Positions 1 to 46,111 of a stretch of 46,111 nucleotides of DNA are shown here, piece after piece. The position numbers and the translations under genes are program-made. The notes below the pieces were generated by a model. That model had not been told where the DNA came from, did no database searches, and saw only the letters and a program-made list of their open reading frames with translations. Each line of letters starts with the position of its first letter. Position 1 is the first letter of the stretch. Source of the stretch: Roseburia sp. (lineage in GTDB: Bacteria; Bacillota; Clostridia; Lachnospirales; Lachnospiraceae); assembly GCA_017549185.1 (NCBI GenBank), contig JAFYVJ010000001.1, positions 1 through 46,111 of the forward strand, in the 5' to 3' direction.

Positions 1-57
1 AAGCTTTACAGCCTGTGCTTTAAATTCGTTGTCATAAGATTTTTGATTTCGTGCCAT
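1..57 (-). CDS. Transposase N-terminus (IS3-type OrfA-like), cut by window edge
   Basis: Only the first 19 codons are in the window; the gene runs off the left end. The visible protein starts MARNQKSYDNEFKAQAVKL, which is the usual opening of the small helix-turn-helix OrfA of IS3-like transposases (basic N-terminus, then the first helix containing F-K-x-x-A-V-K-L). An AGGAGA ribosome site lies just upstream of the ATG. The family call rests on this short stretch only. Neither the element's terminal inverted repeat nor a target duplication could be identified between here and the metallophosphoesterase gene. Confidence 0.6.
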   Translation of the reverse strand, partial: MARNQKSYDNEFKAQAVKL

Positions 58-88
58 AATGATATCTCCTGTTCTCATATTGATTATG

Positions 89-121
89 ATTATACCAAAA
101 TCCTTGAGAATAGTCTGTCAA
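89..121 (-). promoter_or_regulatory. Probable promoter of the transposase gene
   Basis: On the minus strand a consensus -10 TATAAT (89-94) is preceded by TGG, giving an extended -10. A perfect TTGACA lies at 116-121, but the spacing is 21 bp, longer than ideal, so the extended -10 may do most of the work. Confidence 0.45.
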
Positions 122-216
122 CTTTTATGATACAACATCACTTTTATAAATATGCCGACAGCAGACAAACCATCATTCGATAAAAAAGTGTAAAAGACAA
201 TTTGAAGATAAGAGAA

Positions 217-268
217 TTAAAAAAGCCTGAGTACATACATAATTTACGAGATGTACTAGGCTTTTTTG
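217..268 (-). terminator. Terminator after the metallophosphoesterase gene (bidirectional)
   Basis: The arms AAAAGCCTGAGTACAT (221-236) and ATGTACTAGGCTTTTTT (251-267) pair with one bulge around a short A/T loop. They are flanked by A and T runs, so the hairpin can stop transcription in both directions. It closes the operon 295-2845. Confidence 0.8.
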
Positions 269-294
269 ATAAGAAATTCCATTGGAATTATTAT

Positions 295-894
295 TTATTC
301 AAGATATTCTATGTAATAGTGCTCAAAAGCATTGATAACTTTGGTATTACCTAACTGGTCTTCACGTTTGAAGCCATTACCATAATTGGCATGTACATGG
401 CCATGTATAAAAAGTTTTGGCTGATAGCGTTCTATTAAATCTAAAAAGCATTTAAAACCCTGATGTGGTAAATCTGGTAAGTCATTAAAACCATAAGCAG
501 GGGAATGTGTTACCAAAATATCAAATCCTTTTTTTCGTAAGAGTTTCCAGCGAAGCTTATTGATTCGTTTTTTCATTTCGCTTTCGGTATATTGGCAAGT
601 GGCACCAGGTTGGTAGCACATAGAGCCACCTAGACCTAGAATCCGGATGCCGTTGATTTCATAGATATCATCTTCTATACAGATACAACCGCCGGCTTGC
701 TTGGCTGGGTGCCATTTGTCATGATTTCCAAGTACATAGACTAATGGAGCACTTACCATAGTAGAAAAAAATTCTAAATAGGATGGTTTTAAGTCACCAC
801 ATGCAATAATAAGGTCAATATCAGCAAATTTTTCAGGTGAATAGAATTCATAGAGTGAACGGGACTCTTGATCGGATAGTAGTAAAATTTTCAT
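295..894 (-). CDS. Calcineurin-like metallophosphoesterase
   Basis: A 199-residue cytosolic protein with the metallophosphoesterase core: D8, the GDL motif (D34), GNHD (N57, H58), a lone His in VTHSP (H130) and GHVH (H164-H168). These residues bind two metals in this superfamily. The first motif is normally D-x-H, but here it reads D-Q-E, so one usual metal-ligand histidine is absent. The protein may therefore bind metal differently. The ATG sits only 4 bp after the stop of the upstream ParB-like/BMP gene, and its AAGGAGG site overlaps that stop, so the two are probably translationally coupled. The substrate cannot be told from sequence; small members of the family act on nucleotides, phosphodiesters or phosphoproteins. 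Confidence 0.85.
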   Translation of the reverse strand: MKILLLSDQESRSLYEFYSPEKFADIDLIIACGDLKPSYLEFFSTMVSAPLVYVLGNHDKWHPAKQAGGCICIEDDIYEINGIRILGLGGSMCYQPGATCQYTESEMKKRINKLRWKLLRKKGFDILVTHSPAYGFNDLPDLPHQGFKCFLDLIERYQPKLFIHGHVHANYGNGFKREDQLGNTKVINAFEHYYIEYLE

Positions 895-898
895 AAGG

Positions 899-2845
899 CT
901 ATTCCTCCTTGGTGATATCGTCTGAGTTGGATTTTACACCTTGCAGACGAATCAATGCATGTGCCTCCTGTTTAAAAGCTTCAATAGGTGGTATTTCTCC
1001 TATAATATTATTGGCGAGCCAATTCATCTGTATAATATCCATTAATGGAAGTTGGTTATCATCTTCGGTAATAATGTTTCCATTTTGATCATAAACCTTA
1101 CCTGCAAATGGGTGAAAAATACCATTGCGGATGGAACTGCTAAGGAAATTTACCAGACGGCATGTTTCATTCGGTAAGTCATTAGAGTAAATGGTATCGA
1201 TAACATCAGCGGACATACCCCACCAGTAGTTACTAGCTTTTTTTCCTTTGAGTTCTTTTTCATCTTTAGGGCGGTCACAGATTTGCTGAATAATACGTTC
1301 GTAAAACTTGCCCCAGTGACAGAAGGATAGTGCAAGGTTTTCTATTTTGCCATCAGGGTAACGACGATAAAGACCGTATTCTCTGGAAGCATTTTGTGGA
1401 ACAATCATATCGACACCGGATATAATCTGAATATCGTCATCCCAGTTGATAGGATTTTTATCTTCAGCGAGACCAACCCAATTTAAATATATTTTTGCAC
1501 GAGGATTAATCATCGCTGCACCAAGAGCAAATGCGTTGATATTTGCCACCATGCCGTAGATTGGATAGTCTGCCAAATAGCCAATTTTATCTGTTTCACT
1601 CATCGCTGCAGCTAATGCACCCATCAAAAATTTAGATTCAAACATGCGAGGGTAGTAGTTGCAGATGGAAGAGAAGGACATATTGATAGAACAGTTAAAA
1701 ATACGTACTTCCGGATATTGTACGGCTGCTTTTACACATTCAGTTGCCATTTGAGGACCCACGGCAAAAATGACATTGCAGTTATTGGCGATGGCTTCTT
1801 CGATTTTTTGTTTTACATCTTCATTATTGTCAGCCTGGTCATAAACCATAGTTTTCAATTTACCATTAAAACTGGTTTCTAAATGTGTTCTTCCTAATTC
1901 GTGTCCATAAGTCCACGGAGAAGTTTCTGCTGTTTTCGGATAAATAAATGCAATTTTTAACATTTCAGGTTCGATTTTACCGGTATGACGAAGCCAGTTT
2001 AAGAGCTTTATACCAGAACGCTCTGTTTCTTTTGGTTGTGTTACAAGTTCGATTTCATTACCACGTGCTGCAAGTAACAGTTCATGGTGAATTTTTTTGA
2101 AATCTTCTTTCATTTGACTTTCTGTGCGTTGCTTAACAACCGGATAGGTTAATAATTCAACATATTTTAAAAAGGCATCTGCGGTAGAAAGTTTTCCCTG
2201 CTTAGAATAAGTCGTGTTAAATACATGTATAAACAACTCACACACCTGACGGAAACATTTTTGGTCGTCTTTATTCATTGGCATGTTCGAATCAATACCC
2301 ATAGCTTTTAGTAGGCGAAAATAGCATCCTTTCTGCTTGAATTCGATGTTATAGTTAGCAGTGAGATGATAAAAATCTAAAAATTCATAATATAAACGTA
2401 CTTCAGGTTGGTCACTACGACGTGGTACTAATCGAATGACAGTGGCCATGATATGATATGCCTTTAAGTATTTTAAGACACTGACACGCTTATTACCTTC
2501 CTGTACGTAAAATCGGTTCATGTATTCGTAAACCAGAATCGGTTCATCAATTCCTTGTTCAATTTGATATTCGTATACATTACGCCATTTTAGACAAAAC
2601 TCAGTCTGTTCATCTAATAGAGGCATAAAGTTACGGGCAAATGCTTCTCGTCGTCCCATTGTCTTAGTACCAACTACATGTTCTAGCGGAATAAGCATAG
2701 TACCCAGATTAATTTCTGAAACAATGTCGATATCTTTGATGATTTCATCTAAAACTGGTAGAAATAGGGGTGTATCTTTTAATAAGTCGTCTGCATATTG
2801 TTTTTTTCCGAGACGCTGCGCGTTGTTGTATTCCATTAATGACAT
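899..2845 (-). CDS. Cytoplasmic ParB-like / BMP-family ligand-binding fusion protein
   Basis: 648 residues. The start chosen is the ATG at 2845, which follows GAGAGGAG at good spacing; a further ATG 24 codons upstream lacks a ribosome site. The N-terminal part (about residues 40-135) resembles a ParB/Srx-like domain, with the motif VQEGNKRVSVLKYL. A middle helical segment follows. From about residue 275 there is a basic-membrane-protein (BMP/PnrA) periplasmic-binding-like fold: KIAFIYPK, then the VIFAVGP region, then FLMGALAAAMS. BMP proteins are normally exported lipoproteins that bring nucleosides to ABC importers. This one has no signal peptide or lipobox and no permease beside it, so it more likely acts inside the cell as a ligand sensor. 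Downstream and coupled is the metallophosphoesterase. Confidence 0.75.
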   Translation of the reverse strand: MSLMEYNNAQRLGKKQYADDLLKDTPLFLPVLDEIIKDIDIVSEINLGTMLIPLEHVVGTKTMGRREAFARNFMPLLDEQTEFCLKWRNVYEYQIEQGIDEPILVYEYMNRFYVQEGNKRVSVLKYLKAYHIMATVIRLVPRRSDQPEVRLYYEFLDFYHLTANYNIEFKQKGCYFRLLKAMGIDSNMPMNKDDQKCFRQVCELFIHVFNTTYSKQGKLSTADAFLKYVELLTYPVVKQRTESQMKEDFKKIHHELLLAARGNEIELVTQPKETERSGIKLLNWLRHTGKIEPEMLKIAFIYPKTAETSPWTYGHELGRTHLETSFNGKLKTMVYDQADNNEDVKQKIEEAIANNCNVIFAVGPQMATECVKAAVQYPEVRIFNCSINMSFSSICNYYPRMFESKFLMGALAAAMSETDKIGYLADYPIYGMVANINAFALGAAMINPRAKIYLNWVGLAEDKNPINWDDDIQIISGVDMIVPQNASREYGLYRRYPDGKIENLALSFCHWGKFYERIIQQICDRPKDEKELKGKKASNYWWGMSADVIDTIYSNDLPNETCRLVNFLSSSIRNGIFHPFAGKVYDQNGNIITEDDNQLPLMDIIQMNWLANNIIGEIPPIEAFKQEAHALIRLQGVKSNSDDITKEE

Positions 2846-2949
2846 TGTAATTCTCCTCTCTCGGATTTTATAATTCTTAAGATAATAGTAACTATTCGGT
2901 AAATTGAATGCTCGCATTTTAGGAAAATGTCTTAGTTTTCAATAGTTAT

Positions 2950-2978
2950 ATTTTAGCGTATGTTATATATTTTCACAA
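2950..2978 (-). promoter_or_regulatory. Sigma-A promoter of the BMP fusion / phosphoesterase operon
   Basis: Minus-strand TTGTGA (2973-2978), a 17-bp spacer and TAAAAT (2950-2955). It lies about 105 bp upstream of the 2845 start. The leader in between carries a copy of the GTAACTATTC repeat (2888-2897). Confidence 0.6.
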
Positions 2979-3044
2979 GGTAATATATTACGAATATTTT
3001 ACATTTAAAAAGCATAGGAATGTAAAAAAGCGAGTAATGATGTG

Positions 3045-3518
3045 ATGAAATTGAATAAGCGGTTGTTGACTATATGCATTGCAATTCCTTTATTTGTGGG
3101 AGTAGCATCATCTTTATTGACAAGAGGCAGTATGGAGTTTTTTTCTCTGGTAGAGAAACCGCCATTGTCACCGCCAGCATGGGTATTTCCGGTGGTATGG
3201 ACGATTCTATATACACTGATGGGGATATCTTCCTATTTGATATTAGCATCAGGTGTAGAAGAAAGTGTAAAGGAGGAAGCACTTCGTGCATATGGTTTGC
3301 AACTGGCAGTAAATTTTTTGTGGCCGACATTTTTCTTTAATTTCCAGTGGTATGGTTTTTCATTTTTTTGGCTTTTGTTATTGTGGGTTTTAGTAATTGT
3401 TATGATTACACGATTTTGGAAGATAAACAAAGTAGCGGCATATCTGAATGTTCCGTATTTGATTTGGTTAACTTTCGCAGCATATTTGAATTGGGGAATC
3501 TGGCGGTTAAATGCCTAA
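3045..3518 (+). CDS. tspO: TspO/MBR family tryptophan-rich membrane protein
   Basis: About 157 residues with five predicted membrane helices. Family hallmarks are visible: KPPLSPPAWVFPVVWTILY near residue 40 (the loop 1/helix 2 signature), a NFLWPTFFF stretch in helix 3, and PYLIWLTFAAYLNWGI near the C-terminus. TspO proteins bind porphyrins and sterol-like ligands and are linked to tetrapyrrole handling and stress. The start is uncertain: a GTG at 3042 directly precedes the ATG at 3045 and neither has a clear ribosome site. The gene stands alone, divergent from the BMP operon and closed by its own terminator. Confidence 0.9.
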   Translation: MKLNKRLLTICIAIPLFVGVASSLLTRGSMEFFSLVEKPPLSPPAWVFPVVWTILYTLMGISSYLILASGVEESVKEEALRAYGLQLAVNFLWPTFFFNFQWYGFSFFWLLLLWVLVIVMITRFWKINKVAAYLNVPYLIWLTFAAYLNWGIWRLNA

Positions 3519-3524
3519 TAAGAA

Positions 3525-3562
3525 TGAAGATGTTTCATTTTGCAACATCTTCATTTTTTTTT
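3525..3562 (+). terminator. Rho-independent terminator of tspO
   Basis: A perfect 10-bp stem, TGAAGATGTT (3525-3534) with AACATCTTCA (3544-3553), is followed by nine T residues. Confidence 0.9.
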
Positions 3563-3633
3563 GAAAAAAACCGATATAAGAGATAGATGCAAGGATGCAG
3601 AAGGTTTGTTTTAATGGATGTCAAGGAGGATAT

Positions 3634-4227
3634 ATGAAGATTGGAGAAGCAAAGGTATTATATCGAGGTCAGATAAGTGTATATCAGGAGCAGAAGAAGA
3701 TTTTGGCACAGCGTAAAAAAGAATTAGATGAGAAAATGAAGCATTCTGCAGAGGTGAATGAACTATTCGTTAAAGAGGCTGCTACATTAGAATTGACGAT
3801 AGATGCATTAGATAAAAAGCAGAGAGAATATCAGGATTATGTGAGCAGACTGACGATGCAAAGCACTGCTCATGCAAACGCATTGATAGCAAAGCAGCAA
3901 ACGGAAGCTACGGAAGAGTATAATCAGGATTTGATGAAGGTTATGGAAGTTGCCAGAAGGCTTATGAAAGGAGCGATTGTGCCGCCTACAGATGAGAAAA
4001 AGTTGATGGAGTATAGTATGGAATTATATCAAGCGGCAAAAAATATCGGTTCGATGGTAAAACAACACGAAAAAGAAGAGTATGAATCGCTGTGGAAAGA
4101 AGAAGAGGAGAAATCTACACCGGAAGACCCGATGGAAGTAGCTGATAATAAAGAAGCATTTTCCACAGGTCCAGCAATTGTAGATGTAGCGGATACGATG
4201 TCAAGCGTAGAAGTATCGGAAAGTTAG
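3634..4227 (+). CDS. Conserved-type coiled-coil protein of unknown function
   Basis: 197 residues from the ATG at 3634, which has an AAGGAGG site 6 bp upstream; a longer frame from 3595 lacks one. The protein is soluble, highly charged and mostly helical. Residues 1-120 look like a long coiled coil rich in Lys, Glu and Gln. A short conserved-looking patch around residue 120 reads ARRLMKGAIVPPTDEKKLME, and the C-terminal tail is acidic (EDPMEVADNKEAF, then IVDVADTMSSVE). No catalytic motif or membrane segment was seen. I do not recognise a named family; the tail suggests a scaffold or secretion-related helper, but that is inference. Its stop codon overlaps the stop of the convergent GNAT gene (4224-4227) and no terminator separates them. 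Confidence 0.7.
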   Translation: MKIGEAKVLYRGQISVYQEQKKILAQRKKELDEKMKHSAEVNELFVKEAATLELTIDALDKKQREYQDYVSRLTMQSTAHANALIAKQQTEATEEYNQDLMKVMEVARRLMKGAIVPPTDEKKLMEYSMELYQAAKNIGSMVKQHEKEEYESLWKEEEEKSTPEDPMEVADNKEAFSTGPAIVDVADTMSSVEVSES

Positions 4228-4982
4228 TCAAAAGCAAATGCAAAATACGAAGGTGGAATGGAACGGTCCTGCAAAGGGTAGTACATAGAAAAAGGTGTAC
4301 TTTGCCCAGGAGTGCGGAACGTTCCTTTTTTATATCCTAAAGAATGAACAATAGAAGGTGCTTTGGAAGCATCACCTAATAATTCTATCACCGAGAGTGA
4401 ATCTTTTTGTTGATAAGCGGTAAAAAGAATTCCTTGTCCCATATAAAAATTGGCTTGTGTGTTTAAAAAATCCAGATTTTCCTTTTCCTGAATGATACTA
4501 TTTGGAGGCAAAAGGATTTTGCGAAGGCTAGCATATTCTTCTTTAGTAACCGGTAGAAGCAGTAGCTCTTCGGCATTAGCTTCGCATTCAAATTTGCGAA
4601 TACAAGTGCATGCTTGATATCCTATTTTTTCATAAAAATGAAATAATTCAAGGCTTCCTGGAACTAAGATAGTGCTTTCATAGCCTTGTTCTGCCAGATG
4701 GCGATGTGTATCAGTCATCAAGTGATGACAGAGTCCCTGGCTACGGTGTGATGTAGCAGTAGCTACCGCGTAAATATAGGCGATAGAATTATCATTATTC
4801 TGACAATCAAACCAGTAGAGTGCCGCAAGAACGTCATCGTTTTCTGTAATGCAGCGACAACGTTTTGGGTGAAATGCAGTTTTAAAAAACATATCTAAAA
4901 ATGCATCGCTGTCTCCGAATGCTTCCTTCCATAAATTACGGAGAGAAGGAATTTGGGAGACAAGAGGTGTACTAATATTCAT
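4224..4982 (-). CDS. GNAT family N-acetyltransferase (Eis-like layout)
   Basis: 252 residues. The ATG at 4982 is preferred over 4988, because GGAGG touches the 4988 ATG but lies 6 bp from 4982. The N-terminal half is a GNAT domain: residues near 75-100 read AVATATSHRSQGLCHHLM, matching acetyl-CoA motif A (Q-x-x-G-x-G/A type), and FYEKIGYQ (near 120) is the usual C-terminal GNAT signature. The second half (about 135-252) is a separate domain, as in two-domain Eis-like acetyltransferases. The gene starts inside the end of the DUF2156 gene (11-bp overlap), so both are co-translated. Substrate unknown. Confidence 0.8.
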   Translation of the reverse strand: MNISTPLVSQIPSLRNLWKEAFGDSDAFLDMFFKTAFHPKRCRCITENDDVLAALYWFDCQNNDNSIAYIYAVATATSHRSQGLCHHLMTDTHRHLAEQGYESTILVPGSLELFHFYEKIGYQACTCIRKFECEANAEELLLLPVTKEEYASLRKILLPPNSIIQEKENLDFLNTQANFYMGQGILFTAYQQKDSLSVIELLGDASKAPSIVHSLGYKKGTFRTPGQSTPFSMYYPLQDRSIPPSYFAFAFD

Positions 4983-5883
4983 AATCATCCTCCATTAAGT
5001 GTGCCCAACATTTTTCAACCATATGGTGTGGGAAGTAACGTTCTTTTGCAATACGTAATCCTTCGATACCCAGATCTTCTTCGCGATCTAAAAAGCGGAT
5101 GCAAGGATATTTTTCTCTTAAATAACGGGAAAATTCGTAATTGATAATAGCATAGGCACCGTTTACATCTCCCCATGCTTTTTCAAATTGAATATCATAT
5201 GTGATAGGAGAAAGTTGGCTACCCATAGTAATGCCGAGTATCTTATCGTCATTCATTAACACTAGGCCATCCATTTCCAATTCTTGATAATGTTTTAATG
5301 CCTTATTGATAGCGGTACGTTCCATAAGAAAATCGCTTTCTGGATTTTCCTGTTCTTTAGAGGTGTACCAGGAATTGATCATTTCTAATACCTGTTCGCG
5401 ATTATTTTCACTAAGGGGCTGTACTGTGTAGTTCGGATAATCTGTACGGAAGCGATTACAATGATTGCGTTTTTTCTGATATTTTCTGCCTGGAAGGTCC
5501 GCTAAGTCATTGATATCGTAGATATAGTCAAAGCTGTCACGATCACAGTGGAAACGAAACATGCCGGGATAAAGCGTTTCAAGTGTCTGTATGGCATCTG
5601 CATTAAGACTTGTGATACGACAGGAGATGCCGCGTTCCTTTGCATCCGCAATGATGGCATCTAGTATCGGTTTTTTATCACCTGATCCTACAGGATATGG
5701 GTAGACACTTTTGCGGTTAAAATGTGAGAACAGTACCATATGATCGTTTAGTATGGTAGCATTCTGACGTCCCCAGAGATAGAGATTAGAAAAAGAATAT
5801 TCGCATCCTCTTTCGATATCATCTAGCAAATAGTGTTGATACAGTTCTTTTTGTTCTATTTTAATCGGTTTAAAATCTATCAT
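4972..5883 (-). CDS. DUF2156 domain protein (phosphatidylglycerol lysyltransferase C-terminal-like)
   Basis: 303 residues with the tandem GNAT-like fold of DUF2156, the domain that forms the catalytic end of MprF-type aminoacyl-phosphatidylglycerol synthases. Recognisable segments are GCEYSFSNLYLWG near the start, the basic LPGRKYQKKRNHCNRF around residue 130, and YAIINYEFSRYL with RFLDREEDLGIEGLR near the end. There is no membrane domain, so this is the soluble stand-alone form common in Clostridia, with an unproven acyl- or aminoacyl-transfer role. It is first in an operon with the GNAT gene. AAAGGATATATACC precedes the ATG, and the leader is largely a copy of the dispersed GTAACTATT repeat. 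Confidence 0.85.
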   Translation of the reverse strand: MIDFKPIKIEQKELYQHYLLDDIERGCEYSFSNLYLWGRQNATILNDHMVLFSHFNRKSVYPYPVGSGDKKPILDAIIADAKERGISCRITSLNADAIQTLETLYPGMFRFHCDRDSFDYIYDINDLADLPGRKYQKKRNHCNRFRTDYPNYTVQPLSENNREQVLEMINSWYTSKEQENPESDFLMERTAINKALKHYQELEMDGLVLMNDDKILGITMGSQLSPITYDIQFEKAWGDVNGAYAIINYEFSRYLREKYPCIRFLDREEDLGIEGLRIAKERYFPHHMVEKCWAHLMEDDYEY

Positions 5884-5894
5884 GGTATATATCC

Positions 5895-5922
5895 TTTTGT
5901 AAATAGTGCTCTAAATAGTTAC
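5895..5922 (+). repeat. Dispersed intergenic repeat, copy in the DUF2156 leader
   Basis: Matches the repeat described under findings: TTGTAAATAGTGCTCT followed by AAATAGTTAC. It begins just past the -10 box of the minus-strand promoter, so it makes up most of the 5' leader of the DUF2156 mRNA, in reverse orientation. Confidence 0.6.
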
Positions 5923-5930
5923 ATATTTTG

Positions 5931-5959
5931 ATTATATCGGCATTGACTATTATGTCCAA
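5931..5959 (-). promoter_or_regulatory. Sigma-A promoter of the DUF2156-GNAT operon
   Basis: Minus-strand TTGGAC (5954-5959), a 17-bp spacer and a perfect TATAAT (5931-5936), about 48 bp upstream of the start codon. Confidence 0.75.
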
Positions 5960-6020
5960 ATTTAAAAAATTTATGCATGATATGGAAAAAATGGAAGAGT
6001 CTGCCGAAGAAATTTTGACG

Positions 6021-6068
6021 AAAAAAGAGCTATCACAAAATGAGATACGATTCTCTTTTTGTGACAGC
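6021..6068 (-). terminator. Terminator of the DHH phosphoesterase gene
   Basis: On the minus strand GCTGTCACAAAAAGAGA (6052-6068) pairs with TCTCATTTTGTGATAGC (6029-6045) and is followed by TCTTTTTT. Confidence 0.85.
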
Positions 6069-6103
6069 ACTTTTAAATTATATTACTTGTGAAAATGATG
6101 CTA

Positions 6104-7024
6104 TTATGAATTAGCCATAGCAGATAATTCTTCTAACATCTTTGGTAATTCGGTATCCATTTCTTCATCAGAGAATTGGCAGGTACCAACTTTTTTATGT
6201 CCGCCGCCATGGTATTTAAGCATTAAACTTCCTACATTTAAAGTTGCACTTCTGTTTAAAATGCTGTAACCAACAGCAGCACTACAACCTTTACCGCCAC
6301 GTCCGCTTACAATCCATGCAGAAATGTTTTGTTTTGGGAACATACTATAGATTAAGAAACGGTTACCGGAGTAGATTGGATCTACACCACGAAGATCAGA
6401 GATGATAAGATTACCATCTGTAATAGTATGGTCGTTTACCATTTTCTTAAATTTAGCAGTCTGTTCAAAATATACTTCTACGCGTTCTTTCACATCTGGA
6501 AGTGCAAGAATTTCGTCAGCTGTCATTGTGCGGCAAGCATCAATTAATTTTTCCATTAACTGATAGTTAGAAATTGTAAACTGGCGCCATCTGCCGAGAC
6601 CGGTACGAGGGTCCATTAAGAAACCGATTAAAATCCAACCTGTTGGGTCTTGTACCTCATCAACGGTTAAGTTACCGGAGTCAACTTTATCAACAGCTTC
6701 CATCATTGCGTCAAATCGAGGGAAACGCTCTTTACCACCATAGTATTCATAGATAATACGAGCACAAGAAGGAGTAATACGGCTTTCTCCTTTGTATTTA
6801 CCTTCAAGCTGTAAACGTTCATGTTCACTAGAGTGGTGATCAAACCAAAGTCCACATCCTTCTACATAAGGAACGTTTGCAAGACAGTCATCTTCAGTAA
6901 TTTCTACAAGACCATCCTGTAAATCCTTTGGATGAGCGAATTTCCAATGGTCAATAATACCTGCTTCTTTTAAAAGGACGCCACAGGCAAGTCCGTCAAA
7001 GTCGGAACGTGTTACTAATCTCAT
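6104..7024 (-). CDS. DHH/DHHA1 family phosphoesterase
   Basis: 306 residues. The N-terminal DHH domain shows SDFDG (D8, D10) and FDHH (D62, H63, H64), the Mn-binding motifs of this family. The C-terminal DHHA1 domain carries HGGGHKKVGTCQF, the substrate-binding glycine loop. Relatives include exopolyphosphatases, NrnA-type oligoribonucleases and cyclic-dinucleotide phosphodiesterases. The order of motifs fits a stand-alone cytosolic enzyme, but which phosphodiester it cuts cannot be decided here. AAAAAGGAGA lies upstream of the ATG. The gene is monocistronic: a hairpin repeat separates it from the upstream lipoprotein gene and a terminator follows it. Confidence 0.85.
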   Translation of the reverse strand: MRLVTRSDFDGLACGVLLKEAGIIDHWKFAHPKDLQDGLVEITEDDCLANVPYVEGCGLWFDHHSSEHERLQLEGKYKGESRITPSCARIIYEYYGGKERFPRFDAMMEAVDKVDSGNLTVDEVQDPTGWILIGFLMDPRTGLGRWRQFTISNYQLMEKLIDACRTMTADEILALPDVKERVEVYFEQTAKFKKMVNDHTITDGNLIISDLRGVDPIYSGNRFLIYSMFPKQNISAWIVSGRGGKGCSAAVGYSILNRSATLNVGSLMLKYHGGGHKKVGTCQFSDEEMDTELPKMLEELSAMANS

Positions 7025-7115
7025 AATTTTCTCCTTTTTATAGTGTTTTCGTACAATATATCAATATTACTATTATTATATAAAAAAAACGTATTGTTTT
7101 CAACTGATTTATAAA

Positions 7116-7187
7116 ATTCATCGTTACTGTTTACTCGTAGCTTGCAAACAGCAACGATTTGCAGGCTCATTTATAGTAACAATGAAT
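7116..7187. repeat. Long imperfect inverted repeat (possible terminator/repeat element)
   Basis: The ends ATTCATCGTTACT (7116-7128) and AGTAACAATGAAT (7175-7187) pair at 12 of 13 positions. An inner pair, AGCTTGCAAA with TTTGCAGGCT, continues the hairpin. It sits directly after the stop of the deacetylase-like gene (7189). The TTGCAAA core and GTTAC ends resemble the dispersed TGCAAA/GTTAC repeat. There is no T-run, so use as a terminator is uncertain. Confidence 0.65.
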
Positions 7188-7188
7188 C

Positions 7189-8466
7189 TTATTCTAACTC
7201 AGGTCTGTCCGGGTCTAATACTTTGGAAACATCAAACAAATCAGCTAATGATTTTGGTCGTGTAATCATATTAAAACCGTCTAAGTTACATCGGGTTTGT
7301 CTGACATAGTTATCTTTTACAGAAACAAAAGGTTTCGTCCAAACTCCACAAAAGTAGCGAAGTCCTACGCTTTTGAAATAATTCAATTTATCACTTGGAT
7401 AATCGATTTCGGAGCCATATGGATAGATGTAAATATCTGTTTCGCCGACGATAGAGCCAACATCGTTTATCCAACGATTGGTATCATTCATCAGGTGGCT
7501 GTATGTAATTTTTTTTGCATCGCGATGACCATAGCCGTGGATGGCGAAAAGCCAGCCGGTTTCTTTTAAACGATTAGCAACAGCAGTAGCAGTTTGGATA
7601 TCTTCTTCTAAAGTAGGGCTGTCTGTAAGGTGAGTATCATATCCTAGAGTCCCTTCATATCCGGTCAGTGCAAGAATACCCTTTGCACCTCTAAGAGAAA
7701 AATCCGGGTGCTCTTTCACGAAGGTATCTAAAATAGGAGCCACATCATAATCACCGATTAACTCATTCCCATCTTTATCAATATAAAGATTTTTCACATT
7801 TCCGTTTTCATCAATCATAAGATTGCGGGCAAAACCATCTTTTTCCATATATTCATAATAGTTCACATCATCAACGGAGAGTACAAGGGGTTTTTTGCCT
7901 TTTGGAACCATAGGAGCGTTAGCAATGATTTTTACGTTGCCATTTTCATCGGTTTCCTCGCGAGCAATTTCATGGATATCAATGAGAATAAAATCATTTG
8001 CATACAACTCTTCCAACATGGCTTTGAATTCATCTACAGTAGTCATCCAGTAATTATAACCATTTGCCATATAGTCACCATCAAAAGCTAATGATGTATC
8101 TACAATAAGGGAGTGAAAAAAGATATGACGCACAGGTTCTTCATAAGGGACAAAAGAATCACGTGCAGTCTGGTATAGAGATATTCTTGATAATACTTCT
8201 TCGTCTTGTGTATATTCATCAGGAATATTCTGTAGTAATTCGATTGCTTCATCATAATAGTATCCTTGGGCCAGATGGTCTGCTCTGACAAGGAGTGGGA
8301 GCAGAGTAGTTAAACGTTCTGCATCATCAGAAATTTGTGTGGAATAGGCTTCTGTCTGAGCATGAAATACCGGAAAGTCAGTGGATACGGAAGAAGAGCA
8401 TCCACAAATAATTAACATGCTAAATAATGCTAATCCGAAAAAACTTTTTATATGTAAATGTTTCAT
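7189..8466 (-). CDS. Polysaccharide deacetylase-like lipoprotein
   Basis: 425 residues. The N-terminus is a lipoprotein signal with a hydrophobic stretch (residues 9-20) ending in IICGC, making Cys23 the likely lipid anchor. The rest is outside the membrane. From about residue 190 the NodB-homology fold is visible: LSVDDVNYY stands where deacetylases have TFDDG, HGYGH is the metal-binding H-x(3)-H motif, and YIYPYGSE is the motif-3 equivalent. A long insert between motifs 1 and 2 and the non-standard motif 1 set it apart from classical peptidoglycan deacetylases. It probably trims or senses cell-surface glycans. The gene is flanked on both sides by hairpin elements and looks monocistronic. 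Confidence 0.8.
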   Translation of the reverse strand: MKHLHIKSFFGLALFSMLIICGCSSSVSTDFPVFHAQTEAYSTQISDDAERLTTLLPLLVRADHLAQGYYYDEAIELLQNIPDEYTQDEEVLSRISLYQTARDSFVPYEEPVRHIFFHSLIVDTSLAFDGDYMANGYNYWMTTVDEFKAMLEELYANDFILIDIHEIAREETDENGNVKIIANAPMVPKGKKPLVLSVDDVNYYEYMEKDGFARNLMIDENGNVKNLYIDKDGNELIGDYDVAPILDTFVKEHPDFSLRGAKGILALTGYEGTLGYDTHLTDSPTLEEDIQTATAVANRLKETGWLFAIHGYGHRDAKKITYSHLMNDTNRWINDVGSIVGETDIYIYPYGSEIDYPSDKLNYFKSVGLRYFCGVWTKPFVSVKDNYVRQTRCNLDGFNMITRPKSLADLFDVSKVLDPDRPELE

Positions 8467-8594
8467 GATAATATCTCCATTCTAAGAAAAGTTTTCGTGT
8501 CAGATTATTGTAGCACTTTTGAAAAAAAGATGGTTACATTTATGTTACAAGAAATGGAAGAAATTCTTAAGAATAGTTACAGAGTTATGCAAAT

Positions 8595-8639
8595 GAGCAG
8601 ACCTCAAAATTGTAAACAATTCTGAGGTTCGCATTGCTC
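8595..8639. repeat. Inverted repeat upstream of the lipoprotein gene
   Basis: GAGCA...ACCTCA and TGAGGT...TGCTC flank AATTG/CAATT, making a long interrupted hairpin without a T-run. TAGTTAC and TGCAAATG just upstream (8571-8594) resemble pieces of the dispersed repeat family. It lies between the lipoprotein start and the purC terminator and may be a decayed repeat copy. Confidence 0.5.
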
Positions 8640-8648
8640 GTCAAATAG

Positions 8649-8702
8649 AAAAAAGAAGCAACTAACCGTCTTTGCAAGCAAACGGTGAGCCGCTTCTTTT
8701 TT
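8649..8702 (-). terminator. Terminator of purC
   Basis: AAAAAAGAAGC (8649-8659) pairs with GCTTCTTTTTT (8692-8702), with ACCGT/ACGGT pairing inside. The A and T runs make it bidirectional. Confidence 0.85.
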
Positions 8703-8726
8703 AATTATTCTTTGATTATTTGAGGA

Positions 8727-9410
8727 TTATCTATTGTTAATAATCTTTGTTAATTCAACTGGGTCAACGATTTTACCGTCTTTGTATACACGCATGTTAC
8801 CAGAAGCGATTTCGTCGATAAGGATTACTTCGTCGTTGTTGTAACCGAACTCAAATTTGATATCCCAAAGATCAAGGCCAAGTGTCTTTAAGTCATCAGC
8901 AATGATTTTTGTGATTTTTAATGTCTGTTCTTTCATGCTTTCAAACATTGCAGGAGACATAACGCCTAATGCTGCAAGACCTTCTCCTGTTACAAGTGGA
9001 TCACCTAAAGCATCGTTTTTGAATGTACATTCAACGTAGCCACCTTCTAAAACAGTACCATCTTCGATATATTCACCGTATCTGCGGATGAAGCTTCCTG
9101 TAGCAACTAAACGGCAGATTACTTCTAAACCATGACCGAAAACTTTTCCTGGAAGAACTTCCATAGTAGCATCTTCAATGTTAGCACTTACATAGTGAGT
9201 TTTGATGCCAGCTTCTTTTAAAAGTTCGAAATAATAAATAGATGTCTGTAAATTAGCTTTACCAATACCTTCGATTGTTAAACCTACTGAATTTTCACCT
9301 GGATCGAAAACGCCGTCTTTTCCTGTACAGTCGTCTTTGAATTTAAGCATTACGTTGCCATTCTCAAGTGAGTAAACATCTTTTGTTTTTCCTTCATAAA
9401 TTTTCTTCAT
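8727..9410 (-). CDS. purC: Phosphoribosylaminoimidazole-succinocarboxamide synthase (SAICAR synthetase)
   Basis: 227 residues, typical for the compact bacterial PurC. It joins aspartate to CAIR using ATP in step 8 of de novo purine synthesis. Seen directly: [12 protein letters not shown] at the N-terminus (ATP loop), [27 protein letters not shown] (substrate binding), and [19 protein letters not shown] with ASGNMR near the C-terminus, the usual signature region. AAAAAGGAGA precedes the ATG. No other pur gene is adjacent, so purC is a single-gene unit here. The 248-bp upstream gap was checked for a purine riboswitch and none was recognised. Confidence 0.97.
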
Positions 9411-9591
9411 TGTGAAATCTCCTTTTTATAGCGATAAATAATATATCCCAACAAGCATACTTTATCATAGTTTTTTTTATATGAAAATATTTTTTTTTGA
9501 ATTTCTTTTTAATTTTTATTATAAGATATATAAGTAATGCGAATGAAAAAAGCAGATATACGTGGTTTTTCTTATGAGTAAGTAAAAAAAT

Positions 9592-9620
9592 TTGTATTTT
9601 CTGAAGAATTGAAGTATGAT
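9592..9620 (+). promoter_or_regulatory. Sigma-A promoter of the 9659 gene
   Basis: TTGTAT (9592-9597), a 17-bp spacer and TATGAT (9615-9620), about 39 bp ahead of the start codon. The rest of the purC-9659 gap is A/T-rich and shows nothing else clear. Confidence 0.65.
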
Positions 9621-9658
9621 GGACAAAAATAAATTTTTTACGGAAGGAGGGAAGCTAC

Positions 9659-10111
9659 ATGTTGCGGAAAAGTCAGCAGAGATGGTGTTATTTTTTAATA
9701 TGTATTCTGCTTATGGCCGGAATACATACAACTTATGTGAGGGCAGATAATTTTGCAGAACGTGTAGCTTCCATCGAAGCAGCAAGACTGTATATGGCTG
9801 GTTCGGATACGACATCTATAGCCCAGTTAAGGGGAGCAGATAGCAATATACAATCTGTTGTGTGTATTGTGGAAAGTGTAAATTCAATAGTTCGCACTGT
9901 TCTTGGGAGGAGTACGGGGCGAAATGTTAGTATACGGCGGGAGTTGCGGTGTGCAAGTGTTATACTATGTGCTATCTGTATTGCATGTTTTGTTCTACGA
10001 TGCTGCCGTATAGAAGAAATACTGTGTCTACATGAGAAAAAATATCGTGCAGCACTTATAAAATACATTCACGATATCGATGGGAAGAAAAGAATACCAT
10101 GCCTTGCATAA
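9659..10111 (+). CDS. Small exported membrane-anchored protein, unknown function
   Basis: 150 residues with a strong GGAAGGAGG site. Residues 1-29 form a signal peptide (basic start, hydrophobic 11-22, likely cleavage after YVRA). A second hydrophobic stretch, about 98-114 (SVILCAICIACFVLRCC), would anchor the C-terminus. The outer part is about 65 residues with no motif I know. The cytosolic tail ends KYIHDIDGKK. It is cysteine-rich around the second membrane helix. A further tiny membrane protein gene follows after 32 bp, probably on the same transcript. I do not recognise the family. Confidence 0.65.
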   Translation: MLRKSQQRWCYFLICILLMAGIHTTYVRADNFAERVASIEAARLYMAGSDTTSIAQLRGADSNIQSVVCIVESVNSIVRTVLGRSTGRNVSIRRELRCASVILCAICIACFVLRCCRIEEILCLHEKKYRAALIKYIHDIDGKKRIPCLA

Positions 10112-10143
10112 AATAATAAAAGAATTTGAAAGGCGTGGAAATT

Positions 10144-10287
10144 ATGAATATCGGAATGTTAATTATTATTCTATTTATGTGTGTGGTAGGTTTAGGATCA
10201 ACTATTTATATTGTTGGTTCAATGTTTTTTTGGTTAGGATGGAAAATTGTAAGAAAAATTAAACATGGCACACCTTTATATGATTAA
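10144..10287 (+). CDS. 47-residue single-span membrane protein
   Basis: A short open frame starting MNIGMLIIILFMCVVGLGS with one long hydrophobic segment (residues 4-34), then a basic end with KIVRKIKHG. A weak purine-rich site (AAAGGCGTGGAA) precedes the ATG. The pattern of a membrane span plus a positive cytosolic tail and a following terminator supports a real gene, but nothing indicates its role. An overlapping frame at 10080-10262 lacks such structure. Confidence 0.5.
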   Translation: MNIGMLIIILFMCVVGLGSTIYIVGSMFFWLGWKIVRKIKHGTPLYD

Positions 10288-10310
10288 TAAAAACTAAATA
10301 GAAAAAAGCA

Positions 10311-10370
10311 GAGGCTGGCTTTTGCGGTGCCCTTGATTGGTTGCTGTGAGAGTCAGCCTCATTATTTTTA
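10311..10370 (+). terminator. Terminator of the small membrane-protein operon
   Basis: GAGGCTGGCT (10311-10320) pairs with AGTCAGCCTC (10351-10360), ten pairs with one G-U, followed by ATTATTTTTA. Confidence 0.7.
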
Positions 10371-10454
10371 ATTTAAAGCGGTTACCCTATGACTAAGCGA
10401 GTCTAATTTAACATAAAAGAGTAGAAAGTTAAGGAAATACTAAAGTGACGGAAG

Positions 10455-10483
10455 TTGCAACATGAAAGAAGATATAATATAAT
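10455..10483 (+). promoter_or_regulatory. Sigma-A promoter of the 10524 operon
   Basis: TTGCAA (10455-10460), a 17-bp spacer and TATAAT (10478-10483), about 40 bp upstream of the ATG. Confidence 0.7.
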
Positions 10484-10523
10484 TAAGAAAATAGTAAAAT
10501 GATATATTGGAGGAATAGGTTTT

Positions 10524-11441
10524 ATGAAACGAATATTAGATTGTCATGCATCTGATTTTAAGAATATGGGTAAAGAAGAGTTACTGTATGCGATTGCAGC
10601 AGGGGAAGGCAGAACGATTGCATGTGAGACGATTGGATGTATTATGCCAATGCTTGGAGATATTACAAATGCAGAGTTTGCAGCATCAATGGGTGCAGAC
10701 GTTTTGCTTTTAAATATGTTTGATGTGAAGAAGCCTTTTATTATGGGCTTACCGAAATGTGAACCGGAACAGACAATTCATAAATTAAAAGAACTGACAG
10801 GTCGTCCAATCGGTATTAATTTAGAACCGGTGGAGCAGGATAAAGCAGTCAGTGAAGGTATGTGGGCAATGACCGAAGGTAGAGTGGCTACTTTAGAGAA
10901 CGCGAAACTTGCAGCAGAAATGGGAGTGAATTTTGTACTTTTGACAGGTAATCCGGGCAACGGTGTGACTAATACCGCGATTACAGAGACACTTTCCTTA
11001 TATAAAAAGGAATTGGGAGATAAGTTGATTCTTGCAGCAGGCAAAATGCACGCATCAGGTATTCTCTCAGAAGCAGGCGAGAAGATTTTGACAAAAGAAG
11101 ATATCAAGGAGTTTTACGAAGCGGGTGCAGATATCATTTTATTACCGGCACCGGGCACTGTTCCGGGAATTACGATGGAATATGTTCGTGAACTGGTAAG
11201 CTATGCACATTCTCTTGGTGCACTTACGATTACAGCAATCGGTACTTCGCAGGAAGGTGCAGATGTTGCTACGATGAGGGAGATTGCACTGATGTGTAAG
11301 ATGACAGGTACAGATATGCATCACCTGGGAGATTCCGGTTATGGTGGAATGGCACTTCCTGAGAATATTCAAGCGTACTCGATTGCGATTCGTGGTATCA
11401 GACATACTTATCGACGTATGGCAGACTCAATTTTACGTTAA
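10524..11441 (+). CDS. TIM-barrel-like protein of uncharacterised family (PEP-mutase/HAD-like annotation type)
   Basis: 305 residues, cytosolic. It has repeated beta-strand/loop patterns typical of a TIM barrel: GADVLLLNMFD, RPIGINLEPV, VNFVLLTGNPGNGVT, LILAAGKMHASG, GADIILLPAPGTVPGIT and ALTITAIGTSQEGAD, ending with HHLGDSGYGGM. Similar proteins are commonly labelled haloacid dehalogenase-like or PEP-phosphonomutase-like in databases, but I see no HAD DxDxT motif, so that label looks misleading. The glycine-rich strand ends suggest binding of a phosphate-containing ligand. GGAGG lies 10 bp before the ATG. The L,D-transpeptidase gene starts 25 bp downstream, so an operon with cell-wall genes is likely. 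Confidence 0.7.
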   Translation: MKRILDCHASDFKNMGKEELLYAIAAGEGRTIACETIGCIMPMLGDITNAEFAASMGADVLLLNMFDVKKPFIMGLPKCEPEQTIHKLKELTGRPIGINLEPVEQDKAVSEGMWAMTEGRVATLENAKLAAEMGVNFVLLTGNPGNGVTNTAITETLSLYKKELGDKLILAAGKMHASGILSEAGEKILTKEDIKEFYEAGADIILLPAPGTVPGITMEYVRELVSYAHSLGALTITAIGTSQEGADVATMREIALMCKMTGTDMHHLGDSGYGGMALPENIQAYSIAIRGIRHTYRRMADSILR

Positions 11442-11466
11442 CAAAATAATAACAGACGGAGATAAA

Positions 11467-12912
11467 ATGGAAGATACAAAAGAAAAAGTAGGCAAGAAAA
11501 AAATTATTATAAGTTTGCTGGTTGTATTGACAGTCAGTGTGATTGCTTTTTTTGTAGTATTTTATATTTGGAAAATGAATTTTTATCAGACACATTTTTT
11601 GCCGAATACTTATGTGAATGGTGTTGCTTGCAGCGAATTGGATGCGGCGTCAGTAGCAGAGATATTAAAAGAGGATGTGTCAGAGTATGCGTTGACTGTT
11701 TTGGGAAGAAACGAACATGGCGAACAGACGGAACTTGGCATCATTGCTGCAAAAGACATGGGTCTTAAACGAAAAGATGACCTGGCAGAGGTACAGGAAC
11801 TGCTGGAACAACAAGACGAGAGCGGCTGGTTGCGTGCAGTATTATCCAAGCAGGAGCATAATTTGAGTGTAGTGCATGTGACAGAATTTGATGAAGATGC
11901 TTTAAAAAAATGTGTGATGCAGTGGGATGCATTTGATGAAGCCAGTATGATTGCACCAGTAGATGCTTACATCAGTGAATATAAAGAAGAACTGAAAGGA
12001 TGTGCGATTATACCGGAAGTGAGCGGAACACAGTTAGATGTGGATATGGCGATTTCTAGCATTGAAGCACTTATTTTAAGTGGCGGAGACTGCATAGATT
12101 TAGTAGAGCAGAACTGTTATCTGTCTCCATCTGTTTTAGCAACAGATGAAAAGTTGATTGCTACATGGGAAAAGTTGAATAAGTGGCTTGGTACAAGTGT
12201 TACTTATGACTGGAATACTTTTGAAGTCATAGTTGATGGAAGTGTAATAGAATCGTGGATTATCATAGAAGATGGAAAACCGGTGCTTGATGAGGAAGCA
12301 GTGGCAGCATTTGTAGCGAAAAATGCATCAGAATATGACACATACGGCAAGAGTCACAAATTTATTACTACCTTAGGTGTCGAATTAACATTACCGACAG
12401 GCGGATTTGGGTGGAAGACAGACCGTGAAGCAGTGACACAGGAACTAATTTCTTATATCATGGAAGGAACAGTTACAGAGACAAAACCGATATACAGTAA
12501 TACTGCACCGCGTCATGGTATGGATGATATCGGTAATTCCTATGTAGAAGCAGATTTAAGTAATCAGCATCTTTATTTGTATCATAACGGAGAATTAGTA
12601 TTTGAGACAGATTTTGTTTCCGGAGCTATGAATTCAACACCAGATTGTATTTCACCGGCGGGCATATTTGATATTACTTATAAAACTGCAAATCAAGTTC
12701 TTAGAGGCGCTGATTATGAACAGTTTGTATATTACTGGATGCCGTTTTATGGTAATTATGGTATGCATGATGCAACGTGGAGATGGCAGTTCGGAGGAGA
12801 GATTTTTAAGACAGATGGTTCACATGGTTGTCTGAATTTACCACTAGACAGTGCGGCAGTAATTTATAATTATATATATACAGGATATCCGGTAATTTGT
12901 TATTACTATTAA
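11467..12912 (+). CDS. L,D-transpeptidase (YkuD) with N-terminal peptidoglycan-binding region
   Basis: 481 residues from the ATG at 11467 (ACGGAG upstream). A single membrane helix (about 14-36) anchors it, with the rest outside. Residues 40-330 hold the PG-binding-4/VanW-associated type repeats common in Clostridial transpeptidases (NTYVNGVACSELDAAS near the start, FGWKTDRE near the end). The C-terminal YkuD domain runs from about 355: EADLSNQHLYLYHNGE, then PAGIFDI, YGMHDATW and the active site GSHGCLNLP, with His453 and Cys455. These enzymes form 3-3 crosslinks between peptidoglycan stem peptides. It lies between the TIM-barrel gene and a GH25 muramidase. Confidence 0.92.
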   Translation: MEDTKEKVGKKKIIISLLVVLTVSVIAFFVVFYIWKMNFYQTHFLPNTYVNGVACSELDAASVAEILKEDVSEYALTVLGRNEHGEQTELGIIAAKDMGLKRKDDLAEVQELLEQQDESGWLRAVLSKQEHNLSVVHVTEFDEDALKKCVMQWDAFDEASMIAPVDAYISEYKEELKGCAIIPEVSGTQLDVDMAISSIEALILSGGDCIDLVEQNCYLSPSVLATDEKLIATWEKLNKWLGTSVTYDWNTFEVIVDGSVIESWIIIEDGKPVLDEEAVAAFVAKNASEYDTYGKSHKFITTLGVELTLPTGGFGWKTDREAVTQELISYIMEGTVTETKPIYSNTAPRHGMDDIGNSYVEADLSNQHLYLYHNGELVFETDFVSGAMNSTPDCISPAGIFDITYKTANQVLRGADYEQFVYYWMPFYGNYGMHDATWRWQFGGEIFKTDGSHGCLNLPLDSAAVIYNYIYTGYPVICYYY

Positions 12913-12920
12913 GACGATTT

Positions 12921-12978
12921 TGCAAATAGTGCACTGAATAATTACTGTGATTCTGCAAATGATGTGCTGAATAGTTAC
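12921..12978 (+). repeat. Two tandem copies of the dispersed TGCAAA/GTTAC repeat
   Basis: TGCAAATAGTGCACTG + AATAATTAC (12921-12945) and TGCAAATGATGTGCTG + AATAGTTAC (12954-12978) repeat with a 33-bp period. A decayed third tail, CCGAATAATTAGG, follows at 12983. They fill the gap between the transpeptidase stop and the muramidase ribosome site. Confidence 0.75.
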
Positions 12979-13015
12979 AGCTACCGAATAATTAGGTAAG
13001 GTGGAGGGGATACAA

Positions 13016-14119
13016 ATGAGACCAAGTTATGGTGATTTTATTTTAGAACAAGAAAAAAAAGAACGTAAAAAAAGAAGATATTTGATTGTGATTGTTGTTT
13101 TAGTATTGGTACTGATTATTTCGGCAGTGGTAGTGTTTTTTGGGGAAAAAGATTTTTCTGGTAAAGACTTATTTCCAGTGGAAGATGTAATGGGAACGGT
13201 AGAACAGACGGAACAACAGATTTATTATTCACAAGAAGAGTTGGATCATTTAGTAGAGAAAGCAGTTCAAAGTGCAAAAGTAGAGGCGTCGATGGAAGCG
13301 TTGGCAGGAATAAAGCAGTATTTGGCAGAGGGAAAGTCTGCGGTAGAAGCATTTCGTGCTGTTTATACCGATGATTTGGTAATTGCAGCAGATGGCAGAT
13401 ATCATTTTGTACCAATACGAGAAGAATTAAAGCACAATGATTATATAGTAGAGAATTTGCATGTGTTGGAAAATGGTGAATACCAGTATGTAGAAGAGGG
13501 AGAGGTTATTTCGCACAAAGGAATTGATGTATCAAGGTTTCAAGGGAAAATAGACTGGAATGCAGTGGCGGCAGATGGAGTGAATTTTGCATTTATTCGT
13601 GTAGGTAATCGTGGTTATGGCAGTGGTGCATTACTACAGGATGAGACGTTTGAACGTAATATAAAGGGGGCAAATGCAGCAGGCGTAAAAGCAGGCGTTT
13701 ACTTCTTTTCACAAGCAGTTACAGAGGCAGAAGCCATTGAAGAAGCGAATTTTGTATTAGAACAGATTGCACCATATCAGATTGATTGTCCGGTTGTGTG
13801 TGATATGGAAATGATTGCTGGAGACGAAGGACGTGCCGATTCTCTTACAGTAGAACAACGAACACAGATGATAAAAACGTTCTGTGATACGATTGCGAAT
13901 GCAGGTTATACACCTATGATTTATATGAATCTGGAATTGGCTGCAATTCGAATTAATTTAGCAGAATTAGAAGGCTATGACAAGTGGTTTGCCTATTATA
14001 ATCCAGAAATGTATTTTCCATATGAATACAAAGTATGGCAGTATAGTGAAAAAGGTACGGTTGCTGGTATATCAGAACCGGTAGATATGAACATTGCATT
14101 TGAAGCCATTTGGGAATAA
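13016..14119 (+). CDS. Glycoside hydrolase family 25 muramidase, membrane-anchored
   Basis: 367 residues. The ATG at 13016 follows GGAGGGG by 6 bp. A basic N-terminus (KKERKKRR) leads into one membrane helix (about 22-42), so the enzyme faces outward. A charged linker with a probable coiled coil spans 70-115. The GH25 domain starts at about 168: KGIDVSRFQGKIDW (Asp171), FAFIRVGNRGYG, GVYFFSQA, and PVVCDMEM with Asp263 and Glu265 as the D-x-E catalytic pair, ending with KVWQYSEKG. GH25 enzymes cut the MurNAc-GlcNAc bond. Placement after the L,D-transpeptidase suggests paired wall remodelling. Confidence 0.92.
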   Translation: MRPSYGDFILEQEKKERKKRRYLIVIVVLVLVLIISAVVVFFGEKDFSGKDLFPVEDVMGTVEQTEQQIYYSQEELDHLVEKAVQSAKVEASMEALAGIKQYLAEGKSAVEAFRAVYTDDLVIAADGRYHFVPIREELKHNDYIVENLHVLENGEYQYVEEGEVISHKGIDVSRFQGKIDWNAVAADGVNFAFIRVGNRGYGSGALLQDETFERNIKGANAAGVKAGVYFFSQAVTEAEAIEEANFVLEQIAPYQIDCPVVCDMEMIAGDEGRADSLTVEQRTQMIKTFCDTIANAGYTPMIYMNLELAAIRINLAELEGYDKWFAYYNPEMYFPYEYKVWQYSEKGTVAGISEPVDMNIAFEAIWE

Positions 14120-14132
14120 TAGGATTCGAACA

Positions 14133-14161
14133 TTGTAGTTGTATGCAATTAATGTTACAAT
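14133..14161 (+). promoter_or_regulatory. Probable promoter of the GH2 gene
   Basis: TTGTAG (14133-14138), a 17-bp spacer and TACAAT (14156-14161), 34 bp ahead of the ATG. Confidence 0.55.
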
Positions 14162-14195
14162 AAAACTAGTTTTGAAATGATAAAAAGGGGAAATT

Positions 14196-16463
14196 ATGCG
14201 TAATATTATCAATCTTAATCAGGATTGGAAGTTTATTCAGAAGGATGCTGGACTTCCAGAAGTGTTACCACAGGATTGGCAGCAGGTTAACCTTCCACAT
14301 ACATGGAATGCGGTGGACGGTAATGACGGTAACGGAGCTTATGATCGCGGTAAATACTGGTATGCAAAAACATTTGCTACACCAAAGCAGCCATTAGCAG
14401 GCGGACGTACATTTGTAGAAATCCTTGCTGCTAATTCAGAAGCAACGGTATATGTGAATGGACAGAAGGTTATTTATCATGAGGGTGGTTATTCAATATT
14501 CCGTGCAGATATCACAGACTATTGTAAAGAAGAAGGCGAGAATCTTTTAGTTGTTGAATGTAGTAATATAGCAAATGATTATGTATATCCGCAGCATGCT
14601 GATTTTACATTTTATGGTGGTTTATACCGTGGCGTGAACTTAATCAGTGTTCCAAATGCACATTTTGACTTAGAGTATTATGGTGGTCCTGGTATCATGG
14701 TTACTCCAAAAGTGGCAGAATGTGGAGGAGCTACTTTTGAAATCGAATCGTTCGTTAAAAATGCGGACGAGAACTTCACAGTTCAGTACAGCATTTTTGA
14801 TCAGGATGGCGAAGAAGTTGCTTATGCAGTTCGTCCAGCAGATGCTACAAAGACAACTATCTTTGTTCCAGATGCAAATCTTTGGGATTTCGATGATCCA
14901 TACCTTTACACAGTAGTAGCAGAATTACAGAGAAGAAATGAGACTTATGATGATATCGAAGTTCGTGTAGGTGTTAGAAGCTTCTCTTGTGATCCACAGA
15001 AAGGTTTTATCCTTAATGGTGAAGAGACTCCGCTTCGTGGTGTGTCACGTCATCAGGATGTTATGTATATTGGTAATGCACTTACAGAAGAAGAGCATTA
15101 CGATGATGCTTGTATTATCAAAGAATTAGGTGCTAACACAATTCGTCTGGCTCACTATCAGCATTCACAGGATTTCTATGATGCATGTGATGAATTAGGT
15201 TTCGCTGTTTGGGCAGAAATTCCATTTATCTCAGTTATGAGCAAGAACCCAGCTGCTCATCAGAACTGTATCGAACAGATGAAAGAGTTAATCGTACAGA
15301 ATTATAATCATCCATCTATCATGTTCTGGGGTGTTTCAAACGAAATCTTAATCGGTGGTATCTCTGAACAGTTAGTAGAAAACCACAAAGAATTAAATGC
15401 ACTTTGTAAAGAAATGGATCCAACGCGTCTTACTACGATTGCACATGTTTCATTTACACCAATAGACGGACCAATGCATTATATTACAGATACAGAAAGT
15501 TACAACCATTATTTTGGTTGGTACGGTGGTAAGATGGAAGATAATGGTCCATGGCTTGATAACTTCCATGAGAAACATCCTGGCATCTGTTTAGGTGTTT
15601 CTGAATATGGTTGTGAAGGTATCATCACATATCATGGTCCGGAACCAAAATGTAAAGATTATTCAGAAGATTATCAGGCACTCTACCATGAACATATGGC
15701 AAAAGTTCTCGATGAGAGACCATGGATTTGGTCAAGTCATGTATGGAATATGTTCGACTTTGGTTGTGCAGCTCGTAACGAAGGTGGAGTGGCAGGACGT
15801 AACAACAAGGGTCTGGTATCTATGGATAGAAAGACTAAGAAAGACAGCTACTATATCTACAAAGCATACTGGAATCCAGAACCAATGGTTCACCTTTGTG
15901 GAAAACGTTATGTACAGCGTGCAGGCGATGACAGAGAAATCAAAGTTTACACAAATCAGGAATTAGTAGAACTCTACATGAATGGCGAAAAAGTAGGTGA
16001 AGCAGCTCCTGTTGATCATATTGCAAGATTCACAGTAACGATGAAAGAAGGCGAGAACATCTTCTTAGCAGTAGCTGGCGATTGTAAAGATACAATGACT
16101 CTTGAAAGAGTTGAAGTAGAACCAGAAATCTACACCCTTCCGGGACAGGAAGAAGGTGGCGGCGGTGCAGCTAACTGGTTCACAGCAGAAGGCAGTGTTG
16201 ACTTAGAAGATGATGGTGCTCCAATGGAATTCCCAGAAGGAAAATTAAGTATTAAATCTACAATCGGTCAGATTTACAAAAACGAAGCAGCCTGGGAGTT
16301 CTTTTCAAAGATGACAGGTGGTAAAGTTAGTCCTGAAATGCCAATGTGGGGCATGCTAGAAAACTTTGCAGTTGAAATGATGATGGGTATGGCGGGAAAT
16401 ATTCCTGAATCTGCAATCAAAGCATTAAATAAACAGTTAAATAAATTTGATATCGTCGAATAA
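14196..16463 (+). CDS. Glycoside hydrolase family 2 (beta-galactosidase/glucuronidase-type)
   Basis: 755 residues with no signal peptide, so cytosolic. The domain order fits GH2: sugar-binding sandwich (1-155, VNLPHTWNAVDG), immunoglobulin-like domain (about 160-265), TIM barrel (about 270-575) and a C-terminal extension of about 180 residues. Catalytic residues are visible: acid/base Glu383 in FWGVSNEI and nucleophile Glu470 in LGVSEYG. LRGVSRHQD begins the barrel. The substrate is not certain; beta-galactoside is the usual first guess. AAAGGGG precedes the ATG. Codons such as AAC, ATC and TTC are used more than in the neighbours, which may reflect high expression or separate origin. A strong terminator isolates it from the efflux genes. 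Confidence 0.93.
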   Translation: MRNIINLNQDWKFIQKDAGLPEVLPQDWQQVNLPHTWNAVDGNDGNGAYDRGKYWYAKTFATPKQPLAGGRTFVEILAANSEATVYVNGQKVIYHEGGYSIFRADITDYCKEEGENLLVVECSNIANDYVYPQHADFTFYGGLYRGVNLISVPNAHFDLEYYGGPGIMVTPKVAECGGATFEIESFVKNADENFTVQYSIFDQDGEEVAYAVRPADATKTTIFVPDANLWDFDDPYLYTVVAELQRRNETYDDIEVRVGVRSFSCDPQKGFILNGEETPLRGVSRHQDVMYIGNALTEEEHYDDACIIKELGANTIRLAHYQHSQDFYDACDELGFAVWAEIPFISVMSKNPAAHQNCIEQMKELIVQNYNHPSIMFWGVSNEILIGGISEQLVENHKELNALCKEMDPTRLTTIAHVSFTPIDGPMHYITDTESYNHYFGWYGGKMEDNGPWLDNFHEKHPGICLGVSEYGCEGIITYHGPEPKCKDYSEDYQALYHEHMAKVLDERPWIWSSHVWNMFDFGCAARNEGGVAGRNNKGLVSMDRKTKKDSYYIYKAYWNPEPMVHLCGKRYVQRAGDDREIKVYTNQELVELYMNGEKVGEAAPVDHIARFTVTMKEGENIFLAVAGDCKDTMTLERVEVEPEIYTLPGQEEGGGGAANWFTAEGSVDLEDDGAPMEFPEGKLSIKSTIGQIYKNEAAWEFFSKMTGGKVSPEMPMWGMLENFAVEMMMGMAGNIPESAIKALNKQLNKFDIVE

Positions 16464-16534
16464 AATCAAAAATTGAGTATTGCAAAATGAATTGTTCACT
16501 GCAATAAACTTTTGCTTAGCGATATCTTGAAATA

Positions 16535-16592
16535 CGCACCGACCACAGGATTATCTCGTTTATAATCCTGCGGTCGGTGCGTTCTCTATTTA
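16535..16592 (+). terminator. Strong terminator after the GH2 gene
   Basis: CGCACCGACCACAGGATTAT and ATAATCCTGCGGTCGGTGCG (together 16535-16581) pair along 20 positions with a single mismatch, followed by TTCTCTATTT. The rest of the 317-bp gap to macA holds only the promoter region described next. Confidence 0.9.
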
Positions 16593-16684
16593 TTACGACA
16601 AACGAAAGTTTATTACATTTCATAATTAATTTTGCAGCATCTGTTTATTTTATAAAAATTTTAGATTGTTAGCAATATTTTTTG

Positions 16685-16713
16685 ATGATATATCATAAAA
16701 TGTATGTTAGAAT
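16685..16713 (+). promoter_or_regulatory. Extended -10 promoter with 12-bp palindromic operator candidate (efflux operon)
   Basis: ATGATATATCAT (16685-16696) is a perfect palindrome inside a longer near-symmetric stretch. It lies where the -35 box would be for TGTTAGAAT (16705-16713), an extended -10 with TAGAAT. A dimeric regulator bound here would block the promoter. No regulator gene is adjacent. Confidence 0.45.
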
Positions 16714-16780
16714 TGGTAAGGAAAAATATGTAAAGTAGTAATTATTTGAAGGGATAAATAATTATAAGAGGAGAGCAATT

Positions 16781-18151
16781 ATGGGAAACGAAAACATAGC
16801 AAGAGAGAATGATGTAATGAAAACCCTGAAAAAAAGAGAAAAAAGTAAGAAGAAAAGAATCATCCTAATTATAGTATTAGCAGTTGTTGGTGTCGTAGGC
16901 ATTGGTATTGTAAATGGCGTGAATAAAGCAAAGGAAGCAATGGATCAGATGGTTGCTACGATGCAGACTGGTGAAGTGGCAACACGTTCATTGATTAAGA
17001 GCGTTGGTTCGACAGGAACGATTACAAGTATTGAGTCAAAGAGTATCACAGCAGCAATTTCCGGTGTAGAAGTAAAGGATGTACTAGTAGAAATTGGTGA
17101 TACTGTCACAGAAGGACAGGAACTTTTGTATTTTGATACAGCAGATATAGAGGAAAGTCTGGCAAATGCAAAGACGACTTTAAGTAATGCAAATAGTAGA
17201 AACAATATAAACACAGAAGATGCAGCTAGAAGAGTGGCAGATGCTGAAAGAAATTATCAGAATGCGGTAGAAGCGTTAGAAGAAGCGCAAGATGAATATG
17301 ATAAGGTGGCAGATGCGTGGGCTAATTTTGATTATTATTTTGGAACCTGGGATTCGTTGAAGAAGGATGCTAAAAAAACGGAGCTTGACAATAGACTGAA
17401 ATCTGCCGAGATGGCTCTTGAAACAGCAGAAAATACACTTGCATTACAAGAAAGTAATCTTGCAACTGCTAAAAATAGTCAGAAGACCACTAACCTTAGT
17501 TTAGATACAACTGCTCAGAAAAATCAGGTAGAACTTTATGAAGACCAGCTAGCAGAGGGTATTGTAAAAGCACCGTTAAGTGGTATTGTTACAGCAGTGA
17601 ATTTGGACGCAGGTGACAGTTATATGCAGGGCTCGCCAATTATTACCATTCAGGATTGTTCATCTTTTGAAGTAGCTGCATATATCGGTGAATATGATAT
17701 TAGTGATATTGTAAAAGGACAGAAGGTATTGATTAAGACGGACGCTACCGGTGATACAGAATTAGAAGGAACTGTTGTATTTGTATCTCCGACGGCTGCA
17801 ACGAGTCTGACAGGTGGAGATGTGACATATCTGGTAAGAATTTCTGTGGATACACCAAATGAAAGATTACGTTTAGATATGTCAGCTTCTTTAAGTATCA
17901 TTATTGAGCAGCATGAAAATGCATTGACAGTGCCTTATAATGCGATACAGGAAGACGAACAGGGTAATACTTATGTAGAAGTAATGGAAGAAGATGGAAC
18001 AACTACAAAAGTACCTGTTACAGTTGTTTTAGAGAGTAATTATTATACAGAGATTCAATCAGATTCTTTAACAGAAGGTCAGAAAGTTCGCGTGATTAAT
18101 GCAGAAAGCAACGGATTATTTGACTTATTAGGCGGACCTGGAGGATTCTAG
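16781..18151 (+). CDS. MacA/HlyD-type membrane fusion protein of an ABC efflux system
   Basis: 456 residues. A basic start is followed by one membrane helix (about 26-46), then an extracellular adaptor: lipoyl-like half (SGVEVKDVLVEIGDTVTEGQ), a coiled-coil hairpin (about 125-245, Ala/Glu/Asn-rich), a second lipoyl half (EGIVKAPLSGIVTAVN), a beta-barrel (VAAYIGEYDISDI) and a membrane-proximal domain (ALTVPYNAIQ). The tail ends in a glycine-rich LLGGPGGF. In Gram-positives such adaptors pair with MacB-type exporters of antimicrobial peptides, macrolides or own peptides. AGGAGAG precedes the ATG. It is first of three genes in an operon. Confidence 0.92.
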   Translation: MGNENIARENDVMKTLKKREKSKKKRIILIIVLAVVGVVGIGIVNGVNKAKEAMDQMVATMQTGEVATRSLIKSVGSTGTITSIESKSITAAISGVEVKDVLVEIGDTVTEGQELLYFDTADIEESLANAKTTLSNANSRNNINTEDAARRVADAERNYQNAVEALEEAQDEYDKVADAWANFDYYFGTWDSLKKDAKKTELDNRLKSAEMALETAENTLALQESNLATAKNSQKTTNLSLDTTAQKNQVELYEDQLAEGIVKAPLSGIVTAVNLDAGDSYMQGSPIITIQDCSSFEVAAYIGEYDISDIVKGQKVLIKTDATGDTELEGTVVFVSPTAATSLTGGDVTYLVRISVDTPNERLRLDMSASLSIIIEQHENALTVPYNAIQEDEQGNTYVEVMEEDGTTTKVPVTVVLESNYYTEIQSDSLTEGQKVRVINAESNGLFDLLGGPGGF

Positions 18152-18231
18152 TGTGAAAAATAAATTTTTTACACGCAAATTTGTGCCTGCGGACCAAAGT
18201 TTGCAGGTATTGGAAGGGCATGGTTATTAGT

Positions 18232-18963
18232 ATGAGCAATACAAGTGCAGAAACAAGAAAAAATATCCTTCATTTAAGTGGAATTATTAAACGTTTTTAT
18301 ATCGGAAAACCAAACGAATTACAGATTTTAAATGGGATTAACTTAGATGTAAATGAAGGTGAGTTTGTGTCTATCGTAGGTGCTTCCGGTTCCGGAAAAA
18401 CAACTCTTATGAATATGATAGGACTGCTTGACCGTCCGACAGAAGGGAAATATATCATTGACGGTGTAGATATCGACGATGCTACTGATCAGGAATTATC
18501 CTATATCAGAAATCAGAAAATCGGTTTTGTTTTCCAAACATATAACTTAGTATCCAAGACAAATGCATTGAAAAATGTAGAATTGCCAATGTTATATGCG
18601 GGTGTATCGAAAAAAGAACGTACCGAACGTGCAGTAGAATTATTAAAACTGGTAGAGATGGAAGACCGTATGAAACATATGCCGGAAGAATTATCCGGTG
18701 GTCAGAAGCAACGTGTAGCGATTGCACGTGCATTAGCTAATAATCCGGCGATTATTTTAGCAGATGAGCCTACTGGTGCTTTAGATTCTAAAACGGGTAG
18801 AACGGTTATGGATCTTTTTCATAGGTTGAATCGGGAACAGGGAAAGACCATTGTTTTAATTACTCATTCGGAAGAGTTGGCAGAAGAGACATCACGAATT
18901 ATTACACTCAAAGATGGTAATATCATCGGCGAGAGAGCAGGAGGCAGTTATGATCTTTCTTGA
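18232..18963 (+). CDS. ABC transporter ATP-binding protein, MacB/LolD type
   Basis: 243 residues from the ATG at 18232. An upstream in-frame ATG (18220) lies right against GGAAGGG, so the exact start is uncertain. Walker A GASGSGKTT (Lys56), Q-loop VFQTYNLV, signature LSGGQKQR and Walker B ILADEPTGALD are all intact, with the switch His in LITHS. The short, single-domain form with NGINLDVNEGEF and RPTEGKY resembles ATPases that drive MacB/FtsX-type permeases. Its end overlaps the permease start by 14 bp. Confidence 0.95.
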   Translation: MSNTSAETRKNILHLSGIIKRFYIGKPNELQILNGINLDVNEGEFVSIVGASGSGKTTLMNMIGLLDRPTEGKYIIDGVDIDDATDQELSYIRNQKIGFVFQTYNLVSKTNALKNVELPMLYAGVSKKERTERAVELLKLVEMEDRMKHMPEELSGGQKQRVAIARALANNPAIILADEPTGALDSKTGRTVMDLFHRLNREQGKTIVLITHSEELAEETSRIITLKDGNIIGERAGGSYDLS

Positions 18964-20230
18964 AAATATAAGAATGGCATTTACCAGCCTTCTTGCGAAT
19001 AAGTCCAGAGCATTGCTTACTATGCTTGGAATCATTATTGGTATTGCATCCGTAATTGCAATTACGACGGTTGGTAACTCTCTTACGATGTCTATTTCGA
19101 CATCTATGCAGGCGATGGGTGCCAACAACATTAATGTTATGTTGACGCAGAAACAACAGGAGGCTGATGAGCGAGAGAATGGTATTGTTTTTGGTCAGAT
19201 TATAAAAAATAAGCGTGCAACGGAAAATGACAATTTTACTGATGAGATGATATATGCATTATTGACAGAGTTTACAGATTCTATTGAAGCAGTGTCAGTA
19301 AGTGAAAGTGTAGGAAGTGCTACTGTTAAGAAAAATACAGATAGTGCGGATATCAGTATTACCGGTGTCAGTTTAGGATATTTTATGGCAAATGATATAA
19401 CTATGGTAGCGGGAAATAAAATTTCATTGGAAGAATCCCAGAATGCCAGAAATGTAGCCATGGTAGCAGATAAGTTTGTAGATGAAATATTTGACTGTCC
19501 ATATATAGAAGTAATTGGTAAGGATTTTACTACCACGATTAATGGACAGCATGTACAGTATGTAATTTGCGGTGTGTATGAATATGTGGAATCTGAAATG
19601 GCAGCGATGTTTGGTGGAAACACCAGCACAACCTGTTATATTCCACTTACTACAGCACAGGATTTTAACCACAGTAGAAACTATGCGAATTTAAGTATAG
19701 TTTCAAAGGTTGGTGTGGATTCAGAAGATTTGGCAAGGCGTATCGAAAATTACTTGAATGGTTTTTATCGAAGCAATCAGTATTTTGAAGTAATGGCGTT
19801 TAGTATGGCATCCATGGTATCGATTATGGGAGATATGATGGGGACACTTACGACAGCGATTTCTATTGTAGCGGGAATTGCGTTATTAGTAGGTGGTATC
19901 GGTGTAATGAATATCATGCTTGTATCAATTACAGAACGAACAAGAGAAATTGGTACGAGAAAAGCATTGGGTGCGACAAATAGTTCCATTCGAATTCAGT
20001 TCATCACAGAGTCTATGATTATGTGTCTGGTAGGAGGCATAATAGGTGTTATTCTTGGAATTGGCTTGGGGGCATTAGGTGCAGAATTGTTAGGTTATGC
20101 GGCAAGTCCGTCCATAGGAAGTATTTTTGTGGCATTATTGTTCTCCTTGGGAATCGGTCTGTTCTTTGGTTATTATCCGGCGAATAAGGCGGCAAAGATG
20201 AACCCGATTGAGGCATTAAGATATGAATAA
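18950..20230 (+). CDS. MacB-like FtsX-domain ABC permease
   Basis: 426 residues. The ATG at 18950 has AGGAGG 6 bp upstream, inside the end of the ATPase gene. Layout: first membrane helix about 21-43 (LLTMLGIIIGIASVIAITT), a large extracytoplasmic MacB periplasmic core (about 45-285), then three helices (about 295-325, 345-375, 385-410) with the FtsX signature ERTREIGTRKALGAT and final KAAKMNPIEALRYE. This is the mechanotransmission-type exporter subunit, acting with the fusion protein and ATPase upstream. Confidence 0.95.
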   Translation: MIFLENIRMAFTSLLANKSRALLTMLGIIIGIASVIAITTVGNSLTMSISTSMQAMGANNINVMLTQKQQEADERENGIVFGQIIKNKRATENDNFTDEMIYALLTEFTDSIEAVSVSESVGSATVKKNTDSADISITGVSLGYFMANDITMVAGNKISLEESQNARNVAMVADKFVDEIFDCPYIEVIGKDFTTTINGQHVQYVICGVYEYVESEMAAMFGGNTSTTCYIPLTTAQDFNHSRNYANLSIVSKVGVDSEDLARRIENYLNGFYRSNQYFEVMAFSMASMVSIMGDMMGTLTTAISIVAGIALLVGGIGVMNIMLVSITERTREIGTRKALGATNSSIRIQFITESMIMCLVGGIIGVILGIGLGALGAELLGYAASPSIGSIFVALLFSLGIGLFFGYYPANKAAKMNPIEALRYE

Positions 20231-20240
20231 ATGAAAGATC

Positions 20241-20267
20241 GTAATTATGAAGATACTGAATAGTTAC
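20241..20267 (+). repeat. Dispersed repeat copy after the efflux operon
   Basis: GTAATTATGAAGATACTG + AATAGTTAC just downstream of the permease stop. It keeps the conserved CTGAATAGTTAC end; the TGCAAA half is degenerate. Confidence 0.5.
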
Positions 20268-20276
20268 GAAAAATAT

Positions 20277-20322
20277 TAAAATAGCACAGCTTTTGTTATG
20301 TATACGAAGCTGTGCTATTTAT
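20277..20322 (+). terminator. Terminator of the MacAB-like efflux operon
   Basis: ATAGCACAGCTT (20281-20292) pairs perfectly with AAGCTGTGCTAT (20307-20318), flanked by A and T residues. A 17-bp stretch of it recurs inverted at 46071-46087. Confidence 0.85.
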
Positions 20323-20364
20323 GTAATTGGATGTAGCGTGTGTATTTGGAAAGCAGGATAGAAA

Positions 20365-20952
20365 ATGAATATAGAAAACTTACAGATTCGTATTGCCACA
20401 GTGGAAGATTCTGCGGCATTACTGGATATATATAAACCATATGTAGAAAAGACAGCAGTTACTTTTGAATATGAAGTACCATCACTAGAAGAATTTAGCG
20501 GTAGAATAGAGCGGATATTGAAAAAATATCCGGTTTTGGTGGCAGAATGTGAAAATATGATTTTAGGATATGCATATGCGGGAGCATTTCAAAGCAGAGC
20601 AGCTTATGCTTGGGCGGTAGAGACTTCCATTTATATCAGAGAAGACAGCAGGAAGTTGGGAATTGGCAGATTTCTTTACGGAGAATTAGAAAATATTCTA
20701 CGGAAACAAAATATTGTGAATGTAAATGCCTGTATTGCTTATCCGATAGAAGAAGATACATATTTATCAAAAGATAGTGTGAAATTTCATGAGAAAATGG
20801 GATATCGCATGGTAGGTGAGTTTAGGAAATGTGGCTATAAATTTAATCGATGGTATAATATGGTATGGATGGAAAAGCATATAGGGGAACACCAAAAAAA
20901 GCAGCCACCGGTGAAAGTATTTTCGGAGATATATAAGGAAGAATTCTTATAA
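20365..20952 (+). CDS. GNAT acetyltransferase, phosphinothricin-acetyltransferase-like
   Basis: 195 residues. The N-terminus IRIATVEDSAALLDIYKPYVEKTAVTFEYE is cut into the Pat-family pattern (IR-A-x-D...Y...TA-TFE), with GYAYAGAF, the acetyl-CoA motif DSRKLGIGRFLY and FHEKMGYRMVGEF following in order. Pat-like enzymes acetylate small amines such as phosphinothricin or methionine derivatives; the real substrate here is unknown. AGGATAGAAA precedes the ATG. A terminator separates it from the efflux operon, so it is probably a single gene. A weak A/T-rich hairpin around 21030-21050 may end it. Confidence 0.88.
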   Translation: MNIENLQIRIATVEDSAALLDIYKPYVEKTAVTFEYEVPSLEEFSGRIERILKKYPVLVAECENMILGYAYAGAFQSRAAYAWAVETSIYIREDSRKLGIGRFLYGELENILRKQNIVNVNACIAYPIEEDTYLSKDSVKFHEKMGYRMVGEFRKCGYKFNRWYNMVWMEKHIGEHQKKQPPVKVFSEIYKEEFL

Positions 20953-21100
20953 TTAATTGAGTTTTACGAAGATGAGTTTTTGAATTAGTGAGAGGTTTGA
21001 TAAAGCGTTAAAGAAAACACGAGTATTAAAAAGATTTGGTCTTTTTTAATGATTTAAAAGAGAACATAGTAAAAAAATATAGTAAAATTAACTAGTTTTA

Positions 21101-21129
21101 TTGACCGAAAAAAATTTTTTTAGTATAAT
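21101..21129 (+). promoter_or_regulatory. Near-consensus sigma-A promoter of the chemoreceptor gene
   Basis: TTGACC (21101-21106), a 17-bp spacer and TATAAT (21124-21129). The spacer is almost entirely AAAAAAATTTTTTT, a symmetric A/T tract likely to bend DNA. No sigma-28 (flagellar) type promoter was recognised despite the chemotaxis function. Confidence 0.8.
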
Positions 21130-21182
21130 GATACTATATTTACAGAAGTAAAAATTGCGGAAGAGAAGCAAAGGAGAAGGTT

Positions 21183-22892
21183 ATGGCAAAAATAGGTTAT
21201 GGCAAATTGATGATTAAGACATCCTATCCAAATGGTCAGGCGGCAGCATTGAATAAGGTCATCAAAGGAATTTGTAATGCAGTTGTGGTAGGTGCTGCTG
21301 TATTGCTTATATTCACAATTATGAACATGGTGACTAGTACTATTAGTGCTGAGCAGCTTGAAACTACTATGTTTTTGAATCAGTATCGTTTAGGGTCAAA
21401 GACATTGACATCAGAAGTACAATCGTATGCTGTTACTGGTGATAAGCAGTATTATGACAATTACATGAAAGAGTTGAATGAAGATAAGAACCGAGATATT
21501 GCATGGGCAGGTTTGCAGCAGAATGATATTACTGCAGCAGAATGGGCGAAATTAGAACAGATAGCTGCTATGTCAAATGGATTGGTTCCATTAGAAGAGA
21601 GAGCAATGTCACTTGCTGAGCAGGGAATGATGGCTCAGGCTACTGCACTTGTATTTGGTGAGGAGTATGAAGAGACAGTTGCTAATATTAATGCGTTGAC
21701 AAATGAATGTATTGATGAGATTCAGAATCGTGTTGCTGCAAAGCAGAATACTTTCTTTATCATTATGATGATTGCAGAAGGAGTATTTATTTTTGTATTT
21801 ATTTTCATTATTCGTCAGATTTTACAGACTATTACCTTTGCTAGAAATGAGTTATTAGCTCCAGTTATTAAAGTTTCTGAGCAGATGACAGAACTTGCAA
21901 AAGGTCGTTTTGATGTTGAGTGGGATATGAAAGCAGATGACAGTGAAGTTGGTCAAATGGTAGGAGCTATTGATTTCATGAAGAACAACTTCTCTAATAT
22001 GATTCGTGAAATTTCTGGTGTTTTAGGCCAGATGGGTAATGGTAATTACAGAATTGATGTAAGACAGGAATACGTAGGTGAATTTGTTGCTATCAAAGAA
22101 TCTATGCTTAAGATTAATGAAGATACAAAGAGAGCACTTATGACAATCCGTGATACCACACAGGAGATTGATGCAGGTTCAGAACAGCTTGCAAAAGCAG
22201 CAGTTGATTTGGCAGAAGGTTGTACTGTACAGGCAGGTCAGGTATCTGAAGTTGCTGGTATGATTGATGAGATGTCAAGAGACATGGAAGAAAATGCAAA
22301 AGGTGCTCAGGAAACAGTTGAGATTTCAGAGCAGGCAAGTGCGGCATTAAACGTTGGTAATGCTAAGATGCAGGAATTAAAAGTTGCGATTGGTGAAATT
22401 AATAATTGTTCAGAAGAGATTCGTACAATTATTGCAACAATTGAAGATATCGCAAATCAGACAAATCTCTTATCATTAAATGCAGCAATTGAAGCAGCAC
22501 GTGCCGGTGAAGCTGGTAAAGGTTTTGCTGTCGTTGCGGATCAGGTTAAGAGTTTGGCAGAGCAGTCAAAAGAGGCGGCTGGTGAGACCACAAAACTTAT
22601 CGAGACAACAGTAGAAGCAGTTGCTAAGGGTATTGCAATTGCAGACGAAACAGTAGTCAGCATGGAAGAAGTATTTGCTGGTGTAACGGCATCTACTGAG
22701 CGTATGGAACAGGTAGCTGCTACATTAATTAAGTCTGCTGAGAATATGCATGAAATTGATTCAAATATTGCAAGAGTATCACAGATTGTAGATAACAACT
22801 CAGCTACATCAGAAGAGACAGCAGCAGTTAGTGAAGAGCAGGCAGCTCAGGTTGAAATGATGGTTCAGTTAATGAGTCAGTTTGAATTCTAG
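21183..22892 (+). CDS. Methyl-accepting chemotaxis protein
   Basis: 569 residues. Membrane helix 1 is about 32-54 and helix 2 about 193-214, with a helical four-helix-bundle-like sensor between them (no PAS or Cache motif seen). A HAMP segment follows helix 2 ([20 protein letters not shown]), then a second HAMP-like stretch, then the signalling domain. The hairpin tip matches the conserved [20 protein letters not shown] with [20 protein letters not shown] after it. AAGGAGAAGG precedes the ATG. There is no C-terminal CheR-tethering pentapeptide. A small cysteine-rich protein gene follows after 12 bp, suggesting a functional pair. Confidence 0.95.
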
Positions 22893-22904
22893 GAGTAGTT
22901 TTGT

Positions 22905-23261
22905 ATGGGAATGCAGGAGAATTTAAGAGCTCAGTTGATAAAGCAGCTTCCGTCAGAAGTTGTGGAAAATGTGGATACAACAGGAAACTTGTATTATGCG
23001 TGTCCAACTTGTAAAAGACCGGTAGCATTAAGTCAGAATAATTGCACTAGTTGTAACCAGGCGTTATCTTGGAATAATGTGCGTAAAGATGCAGAGAGAA
23101 GTGGTCAGAAGCGAGGTCGAATTGAATTTGATCTTCCTTTAGATTTCACAGTAGGAAACTGCCGTAAATGCCCACTTTCTTATATAGGAAGAAGTGGAGA
23201 AGATAATGTTTATGAGTGTCCATTAGGATCGCGAAATGCATGTAAGATAAAAGTATTTTAA
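22905..23261 (+). CDS. Small protein with two CxxC metal-binding modules, co-transcribed with the chemoreceptor
   Basis: 118 residues, cytosolic. Eight cysteines are arranged as two probable zinc sites: C33-x2-C36 with C47-x2-C50 (a classic zinc ribbon, CPTCKRP and CTSC), and C86-x2-C89 with C105 and C113 (CRKCP, then CPLGSRNAC). Between them lies a basic linker (KDAERSGQKRGR). AGGAG lies 9 bp from the ATG, and the gap to the chemoreceptor stop is 12 bp. I do not recognise a named family. The pairing suggests an accessory role in chemoreceptor signalling or redox/metal sensing, but that is inference from position. Confidence 0.75.
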   Translation: MGMQENLRAQLIKQLPSEVVENVDTTGNLYYACPTCKRPVALSQNNCTSCNQALSWNNVRKDAERSGQKRGRIEFDLPLDFTVGNCRKCPLSYIGRSGEDNVYECPLGSRNACKIKVF

Positions 23262-23292
23262 CTTGCATCACAAATAATAGAAACATAATAGA

Positions 23293-23338
23293 GGAGATGT
23301 TGCAGAATTAACTATTTGCTGTGACATCTCCTTTTTAT
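23293..23338 (+). terminator. Terminator of the chemoreceptor operon
   Basis: GGAGATGT (23293-23300) pairs with ACATCTCC (23324-23331), with GCAG/CTGT pairing inside, followed by TTTTTATATT. Confidence 0.85.
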
Positions 23339-23393
23339 ATTAATATTTTGTATAAAAGCTAAATATATATTGGATTGAGTGGATGATACGAAA

Positions 23394-23936
23394 TTAGGAA
23401 GTGAAAGATGCGATAATTTCTGCAATTTCTTCTACAGATTCTTTTTTTTCATGTTCTTCCCATTTTAAGAAAGTATTTAATAATGCTCCGGAATAGTAAT
23501 AAAGTCGGTAAACGGAGCGAGGATAGATAGGTAGAATCTGTTCTTCCATAAAGCGGTTTACTGCTTCAATAATAATGGAGTAGAGACCTGCATTTACGAG
23601 AGTAAGAAAAAAACTGGCATATTCATCAAAAAAATTAAGTGCATGCAAGATATGTTCATAGTCTTGAAATCCACCGATTTTATCTTTGATGCTATCATCA
23701 TTAGCTGAACGAAGATATTCGGCTACAATTTCTTGTAAATAGTCTTCAAGAATATCCGTTTTTGAATGATAATAATTGTAGTATGTCATGCGGGAAGTGC
23801 CCGCTTTGGCAACAATATCAGATATTTTGATAGAATTATAGTCCTGTTGTTGCATCAGGTTGATGAGTGCTTCACCAATGCACATTCTAGTAAAGCGGTT
23901 GCGTTGTGTTTTATTTGAATCAGAGAGATTGCTCAT
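23394..23936 (-). CDS. TetR/AcrR family transcriptional regulator
   Basis: 180 residues from the ATG at 23936, which has AAAGGAG 6 bp upstream; a longer frame to 24011 is not supported. The N-terminal helix-turn-helix is clear: ALINLMQQQDYNSIKISDIV, then AKAGTSRMTYYNYYHSKTDIL, the usual TetR DNA-binding pattern. The C-terminal ligand domain (about 75-180) ends with an acidic/basic helix and resembles the DhaS/TetR_C_7-like group. It is divergent from the M14 peptidase gene, and the 126-bp shared region is the natural place for its operator, although no clear palindrome was found there. Confidence 0.9.
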   Translation of the reverse strand: MSNLSDSNKTQRNRFTRMCIGEALINLMQQQDYNSIKISDIVAKAGTSRMTYYNYYHSKTDILEDYLQEIVAEYLRSANDDSIKDKIGGFQDYEHILHALNFFDEYASFFLTLVNAGLYSIIIEAVNRFMEEQILPIYPRSVYRLYYYSGALLNTFLKWEEHEKKESVEEIAEIIASFTS

Positions 23937-23979
23937 AGAGGGCTCCTTTTGAAAGTATATAGTTATCATGGTTTGGAAA

Positions 23980-24008
23980 ATTGTAGCATATAATGGTATG
24001 AAATGCAA
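23980..24008 (-). promoter_or_regulatory. Promoter of the TetR gene
   Basis: Minus-strand TTGCAT (24003-24008), a 17-bp spacer and TACAAT (23980-23985). On the opposite strand TATAAT (23989-23994) overlaps it and could serve the peptidase gene, though without a good -35. Confidence 0.6.
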
Positions 24009-24062
24009 CATGAAGTAGTAATTAAAACTACATCAAGATTTGGACTAAAAGGAGTGGTGATT

Positions 24063-24980
24063 ATGGCGATCGTACAGACGAATGTGAATTATACTTCTCA
24101 GATAAATAATAATACGATTCGACAGTTAAATGAAAGGTATCCTTTTTTGGAATTGCATGAAATCGGAAAGAGTGTATTAGGAACGCCCATTCTTTGTTTA
24201 AAAATAGGGATGGGCAGTCAGAAGGTATTTTATAATGCGGCATTTCATGCTAATGAGTGGATTACAACACCGATTTTGCTTCGGTTTGCTGAGGAATTGG
24301 CAGAAGCTTATAGTACAAGAGGGCGTCTTTATGGTATAGATGTAAGCAGACTTTTACGAAAAGTAACCTTGTATCTGGTTCCAATGGTGAATCCGGATGG
24401 GGTGGATTTGGTGAACGGAGCAATTAAAGAAGAAAATATTTTGCGGAATGTCAAACAGATTGCAGACCGCTACCCTGGAATTTCCTATCCGAGTGGATGG
24501 AAGGCGAATATTCGGGGCGTGGATTTGAATCTTCAATTTCCAGCAGAGTGGAATATGGCTAAGCAGATTAAATATGAACAAGGATTTACCACTTTTGCAC
24601 CGAGAGATTTTGTTGGAGAAGGTCCATTGACAGAGCCGGAAAGTCTAGCGGTATATAATCTTTCACTACAGGAAAATTTTGATTTAATTCTAGCATATCA
24701 TAGTCAGGGTGAAGTGATTTATTGGAAGTTTTTAGATTATGAACCGCCACGATCTAGAGAGATTGCATTGTATTTTGGAGAAGTAAGTGGATACACGGTG
24801 GAAGAAACGCCGATTGCATCAGGTTATGCAGGATATAAAGATTGGTTTATTCAGAATTATAATAGACCGGGTTATACAATTGAAGTAGGCCAAGGAATGA
24901 ATCCTTTGCCGATAGAACAGTTTCAGCAGATATATTTGGATAATATTGGGATTTTGCTTGGTGGAATGACCGAAGTATAA
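24063..24980 (+). CDS. M14 family zinc carboxypeptidase (gamma-D-Glu-diamino-acid peptidase type)
   Basis: 305 residues; the ATG at 24063 follows AAGGAG. Zinc ligands are His62 and Glu65 (AAFHANEW) and His213 (AYHSQGE), and the catalytic Glu is Glu274 (YTIEVGQG). RGVDLNLQFP holds the substrate-binding Arg/Asn segment. There is no signal peptide and no LysM domain. Relatives such as Bacillus endopeptidase I cut between gamma-D-Glu and diaminopimelate in peptidoglycan peptides. A cytosolic form would recycle or process released wall peptides. Divergent from a TetR regulator that may control it. Confidence 0.9.
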   Translation: MAIVQTNVNYTSQINNNTIRQLNERYPFLELHEIGKSVLGTPILCLKIGMGSQKVFYNAAFHANEWITTPILLRFAEELAEAYSTRGRLYGIDVSRLLRKVTLYLVPMVNPDGVDLVNGAIKEENILRNVKQIADRYPGISYPSGWKANIRGVDLNLQFPAEWNMAKQIKYEQGFTTFAPRDFVGEGPLTEPESLAVYNLSLQENFDLILAYHSQGEVIYWKFLDYEPPRSREIALYFGEVSGYTVEETPIASGYAGYKDWFIQNYNRPGYTIEVGQGMNPLPIEQFQQIYLDNIGILLGGMTEV

Positions 24981-24998
24981 GAGTGTGGGAAAGACTCT

Positions 24999-25205
24999 TT
25001 AACACAAAACGTCAAATCCGTTTGAATTGTGTTTTTTATTAGTTGCATGTTTTTGAACTGCTTTTTGAAACAGAGAAGTAAAACTTTCCTGTGAATTACT
25101 TTGTTTCGTATGGCGTTTCATTGAACGATACTTTTCGATTGGTTCTACTTGACCTACGGGTTGCAATAAATAGAATTCATAATATGTATTTTTTGCGACA
25201 CTCAT
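24999..25205 (-). CDS. Small basic protein, unknown function
   Basis: 68 residues in a region with no competing gene. It begins MSVAKNTYYEFYLLQPVGQV and contains many Lys, His, Gln and Ser residues with a likely amphipathic helix near 41-52 (SFTSLFQKAVQKHA). AAGGAGG abuts the ATG with no spacer, unusually close. The composition looks like a real protein rather than a chance frame, but there is no recognisable motif. It converges on the peptidase gene. Confidence 0.5.
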   Translation of the reverse strand: MSVAKNTYYEFYLLQPVGQVEPIEKYRSMKRHTKQSNSQESFTSLFQKAVQKHATNKKHNSNGFDVLC

Positions 25206-25343
25206 CCTCCTTGATAATGGTGTGTTAAATTGTCTTTCCCTTTGGTATATATATCGGGAGTTTTCTGAAAATTCATTAGAGGACGAAGAAAAGTTTTCCG
25301 GCTTTTTCGATAAGTTTTTCTATAGCCAAAGGAGACAGAGACA

Positions 25344-25352
25344 TGCTATAAT
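25344..25352 (+). promoter_or_regulatory. Extended -10 promoter of addB
   Basis: TGCTATAAT is an exact extended -10 (TGnTATAAT), about 137 bp upstream of the addB ATG. No good -35 is present. Confidence 0.55.
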
Positions 25353-25447
25353 TATTAATAGCGTGTGTGATGATTCTTAGATTGCCGTGTGTAGAAAATA
25401 TTAAAAAAGCCAATATGAGTGAAAAGAAAGCTTCAAAGAAGTCGTTT

Positions 25448-25473
25448 TGCAAATGGAGGCTCTGAATAGTTAT
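25448..25473 (+). repeat. Dispersed repeat copy in the addB leader
   Basis: TGCAAATGGAGGCTCTG followed by AATAGTTAT, close to the consensus. It ends 15 bp before the addB ATG and just ahead of its GGAGAG site. Confidence 0.65.
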
Positions 25474-25488
25474 ATATGGAGAGTAAAT

Positions 25489-28400
25489 ATGTCACTTCAG
25501 TTTATTTTTGGGAATTCAGGAAGCGGCAAATCTACATATCTGTATCAACAGGTATTAGAAGAAGCGAGAAAAAATCCTGATAAAAATTATTTAGTATTGG
25601 TTCCAGAACAGTTCACAATGTCTACACAGAGGGAGTTGGTACGTTTACAGAAGGCACATGCTATTATGAATGTGGATGTGCTTAGTTTTCCACGTCTTGC
25701 CTATCGTGTATTTGATGAACTGGGACAGGAAAATTTGATGGTATTAGAGGAAACCGGAAAAAATCTGGTTCTTCGTAAAATTGCTGAGGAAAAGAAAGCG
25801 AATTTAAAGATTCTTGGCAGCAATATGAATAAAATGGGCTATGTGGGAGAAGTAAAGTCACTTATCTCCGAACTTAGCCAATACAATATAACTCCTGACG
25901 TGTTGCAGGAGTTTTTGTCATGTGCAGATATCAGCGAGACACTGCGTATGAAGTTACAGGATGTGCTGACTCTTTATGAGGGATTTCGAAATTTTTTAAA
26001 GGGAAGATTTATTACATCCGAGGAGATATTAACTCTTTTGTGTGAGGTGGCAGGAGATTCTGCAATTATTAAGGACAGTGTGATTGTATTTGATGAGTTT
26101 ACAGGATTTACACCGATTCAGAATAATCTGATAGCGAAACTATTGGTTGTGGCAGAGAAATTGATGGTTTCATTGACCATGGATTATAGAGAGGATTTTT
26201 TTCATAGTAGAGGCGATCATGAATTGTTTGCTATGAGTAAAAAAACAGTAAAGGTCCTACTTGATATGGCAGATAAATTGCATGTGCAGGTGGAAGAACC
26301 GGTTGTGTTAAACAAGGGATGGCGTTATGTACAGACTGGTAGTATAGATGCTAAAGATGTTATGCTTACGGATGCAGGAGCGTTAGAAAACTGGACGAAT
26401 AAGAGTGCGCTGTATTTCATGGAACAGAATTTATTCCGACCATGGAATAAAAAGTGGCAGAATACGACGGATGAAATCCAAATATATCAGCATAGGAATC
26501 CAAAGGAAGAAATCTCTTATGTGGCGAATGAGATTGCAGCATTAGTACGCAGGGAGAAGTACCATTATGCTGATATTGCAGTAGTGACAGGTGATGTGAA
26601 TCTGTATAGCAATTATGTGGCAGAGACTTTTGAACAGTATGGAATACCGTTTTTTGTGGATCAGACGAAAAATATTCTGTATCATCCGCTGATAGAATTT
26701 GTTCGAGCTGCGTTAGAAGTAATTGAAACAGGATTTGCTTATGAAAGTGTATTCCGTTTCCTTCGTTGTGGATTGTGTGGTATTTCTGAAGAACAGATAG
26801 ATATTTTAGAAAATTATGTGTTGGCGAAAGGGATTCGTGGGATAAAGAAATGGAAGAATACATGGACCTTTGTACGGAACGGCGAAGTAGATGAATTGAT
26901 AGAACTAAATCAAATCCGTGGCGAGGTTGTGGCACTGTTGTTGCCATTATATCAGGTATTTTCGGAAGAAAGTGTACAGGTTAAAGCAGTAGCAAAGGTG
27001 TTATATGATTTGCTTTGGAATTTAGATATAGAAGGACAGATGAAGAAAAAAGAGTATCTGTATGAAGAAACAGGCGATTTTGCTAAAGCGAAGGAATATA
27101 GCCAGATCTATCGAATTCTGATGGATTTATTAGATAAGGTAGTAGCTTTATTAGGAGAAGAGAAGATCACTATTAGTGAGTTTGCGGATATTATGGATGC
27201 GGGCTTTGATGCGGCGAAAGTTGCTGTCATTCCGCCTGGAAAAGATAAAGTTACGATTGGAGATATTGAGCGTACTCGTCTGCAACATATAAAGGTATTA
27301 TTTTTCGTAGGTGTAAACGATGGTGTAGTGCCGAAGTCTGAGAATAAAAGTGGTATCATATCTCAGTTCGAGAGGGAACTGTTAAGTGATGCTAATATGG
27401 AACTGGCACCTAGTACCCGTCAGCGGGTGTTTATTCAGAAGTTTTATCTGTATTTAAATATGACAAAGCCTTCAGATAGGCTTTATATCAGTTTTTCAAA
27501 AGTAAATGCAGAAGGGAAGGCATTACGTCCATCTTATCTGGTAGGAACAATTCAGAAATTATTTCCACAGCTTTTGGTAACAGAGGTGTCACAAGTACGT
27601 ACTTCTGAACAGATTTTGACACCGGAAAGCGGAATGGAATTCTTTTTGCAGGGATTGGGCGAGAAGTCAGAAATAGAGTTTTGGAATGCACTAACCCATT
27701 GGTATTTGAAAGATGAGAGATTTAGAGACCAAGTACAGAAACTACTTGATGCAGCTTATGATTCTTATTCAGAAGAACCGATAAGCCATGCGGTCACAAA
27801 GGCATTATATGGTACTACTTTAGAAAACAGTGTAACTCGCTTAGAACGATTTGCATCCTGTGCTTTTGCACACTATTTACAGTATGGATTGGGATTGAAA
27901 GAGCGAGAATTATTACAGTTTGCCAGTGTAGATATGGGTAATATTTATCATGAAATTTTGGAGCATTTTTCTAAACAAGTAGAAGTATCAGAGTATGACT
28001 GGTTTGATATGCCAGAAGAAGTTGTAAACCAGTTTGTGCAGAATGCGATGGAGGAAGTTGTCGCAGGTTATAAGGGAGCGGAGGCTTTTGAGGATGCTAA
28101 AAACCGGTATTTACTTTCACGCATGAAACAAACTTTGTATTGTACGGTCTGGGCATTGATACATCAGGTGAAAAAAGGCCGTTTTATACCAAGTGAATTT
28201 GAGGTGTCATTCTCCGGCTATAGCGATTTTAATGCGATTCGTTTTCACTTGAGCGAAGAAGAAAAAATGAATCTTAGTGGAAGGATTGATCGCGTAGACA
28301 CTTACGAAGAGGATGATAAAGTATATGTGCGAATTATTGATTATAAATCGGGGAATACCAGTTTTTCTTTATTAAATCTGTATCATGGTTTACAGTTGCA

Positions 28401-28938
28401 GTTAGTGGTATATATGAATGCGGCTATGGAACTGGTAGCAAAAAAATATCCGGACAAGCAGATAGAGCCGGCGGGTATTTTTTATTACCATGTAAAACAT
28501 CCGATGATCGATGGTATCGGTAATGAGTCTGACGAAGAGATTCGTAAGGCATTATTAGAACAGTTGAAATTAAATGGTTTAGTGAATGAGAAACCTGAGG
28601 TTTATCGTGGAATGGATACAGAACTGGGAAGTTCTTCATCGGTAATTCCGGTTGGCTTAAAAGCAGATGGAAGCTTAAGGGCAACTTCGAAGGTGGCAAG
28701 TGCAGAGGAATTTTCTGTGATTTCGGAATATGTGAATCGGAAAATAACAGAGACAGGACAGCAAATTTTTGCGGGTGATGTGACGATGTCTCCATACCAG
28801 TTAGAGAAACGGAGTGGATGTGATTATTGTCCATATCACGCAGTATGTGGGTTTGATTCTCGCTTGCCGGGACATAGCTATCGCAAGTTAGAGGCTATTG
28901 ACGACAGCGAGACTGTTATGGAGAAGATGAGAGGCTGA
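25489..28938 (+). CDS. addB: ATP-dependent helicase/nuclease subunit B (AddB)
   Basis: 1149 residues, the normal length for AddB. The ATG at 25489 follows GGAGAG. Walker A FGNSGSGKST (Lys14) opens an inactive-type helicase fold, and the C-terminus is a RecB-family nuclease with IIDYKSGN and an iron-sulfur cluster whose cysteines are in RFASCAFAHYLQYG and CDYCPYHAVCGFD. With AddA it forms the double-strand-break end-resection enzyme that produces 3' tails at Chi-like sites for RecA. addA normally follows directly; here a promoter, a structured RNA and a DUF3800 gene lie between them. Confidence 0.97.
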   Translation: MSLQFIFGNSGSGKSTYLYQQVLEEARKNPDKNYLVLVPEQFTMSTQRELVRLQKAHAIMNVDVLSFPRLAYRVFDELGQENLMVLEETGKNLVLRKIAEEKKANLKILGSNMNKMGYVGEVKSLISELSQYNITPDVLQEFLSCADISETLRMKLQDVLTLYEGFRNFLKGRFITSEEILTLLCEVAGDSAIIKDSVIVFDEFTGFTPIQNNLIAKLLVVAEKLMVSLTMDYREDFFHSRGDHELFAMSKKTVKVLLDMADKLHVQVEEPVVLNKGWRYVQTGSIDAKDVMLTDAGALENWTNKSALYFMEQNLFRPWNKKWQNTTDEIQIYQHRNPKEEISYVANEIAALVRREKYHYADIAVVTGDVNLYSNYVAETFEQYGIPFFVDQTKNILYHPLIEFVRAALEVIETGFAYESVFRFLRCGLCGISEEQIDILENYVLAKGIRGIKKWKNTWTFVRNGEVDELIELNQIRGEVVALLLPLYQVFSEESVQVKAVAKVLYDLLWNLDIEGQMKKKEYLYEETGDFAKAKEYSQIYRILMDLLDKVVALLGEEKITISEFADIMDAGFDAAKVAVIPPGKDKVTIGDIERTRLQHIKVLFFVGVNDGVVPKSENKSGIISQFERELLSDANMELAPSTRQRVFIQKFYLYLNMTKPSDRLYISFSKVNAEGKALRPSYLVGTIQKLFPQLLVTEVSQVRTSEQILTPESGMEFFLQGLGEKSEIEFWNALTHWYLKDERFRDQVQKLLDAAYDSYSEEPISHAVTKALYGTTLENSVTRLERFASCAFAHYLQYGLGLKERELLQFASVDMGNIYHEILEHFSKQVEVSEYDWFDMPEEVVNQFVQNAMEEVVAGYKGAEAFEDAKNRYLLSRMKQTLYCTVWALIHQVKKGRFIPSEFEVSFSGYSDFNAIRFHLSEEEKMNLSGRIDRVDTYEEDDKVYVRIIDYKSGNTSFSLLNLYHGLQLQLVVYMNAAMELVAKKYPDKQIEPAGIFYYHVKHPMIDGIGNESDEEIRKALLEQLKLNGLVNEKPEVYRGMDTELGSSSSVIPVGLKADGSLRATSKVASAEEFSVISEYVNRKITETGQQIFAGDVTMSPYQLEKRSGCDYCPYHAVCGFDSRLPGHSYRKLEAIDDSETVMEKMRG

Positions 28939-28956
28939 ATGTTTTATTAAAAATAG

Positions 28957-28985
28957 TTGATATTTTGTAAAATACCGCATATAAT
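28957..28985 (+). promoter_or_regulatory. Near-consensus promoter of the RNA/DUF3800 module
   Basis: TTGATA (28957-28962), a 17-bp spacer and TATAAT (28980-28985), starting 19 bp after the addB stop. A transcript from here would begin at about 28992, exactly at the first RNA hairpin. Confidence 0.8.
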
Positions 28986-28991
28986 ATTTAT

Positions 28992-29085
28992 ACAGATATG
29001 AATCTGTTGCACGAAGTGCATTAATATTTGGGCTGACCGAGAGGTCCTGGTCCACCGGCTGGCGGGGATTTACCCCGCCATTTTT
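28992..29085 (+). ncRNA. Structured RNA with five consecutive hairpins upstream of the DUF3800 gene
   Basis: Hairpins in order: ACAGAT-ATGA-ATCTGT (28992-29007); TGCAC-GAA-GTGCA (29008-29020); GACC-GAGA-GGTC (29035-29046); CTGG-TCCA-CCGG (29047-29058); TGGCGGGG-ATTTA-CCCCGCCA (29060-29080) followed by TTTTT. All stems are perfect apart from one G-U pair. The block is GC-rich against an A/T-rich background. The last hairpin is a textbook terminator, so most transcripts should end as a ~94-nt RNA before the gene. Several DUF3800-associated RNA motifs are known; I cannot say whether this matches one of them. Confidence 0.75.
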
Positions 29086-29106
29086 ATACATTGAAGGGGC
29101 GGTTGA

Positions 29107-29784
29107 ATGAAGGAAAAAGTACTTAGTGTTTTTATAGATGAATCTGGAGATTTTGGACAATTTAATCCAGCTTCTCCTAATTACTATGTTGCAATGGTTT
29201 TACATAATCAGAAAATAAATATTTCAAAAAACATTGATGCTTTGGATAGACAGATAAGTAATTGGGGATACCCGGAACATACCATACATACAGGGCCATT
29301 GATTAGGCGTGAGAGTGTTTATAAAAACGATTTGCGTGAAAATAGAAAAGCATTATTTAATGCATTGTATCATTTCACTCGTATGTTGGATGTTCAATAT
29401 CTCTGTCCGGTTATTAATCAAGGAGAGTGTGTAGAAAAATCAAAATTGGCATATACAGATAAGCTGACAAAAGAGATTGCAAATAAGTTGCGAACAAATT
29501 ATGAATATTTTTCAGTGTTTGATAAGATTATTGTTTATTATGATTATGGACAGATTGAATTGGCACAGATATTAGTGTCAGTTTTTAATGCGATGTTTTC
29601 TAATGTGGAATTTAGGAAAATTGAAACGAATCAGTACAAATTATCGCAAGCGGCAGATTTAATCTGCACAGTAGAGGCAATTGCACAGAAGGAAGTACTA
29701 ACAAAATCAGAGATGGAATTCTTCCACTCAAAGAGTGAGTTTAAGAAAAATATTTATAAGAATATTGTCAAGAAAAAATTGTGA
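29107..29784 (+). CDS. DUF3800 domain protein
   Basis: 225 residues, cytosolic. Family marks are present: FIDESGDFG at the N-terminus (Asp11, Glu12, Asp15), VYYDYGQIELAQ (Asp146) in the middle, and SQAADLICTVE (Asp184, Glu190) near the end. The spaced acidic residues suggest a metal-dependent nuclease-like fold, but the activity of this family is not established to my knowledge. GAAGGGG precedes the ATG. It lies 21 bp after the terminator-like hairpin of the RNA and has no clear terminator of its own. It splits the addB-addA pair, so addA may be read through from this promoter too. A gained accessory module is more likely than a repair subunit. Confidence 0.88.
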   Translation: MKEKVLSVFIDESGDFGQFNPASPNYYVAMVLHNQKINISKNIDALDRQISNWGYPEHTIHTGPLIRRESVYKNDLRENRKALFNALYHFTRMLDVQYLCPVINQGECVEKSKLAYTDKLTKEIANKLRTNYEYFSVFDKIIVYYDYGQIELAQILVSVFNAMFSNVEFRKIETNQYKLSQAADLICTVEAIAQKEVLTKSEMEFFHSKSEFKKNIYKNIVKKKL

Positions 29785-30055
29785 AAATATAGAGATTTTG
29801 TATTGATAATATTCAAATTGGAAAGAGCTCCTGCTATCCTTCAACGAATATTATGGACGAAACGTATTTAGTTTAAGAATAGTTTTTTGGAGTTCTTTGC
29901 GGAAGATGCCTTTGTACAGAGAAAGAAGTTTATTATTGAGTTTTACCGTGAGGGTGTAGAAAAGGTGAATAGAAGCAGTTAAAGAAGAAATATGTGTTTA
30001 ACACACATGAAAAATTCAGTTTTCGTTATATGACCAGAAAGGAGATAAGTCGAAG
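29785..30055 (+). other. Gap between DUF3800 gene and addA: decayed sequence
   Basis: No complete gene. A stop-free stretch of 34 codons (29871-29972, then TAA) encodes FFAEDAFVQRKKFIIEFYRE within it and looks like the tail of a lost gene. Inverted repeats are ATAATATTC/GAATATTAT (29806-29854) and ATGTGT/ACACAT (29992-30008). The addA ribosome site AAAGGAG lies at the end. Confidence 0.4.
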
Positions 30056-33000
30056 ATGGGAATGCAGTGGACAGATGACCAGCAGAAGGTTATTAACTTA
30101 CGAAATCGTAATATTTTGGTATCGGCAGCGGCCGGTTCCGGTAAAACTGCGGTTTTGGTAGAACGAATTATTAAAATGATAACCGATAAAGAACATCCTG
30201 TGGATATCGACCGTCTTTTGATTGTAACCTTTACAAATGCCGCAGCAGCTGAAATGCGGGAGCGAATCGGTGCGGCCATAGAGAAGGCATTGGAAGAGAA
30301 TGAGGAAGACGAGCATTTGCAACGTCAGTTGACGCTGATTCATAATGCTCAGATTACTACCATTGACAGTTTTTGTCTTTATGTAGTGAGGAATCATTTT
30401 TATGAGATAGATATAGAACCTAATTTTCGAATTGGAGACGAGGGTGAGTTGAAGTTATTGCGAGAAGATGTGATAAAAGCGGTACTGTCATCTCACTACG
30501 AGGAACCTGATGAAGCATTTTCTGATTTTATGGAAGGTTATGCTACCGGTAAAAGTGATGATGCGGTTGTACAGATGATTCTGGGATTATATCATTTTTC
30601 CAGAAGTTATCCATGGCCGAAGCAGTGGCTTAGAGATTGTAAGAGAAGTTATGAGATATCCACGGTAGAAGAACTAAACGATGCAGCATGGATGCAGTCG
30701 ACTGTAAAAAATATTTGCCGTTTATTAGGTGATATTTACCAATCAACTGAATTGGCATTAGAGCTTGCCCAGGATGCAGATGGACCGAATATGTATGGTA
30801 CGGCATTAGAAAGCGACCTGGAATTATATGAGAGTCTGGTGGATAAAAAAAGCTTTTCAGAATTATACACAGGGTTGAAAAATATCAGTTATGCGAAATT
30901 AGCCAGCAGTAGAGGATACACAGGAAGCATAGAGAAGTTAGAACGTGTAAAAGCAATCCGCGATGAAGCAAAGGCAGTCGTGAAGAAACTAGTGAGCCAG
31001 TATTGCTTTATGTCTCCGGAATTAATGGTAGAACAGTTACAAAAAACAGCACCAATGGTGGAGGTATTAGTAGCACTGACAGAAGAATTTGCTGAGGCTT
31101 ATGCGAATGCTAAGAAGAAAAAGAATTTAGTGGATTTCCATGATGTGGAGCATTTTGCGTTGGAAATTCTGGTAGATGAGACGACAGGAAAAGCAAAGAA
31201 GACTGCAGAAGAATTCCAAAATACTTTTGTGGAAATCATGATAGATGAGTATCAGGACAGTAACAATGTGCAGGAAGAGATTTTGACTTCTATTTCCCGG
31301 ATGAAACAGGGAGAGAACAATATTTTTATGGTAGGGGATGTAAAGCAGAGCATTTATCGTTTTCGTCTGGCGAGACCGGAACTTTTTATGGAAAAATATG
31401 ATGGTTATCAGACGGAAGATAGTAAGACTCAGAAGATTGACCTACACCAGAACTTTAGAAGCCGAAATGAGGTGCTAGAGGCGTCTAATGATATTTTTTA
31501 CCGTATCATGGGAAAAGACCTTGGAAATGTCGTATATGATGATTTGGCAGCATTGTATCCGGGAGCATCGTATCCAAAAGTGGAGAATGCAAAGGCAGAA
31601 TTATTTCTATTAGATAGTAATGATGAATTGTTAGAGGATACGGAGTATTCGGATAAAAAGATAGTAGAGGCAAAGCTTGTAGCGAATCGTATCAAAAAAC
31701 TATTAAAGGAATATCAGGTAACAGATAAAAAAACGGGCGAACTTAGGGCTGCCCGCTATTCGGATATCGTAATTCTACTCAGAAGTTTAAGTGGGTGGGC
31801 AGAGAGTTTTGCGGAAGTATTAAATGACGAAGGGATACCGGCTCATGCAGTATCACAGACCGGCTATTTTGGGACAGTAGAAGTGCAGACAGTACTTTCT
31901 ATGTTGCGTATTTTGGATAATCCAAGACAGGATATTCCACTGGCAGGAGTTTTGCACTCGCCAATTGGCGGTATGTCTGATGAAGAATTAGCAATATTAC
32001 GACTATATAAAAAAGATGTTGCATTCCATGAGAGTGTATTAGCGTTGTGCAGAGATTTACAGTCAAAGACTCCGACGAATACGGCGGAGGAAAAGCTTTT
32101 GGCGTTTTATCAGAAGTATGTTAGTCTTAGAGAAAAAGTAATAGATACACCAATTCATGAACTTGTAGAATTGGTTTTAAAAGAAACCGGATATGGCAAT
32201 TATGTTGCAGCTATGCCAGCAGGTACCAGACGTAGAGCTAACATAGACATGCTTTTAGAAAAGGCCATCACATATGAAAAGACCAGCTATAAAGGATTGT
32301 TCCATTTTGTCAGATATATTGATGAACTACAGAAGTATGATGTGGACTTTGGTGAGGCGGATTTAATTGGCGAGAATGAAGATGTGGTCCGTATTATGAG
32401 TATTCATAAGAGTAAAGGTTTGGAATTCCCTATTGTTTTTGTATCGGGGATGGGAAAAAATTTTAATAAACAGGATACTAGAAATAGAATGGTGCTTCAT
32501 CCGGAATATGGTCTTGGATTAGATGCAATGGATGGAAGACGTCGTATTAAGGCACCGACGATTGCAAAAACAGCGATTGCCAAACAGATTGAATTGGAGA
32601 ATTTAGGAGAAGAGCTTCGAGTACTTTATGTTGCACTTACCAGAGCGAAAGAAAAACTGATTTTAACAGGTAGTAGAAAGGATATTGCAGCAAAAGTAGA
32701 GATTTGTGCACAGGAAGTTAGTGGATATGAGTACAAGAATGGGGACCTGTTGCCGTATTTGAAGAGAGAAGGTGCGGCTTCGTATTTGGATTGGGTGCTT
32801 CCGGCACTGCTTTCTTATGGGGAAAAATATCCGATTACCCTTGTGACAGCAGAGGAGCTTGTAACAGAAGAAGTAGAAAAACAGGTTCTTACAGCTTGTG
32901 AGAAGACCAAACGGATGATAGAAATAGAGCATGCATCGGAAGAATTGTTAGAATGTTTAGAAACACGTTTTTCCAATGGATATCCATACGAGATAGATGA

Positions 33001-33682
33001 AACGAAGAAAAATAAATATTCAGTATCAGAATTAAAACACCGTGCTATGAGAGAGGCTTTTGAGGCAGAAGATGCAGATAGTATGCCGATGTTCGCGGAG
33101 GAGGTAATTGTTCCGTATGTGCCGAAGTTTGTGCGGGAACTGGAAGAATATAGTTATTCGGAAGAAGAACCATGTGAAACGGGTAGGGATGTGAATCGTG
33201 GTGCCTTACGTGGTACGGCAGTTCATCGAGTCATGGAGTGTTATGATTTTACTAGTGTAAGCAATCCAAAGGAACAGTTACAAAAAATGCTTGAGGATGG
33301 TCGAATTACGAAAGAACTGGGAGATTTGGTACAGATGTCAAAGGTACAGACATTTATAGATTCAGAAACAGGACTTCGTATGAAAAAGGCAGCATTGTCA
33401 GGAAAACTTTATCGGGAAAAACCATTTGTTATGAGTTTTTCAGAGGAAGATATGACATTGATTCAAGGAATCATAGATGTATTTTGGATGGAAGAAGATG
33501 GAATTGTACTTTTAGATTACAAGACAGATTCTGTTGCGGAACCGAAGGAACTGGTTTTACGCTATGAGGAACAGTTGAATTTGTATGCTGAGGCATTAAA
33601 TCGAGTGTTCGTAGATAGTGGATTAAAAGTGAAAGAAAAATTAATCTATGCTTTTAAATTCGGTGAAGTAATTGCTGTATAA
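30056..33682 (+). CDS. addA: ATP-dependent helicase/nuclease subunit A (AddA)
   Basis: 1208 residues, normal length. It is a UvrD/Rep-type helicase (superfamily 1): Q-motif WTDDQQKVI, Walker A SAAAGSGKT (Lys30), TFTNAAAAEMRERI (motif Ia), MIDEYQDSN (Walker B), VGDVKQSIYRFR (motif III), RIMSIHKSKGLEFPIVF (motif V) and LYVALTRAKEKL (motif VI). The C-terminal nuclease shows RGTAVHRVME and VLLDYKTDSV. AddA supplies 3'-5' unwinding and one of the two nucleases of AddAB. A second ATG two codons on (30062) could also be used; AAAGGAG lies 11 bp before the first. Confidence 0.97.
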   Translation: MGMQWTDDQQKVINLRNRNILVSAAAGSGKTAVLVERIIKMITDKEHPVDIDRLLIVTFTNAAAAEMRERIGAAIEKALEENEEDEHLQRQLTLIHNAQITTIDSFCLYVVRNHFYEIDIEPNFRIGDEGELKLLREDVIKAVLSSHYEEPDEAFSDFMEGYATGKSDDAVVQMILGLYHFSRSYPWPKQWLRDCKRSYEISTVEELNDAAWMQSTVKNICRLLGDIYQSTELALELAQDADGPNMYGTALESDLELYESLVDKKSFSELYTGLKNISYAKLASSRGYTGSIEKLERVKAIRDEAKAVVKKLVSQYCFMSPELMVEQLQKTAPMVEVLVALTEEFAEAYANAKKKKNLVDFHDVEHFALEILVDETTGKAKKTAEEFQNTFVEIMIDEYQDSNNVQEEILTSISRMKQGENNIFMVGDVKQSIYRFRLARPELFMEKYDGYQTEDSKTQKIDLHQNFRSRNEVLEASNDIFYRIMGKDLGNVVYDDLAALYPGASYPKVENAKAELFLLDSNDELLEDTEYSDKKIVEAKLVANRIKKLLKEYQVTDKKTGELRAARYSDIVILLRSLSGWAESFAEVLNDEGIPAHAVSQTGYFGTVEVQTVLSMLRILDNPRQDIPLAGVLHSPIGGMSDEELAILRLYKKDVAFHESVLALCRDLQSKTPTNTAEEKLLAFYQKYVSLREKVIDTPIHELVELVLKETGYGNYVAAMPAGTRRRANIDMLLEKAITYEKTSYKGLFHFVRYIDELQKYDVDFGEADLIGENEDVVRIMSIHKSKGLEFPIVFVSGMGKNFNKQDTRNRMVLHPEYGLGLDAMDGRRRIKAPTIAKTAIAKQIELENLGEELRVLYVALTRAKEKLILTGSRKDIAAKVEICAQEVSGYEYKNGDLLPYLKREGAASYLDWVLPALLSYGEKYPITLVTAEELVTEEVEKQVLTACEKTKRMIEIEHASEELLECLETRFSNGYPYEIDETKKNKYSVSELKHRAMREAFEAEDADSMPMFAEEVIVPYVPKFVRELEEYSYSEEEPCETGRDVNRGALRGTAVHRVMECYDFTSVSNPKEQLQKMLEDGRITKELGDLVQMSKVQTFIDSETGLRMKKAALSGKLYREKPFVMSFSEEDMTLIQGIIDVFWMEEDGIVLLDYKTDSVAEPKELVLRYEEQLNLYAEALNRVFVDSGLKVKEKLIYAFKFGEVIAV

Positions 33683-33803
33683 ATAAGAGGTATCGGAGTT
33701 ACTGTTTGGAGAACAATTGGACACTTGCTGTCAGATAGCGAAAGAAAATAATTCAGGAATGAACAGTAGCGTGTTTGCTGATAGAAACAGGTATGGAGGA
33801 AAG

Positions 33804-34445
33804 ATGAAACAGATTATTTTAGCTTCTGCGTCACCACGCAGAAAGGAATTATTAGAACAGATTGGTTTGGAATTTGAGATAGTTCCGGCAAAAGGAGAGG
33901 AGGTCATTACCAAAACTTCACCGGAAGAAGTGGTGATGGAATTGTCTGCACAGAAAGCCTTAGAAGTGGCAGGTATGGTGAGTCAGTTCTCTGAAAAGCA
34001 TGATGAGATTATGACTCCGCAGGATATGTTAGTAATCGGTGCAGATACCGTAGTAGCAGCGGAAAATGAAGCCGGAAAGATGGAGATTCTAGGGAAACCA
34101 AGAGATGAAGCAGATGCTTATCGTATGTTATCGATGTTATCTGGGAAAGTGCATTCCGTATACACCGGTGTGACATTAGTTTTTCTAGATAAAAGTGGAA
34201 AAGCAGGAGCACATACTTTTTACGAGAAAACAGATGTACACATGCGAAATATGAGCGATTTAGAAATCAAACGCTATATTGCGACTGGAGAGCCGATGGA
34301 TAAGGCGGGGGCTTATGGAATTCAGGGAAAATGCGCTATTTATATTGAGAAAATTGACGGTGACTACAATAATGTGGTAGGATTGCCGGTATCTGCTATT
34401 TATCATGAATTACAAAAGCTTGGAATTGATATCTATTTGTGGTAA
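33804..34445 (+). CDS. maf: Maf family nucleoside triphosphate pyrophosphatase
   Basis: 213 residues from the ATG at 33804 with GGAGGAAAG directly upstream; a longer frame from 33717 has no ribosome site. ILASASPRRKELLEQIG is the Maf signature, and VIGADTVVA, LGKPRDEADA, VYTGV and EPMDKAGAYGIQG follow in family order. Maf proteins hydrolyse dTTP/UTP or modified nucleotides to monophosphates, keeping non-standard nucleotides out of nucleic acids. An insert around residues 58-70 (SQFSEKHDEIMTPQ) lengthens it slightly. It lies after addA with a 121-bp gap containing a possible decayed repeat (TACTGTT...AACAGTA). Confidence 0.95.
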   Translation: MKQIILASASPRRKELLEQIGLEFEIVPAKGEEVITKTSPEEVVMELSAQKALEVAGMVSQFSEKHDEIMTPQDMLVIGADTVVAAENEAGKMEILGKPRDEADAYRMLSMLSGKVHSVYTGVTLVFLDKSGKAGAHTFYEKTDVHMRNMSDLEIKRYIATGEPMDKAGAYGIQGKCAIYIEKIDGDYNNVVGLPVSAIYHELQKLGIDIYLW

Positions 34446-34468
34446 GGTATATTTATATAGTGCGATCG

Positions 34469-34525
34469 AGAGCACCATTTGCAAAACCACCTTTTGGAGG
34501 TTTATGTTTTGTTCTGAATAGTTAC
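34469..34525 (+). repeat. Composite dispersed repeat (inverted head plus direct tail)
   Basis: AGAGCACCATTTGCAAAA is the reverse complement of the repeat's first half, and CTGAATAGTTAC at the end is the direct second half. Between them a small hairpin, AAACCACC/GGAGGTTT, may weakly terminate maf. It occupies most of the maf-34552 gap. Confidence 0.6.
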
Positions 34526-34551
34526 AGGTATTCAAAGGAGGAATATGAAAA

Positions 34552-34812
34552 ATGAGAGAATATGATGATGAATGTTTAATGTATTTTATAGAGAATCAGG
34601 AGCAGTTGTTACCAGAGCGTATGGTAGAGACTCCGGAGGAAGCAGAAGAGTTTTTAGAGGACTGCATGGCAGTAGTAGTAAAAAATATAAAAGAAGTACG
34701 TGCATATTTTGAAGATGAAGCAGATATTACCGGTATGTCTAATGATGAATTATTAGAAGCGAGTGAAGTGTTTGCTCTTCCTAGCGGCAGATTTTTGATT
34801 GTAGAAGCATAA
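34552..34812 (+). CDS. Small acidic protein, unknown function
   Basis: 86 residues, strongly acidic (stretches of Glu/Asp, such as ETPEEAEEFLEDCM), with no membrane segment. The end reads VFALPSGRFLIVEA. AAAGGAGG lies 10 bp before the ATG; a closer ATG (34545) opens only a six-codon frame. It begins 5 bp upstream of a GTG that could start the lipoprotein gene, so the two are probably co-expressed. I do not recognise the family; a small adaptor or inhibitor is conceivable but unsupported. Confidence 0.65.
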   Translation: MREYDDECLMYFIENQEQLLPERMVETPEEAEEFLEDCMAVVVKNIKEVRAYFEDEADITGMSNDELLEASEVFALPSGRFLIVEA

Positions 34813-34853
34813 CGAATGTGAAGGTGAAGAAGGAACAGGATAGGGTTAAGAGA

Positions 34854-35831
34854 ATGAGAAATATAAAAGGTTTACTGGCAGTATGTTTACTTTTTTGCAT
34901 GCTTTTAACAGGCTGTCAGATAGGAGATAAAAGTATTGTTGTGTTAAAACCTCTTGGTAGCAGATATCTTTTCCAGATAGGAGATGTTTCCTGTAGCATA
35001 AAGGAAGCAAAGGTATATTTGGCGAATTATCAGAATATATATGGTGAGGCATATACGCTGAATTTATGGGAACATGATTTTGGGAACAACTCGTTAGAAG
35101 AATATATCAAAACCATTACATTAAATAAGTTGGTGACTGTGACCTGCATGACACAACTGGCAGAGCAAAAAGAATTGATGCTGACGGAAGAAGAGGAAGC
35201 ACTTGTTTTAGAAGCATCAAAGTCGTATTATGAGACTTTGACGGAGGAAGATAAAGATTACTTAGGAGTTTCAGAGTCAGAAATAGCAGAGTATTACACA
35301 CATTACGCATTGGCACAGAAGGTGTATCATTTTCTTACAGGAGAGATTAATGGAGAAGTAAGTGATGATGAAGCTCGCGTAATGGAAGTGATGCAGATAT
35401 ATGTTAGCAATGCCAGCGACGCAGCAGCAGTACAAGAAAGACTTTTCAATGGCGAAGACTTTGCCAGTGTGGCAAATATGTATAATGAGCTTTCTAGTAT
35501 TTATACAAATCTCTGTAGAGATGATTTGCCAGAGGAAGCAGAGACAGTAGTATTTGCAATGGATGATGGAGAAGTTTCAGGGCTAATAGAAGTAGAGAAT
35601 GGTTACTATTTTATTAAGTGTCTGGATAAATATAATCAGGAACTGACGGAAGCAAATAAATCAACAATTGTTGAAAAGCGTGAGAAAGAAGCACTTGATG
35701 ATGTGTATAATGAGTTTATTGCAGGTCTCAGTTCTAATATAAACGAAGCTGTGTGGGCCCAACTAAAGGTAGATAGTACCTCTGGTATACAGACAGATAA
35801 TTTTTTTGAAATATATGATATGTATTTTTAA
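34854..35831 (+). CDS. PpiC/PrsA-like peptidyl-prolyl isomerase lipoprotein
   Basis: 325 residues from the ATG at 34854; an in-frame GTG at 34818 is possible. Signal peptide with lipobox LLTGC near residue 21, so a surface lipoprotein. The N-terminal SurA-like helical chaperone part is about residues 40-160. A parvulin-type rotamase domain covers about 165-290 (VMQIYVSNASDAAAVQERLF, then NGEDFASVA and GYYFIKCLDKY). Some parvulin core residues look degenerate, so it may be mainly a foldase/chaperone for exported proteins. It follows a small acidic protein gene and ends at a 22-bp perfect terminator. Confidence 0.82.
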   Translation: MRNIKGLLAVCLLFCMLLTGCQIGDKSIVVLKPLGSRYLFQIGDVSCSIKEAKVYLANYQNIYGEAYTLNLWEHDFGNNSLEEYIKTITLNKLVTVTCMTQLAEQKELMLTEEEEALVLEASKSYYETLTEEDKDYLGVSESEIAEYYTHYALAQKVYHFLTGEINGEVSDDEARVMEVMQIYVSNASDAAAVQERLFNGEDFASVANMYNELSSIYTNLCRDDLPEEAETVVFAMDDGEVSGLIEVENGYYFIKCLDKYNQELTEANKSTIVEKREKEALDDVYNEFIAGLSSNINEAVWAQLKVDSTSGIQTDNFFEIYDMYF

Positions 35832-35892
35832 AAGTGGTTGCAGAAAATAAATAGTTTATTGTATGAAACAATTTATTTTCTGCAACCACTTT
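35831..35892. terminator. Bidirectional terminator between convergent genes
   Basis: Positions 35831-35852 pair perfectly with 35871-35892 (22 bp, starting AAAGTGGTTGCAG). It serves the lipoprotein gene on the plus strand and the GDPD gene on the minus strand. Confidence 0.92.
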
Positions 35893-35896
35893 AAAT

Positions 35897-36718
35897 TTAT
35901 AATCTGCAACTGTCAAAAATGAATAAGTCAAAATGTTCTTTTACTTTTTGGTATTGTTCTACAGATTTGATGGTCCAGGTGACGGAAAGGGCACCTAGTA
36001 ATTTGCAAATTCTGCGAGAAATATTCTTATAATCGGTATGCTGGTATGCAATAAAGTCCGGTCGGGTAACAAAGTTGCTTAATAAGAATGCAAGAATCGT
36101 CATATAAGATGGATGATTTTTTTCTTTTTCACGCCAAAACTCCATAGAGAGTTGGCCACGGATAACATCCGGTCGGTTTTTCTTATACCATAAAACTGCA
36201 AGAGGATGAAAACTTTCAATACAATAAGTAGCTTTATATTTTTGTTCATATGCAGTTAATAATTCATTTCCTAATTCGCACACCTTTGTTTGGACGTGAT
36301 CTAATTTATATTCGATAATAAGCGGAACTTTTCCGGCAACAGTATCTAACACTTCTGCAAAGGTAGGAATCGTTTCATTAGAGGAAACGAGCTTCATCTG
36401 TTGTAATTCTTCTAAGGTATATTCCCATACTTTTCCATCAACACCACACATACGTTTTAAACTGGCATCATGAAAAACGACAGGAATGTTATCCTTACTG
36501 AGCTGTATATCCATTTCAATGCCATATCCATTTAAAACAGCCAGACGAATGGCTGCAAGAGAATTTTCGGGTGCATCGGAGTTGTTATCAAAAAGACCAC
36601 GATGTGCGTAATGCACACCTTTTAATTTGCTATAATCTGGTTTTTTAAACATTCTAGGTGCTATTAAAAATAAGTATAAAACTAGTAAAATAACAATAGC
36701 GATTAATAAAATTTTCAT
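35897..36718 (-). CDS. Glycerophosphodiester phosphodiesterase family protein
   Basis: About 273 residues from the ATG at 36718; a GTG four codons upstream is also possible and neither has a strong ribosome site. One N-terminal membrane helix (about 3-19) anchors it. The GDPD core follows: HYAHRGLFDNNSDAPENS (catalytic His, Arg and Glu-Asn), GYGIEMDIQLSKD (metal-binding Glu and Asp), VFHDASLKRM (His) and LIIEYKLD. The C-terminal TWTIKSVEQY is also typical. It hydrolyses glycerophosphodiesters to glycerol-3-phosphate. It lies downstream of the MFS gene with a 44-bp gap, likely an operon. Confidence 0.9.
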   Translation of the reverse strand: MKILLIAIVILLVLYLFLIAPRMFKKPDYSKLKGVHYAHRGLFDNNSDAPENSLAAIRLAVLNGYGIEMDIQLSKDNIPVVFHDASLKRMCGVDGKVWEYTLEELQQMKLVSSNETIPTFAEVLDTVAGKVPLIIEYKLDHVQTKVCELGNELLTAYEQKYKATYCIESFHPLAVLWYKKNRPDVIRGQLSMEFWREKEKNHPSYMTILAFLLSNFVTRPDFIAYQHTDYKNISRRICKLLGALSVTWTIKSVEQYQKVKEHFDLFIFDSCRL

Positions 36719-36762
36719 ATTAATTAACACTCACAATTTTCGTGGATTATAGGTATCAGTTA

Positions 36763-38034
36763 TCAGTCGTCTACATCAAAATTTTCTAAAGCACTCTTTT
36801 TCGGAATAGGTTTTGAATCACCATGTCTTACCTGAGACATTGTAATAAATGCGAGTACTGCAAATATTACAGCGTATGGAAAGAGTGTACGATAAGATAT
36901 ATGCTCTAATAAAAATCCTGATAAAATAGGTGTTATAACCTGGGCTGCCATAGAGAAAGTATAATATAAACCAGTATATTTTCCTACGTCACCGGCTGCG
37001 GACATTTCAACAACCATAGGAAAAGAATTAACACCGATAGCTGCCCATGCAAAACCAATAATTGCAAAAAACAGATTCATAATCCAGTGGTAGGCATTCA
37101 TAAAACTTGCACAGAAGAAACAGAATGCTAAAAGTGTAATACCCATCATAATCGTTTTCTTACGCCCAATTTTGCTTGAGATAGAACCGATTGGAATATA
37201 ACTGATGATAGCAGCAACAGTAGCAACCATTAAGCAATTTGCATAACCACCATTTTCCAAGCCCCATACATGTGTGGCGTAACGGGAGAATGCAGTAGTA
37301 ACAGCATTATAGGAAATAAACCAAAGTGATACGGAAAGCAAGATAAATATTAAGCTTCGTTTTACATCCTTTGGAAGTTCAGCAGTACTCTGTAGAATAT
37401 CATTTTCCTTTTCGTCATTTTCAGCAGGCATTCCGGCACGGAGTTTGTTTTCCTTTATCGTTAGAAATAAAACTGCAACGCTGAGTAACATTAAAATACC
37501 TATAGATAAGAACAATGGAAGATAGTCAGGTGTTTCACCGGTTCCTACCATAACTTTAATCATAATTAAGGTGTAAACACCACCAACGGCCCCCATTAAG
37601 TTGATGATAGCATTACCTTTGCTTCGTAATGGCTTTGGTGTAAGATCAGGCATTAAAGCTACTGCAGGTGAACGATAAAGTCCCATAGAAATCAGTAAAA
37701 AGAGAAGGGTTCCGACAAAAAGGAACAGGTTTCTTGACTGATTGGAGTAGTTTAATAAAATCAAGAAGACAAATGCTAATCCAGTACCTGTTAAAATGAA
37801 TGGCATACGTTTTCCAATAGGGGTAGAAATCTTATCTGATAAAGAACCAAAAACCGGAAGTAATACCAGAGCAAGGATATTATCAGCTGCCATAATAACA
37901 CCTGTGTAAGTCTCGCCTAAATGAAAGGTGTTTTTCAAAATCAATGGAATAACGTTGTCATACATTTGCCAAAATGCCGAGATTGATAAGAACGCCAAAC
38001 CGATTAGTGTAGTGCGTTTGTAATTAAGTTTCAT
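36763..38034 (-). CDS. MFS transporter, SLC45/GPH-like
   Basis: 423 residues from the ATG at 38034 (GCGAGG upstream); a longer frame to 38136 is not supported. About twelve membrane helices. The opening GLAFLSISAFWQMYDNVIPL, the loop GSLSDKISTPIGKRMPFI and the second-half loop GSISSKIGRKKTIM are typical of sugar-type MFS carriers in the SLC45-like group. A central cytosolic loop (about 205-225) is charged and Glu-rich. A sugar or glycoside substrate with cation symport is the family expectation; nothing in the neighbourhood fixes it. Confidence 0.88.
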   Translation of the reverse strand: MKLNYKRTTLIGLAFLSISAFWQMYDNVIPLILKNTFHLGETYTGVIMAADNILALVLLPVFGSLSDKISTPIGKRMPFILTGTGLAFVFLILLNYSNQSRNLFLFVGTLLFLLISMGLYRSPAVALMPDLTPKPLRSKGNAIINLMGAVGGVYTLIMIKVMVGTGETPDYLPLFLSIGILMLLSVAVLFLTIKENKLRAGMPAENDEKENDILQSTAELPKDVKRSLIFILLSVSLWFISYNAVTTAFSRYATHVWGLENGGYANCLMVATVAAIISYIPIGSISSKIGRKKTIMMGITLLAFCFFCASFMNAYHWIMNLFFAIIGFAWAAIGVNSFPMVVEMSAAGDVGKYTGLYYTFSMAAQVITPILSGFLLEHISYRTLFPYAVIFAVLAFITMSQVRHGDSKPIPKKSALENFDVDD

Positions 38035-38225
38035 ATGTAAGAATACCTCGCTTTTCTTGACGGAAAATAGAACTCGGTCAATGTTGTGAAAATTATTAAA
38101 TATTGTTATGTAAGAACATTGCTCATTCAAGCACATTATTATTAATTATACCATAATAGTTATCATTTGGGAAATAAGTTCTAATAAATCTTTATGTTTT
38201 TGGTAAAAGGTTTTAAAAATAAGGA

Positions 38226-38254
38226 TTGATTTTATCTGGTTTGGCAGATAAAAT
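38226..38254 (+). promoter_or_regulatory. Promoter of the ABC-F gene with embedded inverted repeat
   Basis: TTGATT (38226-38231), a 17-bp spacer and TAAAAT (38249-38254). ATTTTATCTG (38229-38238) and CAGATAAAAT (38245-38254) form a perfect 10-bp inverted repeat covering the spacer and both boxes, a natural operator for a dimeric regulator. Confidence 0.6.
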
Positions 38255-38397
38255 GGGAGAGTATGAGCATAAGAAAATCATATTCTTACGCAGCAAATCA
38301 GTAAATGATTAGTTGCTGAGTGAACAGTAATGAAAAATCCGTTCACTCACCAATCTTTAGAATAGAGATTATGAGTATAGTTAAGTGGAGGTTAAGA
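38255..38397 (+). promoter_or_regulatory. Structured 5' leader of the ABC-F gene
   Basis: Two further hairpins lie between promoter and start: CAGCAA-ATCA pairing with TGAT-TTGCTG (38291-38318), and GAGTGAAC with GTTCACTC (38318-38348). No U-run follows, so a classic attenuator is not proven. The remainder of the 363-bp gap (38035-38225) is A/T-rich and shows only a possible minus-strand TATAAT for the MFS gene. Confidence 0.45.
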
Positions 38398-39954
38398 ATG
38401 AGTATATTAAACGTAGAACATTTGACACATGGTTTTGGTGACAGAGCTATTTTTAACGATGTATCATTTCGTTTGTTAAAAGGTGAACATATTGGCTTGG
38501 TGGGAGCTAATGGTGAAGGAAAGTCTACCTTCATGAATATTGTAACTGGAAAATTGATGCCGGATGAAGGAAAAATCGAATGGGCAAAGAATGTCCGTGT
38601 CGGTTATCTTGATCAGCATTCTACACTGACAAAGGGTATGACTATTGAGAGCGTGTTAAAATCAGCGTTTGCATGGTTATTCGAGATGGAAGCACAGATG
38701 AATGCGATTTGTGATAAATTAGGTGATGCAGATCCGGAAGAAATGGATGCCATGATGGAAGAGCTTGGTGTGATTCAGGATACTTTGACTATGCATGATT
38801 TTTATATCATTGATTCGAAAGTGGAAGAAGTAGCAAGAGCTCTTGGATTACTGGATTTGGGATTAGACCATGATGTTACTGACCTAAGTGGTGGTCAGCG
38901 TATGAAGGTATTGTTGGCTAAATTGTTGTTAGAGAAACCGGATATTTTATTATTGGACGAGCCAACCAACTATTTAGATGTTGAGCATATTACATGGTTG
39001 AAGCGTTACTTACAGGAATATGAGAATGCATTTATTTTGATTTCTCATGATATTCCTTTCTTGAATGAAGTTATTAATATTATTTATCATATGGAAAATC
39101 AATGTCTAGATCGTTATGTGGGTGACTACAATAAGTTCCAGGAAGTATATGAAGTGAAGAAGTCACAGCTTGAGGCAGCTTATCGTAAACAACAGCAGGA
39201 AATCAGCGAGTTAAAAGACTTTGTTGCTAGAAATAAAGCTCGTGTAGCTACTAGAAATATGGCAATGTCCCGACAGAAAAAGTTGGATAAAATGGATGTG
39301 ATTGAGCTTGCAGCAGAGAAGCCGAAGCCAGAATTTAACTTTAAAGTGGGTAAGACACCTGGTAGATATTTATTTGAGACAAAGGATTTAGTAATTGGTT
39401 ACGATGAACCATTATCTAAACCATTGAATCTATCTATGGAACGTGGTCAAAAAATTGCACTTGTAGGTGCAAATGGTATTGGTAAAACTACATTATTGCG
39501 TAGTATTTTAGGATTGAATCCGGCATTGAGCGGAAGCGTAGAGCTTGGTGAGAATTTAGAGATTGGATACTTTGAACAGGAGATTAAAGAAGAGAATAAC
39601 CATACCTGTATCGAGGAAATCTGGGAAGAATTTCCGTCATATTCACAGTACGAAGTACGTTCAGCACTTGCAAAATGTGGACTTACCACAAAACATATCG
39701 AGAGTCTTGTGCGTGTATTAAGCGGTGGTGAGCAGGCAAAGGTGCGTTTGTGTAAACTCATCAATAAAAACACAAATGTATTGCTTCTTGACGAACCGAC
39801 CAACCATTTGGACGTAGATGCAAAAGATGAATTGAAACGTGCATTAAAAGAGTATCGTGGAAGTGTATTATTGATTTGTCATGAGCCGGAATTTTACGAG
39901 GATATCGTGAGTGAGGTTTGGGATTGTTCTAAGTGGACAACGAAGTTGATTTAA
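38398..39954 (+). CDS. ABC-F family ATP-binding cassette protein
   Basis: 518 residues from the ATG at 38398, which has GGAGG 6 bp upstream. Two ABC cassettes without membrane domains: first Walker A GANGEGKST with signature LSGGQRM and LLDEPTNYLD; second Walker A GANGIGKTT with LSGGEQAK and LLDEPTNHLD. Between them is a Lys/Arg/Gln-rich linker (about 240-300) that in ABC-F proteins reaches into the ribosome. The fused tandem layout is that of translation factors and ribosome-protection proteins. An antibiotic-resistance role cannot be assigned from sequence. It is a single-gene unit with a long leader and a strong terminator after it. Confidence 0.93.
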   Translation: MSILNVEHLTHGFGDRAIFNDVSFRLLKGEHIGLVGANGEGKSTFMNIVTGKLMPDEGKIEWAKNVRVGYLDQHSTLTKGMTIESVLKSAFAWLFEMEAQMNAICDKLGDADPEEMDAMMEELGVIQDTLTMHDFYIIDSKVEEVARALGLLDLGLDHDVTDLSGGQRMKVLLAKLLLEKPDILLLDEPTNYLDVEHITWLKRYLQEYENAFILISHDIPFLNEVINIIYHMENQCLDRYVGDYNKFQEVYEVKKSQLEAAYRKQQQEISELKDFVARNKARVATRNMAMSRQKKLDKMDVIELAAEKPKPEFNFKVGKTPGRYLFETKDLVIGYDEPLSKPLNLSMERGQKIALVGANGIGKTTLLRSILGLNPALSGSVELGENLEIGYFEQEIKEENNHTCIEEIWEEFPSYSQYEVRSALAKCGLTTKHIESLVRVLSGGEQAKVRLCKLINKNTNVLLLDEPTNHLDVDAKDELKRALKEYRGSVLLICHEPEFYEDIVSEVWDCSKWTTKLI

Positions 39955-40031
39955 TATAGTAGGAGAGAGCCCCACGCTCCATTTTTAGAAATATTTTTTG
40001 GGGGGGCATAATAGTAAGGTATAGGAATAAA

Positions 40032-40101
40032 AACCGCCACCTGTGTAAGAGAGTTCTTTTGCGTACTTAGCAGAAAGAACTCTCTTACACAGGTGGCGGT
40101 T
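40032..40101. terminator. 28-bp perfect hairpin terminator between convergent genes
   Basis: Positions 40032-40059 (AACCGCCACCTGTGTAAGAG...) pair perfectly with 40074-40101 around a 14-nt loop. A T-run follows on the minus strand, so it ends the eutP operon; it may also stop ABC-F transcripts. Part of the arm recurs near 41780. Confidence 0.9.
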
Positions 40102-40120
40102 AGTTAATTCATAATTTTTC

Positions 40121-40651
40121 TTATTTTATATGATCAGGATAATCGACACCTTCTGGGAGTGGATCCCATGAGTTAAGACCTAAGTCTTGCTTGAATTTCG
40201 CTTGTGCTAATGTGAGTTTAGGAAAATCGTCTTCCAGATATTCTAAAAGTTCATCAATCCCTGCTCTTGTTGTATTATTAATCATAAAGATTCGTTCACA
40301 CCCAGAATTTATCATCCATTGTTTTACCATTTCAATGTTTGCGTAAGGTGAATCAATTTTGGTAATAACACCGATGAGTGGCCTTAAGATAAATGAACGT
40401 AAACTTGCACTGAATAAGTTGAACGGTTCATCAGCTGCCTGAACAATAGCAACCACATCCGCTTCAAAAGAGAAACATGCAAGCCCAACGCTAAAACGTT
40501 TGGATTCTGCATATTCACCAGGTGAGTCTATGGTGTTGTCATCAGTAGTAGTGTATTGAGTTTTTACATAGTGAAGTTCTTCGCCTTTCAATGCCTGTGT
40601 CAGAGAAGTTTTTCCGGCTTCACTTCTTCCCATTAAAAATAGTTTTTTCAT
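40121..40651 (-). CDS. eutP: EutP/PduV family microcompartment-associated GTPase
   Basis: 176 residues. P-loop GRSEAGKTS (Lys14), switch/G3-like DSPGEY, and TKID as the G4 motif define a small GTPase-like fold, and ADVVAIVQAADEPFNLFSAS plus RAGIDEL follow the EutP pattern. EutP is encoded in ethanolamine or propanediol microcompartment operons; acetate kinase activity has been reported for some homologues. The last 25 residues form an extra tail (LGLNSWDPLPEGVDYPDHIK). AAGGTG precedes the ATG, 21 bp after the stop of the shell gene. Confidence 0.9.
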   Translation of the reverse strand: MKKLFLMGRSEAGKTSLTQALKGEELHYVKTQYTTTDDNTIDSPGEYAESKRFSVGLACFSFEADVVAIVQAADEPFNLFSASLRSFILRPLIGVITKIDSPYANIEMVKQWMINSGCERIFMINNTTRAGIDELLEYLEDDFPKLTLAQAKFKQDLGLNSWDPLPEGVDYPDHIK

Positions 40652-40672
40652 TTTACACCTTATTCTGTTTTA

Positions 40673-41098
40673 CTAGCTTTTATGGATTTTACATGTGCCG
40701 AAGCCAATTTCGTCAAAATATTCTACTACGGATTCTACCGCAGTCTGTACTTCTGTTAATTTTCCAGATATGATTAGTGAACCACAAAAACGATCCATAA
40801 AACAAAGCTGTACATCAGCACTTTTTACAGCAACGTCAGCTGCTACAACAACTGCTTCCCAAGGAGTAAAACGGATGAGCCCAAGTGCTTCACCTGTATG
40901 ATCTTCACCCTCATGTACTCCAATATGTAGAGCAAGGTTATGATATATGCGTTCTTCAGATGGGTTCAATACATGTGCTAAACAAACTTCTTTTGCAGGA
41001 ACACGTACACGAGTCATACGTAAACGCTTTCCTTTGAGATTTTCAAAATCATCCTGGAAGATTTTTTCTATAAGTTGCTCTTTTGTTATACGAGACAT
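40673..41098 (-). CDS. BMC shell protein, EutS/PduU-like, longer second copy
   Basis: 141 residues, a circularly permuted BMC domain of the EutS/PduU type: RMTRVRVPAKEVCLAHVLNP (first strand and helix), GLIRFTPWEAVVVAADVAVK (central strand/helix), CFMDRFCGSLIISGKL, and VESVVEYFDEIGFGTCKI at the end. An extra basic N-terminal segment of about 25 residues (SRITKEQLIEKIFQDDF) is absent from the neighbouring copy and may be an encapsulation or docking helix. It follows the first shell gene by 11 bp. Confidence 0.9.
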   Translation of the reverse strand: MSRITKEQLIEKIFQDDFENLKGKRLRMTRVRVPAKEVCLAHVLNPSEERIYHNLALHIGVHEGEDHTGEALGLIRFTPWEAVVVAADVAVKSADVQLCFMDRFCGSLIISGKLTEVQTAVESVVEYFDEIGFGTCKIHKS

Positions 41099-41109
41099 AT
41101 ATGCACTTC

Positions 41110-41475
41110 CTATCTTTTTGTTACATTACAGGTTACATAACCTAGTGAATCACGGAAGTATTCTACAATCTCGTTCATTGCCGACATAACGTCTGAAATT
41201 ACACCCGTAATAATCAATGTACCCGTGAATCGATCTGCAAATCCTAAATAGACATTGCCACTTTTTACTGCAATATCAGATGCGATAACGGCAGATTCTG
41301 GTGGAGTCATATTCATGATACCAATTGCAGAAGAACCGTAATCAACATGTGGATCTAAACCAAGTTTTTGGTATATGATTGGATCAGGACTTCCCATTAC
41401 GTGTGCGAACGTAATTTCTTTTCCAGCCACTGTTTCCTGTACAATTCTGATTTGTTCTGAACGTTCATTTGCCAT
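41110..41475 (-). CDS. eutS: BMC shell protein, EutS/PduU type
   Basis: 121 residues with the EutS order: IRIVQETVAGKEITFAHVMG, then YQKLGLDP, GIMNMTPPESAVIASDIAVK, FADRFTGTLIITGVISDV and VEYFRDSLGYVTCNVTK. EutS hexamers form bent tiles of the microcompartment shell. GAGGAAAAAA precedes the ATG. First of three genes (two shell proteins and EutP), with no enzyme gene or pore-type shell paralogue in the window, so the rest of the compartment must lie elsewhere or be lost. Confidence 0.9.
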   Translation of the reverse strand: MANERSEQIRIVQETVAGKEITFAHVMGSPDPIIYQKLGLDPHVDYGSSAIGIMNMTPPESAVIASDIAVKSGNVYLGFADRFTGTLIITGVISDVMSAMNEIVEYFRDSLGYVTCNVTKR

Positions 41476-41540
41476 AGTTTTTTCCTCACTGTTATGAATA
41501 CTTTTGACTGATGTCTTATCGTTTCCTTACAGATTCTTTC

Positions 41541-41815
41541 TGCCGCTTCCAAACAATAGCTGTCTTAACTGATTATATAAAGAGTATCCAAGACATCCAG
41601 TTTCATAAGTACATTAAATATCATACTCATTAAAATTTTACAATTTTAGTAAAATTATGTCAAGATTTGCCAAGGTTATTCTCCATTATCGAATGTATCT
41701 AAGGCAGTCCCTAACGTATTATGATTATCATCTTTAGGAACAGACACTAGTCCTAACTTTGCTAAATAAATGTCATTGCTTACACAGGTAGCGGTTTCTC
41801 TGTAAGAATCTATAT
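41541..41815 (-). other. Gap between CLC gene and eutS: decayed reading frames
   Basis: On the minus strand an open stretch of about 49 codons runs from the CLC end to TAA near 41686. It encodes CVSNDIYLAKLGLVSVPKDD in its middle and has no start codon of its own at the right place. A second short frame near 41541-41612 ends YNQLRQLLFGSGRKNL. Both look protein-like but lack starts, so they may be remnants of deleted genes. The promoter of the shell operon lies between them. Confidence 0.35.
41635..41663 (-). promoter_or_regulatory. Consensus promoter of the shell-protein operon
   Basis: Minus-strand TTGACA (41658-41663), a 17-bp spacer and TAAAAT (41635-41640). The mRNA would carry a leader of about 150 nt before eutS. 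I looked for ANTAR-type twin hairpins and a cobalamin riboswitch and recognised neither. Confidence 0.8.
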
Positions 41816-43075
41816 TTAGTGCGATTTACGATTAATAAACTGTGTACGATATTTTGAGTATATAATTCTCTGGCTGCTGTAAAGACCGTAGTAGCCGGAT
41901 AACATATAGCTGAATGCAATCGCTAATAAGTAGTATGGCATACCTTCGTAACCAAACAATTCAAAGCTGATAAGCAATGAAGTAATCGGACAGTTAGTAA
42001 CACCACAGAAAAGGGAAGCCATACCAACCGCTGCACATAAATCAGGTGCAAATCCAATAACATTTCCGAAAAGACATCCAAAAGTTGCTCCAATAAAGAA
42101 AGAAGGAACAATTTCTCCACCTTTGTAACCGGCACCGATAGTTAATGCAGTAAATATCATTTTTAGGATGAATGCATATGGAATGACATGTCCTTTCATG
42201 GCTTCTTCAATGACATGCATACCTGTTCCATTATAAGTCTGGTCACCTACAAGGAGAGTAAGAATAATAATCAAACATCCGCCTACAACGATTCGGAGAT
42301 AAGGATTCTTAAAGAGTTTCTTATATAAATGTTCTGTCTGGTGAAGCATCACACAGAAAGCAATACTTAATACTGCACATAATACAGCAAGAATAATTAC
42401 TTTAGCAGATGAAAAAATAGTAAAGTTTGGTACCCATTCTACTAAAAATAATTCCTGACCGACACCGAATGCCTGTGCTACTGAGAATGCAGATAAGGAT
42501 GCGATAACACATGGAACCAATGCAGAATACTGCATGATACCTACACTGATAACTTCCATAGAGAAAATAGCAGCTGCCATCGGTGTTCCAAATAATGCGG
42601 CAAAAGCAGCACTCATACCACACATAATCATAATATGTTTATCGTTATCAGTAAAGCGGAACAGTCCACCTAAACCATTACCGATACTTCCTCCAAGCTG
42701 CAGAGCAGCACCTTCACGTCCGGCAGAACCACCGAATAAATGTGTAATAACAGTAGAAACAAAAATCAGTGGTGCCATTTTTAAAGGCAGTTTTTCGTTA
42801 GAGTGAATAGCTGATAATACAGAATTTGTACTTAGTTCCTTATTATCCTTTACTATTCGGTAGCATCTGACAATAATCAAACCACCAATCGGTAATAAGA
42901 AAATGACCCATGGGGTTGCTTCACGAACCATGGTGGCAATCATGATAGAGAAGTGGAAGGCAGTAGATATAGAACCAACCACAAGACCAGTAATTAGTGC
43001 AAATATAACCCATTTGATAGAAGTACCGGCACTTTGGGCACTTTGTTCGAGTTTCTTTTTAATAATTTCTTTCAT
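41816..43075 (-). CDS. CLC family chloride channel/antiporter
   Basis: 419 residues with about ten membrane helices. CLC signatures: GLVVGSIS at the first selectivity position, GGSAGREGAALQLGGSIG (Glu121 is the gating glutamate; the usual GREGP has Ala for Pro), and GYKGGEIVPSFFIGATFG near residue 320 (the GGxxxP region). The gating Glu suggests a proton-coupled exchanger rather than an open channel. The variant GREGA motif resembles the fluoride-exporting branch somewhat, but no fluoride riboswitch was seen upstream. It is on the same strand as the shell genes but separated by a 340-bp gap with a separate promoter. Confidence 0.92.
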   Translation of the reverse strand: MKEIIKKKLEQSAQSAGTSIKWVIFALITGLVVGSISTAFHFSIMIATMVREATPWVIFLLPIGGLIIVRCYRIVKDNKELSTNSVLSAIHSNEKLPLKMAPLIFVSTVITHLFGGSAGREGAALQLGGSIGNGLGGLFRFTDNDKHIMIMCGMSAAFAALFGTPMAAAIFSMEVISVGIMQYSALVPCVIASLSAFSVAQAFGVGQELFLVEWVPNFTIFSSAKVIILAVLCAVLSIAFCVMLHQTEHLYKKLFKNPYLRIVVGGCLIIILTLLVGDQTYNGTGMHVIEEAMKGHVIPYAFILKMIFTALTIGAGYKGGEIVPSFFIGATFGCLFGNVIGFAPDLCAAVGMASLFCGVTNCPITSLLISFELFGYEGMPYYLLAIAFSYMLSGYYGLYSSQRIIYSKYRTQFINRKSH

Positions 43076-43116
43076 AACATTCCTCGTTTCTTTTTATATA
43101 AAAGTATAGAACAAAG

Positions 43117-43182
43117 AATGTGCAGAGCACATTTTTGTGAAGTATTTTTAATTCATGGGAATGTCCTTATATGAATTAAAAA
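43117..43182 (-). promoter_or_regulatory. Two hairpins in the CLC leader
   Basis: TTTTTAATTCAT (43145-43156) pairs perfectly with ATGAATTAAAAA (43171-43182), and AATGTGC (43117-43123) with GCACATT (43127-43133). They lie 40-110 bp upstream of the CLC start. Read on the plus strand the smaller one has a T-run. The rest of the 317-bp gap up to 43392 is A/T-rich and shows no other clear signal. Confidence 0.45.
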
Positions 43183-43392
43183 TGCTGTGTAGCAGTATAT
43201 CACATTTTTGCCACTTTTTACAACAAGGAAAGTAGAATTCGATTCGATTAAAAAATATGGAACCGGAATAGAAAATAAAAATTTTTACAAATGGCATAGG
43301 ATTGTAAAGTTTATGTATAAAATATTTACTTTTTAAATCATTGTGTGATAGAATTATCATAGTGGAAAAAGATAGATATAAAGGGGCGGGCT

Positions 43393-44331
43393 ATGCTATA
43401 TTTTATTGCAAATGAGACAGCACGAACTGGAAAAGGCGTAGGTGTATGGCGTCAGGTTCAGATTGAGTTGCGTGAAAAGAAAATTCCCTATAAAGTTTAT
43501 ATGACAGAGTACAAAGAACATGCTACTGAGATTGCTAAGATGCTTAGTCAGAAAGAGGAAGAAGATATCTGCATCGTTGTAGTAGGTGGTGATGGTACTT
43601 TAAATGAAGTAATCAATGGTATTACAGATTTTGAAAAGGTACGATTATCATTGATTCCGGCAGGTTCTGGCAATGATTTTGCTAGAAATCTGGATATTAA
43701 GAAGAGTCCACAGGAGCGGTTGGCACGCATTTTAGAATGTGTTGAGAACGGTCCTGATTGTTATGAGCGTATTGATTTAGGAGTGGCTCAGTGGCCGGAG
43801 AGTAAAAAACCACGTAAGTATGCCATTAGTTCCGGAGTAGGTATGGATGCCTTAGTGTGTCAGAAGATGATGACATCCAAAGTAAAAATCATTATGAATA
43901 AACTGGGACTAGGTAAAATTTCTTATCTTATCGTGACGGTGCAATCATTGCTTGGAATGGAGACTGCGGATATGGCAGTGAAAGTAGATGGTTCGAATAT
44001 ATTGAATTTTAAGAGAACTATTTTTGCAGCGGCGATGAATGCAAAGGCAGAAGGTGGCGGTGTTCCTATGGCTCCAAAGGCAAGCGTACAGGACGGATTG
44101 CTTTCTACCTGTTTTGTATACAAATTTTCAAAGATTGGTGCGTTAATCCGTTTACCATTTTTGGCGGTTGGGGCACATGAGCATTTTAACGGTTTTAAAG
44201 TATTTGATTGTAAAAGTATTGATATCAAAATCAAAAAACCAATGGCATTGCATACAGACGGTGAGTATTTAGGAGATGTGACAGAAGTATCCTATAGTTG
44301 TCTGCCTGGTAAGATGCGTTTTATGGTCTAA
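43393..44331 (+). CDS. Diacylglycerol kinase family lipid kinase (YegS/DgkB-like)
   Basis: 312 residues, cytosolic/peripheral. VVVGGDGTLNEVINGI (Gly-Gly-Asp at 65-67) is the nucleotide-binding signature, followed by LIPAGSGNDFARNL. The second domain has GVGMDALV, AAMNAKAEGGGVPMAP and the C-terminal HTDGEYLGD, which all fit the family. It phosphorylates a lipid such as diacylglycerol, feeding phospholipid recycling. AAAGGGG lies 6 bp before the ATG. Its terminator overlaps the spoIVA promoter. Confidence 0.93.
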   Translation: MLYFIANETARTGKGVGVWRQVQIELREKKIPYKVYMTEYKEHATEIAKMLSQKEEEDICIVVVGGDGTLNEVINGITDFEKVRLSLIPAGSGNDFARNLDIKKSPQERLARILECVENGPDCYERIDLGVAQWPESKKPRKYAISSGVGMDALVCQKMMTSKVKIIMNKLGLGKISYLIVTVQSLLGMETADMAVKVDGSNILNFKRTIFAAAMNAKAEGGGVPMAPKASVQDGLLSTCFVYKFSKIGALIRLPFLAVGAHEHFNGFKVFDCKSIDIKIKKPMALHTDGEYLGDVTEVSYSCLPGKMRFMV

Positions 44332-44336
44332 AAATT

Positions 44337-44382
44337 ACATCCTTTTCATACAATGTGTTAAGTATGGAAAGGATGTTTTTTT
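44337..44382 (+). terminator. Terminator of the lipid kinase gene, overlapping the spoIVA start region
   Basis: ACATCCTTTTCATAC (44337-44351) pairs with GTATGGAAAGGATGT (44362-44376), 15 pairs with one G-U, followed by seven T residues that touch the spoIVA ATG. The right arm contains AAAGGA, the only ribosome site of spoIVA. Confidence 0.88.
44347..44354 (+). promoter_or_regulatory. Sigma-E -10 box for spoIVA inside the terminator
   Basis: CATACAAT is an exact match to the sporulation sigma-E -10 consensus. Fourteen bases upstream, GTCTAAAA (44325-44332) is a partial match to the -35 (GTCATATT-like). Transcription would start near 44361, just after the terminator's left arm. Confidence 0.65.
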
Positions 44383-45891
44383 ATGGACAGGAACAATGAA
44401 TATGATTTATACAGAAATATTAGAGAACGGTGTGGAGGGGAAATCTACATAGGGGTTGTAGGACCTGTGCGAACAGGAAAATCCACATTTATCAAGCGGT
44501 TCATGGAATGGATGGTGTTGCCATATTTAATGGATGTAGCAGCAAAAGACCGGGCGACAGATGAATTGCCACAGGCTGCTGCCGGAAAAACAATTATGAC
44601 TACAGAACCCAAATTCATTCCACAGCAGGCGGCAGAAATTAAACTGCCGGGAAAAGATAGTATAGAGGATGGTGGTACGGTAAAAGTACGTCTGATTGAT
44701 TGTGTAGGATTTTTGGTAGACGGAGCAGTAGGGCATATGGAAGGAAATGAAAAGCGTATGGTAAAAACACCATGGTTTGATTATGAGATTCCATTTGCAG
44801 AGGCAGCAGCAATCGGCACCGAAAAGGTTATTAATGACCATGCGACAGTTGGCATTGTAGTGACCACGGATGGTAGTATAGGTGAATTGAATAGAGAAAA
44901 TTATATTCGTGCAGAGGAGAGGACAATACAAGAATTAAATGCGATTGGAAAACCATTTATTATTTTATTGAATACGACAAAACCTTATAGCGACGAGAGC
45001 GGACAATTAGCAGCGGAACTTACTGAAAAGTATAAAACCAGGGTGGTTCCAGTGAATTGTGAGCAGTTGCGGAAAGATGATATGACAAAGATTTTAGAGA
45101 CGATTCTCTATGAATTTCCAATTCGGCAGATTGCTTTTTACATACCAAAATGGACAGAATTACTGCCTATGGAGCATATGGTAAAGAATGAAATTATAGA
45201 ACAGGCAAAAAAACTGCTCGGTCAGATTGGGCGTATGAAGGATGTATATGGACTAGAATTGCAGAATGGACTGTCAGATTGCAAATATCTTTCTAAAATA
45301 AAGCTGGATGAGGCAGATTTATCTACCGGAAATGCGAAAATCTGTATGGAAGTAGCAGAAAAATATTATTATGAAAATATTAGTGAAATGGCAGGTGTGC
45401 CGATTAAAGGGGAATATGAATTGATTAAATTAATCCGGGATATGTCTGCCAGCAAAGAATCTTATGATAAAGTATCTAATGCATTTGAATGCGTGCAGGC
45501 AAAAGGCTATGGCGTAGTGAATCCAAGTCTTACAGATATCCGCATGGAAGAACCTATGTTGATTCGTCATGGTAATAAATATGGTGTGAAAATTAAGGCT
45601 GTATCGCCATCTATCCATATGATTCGTGCTAATATAGAGACGGAGATTGCACCAATTATCGGAAGTGAGGAACAGGCAAATGATTTGATTCAGTATATTA
45701 AGGATAGCCAGCAAGGCAGCGAAGGGGTATGGGAAACGAATATATTTGGAAAGACGATTGGAGAGTTGATGGAAGACGGTATTCGAAGTAAAATTTCCAT
45801 GATGGATGACGAATGCCAGATGAAATTGCAGGATACTATGCAGAAAATTGTAAATGATAATAATGGTGGAATGGTGTGTATTATTATCTAA
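44383..45891 (+). CDS. spoIVA: Stage IV sporulation protein A (spore coat morphogenetic ATPase)
   Basis: 502 residues, full length for the family (about 492). The N-terminal TRAFAC-type ATPase domain carries Walker A GVVGPVRTGKST (Lys33) and VRLIDCVGFLVDGA, then VVTTDGSIGELNREN and ILLNTTKPY. The middle and C-terminal parts follow the SpoIVA pattern, ending GGMVCIII, the tail needed for polymer anchoring in Bacillus. SpoIVA polymerises on the forespore surface using ATP and forms the base for coat and cortex. It is made in the mother cell under sigma-E. Its presence says the organism can sporulate or derives from one that could. Confidence 0.98.
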   Translation: MDRNNEYDLYRNIRERCGGEIYIGVVGPVRTGKSTFIKRFMEWMVLPYLMDVAAKDRATDELPQAAAGKTIMTTEPKFIPQQAAEIKLPGKDSIEDGGTVKVRLIDCVGFLVDGAVGHMEGNEKRMVKTPWFDYEIPFAEAAAIGTEKVINDHATVGIVVTTDGSIGELNRENYIRAEERTIQELNAIGKPFIILLNTTKPYSDESGQLAAELTEKYKTRVVPVNCEQLRKDDMTKILETILYEFPIRQIAFYIPKWTELLPMEHMVKNEIIEQAKKLLGQIGRMKDVYGLELQNGLSDCKYLSKIKLDEADLSTGNAKICMEVAEKYYYENISEMAGVPIKGEYELIKLIRDMSASKESYDKVSNAFECVQAKGYGVVNPSLTDIRMEEPMLIRHGNKYGVKIKAVSPSIHMIRANIETEIAPIIGSEEQANDLIQYIKDSQQGSEGVWETNIFGKTIGELMEDGIRSKISMMDDECQMKLQDTMQKIVNDNNGGMVCIII

Positions 45892-45940
45892 AAAAGTGGT
45901 GCATTACCCATCAAGCAGACAATTTAAAAAAAAAGATTTT

Positions 45941-45970
45941 CTGCCCGGTATTATGCTGGGCAGTTTTTTC
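45941..45970 (+). terminator. Terminator of spoIVA
   Basis: CTGCCC (45941-45946) pairs with GGGCAG (45958-45963), with one further pair inside, followed by TTTTTTC. Confidence 0.88.
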
Positions 45971-46030
45971 ATTCTATAGGAAAGACCTTGATGCGTTAAT
46001 TTGTGAAAGTCTATGACTTTCCTATAGAAT
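45971..46030. repeat. 14-bp perfect inverted repeat downstream of spoIVA
   Basis: ATTCTATAGGAAAG (45971-45984) and CTTTCCTATAGAAT (46017-46030) flank 32 bp that contain a smaller hairpin, GAAAGT/ACTTTC. It begins right at the end of the terminator T-run. It is not needed for termination and looks like a mobile-type or repeated intergenic element. Confidence 0.7.
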
Positions 46031-46111
46031 AAAAGCACTACGTGCAAACGATGCGCAGCTACGCGCGCGGAACAAAAGCTGTGCTATATCAGTAAATGAG
46101 GTCGCGAGAGT
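46031..46111. other. GC-rich, palindrome-rich window end
   Basis: GCAC-TAC-GTGC (46035-46045) is followed by a CG-rich stretch (GCGCAGCTACGCGCGC) unlike the A/T-rich surroundings. AACAAAAGCTGTGCTAT (46071-46087) is the exact reverse complement of part of the efflux-operon terminator at 20281-20297. No gene is visible before the window ends. Confidence 0.45.

Follow-up and report, generated by a model that had tools for sequence, protein, structure and literature searches.

A mobile DUF3800-XI RNA and DUF3800 gene unit between addB and addA of a Roseburia sp., and its possible role as an RNA-restrained nuclease

A structured RNA of the Rfam family DUF3800-XI and a gene for a DUF3800 protein together form a unit that occupies the 1117 bp between addB and addA in the window, by which we mean the whole stretch of 46,111 nucleotides analysed here (Roseburia sp., assembly GCA_017549185.1, contig JAFYVJ010000001.1). 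Comparison with the corresponding loci of relatives confirms that the unit was inserted between the two genes, and comparison of related units shows that it is horizontally mobile. We favour the reading that the DUF3800 protein is a nuclease held in check by its RNA, working like a type III toxin-antitoxin or abortive infection system and spreading as cargo, because of the layout of the unit, an element end shared with ToxN, the placement of related units in phages and the published RNase H fold of DUF3800. We give this reading close to an even chance.

Locus between addB and addA

The unit and its surroundings consist of the following features.

25447-28938: addB, with domains ADDB_N and PDDEXK_1
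28931-28956, plus strand: putative left junction, with the addB stop codon (28936-28938) inside GAGGCTGAA
28957-28985, plus strand: promoter TTGATA-17-TATAAT, 11 of 12 consensus matches
28992-29020, plus strand: two 5' hairpins, P0a (28992-29007) and P0b (29008-29020), outside the Rfam model
29029-29076, plus strand: DUF3800-XI RNA core, matching RF02975 and showing covariation
29029-29034/29049-29054 and 29035-29038/29043-29046, plus strand: within the core, stems P1 and P2, respectively, P2 with a GNRA loop
Closing part of the core 29029-29076, plus strand: CCACC linker and start of P3
29060-29085, plus strand: P3 intrinsic terminator (hairpin 29060-29080) with U tract, separating the RNA from the DUF3800 gene
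29107-29784, plus strand: DUF3800 protein gene (PF12686), 225 aa
29785-30055, plus strand: spacer of 271 bp between the DUF3800 gene and addA, with a decayed gene fragment at 29872-29974
30056-33682: addA, with domains UvrD and PDDEXK_1

The preliminary description of this DNA had estimated the distance between addB and addA at 1.1 kb, in agreement with the measured length, and had named a promoter with good -35 and -10 boxes, which is borne out by the near-consensus match above. The boxes are alike, by eye, at the same position in close relatives. Promoter-like sites as such are not above chance in 28900-30060, where 6 stand against 5.3 expected; all five besides this promoter reach 9/12. The RNA had been described as five hairpins ending in a terminator; the terminator stands, and the count is corrected to four stem-loops, as P1 and P2 make up one bulged hairpin. 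Since P3 also separates addB from addA, and a strong terminator has thereby been inserted between them, addA would need read-through or another promoter. On the plus strand past the start of the DUF3800 gene, promoter-like sites reach scores of 9/12 only, no better than chance. This effect on the addBA operon is a consequence of the insertion and not evidence of its purpose.

AddB was searched in 60 genomes including that of the window; 56 matched, and the best 30 were followed to their loci, 29 of which belong to relatives. In 28 of these 29 loci the gap between addB and addA is at most 91 bp, which upholds the statement that the two genes are normally neighbours. The remaining locus, L126, from another family of the same order, has a gap of 718 bp; inspection by eye revealed no such module there. 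Same-genus genomes, with AddB identities of up to 73% (many far lower), have no unit between addB and addA. The picture is thus not one of relatives that mostly carry the gene at this place without a conserved RNA: the gene is missing from this site in the relatives, and among the 49 open relatives whose upstream sequence spans at least 120 bp, 47 have the RNA in front of the gene, the two exceptions (L095 and L096) being distant Bacilli at 33-35% identity.

These comparisons bear on the earlier suggestion that the unit senses or influences double-strand-break processing. A functional accessory of AddAB with such a sensing or tuning role would suit the position of the unit and the terminator between addB and addA, but the module stands between these genes in 0 of the 29 relatives' loci examined, and related modules are found at many other sites. 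The suggestion is therefore not upheld, and we consider it highly improbable.

The sequence GAGGCTGAA at the addB stop codon is identical to the inner border of ext5, the conserved left end of some related mobile units, and is a putative insertion junction. A stretch of 39 nt at 28928-28966, promoter region included, is 87% identical to L063 (E 3e-7) and 82% identical to L033. The outer part of ext5 and the right end, ext3, are both absent from the window copy. The spacer of 271 bp between DUF3800 and addA has no match in 59 same-genus genomes. Its decayed fragment of about 103 bases (29872-29974) shares 78% identity with a portion of a gene located on another contig, C60, of this genome (L268).

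The RNA

The core at 29029-29076 matches RF02975 over its full length (1-48) with 58.3 bits (cut-off 37.8; E = 1.8e-10), and is the only RF02975 match in the window's genome assembly, which is approximately 70% complete. The PF12686 gene lies on the same strand and begins 30 nt past the core match. The covariance-model search thus substantiates the earlier statement that structured RNA motif families occur beside DUF3800 genes, and makes the window RNA a clear member of DUF3800-XI, a known Rfam family with no assigned function. To our knowledge, the DUF3800 RNA motifs have been catalogued without a function. Within a limited collection of literature mentioning DUF3800, no study of these RNAs was found by title.

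The predicted RNA at 28991-29086 (96 nt) folds with -39.3 kcal/mol (z = -3.88; nested folds only), and 1 of 200 shuffled sequences folded equally well. Across 41 loci, the 45 nt 5' of the core have a mean of -7.0 kcal/mol versus -3.9 kcal/mol in shuffles that control for composition only. The stems covary, with 358 of 380 cells paired versus a mean of 307.5 and a maximum of 323 in 1000 shuffles (38 distinct stem sets); this count takes the best-pairing register and so leans towards structure, and L239, L243, L245, L249 and the loci with a 5-bp P2 were left out of it. Wobble pairs are fixed by position (G-U at P1.4 in 21/38 stem sets, U-G at P1.6 in 37/38), a GNRA tetraloop is present in 91 of 112 loops, and the outermost pair, P1.1, is formed in just 22 of the 38 stem sets. 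Distances between RNAs and between proteins correlate (r 0.73 in 41 loci, with 0 of 2000 permutations as high), as expected of co-inherited parts. The window holds a single core; the direct repeats in 28880-30070 do not repeat it.

The family's RNA also occurs apart from an intact gene. RF02975 was placed 82 times in the window's family, and 79 places were judged after leaving out two spurious matches (L248 and L249) and one at a contig end (L023). An intact DUF3800 gene accompanies the RNA in 31 of these, a broken one in 15 (L011 and L029 assigned by eye), and none was detected in 33, so that 48 of the 79 places have the RNA without an intact gene. Several of the 33 gene-less places retain, by eye, just the first codons of DUF3800. 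The gene-less copies keep P1 (at least 5 pairs) in 31/33 and P2 (4/4) in 26/33, in a set ascertained by the RNA model itself. They fit a course of events in which a toxin was lost and its antitoxin kept, and also fit simple decay. Persistence of the RNA was considered as proof of an antitoxin and is weakened as such: the ORF offers decay an approximately 14-fold larger target than the RNA does, and it was the RNA model that detected the loci, so an independent function of the RNA is not proven by it. Some gene-less copies may now serve as terminators. At L226, the RNA, a ribosome site and the first DUF3800 codons run into an acyltransferase-like gene (by eye).

The main rival to an RNA that restrains the protein is a purely cis-acting leader, an attenuator or riboswitch-like element in which a signal permits read-through into DUF3800 and the RNA has no role in trans. 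A strong terminator directly before the DUF3800 gene and the correlated distances of RNA and gene both agree with it, and the AbiF RNA partly acts in this manner according to PMC12373285. Neither the minimum-energy nor the centroid fold, however, contains a pairing that competes with the P3 hairpin, and the gene-less copies keep their stems at the frequencies given above, within the ascertainment stated there. We regard a leader without a trans role as unlikely.

The DUF3800 protein

The window protein matches PF12686 (DUF3800) with 28.6 bits (cut-off 21). All 45 aligned proteins match PF12686 at E 0.001 or better and no other family. Twenty-one residues are invariant across them, including the six acidic residues D11, E12, D15, D146, D184 and E202, in line with the intact acidic motifs attributed to the gene beforehand. 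Neither the window protein nor the 45 aligned proteins match PF13958 (ToxN), and PADLOC gave no match for the window unit. Relatives of solved structure were not found with the single sequence, and a profile search returned one insignificant match (E 0.17). An RNase H fold is predicted for the window protein on the strength of a published statement for DUF3800, based on an AlphaFold model, in PMC10910872.

According to PMC10910872 and PMC12669027, some Cas12a2 and type VI-F loci have DUF3800 proteins beside them. This association, and an RNase H fold next to a conserved RNA (PMC10910872), would suit an RNA that serves as guide or scaffold of an RNA-guided or RNA-dependent nuclease directed against foreign nucleic acid. 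The predicted transcript, however, is closed by its own terminator and has no 3' part left free to serve as a guide, hairpins tend to form in the variable part, P0, and the 45 aligned proteins match PF12686 alone. A guide or scaffold function appears improbable to us.

Horizontal spread

A pattern-based module search, which reaches close relatives only and in which 84,980 species were each represented by a single genome, yielded 69 related protein loci. Among 20 genomes with modules that are 73-90% identical, AddB is just 27-46% identical to that of the window in 19, and the remaining genome has no AddB match. The flanks are mostly unlike between loci, and the modules occupy many different sites. 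These comparisons show the horizontal mobility of the RNA-DUF3800 unit. Exceptions to the unlike flanks are L038, L060, L092 and L099, which have a common left flank of approximately 1 kb, 85-97% identical, with a membrane-protein-like gene. As two different module subtypes stand behind this flank, modules of different types may be exchanged for one another at a single place.

RF02975 matches were found in 60 of 397 genomes of the window's family, 56 of them above the cut-off, and in 3 of 398 genomes across the phylum, namely the window genome, a further genome of its family and one with a match below the cut-off. By these matches, the RNA is found mainly within the family to which the window belongs. 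Control genomes gave a single Rfam match, in Thermus composti, below the cut-off, and the plasmid search gave one match at 30% identity.

Two loci show further rearrangements. A 33-nt direct repeat (97% identical; 5781-5813 and 6823-6855) flanks the whole module in L043, suggesting another kind of insertion event. In L048/L131, a group II intron match (RF00029, 44.7 bits, 59-140) lies just upstream of the DUF3800 gene, perhaps inserted behind the terminator of the RNA; the contig start is close by.

Sixteen relatives were found on viral contigs, with RF02975 in 11 of the 15 scanned, and two are placed like phage accessory genes, termed morons: tape-measure and major-tail genes flank the module of L256, and that of L258 has a sigma-factor-like regulator on one side and a terminase small-subunit side on the other, each module being antisense to both neighbours. 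A search of phage records gave one match, covering 32%.

Integrative-element ends and ToxN

Among the 69 protein loci, the left end ext5 is present in 10, the right end ext3 in 15 and both in 8; these 8 include L034, L038, L060, L063 and L092, whereas L033 and L090 match in part only and L099 is interrupted. In the aligned copies, ext3 stops at a common point. It occurs at 21 places in the 397 family genomes, and directly upstream of it lie an integrase (12 places), DUF3800 (3), ToxN (1; L188), other small ORFs (1) or a contig edge (4). The 12 tyrosine integrases were called by similarity to that of L136 (Pfam Phage_integrase), with L179 showing the last residues only; at L180, just 17 nt of the integrase-type junction are seen. 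Because an integrase stands directly upstream in 12 of the 21 places, ext3 is the integrase-side end of an integrative element. Two of the three DUF3800 genes next to ext3 are broken, and one of the three loci, L185, is the record of L038. At L187, two small ORFs upstream of the right end represent further cargo at the same end. Three consecutive tyrosine-recombinase-like ORFs (by eye) lie between a truncated DUF3800 and the right end in L099 (6501-9775).

The same right end is found behind a ToxN gene in L142 (PF13958, 139 bits). An internally deleted ToxN in L160/L174 lies between both ends and is the sole ToxN copy seen with both. By eye only, the ToxN copies have a promoter, an RNA-like stretch and a terminator; the RNA beside ToxN has no Rfam match, and in L142 the sequence in front of ToxN yielded no tandem repeat. 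On the minus strand of L063, an ORF at 1722-2276 that by eye resembles the ToxN of L142 lies approximately 3.7 kb from the DUF3800 module. The left end ext5 is also found upstream of a DUF7660 gene (L169), and holds a palindrome that recurs near other mobile-element genes, which makes ext5 less certain as a true left end. The common slot shows that DUF3800 and ToxN behave similarly as cargo, not that their biochemistry is equal.

The modules might instead move by themselves, with DUF3800 as a transposase-like recombinase and the structured RNA as a terminal DNA hairpin. The many sites are compatible with this, RNA-only copies resemble internally deleted elements, and in L058 one RNA copy stands before the DUF3800 gene and one directly behind it (5914 and 6679). 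L058 is, however, the only one of 33 protein loci with the core to have two copies in a motif scan; the conserved wobble pairs (P1.4, P1.6) and the U-tract terminator point to RNA; ToxN and integrase also occur with the ends that accompany DUF3800; and no flanking direct repeats of at least 12 nt were found around the module in the window, a length that leaves room for shorter target duplications. We consider a self-moving unit quite improbable.

Proposed function

The sequences themselves establish the layout of the unit, its family, the conservation of RNA structure, horizontal transfer and an element end in common with ToxN. From the above we infer the behaviour of the transcript, nuclease activity, RNA-protein binding, toxicity, the phage trigger and the route of entry at this site, as follows. 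The single promoter would give rise to a structured RNA of approximately 95 nt that mostly stops at the P3 terminator, and rare read-through would yield the DUF3800 protein, a predicted nuclease of the RNase H fold. The excess RNA would most likely bind the protein and keep it inactive, with the terminator holding the ratio of protein to RNA low. If a phage took over the cell or the module were lost, the nuclease would be released and would halt or kill the cell. The unit would spread as cargo, at integrative-element ends, as an extra phage gene, or by recombination into intergenic sites of the host such as that between addB and addA.

Some observations count against a reading of this toxin-antitoxin-like kind, namely the single RNA unit, a protein that is not ToxN-like, the P1.1 pair formed in little more than half of the stem sets, and both ends present in a minority of the loci (8/69). 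The earlier proposal of a compact RNA/protein system in the addBA operon is confirmed as to the unit; its role as regulator, toxin-antitoxin or defence system is plausible, and gains further weight from the parallel with ToxN and the occurrence in phages.

Comparison with known systems

Type III toxin-antitoxin systems have a single promoter, a structured RNA, a Rho-independent terminator and a downstream gene, and criteria for them include ToxN and a tandem-repeat antitoxin RNA, as given in PMC5086642. The layout of the window unit, read from sequence alone, is equal to that of the type III systems ToxIN, CptIN and AbiQ, and type III ToxN and DUF3800-XI are found at the same mobile-element end. 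Whereas those systems combine a ToxN protein with a tandem-repeat RNA, the window has a DUF3800 protein and a single RNA unit. Because it has neither ToxN nor tandem repeats, the window unit is not a type III member by the criteria in PMC5086642.

In the phage-encoded AbiF system of Clostridioides difficile (RCd22 RNA and AbiF), a terminated ncRNA of approximately 100 nt with an Rfam motif precedes a toxic protein, and the RNA was shown to lower expression and to neutralise the toxin, according to PMC12373285. The protein and RNA families are different ones, and AbiF was tested by experiment, whereas our unit is known from its sequence.

The window unit agrees with the description of RF02975 and PF12686: the RNA core corresponds, it precedes the gene, and the gene belongs to the family described. 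The 5' hairpins, the mobility, the element end shared with ToxN and the phage placement go beyond that description.

Integrase-less derivatives of integrative elements are termed CIMEs. The related modules resemble CIME-like units, in that cargo beside or between such ends is also found on an integrase-bearing element; both ends occur together in just 8 of 69 loci, the window copy not among them. One narrow literature search for comparable cargo elements returned nothing, which does not imply their absence from the literature.

DUF3800-XI, and perhaps other DUF3800 RNA motifs, could constitute a new class of RNA-restrained toxin or abortive infection systems, in which a nuclease of the RNase H fold would be restrained by an RNA made up of P0, P1/P2 and the terminator, and which would circulate at integrative-element ends as cargo interchangeable with ToxN systems and in phages as morons; we hold this to be a real possibility, short of an even chance. 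The ToxN-like slot and layout and the occurrence as extra phage genes suggest a testable job for DUF3800, namely whether the protein is toxic in the absence of its RNA. Were this the case, RNA-controlled bacterial defence would gain a new nuclease family.
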